Part shown: piece by piece, positions 1-37,881 of the stretch
How positions within the stretch are numbered: the stretch's first letter is position 1
Layout: every line of letters begins with the position of its first letter
NCBI GenBank assembly: GCA_015231515.1
Contig: JADGBM010000019.1
Coordinates: forward strand, 1 to 37,881
Source: Desulfobulbaceae bacterium
GTDB taxonomy: Bacteria > Desulfobacterota > Desulfobulbia > Desulfobulbales > VMSU01
Direction: 5' to 3'
DNA: 37,881 bases
Translations under genes and position numbers: made by a program
The notes under the pieces: generated by a model
Seen by the model: the letters and a program-made list of their open reading frames with translations, nothing else
Database searches by the model: none
Told to the model about the DNA's origin: nothing

Positions 1-1199
1 CCTCGGCCAGCCACATCTGTCGCTACCAGAACTTTGATTTCACCGCTGCGGAATCTCTCTAAAGTGCTAATTCTTTTCTTTTGAGCCACATCTCCAGACA
101 ACATTTCACAATCGATTCCGTTACGCATAAGCCGCTCAGTCAGCCTTCTGGTTTCATCCTTTCTATTGGCAAACACCAATACCTTCTCCAGCTTTTGAGT
201 TGTTATCATATTATACAAAATGTGGTATTTTTCCTGAGCGGTCGTAAGGTATACAAGTTGCTCGATTGTATCTACGGCTACCTGGTCAGGCTCAATTTCA
301 ACCTGAACAGGCTTAACACACCACTGACTCGCAAGGTGACGAACTTCAGGGGTTAATGTGGCGGAAAACATTAAGGTCTGGCGATTTTCTTTTGGAGGCG
401 TGTTGTATACAATATTTCGCACATCAGGAATGAAACCCATATCAAGCATACGGTCAGCTTCGTCAATAACCAGTACCTTTAAAGATTTCAAATTAACTAT
501 CTTTTTACGAATAAAATCCAGTAATCTCCCTGGTGTAGCGACAATGATTTCAGGTTTTTTTTCTTCGATAAGGCGCTGTTGTTTTTCATAATCCATCCCC
601 CCAAAAACAGGTGCAACACAAATACCTGAATACTTGGCCAGAGCCACTGCATCATTGGATATTTGGGTAACCAACTCCCTGGTAGGCGCAATTATCAGAG
701 CAAAAGGCAGCCCATTACTACCCTTCTGATCAGAGTTGTGTCGTAAGAGGTTGGCCATGATCGTAATCAGAAAGGCCGCTGTCTTTCCCGTACCGGTCTG
801 GGCCTGACCAATAGTATCCGTGCCATCAAGTGCCCCAGTAAGGGTCTTGACTTGAACAGGTGTACAGTATGAAAAACCAAGATCGGCAATAGCCCTCATC
901 AGTGATGGTGGCAGATCAAAATCATGAAACCGGGTTTTTCCTTCTTCCGGAGCAACATCAAACTGCGAGATATCCCATTGACTCGGCCTTTGAGCTTTAG
1001 ATGAACGCGGACGACGATACTTCTTCTTTGGGGATTGAGAACGGCTTGCCGGTGCATCTTTTACCTCAACATGACCAGATGAACCAGGCAGATCTTCGTG
1101 ACGGACATCGCGAACCCTCGCGACTGTTTTCTTGGTCTGATCCGGTCGATCACCTCCGATGAACTTTCGCCTCACAAAATTTACGATTTTTTTTAACAT
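1..1199 (-). CDS. rhlB: DEAD-box ATP-dependent RNA helicase, RhlB-type (C-terminus beyond window)
   Basis: The minus-strand frame is open from an ATG at 1199 to the window edge, so about 399 N-terminal residues are present and the end of the helicase C domain is missing. Translating by eye gives a basic tail of about 85 residues, a Q-motif region (FSYCTPVQ), Walker A AQTGTGKT, the PTREL motif, VIDEADRMLD (DEAD), MFSAT (motif III) and, near the edge, LVATDVAGR (motif V). The stretch SGDVAQKKR before motif V closely resembles E. coli RhlB, which favours RhlB over RhlE; that is from memory, not a search. RhlB-type helicases unwind structured RNA, often with RNase E or polynucleotide phosphorylase. 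An AGG-containing ribosome site lies just upstream of the ATG. Family assignment is near certain; the subfamily is probable. Confidence 0.9.
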   Translation of the reverse strand, partial: MLKKIVNFVRRKFIGGDRPDQTKKTVARVRDVRHEDLPGSSGHVEVKDAPASRSQSPKKKYRRPRSSKAQRPSQWDISQFDVAPEEGKTRFHDFDLPPSLMRAIADLGFSYCTPVQVKTLTGALDGTDTIGQAQTGTGKTAAFLITIMANLLRHNSDQKGSNGLPFALIIAPTRELVTQISNDAVALAKYSGICVAPVFGGMDYEKQQRLIEEKKPEIIVATPGRLLDFIRKKIVNLKSLKVLVIDEADRMLDMGFIPDVRNIVYNTPPKENRQTLMFSATLTPEVRHLASQWCVKPVQVEIEPDQVAVDTIEQLVYLTTAQEKYHILYNMITTQKLEKVLVFANRKDETRRLTERLMRNGIDCEMLSGDVAQKKRISTLERFRSGEIKVLVATDVAGR

Positions 1200-1357
1200 A
1201 ATACCTGTTATTGATTCATGAACTAACGGTGACAATACTGTACCCATTCCAAGCCAGTACCACAAAAAAACCACACAACTTTTCTAAATGTTTAACTATA
1301 GTCAATTATCGAAGTAAAAGACAGGTCTTTGCGAAGCGTGAGGCCATATTGACACAG

Positions 1358-1552
1358 TCACGACTTAGGAGGGGGCTCATCCGGGCTATCTGAACTACCA
1401 GCATTAAGCCGATTGAAGCCATTCAATGAAATTTGGAGAAGATAGATCATCCAGGCGCATAACCAGAATACCGCCCCTATTCTCCAGTTAATGAAGGGTA
1501 CAACTATCAGTATAAGTAGAAGAAACCAGGCTGCTATTTTTCTAACACTCAA
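1358..1552 (-). CDS. Small two-helix membrane protein, translationally coupled to the M99 peptidase
   Basis: This 64-residue peptide has two hydrophobic stretches, at about residues 7-21 and 26-44, then a polar, proline-rich tail ending PPPKS. That suggests a hairpin inner-membrane protein. Its ATG overlaps the TGA of the upstream M99 peptidase gene in a 4-base ATGA arrangement, which strongly suggests coupled translation and a shared function. I do not recognise the family. It could anchor or regulate the exported peptidase, but that is inference from the overlap alone. It is the last gene of the pair; no terminator hairpin is obvious in the 158 bases before the helicase gene. Confidence 0.7.
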   Translation of the reverse strand: MSVRKIAAWFLLLILIVVPFINWRIGAVFWLCAWMIYLLQISLNGFNRLNAGSSDSPDEPPPKS

Positions 1553-3081
1553 TTTATTTCAACCCAGAAATGTCCGATTGCATTATTTTCGTAACTTGCA
1601 ACAATGGGATACCGCTTTCCCATATTATTGACGGAATACCTAACCAACAAATCATTTTCAACATATATCGGGTACATGAGATCATTACCGTCGTTTACAG
1701 ATTTGGGCGGGCTAAAACCCTTAAAATTAACCATCACCTCATTATCCATTCGAGCGATGTTCGTTCGTACTCCCTGAAGAATAATCCGACCGTGACTGGG
1801 AATAATCAGAGTTTGCATGTTAAGGACATGTTTTGTCTCGCCGTTAACATCAACCGCCAATGATTCAGCCCGAAACGCGCCTGGTGAGACATCTTCCTTC
1901 GTTACAGTTACACCTGTGACCGAAGGAGTGTTTTCCCGGACGTTAAGCTGTACCCAGCCACAGATAACAGAATCTTTTCTCACGTAAACACGGCTTGAAC
2001 GCGAGGCGCGAAAGGAACGCCCCGTATCATTAGTAGTGCCAAAGTTTTCGACATCAGCAACAAGGCCTCTTTGATAATTTGCTATAATATCAGAGATAAC
2101 CACATCATCGCCGGGCTCAAGCTCAAGAGTATCTCCGTGGCGCAGTGCGTACGGGTGAGCATTATTGACTTTGACCATCAGATAATCCAGCTTAGGCTCT
2201 TCAACGTTTACTCCAGGCGTATCCTGAACAATACCAAACTCAGCCATCATTTCATTGATAACCAACTTATGAAGTTTTGTTTTTGTCTCTAAAGACTTTA
2301 TCGTTTTCGATGTTTCTACACCAAAAGCAGGGATATGAGCACGAGTTAAAGCATAATACGTTGCAGACTCTCTCTGCTCCTTATGACTTGATTTCTCTGA
2401 AATTGTATTATGATTATTGGCCCTGAAATGATATCTCTTTTCGTCAATCAAAAGATTGACCCGCTTAATTACGTTTTCGGCAATTCTATCTAAAAATATT
2501 TCCCGATTTCCATAGGGCGGTCTGTACACCTCTGCATCAAAAATAATTGATTGCCCGTATCGATTCGGGTTCTCCATTGAGTTAATCCAACTCGGATTGT
2601 AAAAGCCACTGCCCTCATGCAGATTAAGCAGACAATCACTCTCAGCGATGAGATGTTTTAAAACTGTAACAACCTCCTCTTCGAAATGCTGTCTTCTTTT
2701 ATTTTCCGGATCAGGACTGAACTTGCGATTCATGTCACCGGTCTGACCGTTGCGCTTATTGAGCAAAATCGAATAAAAATTTGCGCGAGGCACCACAATG
2801 AGGTTACCCTTCTTAAGATGTATGTCAGCATATAAGTCCGCTGTCATATAACTGCTGGGCTCATCGCCCTGGATCCCGCCAATGATCATGAGAGTTTTCC
2901 CTGGCTCATCACCCAACACACGATAAACATGGAGCTCATGGTCGGTATGAGCCAAAAAAATCTCATGCTGCATCTGCGCATTAGCTGCCACAGAAAAAAA
3001 ACAGACTGCCACCAGTACAGAAAAAAGAGATGCTATAACCGGCAGGCGCAGAAACAGTAGGAAATACGATTTAGTAATCAT
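1549..3081 (-). CDS. M99-family metallo-carboxypeptidase, Csd4/Pgp1-like (peptidoglycan stem-peptide trimming)
   Basis: This is a 510-residue exported zinc peptidase. A hydrophobic signal peptide ends near residues 32-36 (VAANA). The catalytic domain carries GGIQGDEP (Q71, E74) and LNLHEGSGF (H155). This is the unusual Gln-Glu-His zinc set I recall for Helicobacter pylori Csd4, rather than the His-Glu-His of ordinary M14 enzymes. R110 and R119 (in KRNGQTGDMNRKF) are candidate carboxylate binders, and E256 in GVETSK is a candidate general base. Residues from about 280 to 510 look beta-rich, matching the extra M99 middle and C-terminal domains. Csd4/Pgp1 remove meso-diaminopimelate from muropeptide tripeptides in the periplasm and determine helical cell shape. 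The gene is divergent from an M15 carboxypeptidase, which supports a role in wall remodelling. The substrate is inferred from the family. Confidence 0.88.
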   Translation of the reverse strand: MITKSYFLLFLRLPVIASLFSVLVAVCFFSVAANAQMQHEIFLAHTDHELHVYRVLGDEPGKTLMIIGGIQGDEPSSYMTADLYADIHLKKGNLIVVPRANFYSILLNKRNGQTGDMNRKFSPDPENKRRQHFEEEVVTVLKHLIAESDCLLNLHEGSGFYNPSWINSMENPNRYGQSIIFDAEVYRPPYGNREIFLDRIAENVIKRVNLLIDEKRYHFRANNHNTISEKSSHKEQRESATYYALTRAHIPAFGVETSKTIKSLETKTKLHKLVINEMMAEFGIVQDTPGVNVEEPKLDYLMVKVNNAHPYALRHGDTLELEPGDDVVISDIIANYQRGLVADVENFGTTNDTGRSFRASRSSRVYVRKDSVICGWVQLNVRENTPSVTGVTVTKEDVSPGAFRAESLAVDVNGETKHVLNMQTLIIPSHGRIILQGVRTNIARMDNEVMVNFKGFSPPKSVNDGNDLMYPIYVENDLLVRYSVNNMGKRYPIVASYENNAIGHFWVEIN

Positions 3082-3190
3082 CAGTTAACTCTTTTTAGAT
3101 TTAAACAGCTTTTTTACTGTATAAAAAATCATATCGACACATGCCAGAAAATAATCGAATCTTTCGCTAAAAAAACTGCACCAAAGTAAC

Positions 3191-3220
3191 TTGACATTTA
3201 CCTTAAGGCAATGATATCAC
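3191..3220 (+). promoter_or_regulatory. Candidate sigma-70 promoter for the M15 carboxypeptidase gene
   Basis: A perfect -35 TTGACA (3191-3196) is followed after 18 bases by TATCAC (3215-3220), a 4/6 match to the -10 consensus. Transcription would start near 3227, about 27 bases before the ATG at 3254. No clear Shine-Dalgarno sequence precedes that ATG. The site lies in the 172-base divergent gap shared with the M99 gene. Confidence 0.45.
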
Positions 3221-3253
3221 ATAGTAAGTACTAATTCTCACAATACAAATATT

Positions 3254-4096
3254 ATGAACAGACGAACATTTATAAAAGCCGTTACCGGAACCATCATCAG
3301 CAGCACATCGATGGGCATCTCTCTTCCAGCCCTGAGCGCTGCGGGGTCCCTGCCGCAACCCAATATGCATGATGGGGACATCAAAGACTATTTAGTCAAA
3401 ATGCGTTTTTTTGATCTATTGCATAGCGACGACGTCTTCGTAGAGGGAAACGACCAGACCCTGTTAAACTCCGTGGTGTTCCGCCTAATGAGAATACAGC
3501 TGGTTATTGGACATGGAAATTTTCATCTTGCCGGGTTTGATGAAATTATTAACGTGGCAAAAACATATTCAGCTATAGGACAATTCACTGCAGAGGAACT
3601 CGCCTTTCTTGAGAAGATATTCTACAGAGATGCCTCTCAGTATGGCTTTATGGGAGAAAAACCCTGCCGGAACATTACCGACACCATTGACCGTTCCAAA
3701 GTTGTTAAAATCAAAAACACCGGCCATTTTCTCTATGGCAACGAGTCATTAGAAACATTTACGAAGATAAAAGATGATCTGGGCAACGATGTGATCCTCA
3801 CTTCAGGGTTACGCGGCATTGCCAAACAGTTTTTGCTGTTCCTTGATAAGGCGAGAAAAAACGACAGTAACCTTTCTCTCGCTTCTCGTTCACTTGCTCC
3901 TCCAGGTTACTCATTCCACAGCGTTGGAGATTTTGATGTTGGCCAGGCAGACCTGGGAGGCGAAAATTTTTCAGAACTCTTCACCAGTACAGAAGTCTAC
4001 AGGAAACTGCTTGATCACGGTTACGCAAACCTTAGATATCAGAAGGATAACCTCGTTGGTGTGCGTTTTGAACCGTGGCACATTAAGCTTGTTTAG
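3254..4096 (+). CDS. M15-family D-alanyl-D-alanine carboxypeptidase (VanY-like), Tat-exported
   Basis: This 280-residue protein begins with NRRTFIK followed by a hydrophobic stretch to about residue 30, a good twin-arginine (Tat) signal. The C-terminal half shows the M15B zinc site: SFHSVGDFDVG supplies H222 and D228, and EPWHIK supplies E273 (catalytic) and H276. VanY/LdcB relatives remove the terminal D-Ala of peptidoglycan stem peptides in the periplasm, as D,D- or L,D-carboxypeptidases; the sequence alone does not decide which. Residues 40-145 match no domain I know and may be a family-specific N-terminal region. The gene is divergent from the M99 carboxypeptidase, so both probably act on the same wall peptides. 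Tat export suggests that folding or metal loading takes place in the cytoplasm. Confidence 0.85.
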   Translation: MNRRTFIKAVTGTIISSTSMGISLPALSAAGSLPQPNMHDGDIKDYLVKMRFFDLLHSDDVFVEGNDQTLLNSVVFRLMRIQLVIGHGNFHLAGFDEIINVAKTYSAIGQFTAEELAFLEKIFYRDASQYGFMGEKPCRNITDTIDRSKVVKIKNTGHFLYGNESLETFTKIKDDLGNDVILTSGLRGIAKQFLLFLDKARKNDSNLSLASRSLAPPGYSFHSVGDFDVGQADLGGENFSELFTSTEVYRKLLDHGYANLRYQKDNLVGVRFEPWHIKLV

Positions 4097-4161
4097 GAGC
4101 CGTCAAAAAACAAGATGGCTATTCAAGATGGCTATTTATGATGCACAACCTTACGGCTCCT
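4095..4161. repeat. 9-bp inverted repeat with wide loop between convergent genes
   Basis: AGGAGCCGT at 4095-4103, starting inside the stop codon of the M15 gene, pairs with ACGGCTCCT at 4153-4161. The 49-base spacer contains a short direct duplication (AAGATGGCTATT twice, 4112-4136). There is no clean T-run after either arm, so it is at best a weak bidirectional terminator or a small remnant element. Confidence 0.35.
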
Positions 4162-4208
4162 TATGCCATCTGGCTCACTAAACGGCCAGGTTATTTTCTG
4201 ACAATGGC

Positions 4209-6707
4209 TTAATCCTGTCCTACATCTATTCCCCAAATCTCCTGGGCATATTGTTTGATAGTGCGATCGCTGGAGAATTTACCCATCCTGGCAACGTTAA
4301 GAATCGCCATTTCACGCCAACGATTCTGATTCTGATAGGCCTCACCAACCTCACGCTGACAACGCAGATAGTCTTCAAAATCCATTAAATGCAGGTAGGG
4401 ATCTCTCTGGTGGTTCATCAGGTCATCCACAATTGGACGAAACATCTCCTTGTTTTCACTGGAAAATGCCCCTTGCTGAATAGCATCTATCACGCATCGT
4501 ATCTCACTGTTTTCTTCATATATTTGTGTTGGTGAGCGCTTAGGAGAACGTTTTTCCCATTCCGCCTCTTCTGCGTTCATACCGAAAATAAAAATATTCT
4601 CCTTACCCACTTCTTCTCTGATCTCAATATTCGCGCCATCAAGCGTACCAATGGTAAGGGCGCCATTCAGGGAAAACTTCATATTACCCGTACCAGAGGC
4701 CTCCGTTCCCGCAGTTGAAATCTGCTCTGACAAATCCGCGGCTGGAATAATTTTTTCAGCTAATGAAACACCGTAGTTCGGGATAAAAACAACCTTTAGT
4801 GTATTGCCAACTCGTGGGTCGTTGTTAACCACATCTGCCACAGAGTTGATAAACTTAATGATCAACTTGGCCTTCCAGTAACCAGGCGCTGCTTTACCCG
4901 CAAATATTACCGTTCGCGGCGTGAACTTCTCACCTGGGCGCGTTACGATCTTTTGATAGAGGGCAATGACATGTAAAACATTTAGCAACTGCCGTTTATA
5001 TTCATGGATTCGTTTCACCTGCACATCAAACATTGAATCAGTATTAACTTCAACATTGCACAAATGCTTAATCACTTTGGCTAAACGCCTTTTATTGGCC
5101 AGCTTGGCCTCATAAAACGTATCTTGAAACGCTTTATTTCCAGCGTACTCTTCAAGTTTCCGCAGCTGATCAAGATCAACGATCCATTTATCACCTATCT
5201 TCTCGGAAATCAGTGCCGATAGCCGCCGATTACATTTAAGGAGCCAGCGCCGGGGGGTAATCCCGTTTGTTTTATTGTTAAATCGTTCTGGATATAGTTG
5301 GTTAAAATCTTTAAAGAGCCGAGTCTTGATGAGTTCCGTATGCAGCTCGGCAACTCCATTCACTGAATGACTGCCAACAATCGCCAAATGAGCCATTCGA
5401 ACACGCTTTGGAGGCCCTTCGTCAATTAAAGACATGTTCCGCAACAAGAGATCCTGATGTGGATATTTCTTGGCAACATCAGTTAGGAATCTCCGGTTTA
5501 TTTCATAAATTATCTGCAAATGACGCGGCAACACATGGCCCAGCAGATCAACTGGCCACGTTTCCAAGGCCTCCGGCATAAGGGTGTGATTGGTATAAGC
5601 AAACGTCTTCACACAAATATCCCAGGCCTTCTCCCAGCCCAGACCATTCTCATCCATCAACAGTCGCATCAATTCAGGAATTGCTATGGATGGGTGCGTA
5701 TCGTTTAGTTGAACAGCAACGCAATCACTGAACTTTGCGAATCCTTTGTTGTGCTTTATGTAACGCCTGAAGATGTCCTGAAACGTTGCTGCCACAAAAA
5801 AGTATTGTTGCTTCAGCCGTAACTCCTGACCTGCGCAGGCGTCATCGGGAGGGTAAAGCAGTTTTGAGATGGTTTCGGAACGAACCTTATTTTGAACAGC
5901 CCCGATATAGTCACCTTTACCAAAAAAGCTTAAGTCAAGCTCTCGAGAGGCCTTAGCGCGCCAGAGCCGCATATTGATGACATTATCATTACCATAGCCA
6001 GGAATAAGGACATCACAAGCATTGGCCATCACAACTTCGGTATCAATCCATTCCGATCTGTAGTTGCCTTTCTCATCAAGATAGGTGTTTACTTTCCCAT
6101 AAAATTTCACTGGATATAGTGGGTGAGTCCGTTCAAACTCCCAAGGCGTTCCAAAACGAAGCCAGTTATCCGGACTTTCTACCTGATACCCATTAATAAT
6201 TTTTTGATGAAAGAGACCAAAATCATAATTAATCCCATATCCATAGGCAGGGATCTTCATCGTAGCTATTGAATCCATAAAACAGGCTGCCAACCTGCCG
6301 AGTCCGCCATTGCCAAGGGCGGCATCCTCTTCCTCTTCGCGAACGGCCGCCAAATCAAAACCAAGATCGTCAATAGCCTTGTTTACTAAATCATAAAACC
6401 CCATATTAATAAGACTGTTGCCTAATGAGCGGCCGATCAAAAATTCAAGTGAGAGATAATAGACCCTCTTTTGCTTCTTGGTATAATAACTTTTCTGGGT
6501 ATTGATCCAATTCTCAACTAAGAAATCTCTCATCGTATAGGCAAGTGCCTTATAAACATCATGGGTTCCGGCCCGCTGTGGATCACGCCCCTGAAAGCTC
6601 AACAGGTGGTTCAATAATGTTTTTTTGATCCCCTCAACATCTTTAGGGTTGAAGAGGGAGGCAAAAGAGTCATCATCCTTACGAACCTTTTCATTTTTTA
6701 CTTTCAT
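4209..6707 (-). CDS. glgP: Glycogen/maltodextrin phosphorylase
   Basis: This GT35 phosphorylase is 832 residues long from the preferred start, close to family size. It releases glucose-1-phosphate from alpha-1,4-glucans in the cytoplasm. Visible landmarks are YYLSLEFLIGRSLGN and NGGLGRLAACFMDS near the N-terminus, DVQVKRIHEYKRQ, and the cofactor segment EASGTGNMKFSLNGALTIGT, in which K677 would bind pyridoxal phosphate. I placed the start at the ATG at 6707 because GGAG lies 9 bases upstream. An in-frame GTG at 6722 would put that Shine-Dalgarno sequence inside the gene. No glgA, glgB or glgC is in the window. Glycogen and maltodextrin phosphorylases cannot be separated by eye, so the symbol is a convention. 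Confidence 0.95.
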   Translation of the reverse strand: MKVKNEKVRKDDDSFASLFNPKDVEGIKKTLLNHLLSFQGRDPQRAGTHDVYKALAYTMRDFLVENWINTQKSYYTKKQKRVYYLSLEFLIGRSLGNSLINMGFYDLVNKAIDDLGFDLAAVREEEEDAALGNGGLGRLAACFMDSIATMKIPAYGYGINYDFGLFHQKIINGYQVESPDNWLRFGTPWEFERTHPLYPVKFYGKVNTYLDEKGNYRSEWIDTEVVMANACDVLIPGYGNDNVINMRLWRAKASRELDLSFFGKGDYIGAVQNKVRSETISKLLYPPDDACAGQELRLKQQYFFVAATFQDIFRRYIKHNKGFAKFSDCVAVQLNDTHPSIAIPELMRLLMDENGLGWEKAWDICVKTFAYTNHTLMPEALETWPVDLLGHVLPRHLQIIYEINRRFLTDVAKKYPHQDLLLRNMSLIDEGPPKRVRMAHLAIVGSHSVNGVAELHTELIKTRLFKDFNQLYPERFNNKTNGITPRRWLLKCNRRLSALISEKIGDKWIVDLDQLRKLEEYAGNKAFQDTFYEAKLANKRRLAKVIKHLCNVEVNTDSMFDVQVKRIHEYKRQLLNVLHVIALYQKIVTRPGEKFTPRTVIFAGKAAPGYWKAKLIIKFINSVADVVNNDPRVGNTLKVVFIPNYGVSLAEKIIPAADLSEQISTAGTEASGTGNMKFSLNGALTIGTLDGANIEIREEVGKENIFIFGMNAEEAEWEKRSPKRSPTQIYEENSEIRCVIDAIQQGAFSSENKEMFRPIVDDLMNHQRDPYLHLMDFEDYLRCQREVGEAYQNQNRWREMAILNVARMGKFSSDRTIKQYAQEIWGIDVGQD

Positions 6708-6787
6708 TCTATAGAGCTCCACTGGTTATTTTCGTTTTCGCCATTGCCATTATTACCCTACAACGACGACTCTTACGGGGTCAATTA

Positions 6788-8233
6788 TTAATTTTTTTCA
6801 CAAAAACATTTCACCCATTCGAGGGCTTGTTTTTTATCCATTATACCAGTTAACACCATCTCTTTTTCCAACTCAGAAAATATCTCACTAAATACGGGGC
6901 CCGGTTCTAACTGTAGATATTCTATCAAATCGTGTCCGTTTACGGGAAGTGCCCCTAAGACGGGTTTTACCCGTAACAGAAAGGTTCTGTAGACCTCAGA
7001 AAACAACAGGGAAATCTCTTTTTCCATGCCAGCAGGTTTTCCTTCCCCCTGACCAGCCAAACTGTCAGCCATAGCCAGCAAAAACAGTCCAGCAAGATCA
7101 TCTCCGGAAGCCTTAGCAATTTTAAGACATGCCCTGGGGGTAATGCCATTTTTTTTCCGCGCATTAACCAAATGAAATGGCCACATATGCAGTTTGACTA
7201 ATCGAGAAATGAAGTTCAACTCCGCACTGCTCCACCTCAAACGCTTTGCTATGTTGCCGACCAGAAGTTCTCCATGTCCATCATGATTATAGAAAGTAAT
7301 TTGACCAGTATCTTTTATGCCACGGGCCGGAGGCTTCCCAATATCATGAAGCAAAGCCGCGATTTTAAGCATGAGAACATTTTCCTGCTTGTCACAATAC
7401 GCCTGCATTAACTCCTCGGTATCCGAAAACCACTGGCCTGGAGAATCGATAATAGACTCAATCTGCTTTACTGTTTCCAAACAATGATCGTATACATCAA
7501 GATGATGGCTTGAAGGCTGCGTCACACCACGACCAGTTTCAAGTTCCGGCAACACCTGGGCTAAGAGCCCACACGAATCCATTGCCTTAAAGCTTTTCCA
7601 TGACTTTTTGTGTTGAATTGTCTTCTTTAGTTCGCTCCAGATTCGTTCACCAGCAACACGATCAAGCCCTTGTTTAAATTTTGTTATCAATTGGGTAGTA
7701 TGTGGATCGATATCAAAACCAAGTTGTGCCATAAGTCGAAATGTACGAAGCATACGAAGCGGGTCATCATTAAGGCACTCATCATTACAACACTTGATTA
7801 TACCGTTTTTCAGGTCATCCATACCCCCAAGAGGATCAATAATTGCCGATACGCCAGAGGACCAAGCTTCGTCCGCTGTAATTTCAATCGCCAAGGCATT
7901 GATAGTAAAATCCCTTTGACACAGATCATCCTCAATTCTATTGGTATTTTTTCTAAAGGTTGATATATCAAGGTCAAGACCGTTCCAGACCACCCGGCAG
8001 ATCCCCTCTGCTTCTGAAAGCAGAACGAAGGTGGCCTGGAGATCTGTAGCAAGGCGTTTGCCGAAATCAACCCCCCTGGTCGAAACCGTAAAGTCAAGGT
8101 CAACAGACGCAACACCAAGGGCCCAATCCCTGATCACGCCACCAGACAGATAAACTTGTGTATCTGTGGCATTCGACACCGCACGAAGAGCTTGTCTGAG
8201 TTCTGCTGATATATATTTTGTGGCAATATTCAT
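6788..8233 (-). CDS. CCA-adding / poly(A) polymerase-family tRNA nucleotidyltransferase with HD domain
   Basis: This is a 481-residue class II nucleotidyltransferase. The head has SGGVIRDWALG followed by the DxD metal site D45-x-D47 (VDLDFTV), then RDFTINALA with D108. The neck region has DDPLRMLRTFRL and GERIWSELKK, which bind nucleotide and tRNA. A C-terminal HD domain carries LLHDIGKP (H296, D297) and may give 2',3'-cyclic phosphodiesterase or phosphatase activity. These enzymes mature or repair the tRNA 3' CCA end; some lineages split C-adding and A-adding activity between two paralogues, and others are poly(A) polymerases. The sequence cannot tell these apart. The gene follows no strong ribosome site. 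It is downstream of the divergent ParB-like gene and 80 bases upstream of the glycogen phosphorylase gene. Confidence 0.9.
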   Translation of the reverse strand: MNIATKYISAELRQALRAVSNATDTQVYLSGGVIRDWALGVASVDLDFTVSTRGVDFGKRLATDLQATFVLLSEAEGICRVVWNGLDLDISTFRKNTNRIEDDLCQRDFTINALAIEITADEAWSSGVSAIIDPLGGMDDLKNGIIKCCNDECLNDDPLRMLRTFRLMAQLGFDIDPHTTQLITKFKQGLDRVAGERIWSELKKTIQHKKSWKSFKAMDSCGLLAQVLPELETGRGVTQPSSHHLDVYDHCLETVKQIESIIDSPGQWFSDTEELMQAYCDKQENVLMLKIAALLHDIGKPPARGIKDTGQITFYNHDGHGELLVGNIAKRLRWSSAELNFISRLVKLHMWPFHLVNARKKNGITPRACLKIAKASGDDLAGLFLLAMADSLAGQGEGKPAGMEKEISLLFSEVYRTFLLRVKPVLGALPVNGHDLIEYLQLEPGPVFSEIFSELEKEMVLTGIMDKKQALEWVKCFCEKN

Positions 8234-8326
8234 AACAGGTAACAGTTCTCGGTTGACGGTCAGAATCTAAATAATTATCTAATCTATTCCTTGAGACCAA
8301 GGGAATTATCTATACGGAACAAAATT

Positions 8327-9274
8327 ATGATGACACCAATACTTCGCATCAATCGAATTTCACTTTCCCATATCGATCTTACAGACAACTCATACACCTT
8401 ATTGCCCTTTGATCCGGCTTATGACACGGAAACTATCTGTACGCATGTAAGTAAAACCGGCATTATTCTCCCGCCGGTACTCAAAGAAAACAGCACAGGA
8501 TCATATTGCCTTATCAGTGGCAGAGATCGGGTCACTGCCGCTCAGACCATGGCACTATCTTCTCTCGACTGCTTTATTATCCCCCGAGAGTGTTCCGAAG
8601 AACAGGTCTATACCATCGTTTTGAATGAGGCCATCATCCACGGTCAGCTTTCACCCATTGAAAAGGCTGTTTTTTTTCAAAAAGCATTGCAGATATGGCC
8701 ACTAGAGACTGTCGCTGAGTTGTTTTTACCAGTCTTAAAGCTGCCACAACGCACCAGCACAATCAGCAAACTCCTACCGCTGGCCAACATTGAACAGCCG
8801 ATCGCAGAAGCCATACATGAAGGCTCGTTTGATGAAAAAGCGGCCTGCGAACTTGCCAAATTATCCTTTAGAGACCGAATAATCCTGTTTGAAGCTATAT
8901 CCAAATTGCATCTAAGTGTCAGCAATCAGCGTAAACTGATAAGCTACTGCCTGGATCTTTCACTTCGCCACAACTCATCAATCCAGTCGATTTTATCATC
9001 CAACGAAGTACAGGCAATCATCAACCATGAAGAGGCAAACACACCTCAAAAAGCAGCAAACCTCATGATCTACCTGCAGAGTTCACTTACGCCTCGGCAT
9101 ACAGAGGCGCAAAAAACTTTCAACACATTAAAACAGAGCCTTCGCTTGCCCAAATACGCAACCCTGACCCATGCAACAGCCTTTGAAAAAGACGACCTAA
9201 CCCTCTCCATAACCTTTAAGGACAGTAAATCCCTCTTAGAGTTCTGCGACTCAAGCTTCAACACCGAAGAGTAG
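8327..9274 (+). CDS. Stand-alone ParB-like N-terminal domain protein
   Basis: This 315-residue protein has a ParB/Srx-like fold in its first ~120 residues: a hydrophobic strand, GIILPPVLKE, a YCLISGRDRVTAAQTM segment in place of the ParB GxRRxxAA signature, then LNEAIIHGQLSPIEKAVFFQKAL, which matches the helix after the ParB box. The middle, to about residue 220, is helical and could hold a helix-turn-helix. No ParA partner is adjacent and the usual ParB arginine pair is altered, so chromosome partitioning is doubtful. A regulatory DNA-binding or CTP-binding role is possible but not shown. I chose the ATG at 8327 (or 8330) because GGAA precedes it; a TTG 36 bases earlier is also in frame. The gene diverges from the CCA-type nucleotidyltransferase. 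Confidence 0.75.
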   Translation: MMTPILRINRISLSHIDLTDNSYTLLPFDPAYDTETICTHVSKTGIILPPVLKENSTGSYCLISGRDRVTAAQTMALSSLDCFIIPRECSEEQVYTIVLNEAIIHGQLSPIEKAVFFQKALQIWPLETVAELFLPVLKLPQRTSTISKLLPLANIEQPIAEAIHEGSFDEKAACELAKLSFRDRIILFEAISKLHLSVSNQRKLISYCLDLSLRHNSSIQSILSSNEVQAIINHEEANTPQKAANLMIYLQSSLTPRHTEAQKTFNTLKQSLRLPKYATLTHATAFEKDDLTLSITFKDSKSLLEFCDSSFNTEE

Positions 9275-9419
9275 CTCACAAGCGCAATCTACCTAGGAGC
9301 CGTAAACAGTCTTTGTCTTGAACACTGGCAAGACAATTGCAAATATATGGGTTGCGGGTGCCAGCGTGGCGCAGTTTTCTTTTAAGACTAATTTATCTTC
9401 CAGCGGAGAGGTGGTCACC

Positions 9420-9710
9420 GTGTTCTTACTAAGCAACCTTTTTTCTACATCAAGCCCCCAATTATCCTTCAAAGAGTTCCAACTTAAAAAGAATCGTCTT
9501 GAGCGGCTCAGGGACTACTATCAAGATAAAATCGACTATCTGTCTAGCCCCAAGATACCACCAAGCCTGGCTGCAATGGCCTGTAGAGATGTTCCTCGAA
9601 ACCGAACCAACGGCTCAAGAATATCGGGGCCTGGGCATATAAAAATATGTTTAAGATACTATAAAAAGAAATTATTTGAGACAGCAAGAGAACTGAAAAA
9701 ATTTTTATAA
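9420..9710 (+). CDS. Possible small basic protein, unrecognised
   Basis: A 96-residue frame opens at a GTG (9420) preceded at good spacing by GGAGAGG (9405-9411); the frame itself stays open back to a TTG at 9318. The product is rich in Lys, Arg and Tyr, with likely helices around RLERLRDYYQDKIDYL and YYKKKLFETARELKKFL. I recognise no family. It is the only candidate gene in the 479 bases between the ParB-like gene and the histidine kinase gene. It lacks a clear promoter and could be a chance open frame or a decayed gene. Confidence 0.3.
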   Translation: MFLLSNLFSTSSPQLSFKEFQLKKNRLERLRDYYQDKIDYLSSPKIPPSLAAMACRDVPRNRTNGSRISGPGHIKICLRYYKKKLFETARELKKFL

Positions 9711-9753
9711 TAATCATGGAAATTACGGATAGGCGCTAAACTTATGAAGTATT

Positions 9754-11925
9754 TCACTTCTCTTCTGTCATCTTTTTGTGAACAGGTAAACGAATAATGA
9801 AAACAGCCCCCTTATCAGGTTCTCCCTTGGCTTCAATCTCGCCACCATGACGAGTAACAATTTTTCTACAGGTAGCAAGACCCAATCCTGTTCCTTCAAA
9901 CTCCCTTCTCGAGTGCAATCGCTGCAAAGGTTTAAAAATTTGCTCCCCATGGCTCTGCTCAAAACCGATTCCGTCATCTTCGACGAAGATTTCACAGACA
10001 TCATCGACGAAAAATGATGATATTTTCACCGTTGGCCCGTGCCCTGCCTTACGAAACTTTAAGGCGTTCGCGATTAAATTCTGAAAAAGCTGGCGGAGCT
10101 GAACCCTGTCTCCCCCCAGACACCCTAAAGTTTTAATCTCAACGGTACCATCTGTTTCGTGAATTCTTGTTTCAAGATTTTCAATTACCTCTCTAACCAG
10201 GTCTGTCAGATCAATTTTTTCATATTTTTGTTCAGCAGAAGTTATACGTGATAGGGCGAGCAGACCTTCAATTAACTCAGACATCCGTTCAGTAGCGGAT
10301 ATAATTCTCTGTAGATACTCTTCCCCTTTTGTATCCAGAGAGCGATGATGTTTACTTAACAACTTCTCACTAAAAGCTTTTATCAGCATTAATGGTTCTT
10401 TTAAATCATGGGAGGCAACGTGAGCAAACTGTTCTAACTCCTGGTTTGAAACACTGAGTTTTGAGGCAAGCAGAAGAAGATCATTTTCAGCTTTTTTACG
10501 AAAAGAGATCTCCTTTTTTAAATTTTTATTGACCCTTCGTAGTTCACTTGTTCTTTCATCAACCAATTCGGCAAGCCGGAAATGGTGTTTCTCTAGTTCT
10601 GCCTCTGCCTCTTTCAAATCCGTTACATCTGAAAACACACCATCCGTGTACCAGCAACCATCCTGCTCATAAATTTTACTGGCCCGATCATGCACCCACA
10701 TCCACGAACCATCGTTTTTTCTATATCGGTAGGTCACATCATATTTTTTAAGCCCATTAAGGGCGTGTTCATCCATCGACCATTCAACTTCATCTCCCGG
10801 AAGATTCCGCAGTATTGAACCATCCGGCAGGCGTGAGACAAAAAAAAGCCCAAACTCATTTCTTACCATATCCACATCATCTGGATGGATCATCGCAAAC
10901 TTATCAGAGGCACCGGCTCCATTTAAATCTATTGGATTGTAACCACAAATTTTCTCAAAATTCGGGCTGATATAGGTAAGGTGGCCATATGGATCCGAAC
11001 GCCAGGTAACATCGGGCACATTCTCAATTAAGGATCTGTATTTTTCTTCACTATCGCGCAAGGCACTTTGCGTTTTCTTATTACTGGTAATATCCTGCAA
11101 AATAATTATGCCACCAGAGAAATCGTTGTTGATATCCCCGAGAAATGTTCCAGAGACAACAACATAATGCCGCTCTCCATTGACCGAAATCTCAGCTTCA
11201 ATACCCGAAAAGGATCTATGCTTATCCAAAACTTTTTCCAGGCGGCACAAGACGCATAAATCCTCACCAAGCACCTCTAGGCAGGTCTTGCCAAGATGGT
11301 CTTTTCCTGAGAGCTGAAAGAACTCCATGAATGCTTTATTAGTGTCAAGAATATGTAAGTCATGGTCAACGATAAAAGCTGGTTCAGACATCCGGTTAAA
11401 AATTGTAAAATACCGCCTTTTTTCAAGAAGAATATAGCGATTGGCCTCTCGCAATTTTTTGTGATACGGGAGTGTTGCAAGCCGAAGCCACTCCTTGCTT
11501 AAAGAAAGTAAAAACGCCTTAGAATATGCCCGGACGATCTGCCCAGGAACTATTGCCGTAAAGGTATCAGGAAAACTATCCCTCTTCTTTTTTAGGGCGG
11601 GCTTCTCGGTATCATCAATTTCACCAGAGAACATATCGCAAATCAGACCCGCAACTCTGTAGGATAGATCAAAAGTGATTGGAATCAACTGGGATGTCCG
11701 AACCCACAATGACGCATTTTCAAGGACAACAGGCTCTTGATTGAGATTTTGGTGAGGAGATGCAGAACAGGTATATAGGTCGTTAGCGATTCGCACAAAA
11801 AGCGGATAGAGTTTTGTGAGATTCAGGTCAGCGAGGAACCACCCTCGCCGGCAAGCGGTCGTGCAAATTCGTCCAAAAGCACTCTTCAGTTCATTCTGAT
11901 CAAAGATGTCTTCAAATTGCGCCAC
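9754..11925 (-). CDS. Soluble PAS-PAS hybrid-input sensor histidine kinase
   Basis: This 723-residue kinase has no convincing membrane segment, so it probably senses a cytoplasmic signal. An unrecognised N-terminal domain (about 1-160) contains ICTTACRRGW with C21 and C25. PAS1 spans about 173-282 and holds a C224-x-x-C227 pair (EDLCVLCRLE). PAS2 spans about 293-437, with a C-terminal PAC motif (WMWVHDRASKIYEQDG). A coiled coil (about 436-495) leads to the H-box FAHVASHDLKEP with H506. The ATPase domain has the N-box NLIANALKF, DDGIGF and GTGLGLA. No response regulator adjoins it, so it is an orphan and its partner is unknown. The cysteine pairs suggest redox or metal sensing, but this is speculative. 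It lies 76 bases downstream of der and may be read from the same message. Confidence 0.9.
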   Translation of the reverse strand: MAQFEDIFDQNELKSAFGRICTTACRRGWFLADLNLTKLYPLFVRIANDLYTCSASPHQNLNQEPVVLENASLWVRTSQLIPITFDLSYRVAGLICDMFSGEIDDTEKPALKKKRDSFPDTFTAIVPGQIVRAYSKAFLLSLSKEWLRLATLPYHKKLREANRYILLEKRRYFTIFNRMSEPAFIVDHDLHILDTNKAFMEFFQLSGKDHLGKTCLEVLGEDLCVLCRLEKVLDKHRSFSGIEAEISVNGERHYVVVSGTFLGDINNDFSGGIIILQDITSNKKTQSALRDSEEKYRSLIENVPDVTWRSDPYGHLTYISPNFEKICGYNPIDLNGAGASDKFAMIHPDDVDMVRNEFGLFFVSRLPDGSILRNLPGDEVEWSMDEHALNGLKKYDVTYRYRKNDGSWMWVHDRASKIYEQDGCWYTDGVFSDVTDLKEAEAELEKHHFRLAELVDERTSELRRVNKNLKKEISFRKKAENDLLLLASKLSVSNQELEQFAHVASHDLKEPLMLIKAFSEKLLSKHHRSLDTKGEEYLQRIISATERMSELIEGLLALSRITSAEQKYEKIDLTDLVREVIENLETRIHETDGTVEIKTLGCLGGDRVQLRQLFQNLIANALKFRKAGHGPTVKISSFFVDDVCEIFVEDDGIGFEQSHGEQIFKPLQRLHSRREFEGTGLGLATCRKIVTRHGGEIEAKGEPDKGAVFIIRLPVHKKMTEEK

Positions 11926-12001
11926 TGTATACCTCTGAATAGATTAAAGGTACTCTTGGAGTAGGTTTAACAGCCTTTCTTGAACTGATCGATCTTGGCT
12001 T

Positions 12002-13375
12002 TTAATCGTACTTCTTTCTTTTTCTTTCCCGTAAAAAAATACGTAACGCAGTTTGATCTAACTTGAGATCCTTTCGGAACTGGTTCACTAAAAAGCGAAA
12101 ATATGAGAAATGAACGCCTTCAGGGTAATTAACATAAATAATAAAGGTTGGCGGTTTTGTACTGATCTGAGTCGTGTAGTAGAACTTAATTCGTTTTCCT
12201 TTATAAAGCGATGGTGAGTGCAACCCCACAGCGTTTTGCAACACACGATTGAGTTTTCCCGTGGTAAATTGCAAGGAAAACTGCTCATAAACCTTATTCA
12301 ATGAAGTTATGATTTTCTTGCAGCCATGCCCAGTCAAGGCTGAGACTTGCAAGGTAGGAGCATAACCAATAAATCGAGTTGCCATCTCCACTTCATCAAG
12401 CAGCCATTTCTGTTTTTTCTTATCATTTTTGATAAGATCCCATTTGTTTAACAGGACAAGACACGCCCTGCCCCGCTCCACCGAATAACCGATAACTTTG
12501 GTATCCTGCTCTGTAATTCCTTCCTCGGCATCAATAAGAATAAGGGCAAGATCACAGCGCTCCATAGACTTCAAGGCTCTCATTACCGAAAACCTTTCTA
12601 CATTATCCTGAACTTTACCCCGGCGTCGTATTCCTGCTGTATCGATTAACAGATAATTTTTGCCCTTATACTGAAAACGAGTATCAACAGAGTCGCGAGT
12701 CGTACCTGGCACATCAGAAACAACCATGCGATCCTGGCCCAGTATCTGATTAACAAGGGACGATTTCCCCACATTAGGACGTCCAATAAAGGCCAGGCCT
12801 ATTTCACCTTCAACGACATCAGGAGCAGAATCAGATGATTTCATCGAGGCGACTAGATTACTAAAGAACGTCTTTATTCCGTAGTTATGCGCAGATGAAA
12901 TAGCCCACAACTTATCAGCACCAAGTTCATAAAAGGGTGCAATTAGCATATCTTCCTGATGGGCGTTATCAATCTTGTTGATAACGTAATAAATCGGTTT
13001 TTCGGTTCTGCGTAAAATAGCAGCCAGCTCATAATCATCCTTAACCAGACCCTCTTTGGCGTCCATCAGAAATACGATTATATCGGCATCTTCAACTGCC
13101 AGCAGAGATTGCATACGAATAAGGCTTGTAACCTTCTTCTCACCCACCATTTCCATCTCATGATTGCTGACTTTTTCAAGCTCAATACCACCGGTGTCCA
13201 CCAGAATAAAGCTGCGCTCATCGACTGTTACGACTTCATAATGCCGATCACGAGTTACACCCGGAGTTGGATCAACAATTGCCTTATTTTTTTTAGCCAG
13301 ACAGTTAAAAAGAGATGATTTTCCAACATTGGGCCTTCCAACTAAAGCAACTATCTTATATTGACGATCGTTCAT
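12002..13375 (-). CDS. der: Ribosome assembly GTPase Der (EngA)
   Basis: This 457-residue protein has the tandem G domains unique to Der. The first has GRPNVGKSS at residues 13-21, TPGVTRDR, DTGG and NKID. The second has GRPNVGKSS at 198-206, PGTTRDS, DTAG and NKWD. A C-terminal KH-like domain follows. Der binds the 50S subunit late in assembly and is generally essential. The loop after DTGG is slightly longer than in E. coli, with extra charged residues around 65-90. The gene lies 11 bases after the AmgK-like kinase gene, so it is probably the last or second-last gene of the lpxD operon. Confidence 0.97.
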   Translation of the reverse strand: MNDRQYKIVALVGRPNVGKSSLFNCLAKKNKAIVDPTPGVTRDRHYEVVTVDERSFILVDTGGIELEKVSNHEMEMVGEKKVTSLIRMQSLLAVEDADIIVFLMDAKEGLVKDDYELAAILRRTEKPIYYVINKIDNAHQEDMLIAPFYELGADKLWAISSAHNYGIKTFFSNLVASMKSSDSAPDVVEGEIGLAFIGRPNVGKSSLVNQILGQDRMVVSDVPGTTRDSVDTRFQYKGKNYLLIDTAGIRRRGKVQDNVERFSVMRALKSMERCDLALILIDAEEGITEQDTKVIGYSVERGRACLVLLNKWDLIKNDKKKQKWLLDEVEMATRFIGYAPTLQVSALTGHGCKKIITSLNKVYEQFSLQFTTGKLNRVLQNAVGLHSPSLYKGKRIKFYYTTQISTKPPTFIIYVNYPEGVHFSYFRFLVNQFRKDLKLDQTALRIFLRERKRKKYD

Positions 13376-13386
13376 GCGTTAATTTC

Positions 13387-14430
13387 CTATAATTGCGTAG
13401 ACACTTTACCTGCAATTTCTTTAATTAGTTCTTCTAATGCTGGGTACGTCCCTGAAAGCTCTCCATGGACTAAACTTGAAAGATTTGAGAACGCCGGTGC
13501 AATAAAATCCCGAAAAAAAACTTTATTCTTTTTGTAACCTAAAAAGGCGTAGGCACCAAGCACCTGAAGATTTCTTTGCAGGGCTATATGATAATACCCA
13601 TCAACAAAATGACCTCTATCTACAGAGGTTTGCTGGGCAAGGACATCAAGGTAATACTCAAAGAGCATTTTTTTAAGGCCCGCGTCCAAGTTTACATATG
13701 GGTCATTAAGAAGCGATGCAACATCGTACCCTAACGGCCCGAAACGTGCTCCTTGAAAATCAATAATATATAGATCTTTATCTGTAACCATCAAATTTCG
13801 TGACTGATAATCCCTATGTAAAAGAAACCGGCAGCCCTCCTTAGTGATTCTGTCAGCAAGACGGTTAAAGTCATCCTGGAGATCTACTGAGATGGCCTTC
13901 AAGCCAACATGATCAACACAAAACTCACGCAAAAAATAACCTGACTCACGAGACAGCATCAGCTGCCGATCATAGTTCGGGGTATCCCAACAATATGAAT
14001 CCTTAAAACCGGATACCCCTTTAGCCTGAAAGGTCACCAAATTTTCAAGCGCCTTTTTATACCATTCAACAGGATCACTTATCTTCTTTTTAACAATATC
14101 ATAAAGGAGCGTATTGCCTAGATACTCAAATAAAATCCCGCCGGAAACACTATCATAAGCAAATACACGAGGCACAGCAACGCCCTTGCTCTCTAAATGC
14201 TTATTAATGGAATAGGCAGAATTGGCTTCAGCCAAAGCATTTCCGGCAGACAATGTTGGTGACGGAAACACTGCCAGACAGCTTGCACCTGTATCCAGAG
14301 CAATTCTGATAAAGACACGATCAGAGCCGTCACCAGACAAGCGTTCATATTGACAATGGGATGCAGCCGACAACTTCCCCTGTTCCAGCAGGCGGTCTAT
14401 GTGTTCATGAAAACTTTCCATAGTATTCAA
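13387..14430 (-). CDS. Aminoglycoside-phosphotransferase-fold sugar kinase, AmgK-like
   Basis: This 347-residue APH-fold kinase has the catalytic loop LLHRDYQSRNLMV (D207, N212) and the metal motif IIDFQGARFGPLGYDVASLL (D224). After these comes QRNLQVLGAYAFL, which strongly resembles a segment I recall from Pseudomonas AmgK, the anomeric MurNAc/GlcNAc kinase of peptidoglycan recycling. The N-terminal LSGDGSDRVFIRI also fits the family. The gene directly follows a MurU-like nucleotidyltransferase gene, as expected if the pair converts a free amino sugar to its UDP form. The exact substrate is inferred. A TTG start at 14430 has AGGA 5 bases upstream; the ATG at 14421 lacks a well-spaced ribosome site. 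Confidence 0.8.
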   Translation of the reverse strand: MNTMESFHEHIDRLLEQGKLSAASHCQYERLSGDGSDRVFIRIALDTGASCLAVFPSPTLSAGNALAEANSAYSINKHLESKGVAVPRVFAYDSVSGGILFEYLGNTLLYDIVKKKISDPVEWYKKALENLVTFQAKGVSGFKDSYCWDTPNYDRQLMLSRESGYFLREFCVDHVGLKAISVDLQDDFNRLADRITKEGCRFLLHRDYQSRNLMVTDKDLYIIDFQGARFGPLGYDVASLLNDPYVNLDAGLKKMLFEYYLDVLAQQTSVDRGHFVDGYYHIALQRNLQVLGAYAFLGYKKNKVFFRDFIAPAFSNLSSLVHGELSGTYPALEELIKEIAGKVSTQL

Positions 14431-14487
14431 TCAATTCCTGACAAAAGCATACAGACCAGAGAGTTACGGTCTAGAATTTAATAGGAC

Positions 14488-15381
14488 TCATACAACTATT
14501 GTATCTTTAGCAATCGTCCCGGGAGGAATTTTCGCACCATCCCAAACCACAACACGTTCAAGATGCGACCCAACACCAATTGTAACATTTGCACCAATGT
14601 AGCCCCACTCTTTGAGGGTAACATTCCTTTCCAGACGTGTATCACTCCCGAACTGAAAGCCATCACGACGCTGATCCTTCTGAATCTCCTGACTGCTTCC
14701 CGTGACGAAATCTCTATGCAATTCCAGATAATCAGCAGGTGTTCCAATATCCCGCCAGAAACAATTGTCCGCCTCCAAGGCCTTTATTATGCCGCCTTGA
14801 GAAATAAAAGCAGTATAGGCATCAATTACACTATAAAATTGCCCTTGTGGTATCAGATTCAGCAAGGCAGTTTCCAGTACATGAATGCCTGTAAAGGCCC
14901 TTATTTTCATGGCTGGCTCAGGAATCATTTCAGATTGAAACGATATAATATTCCCCTGCTCAGAGACTAACACCTTGTTAAAACGAGGACAGTTATGCAT
15001 CACCAGCGTCGCGCCTGCACCAGAACCACGATGACTCTCATAGGCCCAGCGATAATCAATATCATGGTAGATATCAGCATTAGTCACCAATACCGGACCG
15101 GGTGCCAGTGATTCAAGGGCCATTCGCAACCCTCCCCCGGTACCAAGCTCAATAGGTTCAAGCTGCAGGATAATGTCAGGCTCAGAATCTAAGAGCGCAA
15201 TCAGTTGTTCTTTCAGGTGGTATGCATTTACTACGATGCGAGTAAAACCAGATCGTCGAAGGCTACGGATAATCCTCAGGATCAAAGGTTCTCCCATGAC
15301 AGGGAAAAGAGGTTTTGGACGTACTGATGTGAAAGGCCTGAGCCTGGTACCAAGGCCTGCAGCCAGGACCATTGCTTGCAT
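14488..15381 (-). CDS. Sugar-1-phosphate nucleotidyltransferase, MurU-like with a C-terminal hexapeptide tail
   Basis: This 297-residue enzyme has the signature LAAGLGTRLRPFT followed by RPKPLFPVMGEPL, then GTGGGLRMA, the metal-binding VTNADIYHD (D103) and WRDIGTPADYLE (D211). These place it among enzymes that make UDP- or GDP-sugars from sugar-1-phosphates. Its neighbour, an AmgK-like kinase, points to MurNAc-1-phosphate uridylyltransferase (MurU). Pseudomonas MurU is about 70 residues shorter; here residues 243-297 form a short left-handed beta-helix-like tail (RNVTLKEWGYIGANVTIGVG), as in mannose-1-phosphate guanylyltransferases. The substrate is therefore open between MurNAc-1-P and another hexose-1-P. 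It lies 32 bases after lpxI. The ATG at 15381 or the one three codons later could be used; neither has a good ribosome site. Confidence 0.8.
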   Translation of the reverse strand: MQAMVLAAGLGTRLRPFTSVRPKPLFPVMGEPLILRIIRSLRRSGFTRIVVNAYHLKEQLIALLDSEPDIILQLEPIELGTGGGLRMALESLAPGPVLVTNADIYHDIDYRWAYESHRGSGAGATLVMHNCPRFNKVLVSEQGNIISFQSEMIPEPAMKIRAFTGIHVLETALLNLIPQGQFYSVIDAYTAFISQGGIIKALEADNCFWRDIGTPADYLELHRDFVTGSSQEIQKDQRRDGFQFGSDTRLERNVTLKEWGYIGANVTIGVGSHLERVVVWDGAKIPPGTIAKDTIVV

Positions 15382-15413
15382 AAGGATAGTGTCGTTTTTT
15401 TATGGTGGAAAAA

Positions 15414-16253
15414 CTACTGATTCCAGCACAGACCTTCGTCTGTTTCCTGAACACCAATAATAATGATATTTGAGTGGTTGGCTAACCGAATGACCTCCTG
15501 ACTATCAAACAATAGAGCCTGTCCGGCTTCAACAGCCAGGACTGAGGCCTTGACCTCTACCATACTTTCAATTGTCTTTGGGCCAATGGCAGGCAAGTCA
15601 AAGCGAAAATCCTGTCCGGGTTTTTTAACCTTAACAATAACCGCATTTTTACGGCCAAGTTTTCCACCGCGTTGTATGGCAGCATCAGTACCCTCAATAG
15701 CTTCAACTGCCAGGACAGAACAATCTCTAACCACAACACATTGACCGATATCAAGCCGACCAACTTCTCTGGCAATTTTCCACCCAAAGCGAACATCTGC
15801 AATCTGCTGTTCATTGGGTTTTTTTTTGGACAAAACACCCTGAGGAAAGAGCAGTTCCTGTAAATATAAAGTTGACTCAACTACCTTAATGCCATCATCT
15901 TCCAGGGTCTGTGCAATCGCTCTTAATATGCCATCATCCTGCTTGACATCAATTTTATTCCAAAGTGTCAAACCTTTAAGATCTGGTAAAACGTCCTTAA
16001 AAATTCGAGTTTTGGTAATCGTTCCCAAAAAAGCAGCTTCACGTACATCATTTTTTTTTAAAAACTTGATAAGTTTGCCGAGCTGGCCCAGCTTAACCCA
16101 TTGAAAAAAATCAGCTTCGTCTTCCAACTCCGGCCACGTTTCGCCGGTATGCCCGACAGCAACTACCTTCCGGCCATTGGCCTTAGCCGCTCTGGCAAAG
16201 AGCAAGGGAAACTGCCCTCCCCCGGCAATTATACCAATCGGGTTACTCACCAT
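15414..16253 (-). CDS. lpxI: UDP-2,3-diacylglucosamine pyrophosphatase LpxI
   Basis: This 279-residue protein of the DUF1009/LpxI family opens with PIGIIAGGGQFPLLFARAA, the family N-terminus. It also contains AAFLGTITKTRIF, and the C-terminal block RFDLPAIGPKTIE, whose D219 appears to match the aspartate reported as essential in Caulobacter LpxI. LpxI hydrolyses UDP-2,3-diacylglucosamine to lipid X plus UMP, the fourth step of lipid A synthesis; it is unrelated to LpxH. The start overlaps the end of lpxA by 11 bases and has AAGGTGG just upstream, which indicates translational coupling. lpxB does not follow it here, unlike in many genomes. Confidence 0.95.
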   Translation of the reverse strand: MVSNPIGIIAGGGQFPLLFARAAKANGRKVVAVGHTGETWPELEDEADFFQWVKLGQLGKLIKFLKKNDVREAAFLGTITKTRIFKDVLPDLKGLTLWNKIDVKQDDGILRAIAQTLEDDGIKVVESTLYLQELLFPQGVLSKKKPNEQQIADVRFGWKIAREVGRLDIGQCVVVRDCSVLAVEAIEGTDAAIQRGGKLGRKNAVIVKVKKPGQDFRFDLPAIGPKTIESMVEVKASVLAVEAGQALLFDSQEVIRLANHSNIIIIGVQETDEGLCWNQ

Positions 16254-17043
16254 CCACCTTTCGCAACACCCCCATTCTGTTTGGTGCCCTGAAGAAATCG
16301 ACCATGGTAATAACTGGTTTACAGTCAGGAAACTCAGTAATAGCCTTTTCTAATGCGTCATTCAACAGAAGATCGGGTGTTTTAAAAATATAGACAAAGG
16401 CCTTGTTTACCATACGAATACTTTCACTGTCATATCCACAGCGTTTCAAGCCGATTTTATTGATTCCAGTAATTCGAAGTTTATTGCGGACACCTGAGGC
16501 AATAACAAATGGTGGAACGTCTTTACTGATACCAGACATAGCACCAATATAAGAGTGCGGACCAATTCGGGTAAACTGATGAATTCCAACCATGCCGCTC
16601 AGGTTAACATTATCTGCAATCTGCACATGCCCCCCCAGCGTTGCACCGTTTGCAAGAATGATCTCATTGCCCAACTTACAGTCATGGGCGATATGGCAAT
16701 AGGCCATAATCATATTCTTATCGCCAATAGTTGTAATGCCTGCACCTGTTGGCGTTCCTCTATGAATCGACACATACTCCCTGATCCGGTTATCGCTACC
16801 AATCACAACCTCTGTCTCTTCATTATTATATTTCAAATCTTGTGGAACACCTCCAATTGAGGCAAACGAAGCTATATAATTTCTCTCACCAATCGTAGTA
16901 CGACCAGAAATTACGGTATGCGGACCAATCTCGGTATCAGCACCAACCCGCACACCCTTCTCTATTACGGCATATGCCCCTACCTTGACAGTGCTGTCAA
17001 GTTCTGCGCCAGATTCCACAACTGCGGTTGGATGAACACTCAT
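16243..17043 (-). CDS. lpxA: UDP-N-acetylglucosamine O-acyltransferase LpxA
   Basis: This 266-residue trimeric left-handed beta-helix enzyme attaches the 3-O-hydroxyacyl chain to UDP-GlcNAc, the first step of lipid A synthesis, in the cytosol. Hexapeptide repeats run from residue 1 to about 190. The catalytic segment MAYCHIAHDCKLGN holds H117 and H120, the latter matching E. coli H125. GGVPQDLKY is another family mark. The C-terminal helical domain (about 195-266) begins near NKIGLKRCGY. I start at the ATG at 17043 (SVHPTAVVE, the usual LpxA N-terminus) rather than an in-frame GTG at 17052. No Shine-Dalgarno sequence is clear for either. Acyl donor length cannot be read from the sequence. Confidence 0.96.
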   Translation of the reverse strand: MSVHPTAVVESGAELDSTVKVGAYAVIEKGVRVGADTEIGPHTVISGRTTIGERNYIASFASIGGVPQDLKYNNEETEVVIGSDNRIREYVSIHRGTPTGAGITTIGDKNMIMAYCHIAHDCKLGNEIILANGATLGGHVQIADNVNLSGMVGIHQFTRIGPHSYIGAMSGISKDVPPFVIASGVRNKLRITGINKIGLKRCGYDSESIRMVNKAFVYIFKTPDLLLNDALEKAITEFPDCKPVITMVDFFRAPNRMGVLRKVDGE

Positions 17044-17124
17044 AATTATCACATGTAAAAATTAGTTATTTTGTTGTTTTGATTGGTTAAGTTGTCAAGG
17101 GAAATTCAAAAATCGAAATACAAA

Positions 17125-17571
17125 TCAACCAAAAGTTGCCATCAAATCTGCTTCAGCAACAAGTTTATCGTCGACATACGCCTTGCCAGCCAAACTCCAA
17201 AGGCTCAATTTTCGTTTTATAGTTTCGACTTCAAAAATGAGCTGATCCCCGGGGACAACTTTCTGTCGGAAACGAACCTTGTCTAAACCAGCAAAGTACA
17301 CAAGTTTACTGCCAACACTCTCCATATTATCCAGATACGCCATAACTGCACCAACCTGGGCAAGTCCTTCCAGAATCAAAACACCTGGCATAACCGGCTG
17401 CACAGGAAAATGCCCCTGAAAAAACGGCTCGTTAATAGTCACATTTTTCAGGCCTTTTATCTTTTTCCCTGGGGTATGTTCAAGAATGCGATCCACCATT
17501 ACAAAGGGGTACCTATGGGGCAGTAGCTTCAATATCTCGACGATATTAAGCTGCTCAGCAACTAAACTCAT
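17125..17571 (-). CDS. fabZ: 3-hydroxyacyl-ACP dehydratase FabZ
   Basis: This 148-residue hot-dog-fold dehydratase of type II fatty acid synthesis removes water from 3-hydroxyacyl-ACP. The active-site pair is H54 in FFQGHFP and E68 in LILEGLAQ; LLPHRYPFVMVDR is the typical N-terminal motif. FabZ competes with LpxA and LpxD for the same 3-hydroxyacyl-ACP pool, which explains its place between them. The start is the ATG at 17571, because GGAGGA lies immediately upstream; an in-frame ATG 15 bases earlier would place that ribosome site inside the gene. The gap to lpxD is 37 bases and to lpxA 81 bases. Confidence 0.97.
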   Translation of the reverse strand: MSLVAEQLNIVEILKLLPHRYPFVMVDRILEHTPGKKIKGLKNVTINEPFFQGHFPVQPVMPGVLILEGLAQVGAVMAYLDNMESVGSKLVYFAGLDKVRFRQKVVPGDQLIFEVETIKRKLSLWSLAGKAYVDDKLVAEADLMATFG

Positions 17572-17608
17572 AATTCCTCCAACCATTCAAGAGCATTAAT
17601 AAAAATCA

Positions 17609-18640
17609 TCATTCGTCACCAGGTGCCAACAAGCGTGCGACATCTTTTTTTAAGGTTCGTACATCTTTTGCCAACTCCGGAAGTTTAGCAATAATCGCCG
17701 AAGTTCGTAGCCACAGTTTATGAGCAACTGCCGGATACCCTGAAACAATGGTCTTTTCAGGGATGTGATTATGCACACCCGACTTAGAGCCAACCATGGC
17801 CTGGGCACCTATATGAATGTGTCCAGAGATACCTACCTGCCCGCCAATAACAACATTTCTCCCCAGACTGCTACTGCCGGCAATACCGGCCTGGGACACA
17901 ATAATAGAGTTTTCGCCAACGACAACGTTATGAGCAATTTGAACCAGGTTGTCAATTTTAGCACCCTGTTTTATGAGTGTTGTTCCAAAAGTAGCTCGAT
18001 CAAGACAGGTGTTTGAGCCGATCTCCACATCATCTTCAATAACCACATTACCAACTTGTGGTCTCTTAATGTGTTGACCAAATTTATCGGTTGCATAACC
18101 AAAGCCGTCACTTCCGACAACAACACCCGCATGCAAAATCACACGCTTGCCGATCTTACAGGCATAACCGACTGTACAATTGGCTTTAAGTTGAACGTCC
18201 TCTGCAATACAAACGTCGTCTTCAACGACAACTCCGGGATGAACGTAGACACCCCTACCAATGGTAACACGGTCACCAATAGAGACATGAGGACCGATTG
18301 TAACCTCGTCATCTATTTTACAATCGTTACCAATAACAGCAGTTGGGTGAATCCCTTTGGCCCTGAAAGGCCTTGCCAGAAACCTGTTATGAATAATCGC
18401 CACAGCAAGATAGGGGTCGTCAACACGAATAACTGGGCTATCGACGACAAGCAGATTATTAGGGACTATAAAGGCTGAAGCCTTCGACCACTTCAGGCCT
18501 TCACTATTTTTAAGCGACGCAACAAAACTAATATCTCCAGACGAAGCGTGATCCAAATCGGCAACACCAGAAATTTGCAGTGCTCCGTCACCCTCAATAT
18601 CTCCATTGACCAACTCAGCAAGCTCAAGCAAAGTGTACAT
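17609..18640 (-). CDS. lpxD: UDP-3-O-acylglucosamine N-acyltransferase LpxD
   Basis: This 343-residue protein performs the third lipid A step, N-acylating UDP-3-O-acyl-glucosamine. An N-terminal uridine-binding domain (about 1-98) leads into hexapeptide repeats. GSDGFGYA at 176-183 and NLVQIAHNVVVG with catalytic H237 are diagnostic, and a C-terminal helix (about 315-343) completes the fold. It is the first gene of the lipid A operon. AAAGGAATCTGAGC precedes the ATG as a fair ribosome site. A possible -10 (TACAAT on the minus strand, 18670-18675) lies about 30 bases upstream, next to the inverted-repeat element. Confidence 0.97.
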   Translation of the reverse strand: MYTLLELAELVNGDIEGDGALQISGVADLDHASSGDISFVASLKNSEGLKWSKASAFIVPNNLLVVDSPVIRVDDPYLAVAIIHNRFLARPFRAKGIHPTAVIGNDCKIDDEVTIGPHVSIGDRVTIGRGVYVHPGVVVEDDVCIAEDVQLKANCTVGYACKIGKRVILHAGVVVGSDGFGYATDKFGQHIKRPQVGNVVIEDDVEIGSNTCLDRATFGTTLIKQGAKIDNLVQIAHNVVVGENSIIVSQAGIAGSSSLGRNVVIGGQVGISGHIHIGAQAMVGSKSGVHNHIPEKTIVSGYPAVAHKLWLRTSAIIAKLPELAKDVRTLKKDVARLLAPGDE

Positions 18641-18689
18641 GCTCAGATTCCTTTAGAGAGTTTTGTTAAATTGTAACTATTGATGGTCT

Positions 18690-18817
18690 CGAAGATAAGC
18701 GCTAGACTTCGAAAAGCCGCTCGACATCCCCGGCTCGCTCTGTAACTAGTTGATTTCATTGAGTGGCACTGAACCTTTTTTGACATTTCGAAGTCTACGC
18801 TATCTGCGAGTTTGTCA
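18690..18817. repeat. Composite inverted-repeat element, copy A (full form)
   Basis: The left arm 18690-18714 and right arm 18786-18808 are near-perfect inverted repeats (22 paired bases, one mismatch and two single-base bulges, centred on GACTTCGAAA/TTTCGAAGTC) separated by 71 bases. A shorter GCCG/CGGC hairpin sits inside (around 18716-18735). The segment 18738-18817 recurs at 22512-22591 with 75 of 80 bases identical and no gaps. The structure resembles a small non-autonomous or REP/MITE-like intergenic element. No flanking target duplication is evident. Confidence 0.75.
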
Positions 18818-18969
18818 CTATTCCGGACCGGATAAAACGGAAATAAGTACACTAGTATTGGCCTGAACCTCTTTGAACCAGACCAATTTTCAAACTGGGC
18901 AGAGCCTAAAAGCAGCTTACCCTGCCTGCCACAACCATGTACCACAATTTCCAGCTCGACAGAACAAAA

Positions 18970-19006
18970 AAATCGGGCAGATTCCCTGTAGGAATCTGCC
19001 CGATTT
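18970..19006 (-). terminator. Intrinsic terminator after the IHF/HU gene
   Basis: A perfect 16-base stem (18970-18985 with 18991-19006) closes a 5-base loop. On the minus strand it is followed by a run of seven T. It lies 26 bases past the stop codon of the IHF/HU gene, ending the pilC-eno-IHF transcript and separating it from the lpxD operon. Confidence 0.93.
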
Positions 19007-19032
19007 CAAATCACCAGCACTCAGCTAACGTT

Positions 19033-19317
19033 CTAGCCTTCGTTGATTCGATCCCTTAAAATACCAGACGGTTTAAAAGTAACAACTTTGCGGGCATCAA
19101 GAATAAGCTCGTCACCGGTTTGAGGATTACGTCCGCGTCGAGATTTTTTCACCTTCACGTTAAACTTGCCAAAACCGCTGATAAGAAGGTCATGTCCATT
19201 TTCAAGACAATTTTTTGAAATGCCTAAAAAGGTTTCTACTGCGTCTGCAGCCTGAACCTTTGTCAGATCATGAATCTCATAAACCTTTTGAACAAGATCA
19301 GCCTTCGTCAATGTCAT
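19033..19317 (-). CDS. ihfA: IHF/HU-family DNA-bending protein (IHF alpha-like)
   Basis: This 94-residue histone-like protein has the HU/IHF fold: MTLTKADLVQKVYE at the start, GFGKFNVKVKKSRRGRNPQTGD in the beta-arm region with the RNP tip that intercalates into DNA, and ARKVVTFKPSGILRDRIN at the end. The ISGFGKF core and the arm resemble IHF alpha more than HU, but the subunit call is by resemblance only. It bends DNA and shapes transcription and recombination complexes. GGGAGG precedes the ATG. A 14-base palindrome lies in its leader, and a strong terminator follows. It is 61 bases downstream of eno on the same strand. Confidence 0.88.
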   Translation of the reverse strand: MTLTKADLVQKVYEIHDLTKVQAADAVETFLGISKNCLENGHDLLISGFGKFNVKVKKSRRGRNPQTGDELILDARKVVTFKPSGILRDRINEG

Positions 19318-19333
19318 GTTTTCGAACCTCCCT

Positions 19334-19347
19334 CTTAACCGGTTAAG
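19334..19347. promoter_or_regulatory. 14-bp perfect palindrome in the IHF/HU leader
   Basis: CTTAACCGGTTAAG is fully self-complementary. It lies just upstream of the GGGAGG ribosome site of the IHF/HU gene, between eno and that gene. It could be an operator for a dimeric regulator or a local RNA hairpin. No regulator is identified. Confidence 0.4.
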
Positions 19348-19378
19348 CCACGTAACCTATCAAAACTACTTGATATTA

Positions 19379-21921
<2,543 letters not shown>

Positions 21922-22058
21922 GCTGTTTCTCCATCAACAATGATTAATTACTAATAAGTTTATAATAATTATTTTTTTAATACAATAGACACCATAATAT
22001 TTTTTTTAATCATGTAGGCAAGTTAACTGCAAATCATCGAGTTGGAAATGTTTTCATA

Positions 22059-22087
22059 TTGACACATCAAGCCGACTACTTTATATA
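22059..22087 (+). promoter_or_regulatory. Strong sigma-70-like promoter for the PxxKW protein gene
   Basis: TTGACA (22059-22064) is followed after 17 bases by TATATA (22082-22087); the overlapping TATAAC two bases later is an alternative -10. The start would be near 22095, giving a leader of about 87 bases before the ATG at 22182. AT-rich tracts upstream (21955-22015) may act as UP elements. Confidence 0.6.
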
Positions 22088-22181
22088 ACATGATTCGTTC
22101 GTTGCAATAAGAAGCAAAGCAGCAGTAAGAACTTTATCGAAATTGACTATTTAAACGCGCAGTGCAAGGAGATATATACAC

Positions 22182-22430
22182 ATGGCGACAGCAAACAACC
22201 AGCTATATAGCAGCGGAATATTTAACCCTGTAATTGAAAATTGTGACGGATGTGACCGCATCGTCGAATTTGAATCGAAAAAATATTGCAAGACATATTC
22301 AGCCCCGGCAGCCAAATGGAAACTGGGCATCTGCAACTTTGCAACTCATAAGAAGCCAGAGATCATTTCAGTAAAAATCAGAGTTAATCCAATTAAAGCT
22401 TCCAAGAGGGCATCTGGTAAAAAGAAATAG
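22182..22430 (+). CDS. PxxKW-family cysteine-rich protein
   Basis: This 82-residue soluble protein has four cysteines (C21, C24, C36, C51), the first two as CDGC, plus the P42-A-A-K45-W46 motif that names the family as I remember it. The tail (65-82) is rich in lysine. The cysteines could bind zinc or an iron-sulfur cluster, but no function is established. Expression signals are unusually good for so small a gene: a near-consensus promoter, AAGGAG at 22166-22171, and an intrinsic terminator 35 bases past the stop. That suggests an abundant, independently transcribed protein. It is divergent from the pilC-like gene. Confidence 0.85.
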   Translation: MATANNQLYSSGIFNPVIENCDGCDRIVEFESKKYCKTYSAPAAKWKLGICNFATHKKPEIISVKIRVNPIKASKRASGKKK

Positions 22431-22464
22431 TTCTTTCTCCTCCAAAGTTAATATCCCCATCATT

Positions 22465-22500
22465 AAAAGGATTTTGCTAAACGGCAAAATCCTTTTTTTT
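22465..22500 (+). terminator. Intrinsic terminator after the PxxKW gene
   Basis: A 13-base stem (22465-22477 with 22484-22496) with loop TAAACG is followed by a T run that reaches 22501. It is a textbook rho-independent terminator for the plus-strand gene. It sits just ahead of repeat copy B. Confidence 0.93.
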
Positions 22501-22511
22501 TACCCATTATC

Positions 22512-22591
22512 CTCTGTAACGAGTTGATTTAATTGAGTGGCGCTGAACCTTTTTTGACTTTTCGAACTCTACGCTATCTGCGAGTTTGTCA
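22512..22591. repeat. 80-bp repeat, copy B (half element)
   Basis: This stretch matches 18738-18817 at 75 of 80 positions without gaps, in the same orientation. The left inverted arm of copy A is absent here. Its last three bases (22589-22591) are the stop codon of the minus-strand 186-residue gene, so the element abuts or defines that gene's end. Confidence 0.8.
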
Positions 22592-23149
22592 AGTTTTCAC
22601 CTGGGGATAGAGTGCCATCAGGATTTTCTCATCATGCAAAATCTCTTTAAATCTTGCGTATGATACAGGGAAATGCTCCGGAACATCTCCTTCCTCTTCC
22701 ATCTTCTTAGCCGCCTGAGCCAGCAACCCGGCCCGGCTCTCATTAACTGCCTGAAATACTTTGTCTAGAACCAGCAGGGATTTCTTCTCATAAACCGGTG
22801 GTTTTTTCCGTAGCGCCAGAATTGCCTCATCAACAGACAAATCCTCTATCAGAGACAAGAGAACCGGAAGGTCATAAATTTCAACACATTGGATCATGCG
22901 CGCCACAGTACCGCGGTTAAGCTTACCGAAAACCGGTTTCAATGTGTCTGTCATCACATCATAGTTCACCCCATCTACAAAGCTTGAATACTCGCTTATT
23001 AGAAGGTGCATATAAGGCGCCAACTCTTCAAGGGTCAAGGACTCTTTGTTAAATATCTCAACAAGCCATGCCACCTTCATCTCCGGACTACGTGCGACAA
23101 ACGGCAATGCTTCCGCCCAGATCCGTTTAAAAAAACCAACTTCTTTCAT
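22589..23149 (-). CDS. Conserved-looking helical protein of unknown function
   Basis: This 186-residue, mostly helical cytoplasmic protein has no signal peptide or membrane segment. I recognise no domain. Landmarks are FFKRIWAEALPFVARSPEM at the N-terminus, LNRGTVARMIQCVEIYDLPVLLSLIEDL in the middle and HFPVSYARFKEILHDEKIL near the end. I start at the ATG at 23149, preceded by GGAGGAGAG; an in-frame ATG 21 bases upstream would bury that ribosome site. The stop codon falls exactly at the boundary of repeat copy B, so the C-terminus may have been altered by the repeat. The gene diverges from the membrane-anchored protein gene at 23344. Confidence 0.75.
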   Translation of the reverse strand: MKEVGFFKRIWAEALPFVARSPEMKVAWLVEIFNKESLTLEELAPYMHLLISEYSSFVDGVNYDVMTDTLKPVFGKLNRGTVARMIQCVEIYDLPVLLSLIEDLSVDEAILALRKKPPVYEKKSLLVLDKVFQAVNESRAGLLAQAAKKMEEEGDVPEHFPVSYARFKEILHDEKILMALYPQVKT

Positions 23150-23343
23150 CTCTCCTCCGCGGTCGACCATAGGGCCTTGAATGAGCAGGGCTCAAGGCAT
23201 GAATTTTGTTGACCTTCCATGCAAAGCACGATAGTATTTTTCATAAAATCAGTGGGGGAGACTAACACCGTGACCCTTCTTCTGGCTGGCCCTCCCCTGA
23301 ACGGGCTACAAATCACCTATAATCTTTCAACAGACCTAAATCA

Positions 23344-24240
23344 ATGTCAAAGACAAGTCGACAAATCAATAAGCAAAAATCATCTTTATTGATCATTATT
23401 CTCATCGTCATTGCAGCCGGAGCCGGCTTCATACTTTTCAAAACATTTTTCACCAGCAAAAATGTAATTGAACCAGATGATCAATTCACCTGGGAAAACC
23501 CCTTAAAGGAGATCGAGGAACTCAAAAACCAAACTACTGAAAATCCCGTTCAACCTGACAAGGAACCCTCTCCTCCAGAACCAGCGTCACCGGCAGTCAC
23601 TCCCCCTTCACCGTGCGCCCGGGTTTCAGAAAATCTGACAGATTTTTTTTCGAACCTGCAGGAACAAGACTATATCAGGGCCTACGAAATCAAGGAACCC
23701 CTTCAAGAGTACAGCAATAAACTTATTATCAAACTGCTCAACAACCCACCCATAATAAATGAAGAGACCGACGATCTGTTTACGGTTCTCAAAAACACTG
23801 CCCATTTTTACCGGGTTCTGGGTCACAAGGACATGTCACTTATTAAAGATATGTTGGCCTACGAACATGCAAACATCGAACACCTCATGGGTATTTTCTG
23901 GGAGTGGTCCCAAATTGCCAACACCTGCAATGACACCAAAATTCAAATGAACTTCCCACTTCCGAAACTCTATGAATATGCCAGCTTTTTCCTCAACACA
24001 CTTGGCGGTCAATCGTATCTCTTCAGGCGAAACTCAAACATGCGGGTTTTAATCAAATATTATTGCATGCTCATTCTGGATCAGGCGGTAACGAACTCAC
24101 TCAATAAATACAACATTGATGAAATATACACTTTAGACTCAGTTATCGAAGATATCGAGAATACCGACACCATTGAAAATCAAAAGGACTACCTGGCCAA
24201 TCTGATGCAAATCAAGGCGAGAGTATCAATGTCTCGATAA
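23344..24240 (+). CDS. Membrane-anchored protein with proline-rich linker and unknown C-terminal domain
   Basis: This 298-residue protein has a short basic N-terminus, one strong transmembrane helix (about 14-35), an acidic and proline-rich linker (about 40-92), and a helical domain (about 93-298) that should lie in the periplasm. I recognise no family. TATAAT at 23318-23323 could be its -10 element, giving a very short leader; no ribosome site is clear. It ends 57 bases before the response regulator gene on the same strand, so the two may be co-transcribed. The domain could be a signal-input or envelope-stress component of that system, but this rests on position only. Confidence 0.75.
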   Translation: MSKTSRQINKQKSSLLIIILIVIAAGAGFILFKTFFTSKNVIEPDDQFTWENPLKEIEELKNQTTENPVQPDKEPSPPEPASPAVTPPSPCARVSENLTDFFSNLQEQDYIRAYEIKEPLQEYSNKLIIKLLNNPPIINEETDDLFTVLKNTAHFYRVLGHKDMSLIKDMLAYEHANIEHLMGIFWEWSQIANTCNDTKIQMNFPLPKLYEYASFFLNTLGGQSYLFRRNSNMRVLIKYYCMLILDQAVTNSLNKYNIDEIYTLDSVIEDIENTDTIENQKDYLANLMQIKARVSMSR

Positions 24241-24297
24241 AGGGATATTTATGATATCGATCATTACGCCAATTCATAGCCCCTGCAACTGCCAGCC

Positions 24298-25377
24298 ATG
24301 ACACCACACCGCATTCTCATTGTCGATGATGAAGAGAGCATACTTGAGAGCTATCAACAGATTTTTGCTAAACCATTGAATCGTTCCCGCCTTGACGATC
24401 TGGAGATGAGCCTTTTCACAACAACATCCCTTGCAGTCGACAAACCTCAGTTTGATATTAAATGTTGTCGACAAGGTGACGAGGCTGTTAGCTCTGTTAG
24501 AAACGCCCTTGCCGACAACAAGCCCTTTTCAGTAGCTTTCATTGATGTGAGAATGCCTCCAGGCCCTGACGGAGTATCCACTGCTGAACAAATTCGCCAG
24601 CTAGACCCACACATCAACCTTGTTATCGTTACCGCCTACTCTGATATATCACCAATAGAAATTTCCCGGAGAGTGCAGCCCCCCGAAAAGTTGCTATACG
24701 TTCAAAAACCTTTCCACACCCATGAAATCCGTCAATTTTCAGCGGCGCTCAGCGCTAAATGGCAACTGGAAAAAGACCTTCTAGAATCAAATCTGAGCCT
24801 GGAAAAAACGGTCAGGGCCAGAACTTCAGAACTCACATTAACTATTGAAGCCCTCGAAACAACCAATCAGAAATACCGAAAGGCTTTAACTTCTTTGCAA
24901 AATGCAGAAATTGAGTTAGCCAGCCGAGCTGTCGATCTTGAGGGAGCAAATCAGGCCCTGCAACAAATGGCCAGAAAGGACAAGGAGGCGCAAAAAGAAC
25001 TAGAGGAAAAAGTCCTTTTTGCTATCCATGAAATGGTGGAACCCTACCTCGACAAACTCGAACAATCACCTCTCGATGAGTACCAGAAATCATTTTTAAA
25101 AATCATCAAGACTAATTTGAGTGAAATTTCGGCCCCTTTCATGAGGGATCTTTCGCAGAAATATTTTCGTCTTTCGCCAACAGAACTTAATATTGCCAAC
25201 ATGATCAAAGAAGGCCTTTCTACTAAATCAATTGGCGCTCGACTCAAGATGACCAAACGCAATGTCGACTTTCACAGGGACAGAATTCGGGAAAAGATTG
25301 GCATAAAAAATACTAAGGCAAACCTTAAAGCCGTCCTCAAAGAGCTTGACCTTGGTTTTTCAAACCGTCAGGACTAA
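24298..25377 (+). CDS. Response regulator: receiver, coiled coil, LuxR-type HTH
   Basis: This 359-residue protein starts with a receiver domain (about 4-150). It has the acidic pair D10-D11, phospho-acceptor D83 in FIDVRMPPGPDG, T112 and K137 in VQKPF. The receiver carries an insertion (about 27-53) between the first helix and second strand, so it is longer than usual. Residues 152-240 form a long coiled coil, and 289-350 a LuxR-type helix-turn-helix (FRLSPTELNIANMIKEGLSTKSIG then NVDFHRDRIREKIG). Joining REC to a LuxR-type HTH by a long coiled coil is uncommon. The nearest histidine kinase gene is convergent, 60 bases away, and is the likely partner. Confidence 0.88.
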   Translation: MTPHRILIVDDEESILESYQQIFAKPLNRSRLDDLEMSLFTTTSLAVDKPQFDIKCCRQGDEAVSSVRNALADNKPFSVAFIDVRMPPGPDGVSTAEQIRQLDPHINLVIVTAYSDISPIEISRRVQPPEKLLYVQKPFHTHEIRQFSAALSAKWQLEKDLLESNLSLEKTVRARTSELTLTIEALETTNQKYRKALTSLQNAEIELASRAVDLEGANQALQQMARKDKEAQKELEEKVLFAIHEMVEPYLDKLEQSPLDEYQKSFLKIIKTNLSEISAPFMRDLSQKYFRLSPTELNIANMIKEGLSTKSIGARLKMTKRNVDFHRDRIREKIGIKNTKANLKAVLKELDLGFSNRQD

Positions 25378-25437
25378 ATTCTGAGCCAAAACTACACAAC
25401 ATATTCTGACACAACACAGTAGCTTAAAAAACTTCCC

Positions 25438-27054
25438 TCACAGAATCAAATGCAGGCTAGCACCGTGACCAATCCCATCGCTTTCGGCGTAGAGAGAACC
25501 ATTAAGCGAAGCAATAGAGTTTGCACACCAGTGCAAGCCCAGGCCATAGCCCTTCTCTTTTCCCGTTACGCCTCTGACAAAAATCTTTGTGAGCATAGAC
25601 TGATCGATTCCAACACCATTATCCTCAACCAGCAGGTGAATTCGGCCACAACCGTCTTCCGGCTGCGGTAGACATCGAATAACCACTCGTCCTTTTTCAC
25701 GAGGCAAATTAGCACGAAGCACTGACTCACAGGCGTTATTTATAAGGTTGGCAAGCACCTGAACAAAAACAATACGCTGGGTCTTTATCGATCCAACAGT
25801 ATGAAGATTCTCTTCATTATAAACAACCCTTTCAAAATACTCCGGCTTAACCAGCGCCCTGCTGTCTTTCACCAATTCAGAGAGCTCAAAAGTTTCCAGG
25901 GGCCGCTCAATATCAGAAAAATGGCTTTGCTCATTAAGTACTTTCTCAACCAGATCAATTTTTTCTCTGGCAGATGCCAGTGAACTGCACATCTGCGGCA
26001 ATCTGTCAGTCATCTCAATAAGAGAAAGCTGTGCATATTCTATAAGCTTATCTAAACGCTCTGGTTCCGTGGCAGGATTGCCAATCTCATCGGCAACCTC
26101 CCTGAGCCGGTCAGTTCGGACACTGCTCATCTCTGTCTCGACGGCTTCAAGCTGAACGACTACAGGGGCCAGTGCATTCCGAAGATTATGCAGTGTACCG
26201 GAAACCATATCAGCCATCCCGGAATAATACGACTGTTCAAGCAACTTCTTTCGTGAAGCGGCTAACTCCCTCATCATGTGATTCATTGACTTGGCCAAAG
26301 CGGTAAATTCATCCTTGCCCTCTTCCTTAATCGGCCTACCAAAATCACCACTAGCTACTTGCCGGGTACCATTGAGTAAATTTTTCAACCGGGGCCCGAG
26401 AAGATAAATAAAAGTAAAACTATACAAGAGAACTATGACCAAAATGATGGAAAGACCAACAATAGACATGAGGTTATGCCGACCAGACAACTGCACGTAC
26501 AAGTTCTCAATCTCCTGCTGTTGTTTTTGCTCCGAGGCAGTCCAGGCATCAATCTCGGCAAAAAAATCATTGAATCCGCCATGAACGACGCGCTTAAAGT
26601 GATCAACAGCCTTAGCGTTCCTTCCAACGCTGATCAACCTTCCCATTAGGACAATTTGGAGATTAATATCCTCATACATGTGCTGTAGCTTGACAAGCCG
26701 GGCTGCTGTTGCCTGTCGATTTATCAAATCAAGTTCAATCTCCTCAGCAACAGAAACCTCCTCCATATTTACAGCACTAATCAACGCCTCCATAGCCTTT
26801 CTAATTGAATCGGTACTGATTTCAAATCCATCCTCAACTTCTTTACCATAAATAAAAATGGCCTGGGCATCTGCCAGCTGCCTATCAACATGGATTTTCA
26901 AGTTAAGCAGGGCCGTGTATTTCTGGTGAACCCATATCAGGCGTTTCATCTGCAAACTTTCTCGTTTTGCCATGATGGTATTAAAGGACAATAATCCACC
27001 CACCATGGTTAACACGACTACCAGTGCAAGAAGTATTTTAAAACGAAGTGTCAT
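25438..27054 (-). CDS. Membrane sensor histidine kinase with HAMP domain
   Basis: This 538-residue kinase has transmembrane helices at about 7-26 and 198-220 flanking a helical periplasmic sensor domain (about 30-195). A HAMP domain follows (about 221-275). The histidine region GMADMVSGTLHNLRNAL places the likely phospho-histidine at H289, in a GTLHNLRN context rather than the common SHELRTPL. The ATPase domain has NLINNACES (N436, N440), VEDNGVGID (D478), an FVRGVTGKEKGYGLGLHW lid segment and GHGASLHLIL at the end. The H-box resembles kinases of the NtrB/HisKA-like fringe. The response regulator gene at 24298-25377 is convergent with it. The signal is unknown. Confidence 0.9.
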   Translation of the reverse strand: MTLRFKILLALVVVLTMVGGLLSFNTIMAKRESLQMKRLIWVHQKYTALLNLKIHVDRQLADAQAIFIYGKEVEDGFEISTDSIRKAMEALISAVNMEEVSVAEEIELDLINRQATAARLVKLQHMYEDINLQIVLMGRLISVGRNAKAVDHFKRVVHGGFNDFFAEIDAWTASEQKQQQEIENLYVQLSGRHNLMSIVGLSIILVIVLLYSFTFIYLLGPRLKNLLNGTRQVASGDFGRPIKEEGKDEFTALAKSMNHMMRELAASRKKLLEQSYYSGMADMVSGTLHNLRNALAPVVVQLEAVETEMSSVRTDRLREVADEIGNPATEPERLDKLIEYAQLSLIEMTDRLPQMCSSLASAREKIDLVEKVLNEQSHFSDIERPLETFELSELVKDSRALVKPEYFERVVYNEENLHTVGSIKTQRIVFVQVLANLINNACESVLRANLPREKGRVVIRCLPQPEDGCGRIHLLVEDNGVGIDQSMLTKIFVRGVTGKEKGYGLGLHWCANSIASLNGSLYAESDGIGHGASLHLIL

Positions 27055-27098
27055 AAAAGATAGTCAACCAAAGGTTACAAAAAGAGCTATCTTCATAC

Positions 27099-27131
27099 AA
27101 AAACACCCCATCTACACTGTAAATGGGGTGT
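27099..27131 (-). terminator. Intrinsic terminator after the Bax-inhibitor-1 family gene
   Basis: A 9-base stem (27103-27111 with 27123-27131, ACACCCCAT/ATGGGGTGT) closes an 11-base loop. On the minus strand it runs into TTTTT. It lies 34 bases past the stop codon of the minus-strand gene and before the histidine kinase gene start. Confidence 0.8.
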
Positions 27132-27164
27132 GTACGATATAATTAACGTCAGATTTCAAACAAA

Positions 27165-27881
27165 TCAATCCCTCCTATTACCCAGGAAGTGGAGCAACAT
27201 CAAAAACAGATTAATAAAATCAAGGTATAAGGTCAAAGCCCCCATGATAGCCATTTTCTGAATCGCAACATCACCCTGCTCCATGATTCCACTCGCACCA
27301 ATCTGAGTGATTTTCTGCACATCATAAGCAGTTAAACCGGTAAAAATAATAACCCCGAGACCGGATATAACCCAGGCCATCATCGAACTGGCCATGAAAA
27401 TATTAACCACAGAGGCGATAATGATTCCAAACAAGCCCATCATAAGAAACGATCCCATGCCGGTGAGATCTTTTTTAGTGACCATTCCATAAATTGCCAT
27501 CGAACCAAACATTCCAGCAGTAACGATGAATGTTGAGGCAATCGAGGTCATGGTGTAAATGAGTAGAATTGCCGAAAGCGTCATACCGTTTAAAACAGAG
27601 AAAGCAACAAACAAGGCCGTGGCTGTCTGTGCCGATATCTTCTGAATTCGTGCTGACAAAAAGAACACCAAACCGAGCTCGGCAAGAGCAAGCACGATAT
27701 GAATCGGATAAATAATCTGCTGTAAGGCCGGTGAAGACGCCACTACATAGGCAGAGACCGCCGTTAATAGCAGACCGACTGCCATCCAGTTAAACACCTT
27801 CGCCAAGAAAACCGTCGATGCCTGAGCTGTAGCTTGATTAATTGTTGTTACAGGGGGTGGTCCTGAATGCTGGTTGTACAT
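27165..27881 (-). CDS. Bax inhibitor-1 / YccA family membrane protein
   Basis: This 238-residue protein has seven hydrophobic segments from about residue 28 to the end, and the UPF0005/BI-1 marks FNWMAVGLLLTA, SVLNGMTLSAI, GLTAYDVQKI and ALTLYLDFINLFLMLLHFLG. The N-terminus is a short polar tail with QATAQASTVFLAKVF. Bacterial relatives (YccA, YbhL) are linked to FtsH modulation, or act as pH-gated calcium leak channels in Bacillus YetJ. Which applies here is unknown. AAAAGGAG precedes the ATG at good spacing, and a terminator follows, so it seems to be a single-gene unit. Confidence 0.93.
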   Translation of the reverse strand: MYNQHSGPPPVTTINQATAQASTVFLAKVFNWMAVGLLLTAVSAYVVASSPALQQIIYPIHIVLALAELGLVFFLSARIQKISAQTATALFVAFSVLNGMTLSAILLIYTMTSIASTFIVTAGMFGSMAIYGMVTKKDLTGMGSFLMMGLFGIIIASVVNIFMASSMMAWVISGLGVIIFTGLTAYDVQKITQIGASGIMEQGDVAIQKMAIMGALTLYLDFINLFLMLLHFLGNRRD

Positions 27882-28051
27882 AGTTTTTCTCCTTTTTTAT
27901 TTTATATAATAGCAAATCTGTTTTTTTTTATGCCTAACTCTGTAAAGCGGTTCCTTTTAAACGGTAATCACACCATCAAAAATAACAAGCGGCAACAACA
28001 ATATCTGACACTTACTCTATCATGGGTCAAAGAAAACTCGTATCAGTCACT

Positions 28052-28459
28052 TCAATAAACCCCCTCACTATTGAGAAAATCTTTATAGAGATGATCATCC
28101 CCTAAAATATGATCGGCAAGCCACTCTTTCAAGAAATCCATCACCGTCAAGGAAAAGATAACCTTTCCAGAACGATAGTCGCTTTGCAACTGGCACACTT
28201 TTTCTCGCATTTCCTCATGAACTCGTTTGTGATCAATGAGGCTCGGATAATCATGAGCCTCCAACAAGTTTTCCTCATACATAAAATGATCGTTTGAGTA
28301 CTCAACAAGTTGCTGAAGAATATCACCCATTATCAGTTTCGATTTATTCTCAAGCATGGCCGCGTGAAGCCGATTAATTATATTGATCAACCCCATATGT
28401 TGATCATCAATAGCCTTCACATTAACACTATACGAATTTAACCAGACAAAGGGTATCAC
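28052..28459 (-). CDS. Bacteriohemerythrin
   Basis: This 135-residue four-helix di-iron protein has all seven expected iron ligands: H21 (DDQH), H58 and E62 (HFMYEE), H77 and H81 (HKRVH), H117 and D122 (DHILGDD). W6 and the N-terminal F-V-W-L motif are typical. Single-domain bacteriohemerythrins bind O2 reversibly; in anaerobes they are thought to sense, carry or detoxify oxygen. The start is a GTG. The gene follows the zinc-ribbon gene by 11 bases and is probably co-transcribed with it, which hints that both respond to oxygen or redox stress. Confidence 0.95.
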   Translation of the reverse strand: MIPFVWLNSYSVNVKAIDDQHMGLINIINRLHAAMLENKSKLIMGDILQQLVEYSNDHFMYEENLLEAHDYPSLIDHKRVHEEMREKVCQLQSDYRSGKVIFSLTVMDFLKEWLADHILGDDHLYKDFLNSEGVY

Positions 28460-28470
28460 AAATTATCTCA

Positions 28471-29001
28471 TTATGCGAAACACAAGCCACAGTCCGGGCA
28501 GGTAGCAGAACCTGAAAAGCTGGTGCCGCAGGCTGGGCAGATATTCGCGCTGCTCGATGAATCGAAGGCATAATCAGCATACGCTGTATTATGGCTATTG
28601 ATAGCGGTAACTTTATCGAAATCTTGTTCGATGATCTGCATTGCGCTCTGAGCATCCTCGCGCCGTACGAGCAGCTCAACATCACCACCACCGCAACAGC
28701 CCTTCCCACATGCCGGACCATCGCCAATGACAGATGTTCCAATATTCTCATTTACCAACAGCTGTTCAATCCTTCTAACCTCAGAGATAGAGGCCTTAAG
28801 AATGGTAACAACATCATCTTTATCTGTTAAGGCGCCCTTCCGGGCATTCATTTGCTGCGCACGACTGTTTTGACTGGCGACAACCTCTTCCCCAGTCAAC
28901 AGTTTAGCGCCGCAAACCCCACACTGCTCAATTTCAGGCATATACTCATCCTGGCAGGTAAGACAGTAACGCATTTTTTTTTCAAAAATCATTTTCTTCA
29001 T
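28471..29001 (-). CDS. Zinc-ribbon protein with a DUF2007-like domain
   Basis: This 176-residue protein has a C4 zinc ribbon at each end: C13, C16, C27, C30 at the N-terminus and C155, C158, C168, C171 (plus C174) at the C-terminus. Between them, about 61-130, is a DUF2007-like alpha/beta domain (DDVVTILKASISEVRRIEQLL, then VELLVRREDAQSAMQIIEQ). A further cysteine cluster, CGKGCCGGG (C98, C102, C103), is inserted into that domain. DUF2007 domains are annotated as putative signal-transducing folds of unknown role. GGAG precedes the ATG at 29001. It lies between hslU and the hemerythrin gene on the same strand. Its function is unknown. Confidence 0.82.
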   Translation of the reverse strand: MKKMIFEKKMRYCLTCQDEYMPEIEQCGVCGAKLLTGEEVVASQNSRAQQMNARKGALTDKDDVVTILKASISEVRRIEQLLVNENIGTSVIGDGPACGKGCCGGGDVELLVRREDAQSAMQIIEQDFDKVTAINSHNTAYADYAFDSSSSANICPACGTSFSGSATCPDCGLCFA

Positions 29002-29069
29002 GAGTCACTCCAAACGGACTATAAAATCAATTCTTGAAGCGTTGTTCAACAAAAAAACAACACCTACAC

Positions 29070-30449
29070 CTACAAAATAAATCGACTCAAATCCTCGTCT
29101 TGTGAAATATCGGCAAGCTGTTCCTGCACATACTCAGCGGTCACATAAAAAGTTGAATCCTCTCTGTCAGGCGCATTAAAGGACAAATCCTCTAAAAGCC
29201 GCTCCATAATCGTGTGCAGCCTTCTTGCCCCGATATTATCGGTTTTATCATTGACAAAGGCAGCGATACGAGCCATCTCTCGGATTGAACCATCGTCAAA
29301 ATGCAAATCAATTCCTTCAGTTGCCATCAAAGCGATATATTGCTTAACCAGTGCATTTTCAGGCTCAGTCAAGATACGATAAAAATCCTCTTCACCTAAG
29401 GAGTCAAGCTCGACTCGAATTGGGAACCGGCCTTGCAGCTCCGGTATCAGGTCTGAGGGTTTGCAGAGATGAAACGCCCCACTGGCAATAAAAAGGATAT
29501 GGTCAGTTTTAACCATCCCGTATTTTGTCGAGACGATAGAGCCTTCAACAATGGGGAGTAGATCTCGCTGCACCCCCTGCCGAGAAACCTCTCCTCCCTG
29601 GTGCCCATCGCCCTGCCGTGAGGCGATTTTATCAATCTCATCAAGAAAGATAATCCCGGACTGTTCAGCTTGCTTTATGGCGAGCTGTGTCACTTTTTCC
29701 TCATCTATGAGCTTTTCAGACTCCTCATTTTTCAGAATCTTTAAGGCCTCATCAATCTTCAGCTTACGATTTTTCTTCTTTTTGGGAAACATTTTACCAA
29801 AAACATCTTTCAAGCCACCACCCACGTCATCAATACCAGCATTTGAAAAAACCTCAACCATCGGCATCTGCTGCTGTTGCACAACATCCATTTCAACCTC
29901 TTTATCGTCAAGCTTACCTTCCCGCAGCATTTGACGAAACTTTTCCCGGGTTGTATTTGGGGCAGGAAGCTCTTCTGGAATCCCACCCTCTGCGGGAGGG
30001 GCAGAATTACTAAAAGCTTTTGGCACAGAAGGTGGCGGTGGGACCAAAAGATCTAAAAGACGCTCCTCGGCGAGCACATCAGCCTTTTCGCCAACCTTTT
30101 CCTGCTCTTGACGACGGACTATATTGACTGATATCTCCAATAAATCTCGAATCATGGACTCAACATCTCGACCGACATATCCAACTTCTGTGAACTTTGA
30201 AGCCTCGACCTTAAGAAAAGGAGATTGAGCCAGGTTAGCAAGCCGTCGAGCTATTTCGGTTTTCCCCACACCGGTAGGACCGATCATAATGATATTTTTA
30301 GGAGAAATTTCATCCTGTAGCGGCTGTTGAACCTGCTGGCGCCGCCAACGGTTTCGTAAGGCTACGGCAACGTAACGCTTGGCATCTGCCTGACCAATGA
30401 TATATTTATCAAGCTCCGAGACGATCTCTCTTGGCGTCAAGGCATTCAT
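29070..30449 (-). CDS. hslU: HslU, ATPase/unfoldase of the HslUV protease
   Basis: This 459-residue AAA+ unfoldase feeds substrates to the HslV peptidase. Landmarks are [16 protein letters not shown], Walker [15 protein letters not shown], Walker [13 protein letters not shown], a large I-domain (about 110-235), the GRFPIRVEL segment, [17 protein letters not shown] with the sensor-2 arginine, and the C-terminal SRFIL that inserts into HslV. I start at the ATG at 30449 because [10 protein letters not shown] aligns with the E. coli N-terminus. The frame is open further upstream, and an ATG at 30479, next to the hslV stop and with GGAG upstream, remains possible. It is 31 bases downstream of hslV. 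Confidence 0.97.
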
Positions 30450-30480
30450 ATTTTCTCTCTCACAACTGGCTTTAAGCATA

Positions 30481-31011
30481 TTAAATTTTCTCCAGTGTAA
30501 CCTGTGAATTGGTGAAGACACAAATTGAAGCTGCTATTTTCATTGCAGCCCTGCATATTTCTTCAGCTGACATATCGGTGTTCTCCAGCAAGGCCTTTGC
30601 CGCCGCTTGCGCATAAGGACCACCAGAACCGATGGCCAACACACCATCATCAGATTCGATTACATCGCCAGTACCAGTAAGCAGAAGAGAGTGGTCCTTG
30701 TTTGCTGTCACCAAAAAGGCCTCTAGTTTGCGCAGGAGTTTATCTGTCCGCCAGTCTTTTGCCAACTCGACACAGGCACGCAGCAGATTGCCATTGTACT
30801 GTTCAAGCTTGGCCTCAAGCCTTTCAAATAAAGTGAAAGCATCTGCTGTAGCACCAGCAAAACCGCAGATCACCTCCCCATTATAGAGTCTCCGTACCTT
30901 CTGAGCATTATGCTTCATAACTGTATTTCCCAATGATACCTGCCCATCACCAGCAACAACTATATCATCGCCTTTACGTACAGAAATTATGGTTGTTGAT
31001 CGAATTTTCAC
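30481..31011 (-). CDS. hslV: HslV, peptidase of the HslUV protease
   Basis: This 176-residue proteasome-beta-like peptidase should be processed after S5 so that T6 (in RSTTIISV) becomes the N-terminal nucleophile. G43-G44-like segments ([17 protein letters not shown]) and [19 protein letters not shown] are typical. The five-residue propeptide is longer than the single Met of E. coli HslV. The start is GTG, with AAGGAGG upstream at a wide spacing of about 12 bases. The order xerC-hslV-hslU is the conserved arrangement also known from Firmicutes (codV-clpQ-clpY). Confidence 0.96.
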
Positions 31012-31038
31012 TTTAATTAATTTCCTCCTTCCTCTTTT

Positions 31039-31959
31039 CTATGACAGAGGTTTTCTGGCCTTCGGATGGGCCTTATCATAAACTTCCATCAGACGATCAA
31101 TAGTCAAATGAGTATATTTCTGGGTGGTAGACAAACTGGCATGCCCCAACAACTCCTGAACGATTCGTAAATCCGCCCCCATTTCCAGTAAATGTGTAGC
31201 AAAGGAATGACGAATCGAATGCGGGGTAACAGGTATCAAAATTCCGGCCCGCTCTGCGTAAAGCCGCACTGATCGTTCAACACTCCGGGTGGTAATCCGG
31301 CTTCCTCGACTATTGACAAACAAAACCTCCTGATCAATAGCATTACCCCGCTTAAGTCGATCACAAATAAGCCGATCACGTTGGACAAAATAACTCTTCA
31401 AGGCCTCTAAAGCAGGTGGCCCCATAGGGACCAACCGCTCCTTATTTCCTTTCCCGGTTACCGTAACCATTCCTGTACCGAAATCAAGAGAGCTTTTATT
31501 TAAATTAACAAGTTCAGCCACACGCATTCCGGTGGAATAGAGCAACTCCAAAATTGCCCTATCACGAGCGGCAAAACTGTCTCGTTCATCGGGTTCTTCG
31601 ACAAGCCGAAAAACCTCATCCACACTGAGAAAAACAGGAATATACTTCTCCTGTTTTGGACGTGAAATGCCCAAAAGGGGGTTACGAGCTATTTTTTCCT
31701 CTCTAACTGAATAGGAAAAAAATGTCTGTAATGCAGAAAGTTTTCTGGCAACGGAAGAACTCTTGTTTTTGCCCAGCAAGGAATAGATAAATGCCCGGAC
31801 ATCTTTTGCTGTCACAACCTCAAGCCGTTCATGACCGACAAAGGCCAGAAATGCATTAATATCACGCAGGTAGTTGTCGACCGTATGATCGGAGTACCCT
31901 TTTTCCACTGTAAGCCAGCGGGTAAAGGCCTCAACCAAGACGCCAGCTTCATTCGACAT
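31039..31959 (-). CDS. xerC: Tyrosine recombinase XerC
   Basis: This 306-residue recombinase has an N-terminal core-binding domain (about 5-90) and a catalytic domain with all six expected residues: R146 (GMRVAEL), K170 (GKGNKER), H247 and R250 (TPHSIRHSFATHLL), H273 (LLGHASLSTTQKY) and nucleophile Y282. Xer recombinases resolve chromosome dimers at dif during division. Length and the hslV-hslU neighbourhood fit the housekeeping XerC rather than a phage integrase. It ends 27 bases before the hslV start. No dif site was recognised in the window. Confidence 0.95.
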   Translation of the reverse strand: MSNEAGVLVEAFTRWLTVEKGYSDHTVDNYLRDINAFLAFVGHERLEVVTAKDVRAFIYSLLGKNKSSSVARKLSALQTFFSYSVREEKIARNPLLGISRPKQEKYIPVFLSVDEVFRLVEEPDERDSFAARDRAILELLYSTGMRVAELVNLNKSSLDFGTGMVTVTGKGNKERLVPMGPPALEALKSYFVQRDRLICDRLKRGNAIDQEVLFVNSRGSRITTRSVERSVRLYAERAGILIPVTPHSIRHSFATHLLEMGADLRIVQELLGHASLSTTQKYTHLTIDRLMEVYDKAHPKARKPLS

Positions 31960-32017
31960 TGATCCGTCCCAGTTTGTCCGACAACATGTAATCGGTTAGA
32001 AATTTGGCAGGCAGCTT

Positions 32018-32044
32018 TGGCTCAATGGTAAGCCATTTTTTTTT
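32018..32044 (+). terminator. Short hairpin with long T run between xerC and xseB
   Basis: TGGCT/AGCCA (32018-32022, 32031-32035) forms a 5-base stem with an 8-base loop, followed directly by nine T. It sits between divergent genes on the xseB side, where a terminator would act on a short plus-strand leader. The stem is weak, so this may be chance. Confidence 0.25.
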
Positions 32045-32104
32045 AATTTGCCTATTGCAGCAGATTCTTTTATTATTCCTGATTCACACATACCGTCCGC
32101 TACT

Positions 32105-32116
32105 CCAACTAGTTGG
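32105..32116. promoter_or_regulatory. 12-bp perfect palindrome upstream of xseB
   Basis: CCAACTAGTTGG is fully self-complementary and lies about 37 bases before the xseB ATG, just ahead of TAATAC (32118-32123), a fair -10 element. It could be an operator overlapping the promoter of xseB-ispA-dxs. There is no independent support. Confidence 0.3.
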
Positions 32117-32152
32117 TTAATACTACCGGAAAAAGTCGAAAATATACAGACA

Positions 32153-32389
32153 ATGGCAAAAAAATCTTTTGAAGAGAGTTTAGATACACTTGAACAAATT
32201 ACCCGAGAGCTTGAAAGCGGTGATTTGAGCCTTGAGGTGTCTATAAAAAAATTTGATGAAGGCATGAAAATGGCCGAATTTTGCAGCCAGAAACTTGATG
32301 AGGCTCAAAAGAAAATCGACATTCTACTCAACAAGAATGGCTTAGTTACTGCGCAGCCATTCGACGAATTTTCTCAGGACAACTCATAG
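32153..32389 (+). CDS. xseB: Exodeoxyribonuclease VII small subunit
   Basis: This 78-residue helical protein has the XseB pattern: KSFEESLDTLEQITRELESG, then DLSLEVSIKKFDEGMKMAEFC and AQKKIDILL. Several copies wrap XseA to form exonuclease VII, which degrades single-stranded DNA in both directions. xseA is not in the window. I start at the ATG at 32153, giving the usual family length; the frame is open for 35 codons upstream but that part has no family similarity. It ends 6 bases before ispA, in the classic xseB-ispA-dxs order. Confidence 0.95.
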   Translation: MAKKSFEESLDTLEQITRELESGDLSLEVSIKKFDEGMKMAEFCSQKLDEAQKKIDILLNKNGLVTAQPFDEFSQDNS

Positions 32390-32395
32390 CCCTTT

Positions 32396-33286
32396 ATGGA
32401 CATTAAATCATATCTATCAGAGAAACGTCGTATCATTGAGGGGGCATTGCAAACGTGCATACTTACGCCTACCACTGAGCTGACCACGCACATCGAGTCC
32501 TTGAATTACAGTCTCAAGGCGGGCGGCAAACGGGTGCGCCCCATCTTATGCCTTGCCGCCGTTGAAGCCCTGGGTAAAGATATTATGCCATTTTTGCCAG
32601 TCTGTTGCGCCCTTGAGTGTATCCACACCTACTCACTCATCCATGACGACCTGCCAGCCATGGATAACGATGAACTACGACGTGGAAAACCAACCAATCA
32701 CATGATTTATGGAGAAGCAGGTGCCATACTTGCCGGCGACGGTTTACTTTCCTTTGCCTTTGAACTGCTATCCAAACCAGAATTATCCGAAGTAGTTTCA
32801 GATAACGCCAGACTACGCATAATTCATACCATTTCACAGGCGGTCGGATCGCTGGGCATGGTTGGCGGCCAGGCGCTGGATATTGACTCTGAGGAGAAAG
32901 TGGTATCTTTCAGCACTTTGCAAATGATTCACCGCTGTAAAACCGGCGCCTTAATCACTGCTTCTGTGCAAACTGGTGCTGTTTTAGCGGGAGCAAACAG
33001 TGACGAGTACAAATCGCTCACTGAGTATGGAGATAAAGTAGGACTAGCATTTCAGATCGTTGACGATCTATTAAATGTGGTGGGAACAACTGAGTTACTC
33101 GGAAAAACAGCAGGCTCTGACGCAGCCAGAAATAAAGCGACCTATCCGGCCTTTTTTGGTGTCGAAAAAACTCGACTCATGGCGCAAGAAACGGTGGAGG
33201 CAGCCAAAAACGCCTTAAGAGAGTTTGACCAAAAGGCTGATCCACTGAGAAGCCTTGCTGACTACATCTATAGCCGCACACATTGA
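32396..33286 (+). CDS. ispA: (2E,6E)-farnesyl / geranylgeranyl diphosphate synthase
   Basis: This 296-residue trans-prenyltransferase condenses IPP with allylic diphosphates. The first aspartate-rich motif is HDDLPAMDND (D84, D85, D90), followed by RRGKPTNH. The second is IVDDLLNVVG (D223, D224), with Asn in place of the usual final Asp. LKAGGKRVRPIL and GMVGGQALDI are also typical. The two residues before the first motif are small or aromatic (Y79, S80), so the chain-length product (C15 or C20) is not certain. It sits between xseB and dxs, and its products lead to undecaprenyl diphosphate and quinones. Confidence 0.95.
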   Translation: MDIKSYLSEKRRIIEGALQTCILTPTTELTTHIESLNYSLKAGGKRVRPILCLAAVEALGKDIMPFLPVCCALECIHTYSLIHDDLPAMDNDELRRGKPTNHMIYGEAGAILAGDGLLSFAFELLSKPELSEVVSDNARLRIIHTISQAVGSLGMVGGQALDIDSEEKVVSFSTLQMIHRCKTGALITASVQTGAVLAGANSDEYKSLTEYGDKVGLAFQIVDDLLNVVGTTELLGKTAGSDAARNKATYPAFFGVEKTRLMAQETVEAAKNALREFDQKADPLRSLADYIYSRTH

Positions 33287-33329
33287 TAGCCTTTAAATTT
33301 ACTAATATCGCTGAGATTAAGAGACAACC

Positions 33330-35219
33330 ATGACCTACCCCTCTACTTTTTTGGACACCATCAACTCTCCTATCGATTTACGAAAACTCGAATTAGACGA
33401 ACTCAATATTCTGGCCGGTGAACTTCGCAGTGAAATTATTAAAACTGTGTCTTCTGTGGGTGGGCACTTAGCGCCTTGTCTCGGTGTTGTTGAGCTCACC
33501 CTGGCAATTCACTATGTCTTTAATACTCCAACCGATAAACTGATCTGGGATGTCGGCCACCAGTGCTATGCCCACAAACTCATCACAGGCCGCCGTGATC
33601 GATTCAGCACAATACGGCAGCATAACGGTCTCAGTGGTTTCCCAAAAAGAGATGAAAGCCCTTACGATGCCTTTGACACAGGCCACAGCAGCACCTCAAT
33701 CTCAGCTGGTCTGGGCATGGCATGTGGACGTGATATCAATGGCGGTGATCAAAAAGTTATTTCTGTTATCGGCGATGGCTCGATGACTGGTGGAATGGCC
33801 TTTGAAGCACTTAACCAAGCAGGCCACCTTGGCAAGGATCTCATTGTTATCTTAAATGATAACGAGATGTCAATCTCTCCAAATGTTGGCGCCTTATCGA
33901 GCTTTCTAAGCAGAAAAATGACAGGCCGCACCATTACTAAAGTAAGGCGCGAAACCGAACATTTTTTAAAATCACTGTCAAATGTTGGTGAAAACATCCT
34001 ACAGGTTCTCAAGAAGAGTGAGGGCAGTTTTAAGGCTTTTTTCACTCCAGGCATGCTTTTTGAGGCCTTACGGTTTGACTACATCGGCCCCATTCCCGGT
34101 CATGACCTCGATTCCCTCATTGAAACGTTTGAAAATGTTAGCAAATTCAGCAATGGCCCAACCCTTATCCATGTTCTGACCACTAAAGGAAAGGGCTATA
34201 AACCGGCAGAGGAAAATCCTGGTGATTACCATGGGGTTGGCCCATTTGATCTCTCAAATGGGCGGCCTCTATCAAATGGTGATTCGCCCCCCTCCTATAC
34301 AAAAATTTTTGGCAAGACAATTTGCGAACTTGCTGAAAAAAACGAGAGGATTGTGGCTATTTCCGCTGCAATGCCCGCCGGAACCGGGCTCACCGAATTT
34401 GCAGAACGCTTCCCTGACCGTTTTTTTGATGTAGGCATCGCCGAGCAGCATGCTGTTACCTTTGCGGCAGGCCTGGCCTCTGAAAACGTTCATCCGGTTG
34501 TTGCAATATATTCCACCTTCCTACAGCGTTCTTTAGACCAAATTATTCACGATGTCTGCCTGCAAAACCTGCCGGTCACCTTCATACTTGATAGAGGTGG
34601 ACTTGTCGGTGATGACGGCCCCACACATCATGGTGTTTTTGATTTAACGTTTCTACGCATGATTCCAAACATGGTCTTGATGGCACCAAAAGACGAGAAT
34701 GAGCTCCGCCACATGATTCATACAGCAATTTCACACCCCGGCCCTGCCGCTGTCCGCTATCCGCGTGGGTCCGGAATCGGATGTAAACTTGACAATCGCT
34801 TTGAATCTTTAGAGATTGGCAAAGGAGAGGTTCTGCGGGAAGGCACAGATATTCTACTAATTCCTGTTGGTGGTTGCGTCAATCCTGCAATTGAAGCAGC
34901 AGAAGGCCTTAAAAAGGTTGGCGTTGATGCAGCAGTTATCAATCCACGCTTTATCTCACCATTAGACGAAGAACTTATCGTACACTGGTCAAAAAAAATA
35001 GGGCGAGTTATTACAATTGAAGAAAATGTCAAAAAGGGTGGTTTCGGCAGCGCGGTGCTTGAAACTCTCGCTTCTCATTCTATCACAAGTATTCAGATCA
35101 AGGTTTTGGGCCTGCCTGACGCCTTCATGGAACATGCAACCCAGAGTACTTTAAGAAGACAAGCTAAGATTGATTCACCATCAATTATTCAGGCTGCCCT
35201 GGAGATGGTCAAAAAATAA
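33330..35219 (+). CDS. dxs: 1-deoxy-D-xylulose-5-phosphate synthase
   Basis: This 629-residue thiamine-diphosphate enzyme makes DXP from pyruvate and glyceraldehyde-3-phosphate, the first step of the methylerythritol phosphate route. It shows [16 protein letters not shown] (H46), [26 protein letters not shown], the cofactor motif GDGSMTGG (148-155) with [10 protein letters not shown], and [16 protein letters not shown], which holds the glutamate contacting the thiazolium cofactor. YPRGSG and a transketolase C-terminal domain complete it. It is the last gene of xseB-ispA-dxs, 43 bases after ispA, and converges with the PilZ gene 30 bases beyond. Confidence 0.98.
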
Positions 35220-35249
35220 CTTTTATAACTGTTGTCGCTATCGGTGCAG

Positions 35250-35990
35250 TTATTCCTGGCTGCACTCTTCTTCCTCTTCTGCACGATGCAGAATGGCTTG
35301 AAGGGCCTCAAGGGCCTGCTCTGGAACATTAAGAAATTTAACCCCCATCCTGACCAGTCGAGGGGTATGATCACTATTTCGGTCAATTACTGTAATATTC
35401 GATAGAATAGCGTACACACTTTTAACTCGACTGTCCTGGCTGCCAAACAGTACCGATATCATGACGGGGTCGATACAGTTAAACTGTGCGTTCATTTCAA
35501 ACTCAGCCAGCATCCCCCCGAAACTTATATTCAGAACCTTACATGCCAGAGATAAACCCCTCTGCTCAATAAAACCGGTCATACCAGAGATACAGTATCG
35601 TTTGCTTTCTCTGAGGCTCGAAGGTCGACAGGTTTGATCCATCCCCGCCGCTAATTCTTCCGCAGAACAAGGCAAACGGACTATATTATACTCACCGTAC
35701 TCTTCAAGTGCCTCCACTGCTATTTCCTTACCACTTACTAAAAAAACAAAAGGGATTTCATCCCCAGTGGCAGTCCTCAGTTGCTCTCGGCAAAAGGTAA
35801 TCCCCAACTCGTCATCAGGCTCCCAGCCATACAGAACCAGGTGGATTATGCTGTTATCAAGTATTATTTCGGCCTGGGCTATATCAGCCGCCTCAGAAAG
35901 AATGACATCGTCGAATATGGCCAGAATACGAGACTGCAACATACGCCTGTTTGCCTGCGACTTTTCAACTATGAGAACATGCCTGGCCAT
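35250..35990 (-). CDS. Degenerate receiver domain fused to a PilZ-like domain
   Basis: This 246-residue protein starts with a receiver-like fold (about 3-118: HVLIVEKSQANRRMLQSRIL, then LVLYGWEPDD) that lacks the acidic pair and has Y54 where the phospho-acceptor Asp should be. The conserved Lys-Pro is replaced by R-L-P. It is therefore probably a pseudo-receiver. The second half (about 125-235) has RESKR (127-131) and NISFGG (154-159), the RxxxR and D/NxSxxG marks of a c-di-GMP-binding PilZ domain. Such fusions often act on motility, pili or exopolysaccharide. AGGATG precedes the ATG. It is convergent with dxs and has no obvious partner. Confidence 0.8.
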   Translation of the reverse strand: MARHVLIVEKSQANRRMLQSRILAIFDDVILSEAADIAQAEIILDNSIIHLVLYGWEPDDELGITFCREQLRTATGDEIPFVFLVSGKEIAVEALEEYGEYNIVRLPCSAEELAAGMDQTCRPSSLRESKRYCISGMTGFIEQRGLSLACKVLNISFGGMLAEFEMNAQFNCIDPVMISVLFGSQDSRVKSVYAILSNITVIDRNSDHTPRLVRMGVKFLNVPEQALEALQAILHRAEEEEECSQE

Positions 35991-36179
35991 TAATCATCCT
36001 GGGTAAATGGTTATCTTTTGTTTTCTATTGTCGCAATTTTATTTTTATTTTACCAGCTTTTTCATGTATGTATGAAGCTATACAAAAATATGCGGGTATA
36101 AAAACCTGTGTTACCTGTCGACTCCACTCTTTTCTTTAAAAACAACGAATTACATTTCACCAGCGGTGCTGACTAAAAA

Positions 36180-37670
36180 ATGTCTTCTAAGGATGTAAAA
36201 ACTTCCGTCTGGGCCTTCAGCACATATTTTGCGGAAGGCTTTCCATATACAATAATCAGGACGATTTCATCGTTTTACTTTCGGGCTCAGGGCATGAGCC
36301 TCGAAGGACTGGGGGTGACCTCGGTTTTCGGTCTACCCTGGGTCTTAAAATTTCTCTGGGGCCCCCTTGTTGACACCTTTGGCACTAAGCGAAAATGGCT
36401 GCTTTTAACAGAATCCTTACTTTGCTGCCTCTTTGTTCTGACTGCCTTTTTAACCCCGTTAAACCAGGCCGTACCCTTCATCGCAGTGCTGTTCTTTGCC
36501 GGCAGTTTTCTGGCCGCAACCCACGACATTGCCATTGATGGCTTTTATATGGAGGCCTTAAACCTTGAGGAGCAGGCAAAATTTCTCGGTTATCGGGTCA
36601 TGGCCTACAGAATTGCCATGATGACTGGTACAGGTGTCGTCTCAACGGTGGGCGCTGTATATAACTGGACACTTGCCTTCTGTCTGGCAGCAACTATCAT
36701 GATCGCCCTTTTAATACTCAACAATTTCTTACTACCAAAAACAGAGATAGAATCTAAAGCACTCAAAATTCCCTCGGCTCAATTTATTAAAACTCACTCC
36801 TTTAAGATTATCGTAATAGCCTTACTGATCATAAGTCTACGTGCCTTCTCTAACTCAGCATTTTACACTGATCTGCAACAAGACCATTTATTCCTAAAAA
36901 AGCTTAGCTTTCCAGTTCTCATCAGCCTCACTCTTTTTCTTGGCCTGTTTATCGTCTGGCTTTTAAGGAGGCGGTTGCATAAGTTTATCACAGACAATCC
37001 GGAAAGCTTCTATGCCAGGAGTTTTCACTCATTCATCGATCGAGATAAAATAGGCACTATCCTTGGTTTTATAATCTGCATTCGCTCAGGTGAGTATATG
37101 CTATCAACCATGTATTCACCCTTCATTGTTGATTTGGGTCTAAAGACGCATTACGGCTGGATTTCTGCCGGAATTGGACTGCCCTGCTCTATTGTCGGGG
37201 CGATTATCGGTGGCTGGTGTATTGCAAAATATTCACTGAAAAAGATGATCTGGCCTTTTTTGTTTCTACAAAACGTCACTAATTTAATCTATATGTTGCT
37301 GGCCTTAAAACTTTCAGCCCTTGTTACAGCTAATACCGGGGGTGAGATCACGCAGATTGTCACCTCTGAGCAGATTGCCGCGGTTGCAACAGTACATGCC
37401 TTCGATCAGTTCTCAGGGGGGCTCGGCACAGCCGTGCTCATGACGTTCTTAATGCGAATCTGCCTACCTGAGTTTAAGGCCTCGCATTATGCCATTGGCA
37501 CTGGTCTTATGAGTATAAGCGGCTTGTATGCAGGAGTGGTCAGTGGTTTTCTCACCTCCTGGGTAGGATATGGTTACTTCTTTGGGATTAGCTTTCTGAT
37601 CTCCGTTCCAGGCATGTTCCTGGCGGCCTTAATCCCGCATCATTCGTTGGGGGTAAGGGGTAAGGGGTGA
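36180..37670 (+). CDS. AmpG-like MFS permease
   Basis: This 496-residue protein has about 12-14 hydrophobic segments, the size of E. coli AmpG (491). Family-like marks are YFAEGFPYTIIRTISSFYF, LPWVLKFLWGPLVDTFG with KRKW in the second loop, and AATHDIAIDGFYMEAL, close to the ATQDIAID motif I recall in AmpG. AmpG imports anhydro-muropeptides for peptidoglycan recycling, but this superfamily includes other MFS carriers, so the substrate is uncertain. The last residues (about GVRGKG) and the TGA stop are encoded by degenerate units of the heptamer array that follows, so the C-terminus may vary between strains. No strong ribosome site precedes the ATG. Confidence 0.82.
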   Translation: MSSKDVKTSVWAFSTYFAEGFPYTIIRTISSFYFRAQGMSLEGLGVTSVFGLPWVLKFLWGPLVDTFGTKRKWLLLTESLLCCLFVLTAFLTPLNQAVPFIAVLFFAGSFLAATHDIAIDGFYMEALNLEEQAKFLGYRVMAYRIAMMTGTGVVSTVGAVYNWTLAFCLAATIMIALLILNNFLLPKTEIESKALKIPSAQFIKTHSFKIIVIALLIISLRAFSNSAFYTDLQQDHLFLKKLSFPVLISLTLFLGLFIVWLLRRRLHKFITDNPESFYARSFHSFIDRDKIGTILGFIICIRSGEYMLSTMYSPFIVDLGLKTHYGWISAGIGLPCSIVGAIIGGWCIAKYSLKKMIWPFLFLQNVTNLIYMLLALKLSALVTANTGGEITQIVTSEQIAAVATVHAFDQFSGGLGTAVLMTFLMRICLPEFKASHYAIGTGLMSISGLYAGVVSGFLTSWVGYGYFFGISFLISVPGMFLAALIPHHSLGVRGKG

Positions 37671-37727
37671 AGGGTTAAGGGTTAAGGGTTAAGGGTTAAG
37701 GGTTAAGGGTTAAGGGTTAAGGGTTAA
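37649..37727. repeat. Heptanucleotide GGGTTAA tandem array
   Basis: Eight perfect GGGTTAA units occupy 37672-37727. They are preceded by degenerate units (GGGGTAA at 37657, GGGGTGA at 37664 and a G-rich start at 37649). The permease stop codon TGA (37668-37670) is inside one of these. The G-rich strand could form a G-quadruplex, and the unit is similar to, but not the same as, telomeric TTTAGGG/TTAGGG repeats. Confidence 0.97.
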
Positions 37728-37790
37728 TCCAGATGGTCGAGCCCTTGCTTCCCCTTCCGGCGGTGACGGAGAGAATGCCGTACAAAGAGC

Positions 37791-37819
37791 TTTACATTAG
37801 CAACAACACTATCTATAGT
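37791..37819 (+). promoter_or_regulatory. Sigma-70-like promoter with overlapping palindrome
   Basis: TTTACA (37791-37796) and TATAGT (37814-37819) are each 5/6 matches to consensus at the ideal 17-base spacing. CACTAT-CT-ATAGTG (37807-37820) is a palindrome spanning the -10 element, a likely operator position. Transcription would start near 37826 and serve the gene starting at 37873. Confidence 0.6.
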
Positions 37820-37872
37820 GCTATTGACAGAGTGATTATGCATACTATGAAGAATGCCAAGGAGGTGTTGCC

Positions 37873-37881
37873 ATGCCGAAC
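37873..37881 (+). CDS. Start of a gene cut by the window end
   Basis: ATG at 37873 follows AAGGAGGTG (37859-37867) at ideal spacing and lies about 47 bases downstream of a good promoter. Only three codons (Met-Pro-Asn) are visible, so no product can be named. An in-frame-shifted ATG at 37838 opens another frame that also runs off the edge, but it lacks a ribosome site. Confidence 0.45.

Follow-up and report, generated by a model that had tools for sequence, protein, structure and literature searches.

The permease gene and the heptamer array at its stop codon

The window, one whole contig of 37,881 bp from a draft genome of 225 contigs and 3.4 Mb, carries an MFS transporter gene whose 3′ end runs into a tandem heptamer array (Table 1). 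The product matches Pfam MFS_1 (E=3e-16) and, as its nearest family, the NCBIfam AmpG family TIGR00901 (E=2e-65, under the curated cut-off of that family); on these profile matches the label 'AmpG-like' given in the initial annotation is fair. The gene closes with TCG TTG GGG GTA AGG GGT AAG GGG TGA, followed by AGGGTTAAGGG, and the C-terminal residues of the protein are HSLGVRGKG.

Tandem Repeats Finder delimited the array with a period of 7, the consensus GGGTTAA, 93% matches and 11.0 copies, the copy number being a draft-assembly figure for an array that lies 154 bp from the contig end. The initial annotation had described about eleven GGGTTAA-type units starting within the 3′ end of the permease gene, with its last codons and TGA contained in degenerate units and the G-rich strand equal to the coding strand, and each of these points was confirmed, the TGA falling within the first three units. 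The array is not a product of chance, because the backwards-read control of its 21-mer gave zero matches in its own genome and likewise in all others sampled, and because no array of period 3–12 scored higher in 838 kb sampled from the genome. It contains the four-tract quadruplex motif. A hairpin between the array and the C-rich stretch that follows it was considered and rejected, as its fold was no better than those of shuffled sequences (z −0.9). Elsewhere in the window, an 80-nt sequence occurs twice (18738–18817 and 22512–22591) with 94% identity.

Table 1. Features at the permease 3′ end, in window coordinates
Feature	Position	Strand	Basis or remark
AmpG-like MFS permease	36180..37670	+	496 aa; residues after about 487 lineage-specific or array-derived
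GGGTTAA heptamer array, 11 units	37650..37727	+	Tandem Repeats Finder
Three degenerate proximal units coding the last codons and the TGA stop (37668–37670)	37650..37670	+	Sequence, ORF
Eight perfect GGGTTAA units 3′ of the stop codon	37672..37727	+	Sequence; free to vary, protein untouched
Promoter-like site TTTACA-17-TATAGT	37791..37819	+	Consensus match only, 10/12; may serve next gene
Shine-Dalgarno-like AAGGAGG and ATG (37873), possible downstream gene cut by contig end	37859..37881	+	Sequence; tentative

Unit number and the permease C-terminus

With the stop codon inside the array and a unit length that is not a multiple of 3, the initial annotation had proposed a phase-variable tail, in which 7-base slippage before the stop would switch the C-terminus between alternatives. 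Changes in unit number were simulated by inserting or removing units at the array start and translating the result. Gain of one to seven units yielded permeases of 494–496 aa, removal of one proximal unit 501 aa and removal of two 494 aa. Only the loss of proximal units, of which there are three, changed the protein, and then by five residues at most, all of them past residue ~486–488, where homology to most of the 30 permease loci compared below stops. Every 21-nt stretch of the array (three units) holds a stop in each forward frame, so that translation, which comes in from one fixed frame, terminates no later than about 21 nt into the array; extra units therefore fall behind the stop, and the number of units behind the first stop does not matter to the protein. 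Moreover, only three divergent units precede the stop, the perfect, slippage-prone ones lying behind it. The change of frame or product on unit gain or loss that marks phase-variable repeats was thus not seen for the protein product in simulation, and we consider a switching tail highly improbable.

Permease loci of related genomes

Permease homologues were searched for over 116 genomes of the order, and the best loci fetched comprised the window's own and 29 others, the relatives being 49–65% identical to the window permease. Across the 30 loci, homology stops at permease residue 486–494, mostly at about 486–489, and beyond this point the relatives' permeases end in unrelated short tails. The heptamer array was absent from the relatives' permease loci (30 orthologous loci examined, the window's own included). 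With homology ending before the tail and no relative carrying the array, HSLGVRGKG is array-derived or lineage-specific.

In several relatives a hairpin followed by a T-run lies directly after the permease stop, as read from the printed sequences, and no terminator-like site was found between the window permease stop and the contig end. This contrast would fit an mRNA 3′-end element, in which the G-rich transcript after the stop adopts a quadruplex fold that impedes exonucleases or arrests the polymerase and so replaces the relatives' terminator. The 11 G-tracts on the coding strand could form such a structure, and in Xanthomonas the starts or stops of transcripts are more frequent at arrays able to form quadruplexes (PMC4692102). 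However, the canonical four-tract motif is present in just 11 of the 23 arrays of the genome, and gene starts, at which the transcript would be C-rich, show arrays in the same orientation, so that an RNA function cannot be the general cause. We therefore regard an mRNA element as unlikely, though deserving some weight.

Sister arrays in the same genome

A search of the genome for further GGGTTAA arrays, suggested along with the initial annotation, did find them: pattern and similarity searches gave about 23 G-rich heptamer arrays in all, on some 20 contigs, the commonest units being GGGTTAA, GGGTAAA, GGGTGAA, GGGTTAG, AGGTTAA, AGGCTAA and GGGCTAA. Gene context was assigned with a simple and crude ORF caller that keeps the longest non-overlapping ORFs. 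On this basis 13 arrays have a sense gene on their 5′ side, the stop lying within 20 nt in 10 and being overlapped in 7, and antisense stops lie within 20 nt in 9/14 cases and are overlapped in 2/14. Stop-proximal polarity is hence weak in this genome, weaker than across phyla (see below). The permease is not special, as at least seven arrays of the genome overlap a stop codon.

Stops occur in all three forward frames in 22 of the 23 arrays. Single-substitution variants of the TTAA part keep the stop codon in 26 of 27 cases (as TAAA, TGAA, TTAG or CTAA; p about 0.0003–0.001), in a test where variants that recur in several arrays are not independent, and at position 5 transversions are far commoner than the stop-losing transition, a pattern absent across phyla. 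Such retention might reflect selection rather than neutrality. Across phyla the stop is kept in 30/40 variants (p about 0.2–0.35), and selection for a stop in every unit, which reached significance within the window's genome but not across phyla, was not retained as an explanation. Selection for GGG was likewise set aside after mixed results: at array edges across phyla GGG changes number 64 versus 40 for TTAA, and the window's genome shows the opposite.

Two further observations concern the same genome. A G-rich array followed by an inverted C-rich array lies between convergent genes (L022:3687-3765, G000:C54), and the pair is predicted to fold as a long hairpin (z −3.9). In addition, a second intergenic repeat family of the AACCAATT/AACCAACC type is present (L297:15341-15392, and in L028 3′ of the array).

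Distribution of GGGTTAA-type arrays across genomes

GGGTTAA-type arrays are rare, patchy and often multicopy where found. With the window's genome counted, the array 21-mer was present in 3 of 38 near relatives and in 2 of 395 genomes sampled from the phylum, with no backwards matches in either set, and an array 28-mer was present in 6 of the 397 genomes from the family to which an Allomuricauda genome belongs. Scanning species genomes yielded at least 118 stretches, with hosts in Bacteroidota, Desulfobacterota, Gammaproteobacteria, Chloroflexi and others.

The gap between flhB and flhA holds G-rich heptamer arrays both in the window's genome (L275:4157-4216, G000:C20) and in G016 (L032, G016:C59), which belongs to another family. 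The other 29 members of the order used for comparison have no array in this gap, which suggests that the arrays of the two families were probably born independently at one spot. Genes associated with the Xanthomonas repeats also include flhB (PMC4692102).

Another genome of the phylum, G360, has arrays in which GTTTTAA and GTATTAA units occur together with GGGTTAA (L324, L325, L327, L330 and L331); most of them carry the conserved 3′ flank GGGGTGGATGRGAACGYTTTGATTTTG and look like parts of a dispersed element.

Direction of the arrays relative to neighbouring genes

Gene context was compared in a cross-phylum set of 122 arrays from 68 assemblies, a partial sample to which some assemblies contribute many arrays, and for this reason per-assembly tests were also run. 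ORF calling in this set was crude, the stop distances being independent of start-codon choice, and the array searches required a minimum length, which biases the distribution of array lengths. None of the 122 arrays lies inside a called gene. Where a sense gene lies 5′ of the array (n=52), its stop is found at a median of 4 nt, within 20 nt or overlapped in 41 cases and overlapped in 20; where an antisense gene lies 3′ (n=71), the median is 107 nt and 13 stops fall within 20 nt. The two distributions differ (Mann–Whitney p=2e-10), as do the per-assembly medians (4 vs 97 nt, p=2e-7). The 5′ neighbour is nearer than the 3′ neighbour in 70/95 arrays or, with one vote per assembly, by 38 to 17 (p=0.006). 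Replication in 17 new arrays placed sense stops within 10 nt in 7/7 cases and antisense stops within 20 nt in 2/12. The genes beside array-adjoining stops are almost all unrelated, with five homologous pairs among the 52.

Inverted partners follow the same direction. Of 100 arrays with full flanks, 15 have a C-rich partner no more than 120 nt away on the 3′ side and none has one on the 5′ side, and once the partner is counted in, both gene distances of such pairs are about 10 nt. The 17 new arrays include partners in six rows on the 3′ side and in no row on the 5′ side, two of these rows being the arms of one pair.

The G-rich strand thus tends to point away from whichever gene boundary the array touches, irrespective of the strand of the gene. 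Gene starts and gene ends obey one and the same positional rule, which speaks against a shared cause acting at the mRNA level; since the rule is independent of gene strand, a transcript effect cannot be its general cause, and the rule points instead to a cause at the level of DNA.

A DNA-level cause might be sought in a polar, telomere-like process that lays the bacterial arrays by extending the G-rich strand from gene blocks, with breaks between genes supplying the 3′ ends that receive the repeats and inverted pairs produced by the joining of such ends. Both the orientation of the G strand away from the gene and the exclusively 3′ position of inverted partners, in the main set and in the new arrays alike, are what this process would leave, and the geometry equals that of interstitial or fused telomere repeats. 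Yet units are heterogeneous within arrays, and array starts within 4 nt of stop codons are not explained by breaks alone. The window array is separated from the contig end by 154 bp of non-repeat DNA, the sister arrays sit inside contigs, and the window's genome yielded no telomerase-like, repeat-synthesising or other dedicated template-directed reverse transcriptase. By best score, two of its three reverse transcriptases are group II intron maturases and the third is of retron type, and no heptamer array lies within the few kilobases fetched around them; a reverse-transcriptase origin of the arrays was rejected on these grounds. Polar synthesis is accordingly very unlikely, and if true would imply an enzyme unknown in bacterial chromosomes.

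The retron-type reverse transcriptase (L283:1661-2875, G000:C20) is St85-like, just below the cut-off, with RT_XIII and RT_III-A as best PADLOC matches; it adjoins a nucleosidase-looking protein and is a possible defence retron.

Origin and persistence of the permease array

Dispersal by a mobile repeat that carries the heptamers as passengers would account for the 3′ flank common to most G360 arrays. In the window's genome, by contrast, none of 253 flank pairs reached the similarity threshold on either side and the DNA after the window array is single copy; the unrelated flanks speak against a dispersed mobile element there, and this origin is exceedingly improbable.

The array is probably best explained as one of the roughly 23 dispersed intergenic heptamer arrays of its genome, born in this lineage at the stop codon, grown by slippage and tolerated, and not a phase switch. 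The presence of sister arrays, their absence from the relatives' permease loci and the slight effect of unit changes on the tail all support this account. An array that arose beside the permease stop would have lengthened through replication slippage, a mode of growth proposed for heptamers in literature quoted by PMC4679880 and PMC4692102, and in growing may have taken in the original stop. It would be tolerated because each 21 nt, as computed, closes every forward frame at once, and its persistence would reflect tolerance, not function. Its direction follows the tendency seen in many phyla, and whatever it may do locally to the mRNA 3′ end or to polymerase passage would be minor at most.

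Comparison with known repeat systems

In eukaryotic interstitial telomeric sequences the G-rich strand points away from the flanking DNA block, and inverted pairs lie head to head. The arrays described here resemble them in G-strand direction and in inverted pairs; unlike them, they are bacterial, lie next to gene ends and occur with no telomerase found.

Among bacterial repeats, a literature search with the unit string GGGTTAA itself gave nothing relevant among the papers listed, and three heptamer systems offer comparisons. The GGGACCG elements of Geobacter metallireducens (PMC2700814) are likewise G-rich tandem heptamers that are multicopy in one genome, but have a GC-rich unit and four units per element and occur also inside genes. 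The TAACTGA direct repeats of Beggiatoaceae (MacGregor 2015, PMC4679880) share the heptamer length, the intergenic position, the patchy occurrence over distant lineages, the overlap with gene ends and, as MacGregor noted, stops in all three forward frames; they differ in that they are not G-rich and lie mostly just 5′ of start codons.

The closest counterparts are the quadruplex-forming heptamers described by Rehm et al. (2015), GGGAATC in Xanthomonas and GGGGA(C/T)T in Nostoc (PMC4692102). The GGGTTAA arrays share with these the tandem 7-nt G-tract unit in many dispersed, mainly intergenic copies and a location on the coding strand no more than 50 nt past stop codons, overlaps included. In both, the nearer neighbour is the 5′ one in either orientation, inverted pairs are known and no signature of phase variation is seen (PMC4692102). 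Closeness to the 5′ ORF with stop overlap was found across phyla and is weak in the window's genome; the class is also marked by a preference for four units and by quadruplex formation in potassium (PMC4692102). The differences lie in the GGGTTAA unit itself, in hosts from other phyla and in the stops that this unit, unlike GGGAATC, has in all forward frames when translated by hand; the order of the arms in inverted pairs, with the G arm first, is a count made here. The array thus adds a new unit to a known kind of repeat, that of the G-rich heptamers in Xanthomonas and Nostoc (PMC4692102), and slippage is the most likely way in which it grew. For the permease itself it matters little; for the repeat class it is the direction rule that matters, which was published for two heptamers in two lineages and extends to GGGTTAA in Bacteroidota, Desulfobacterota, Pseudomonadota and Chloroflexota.
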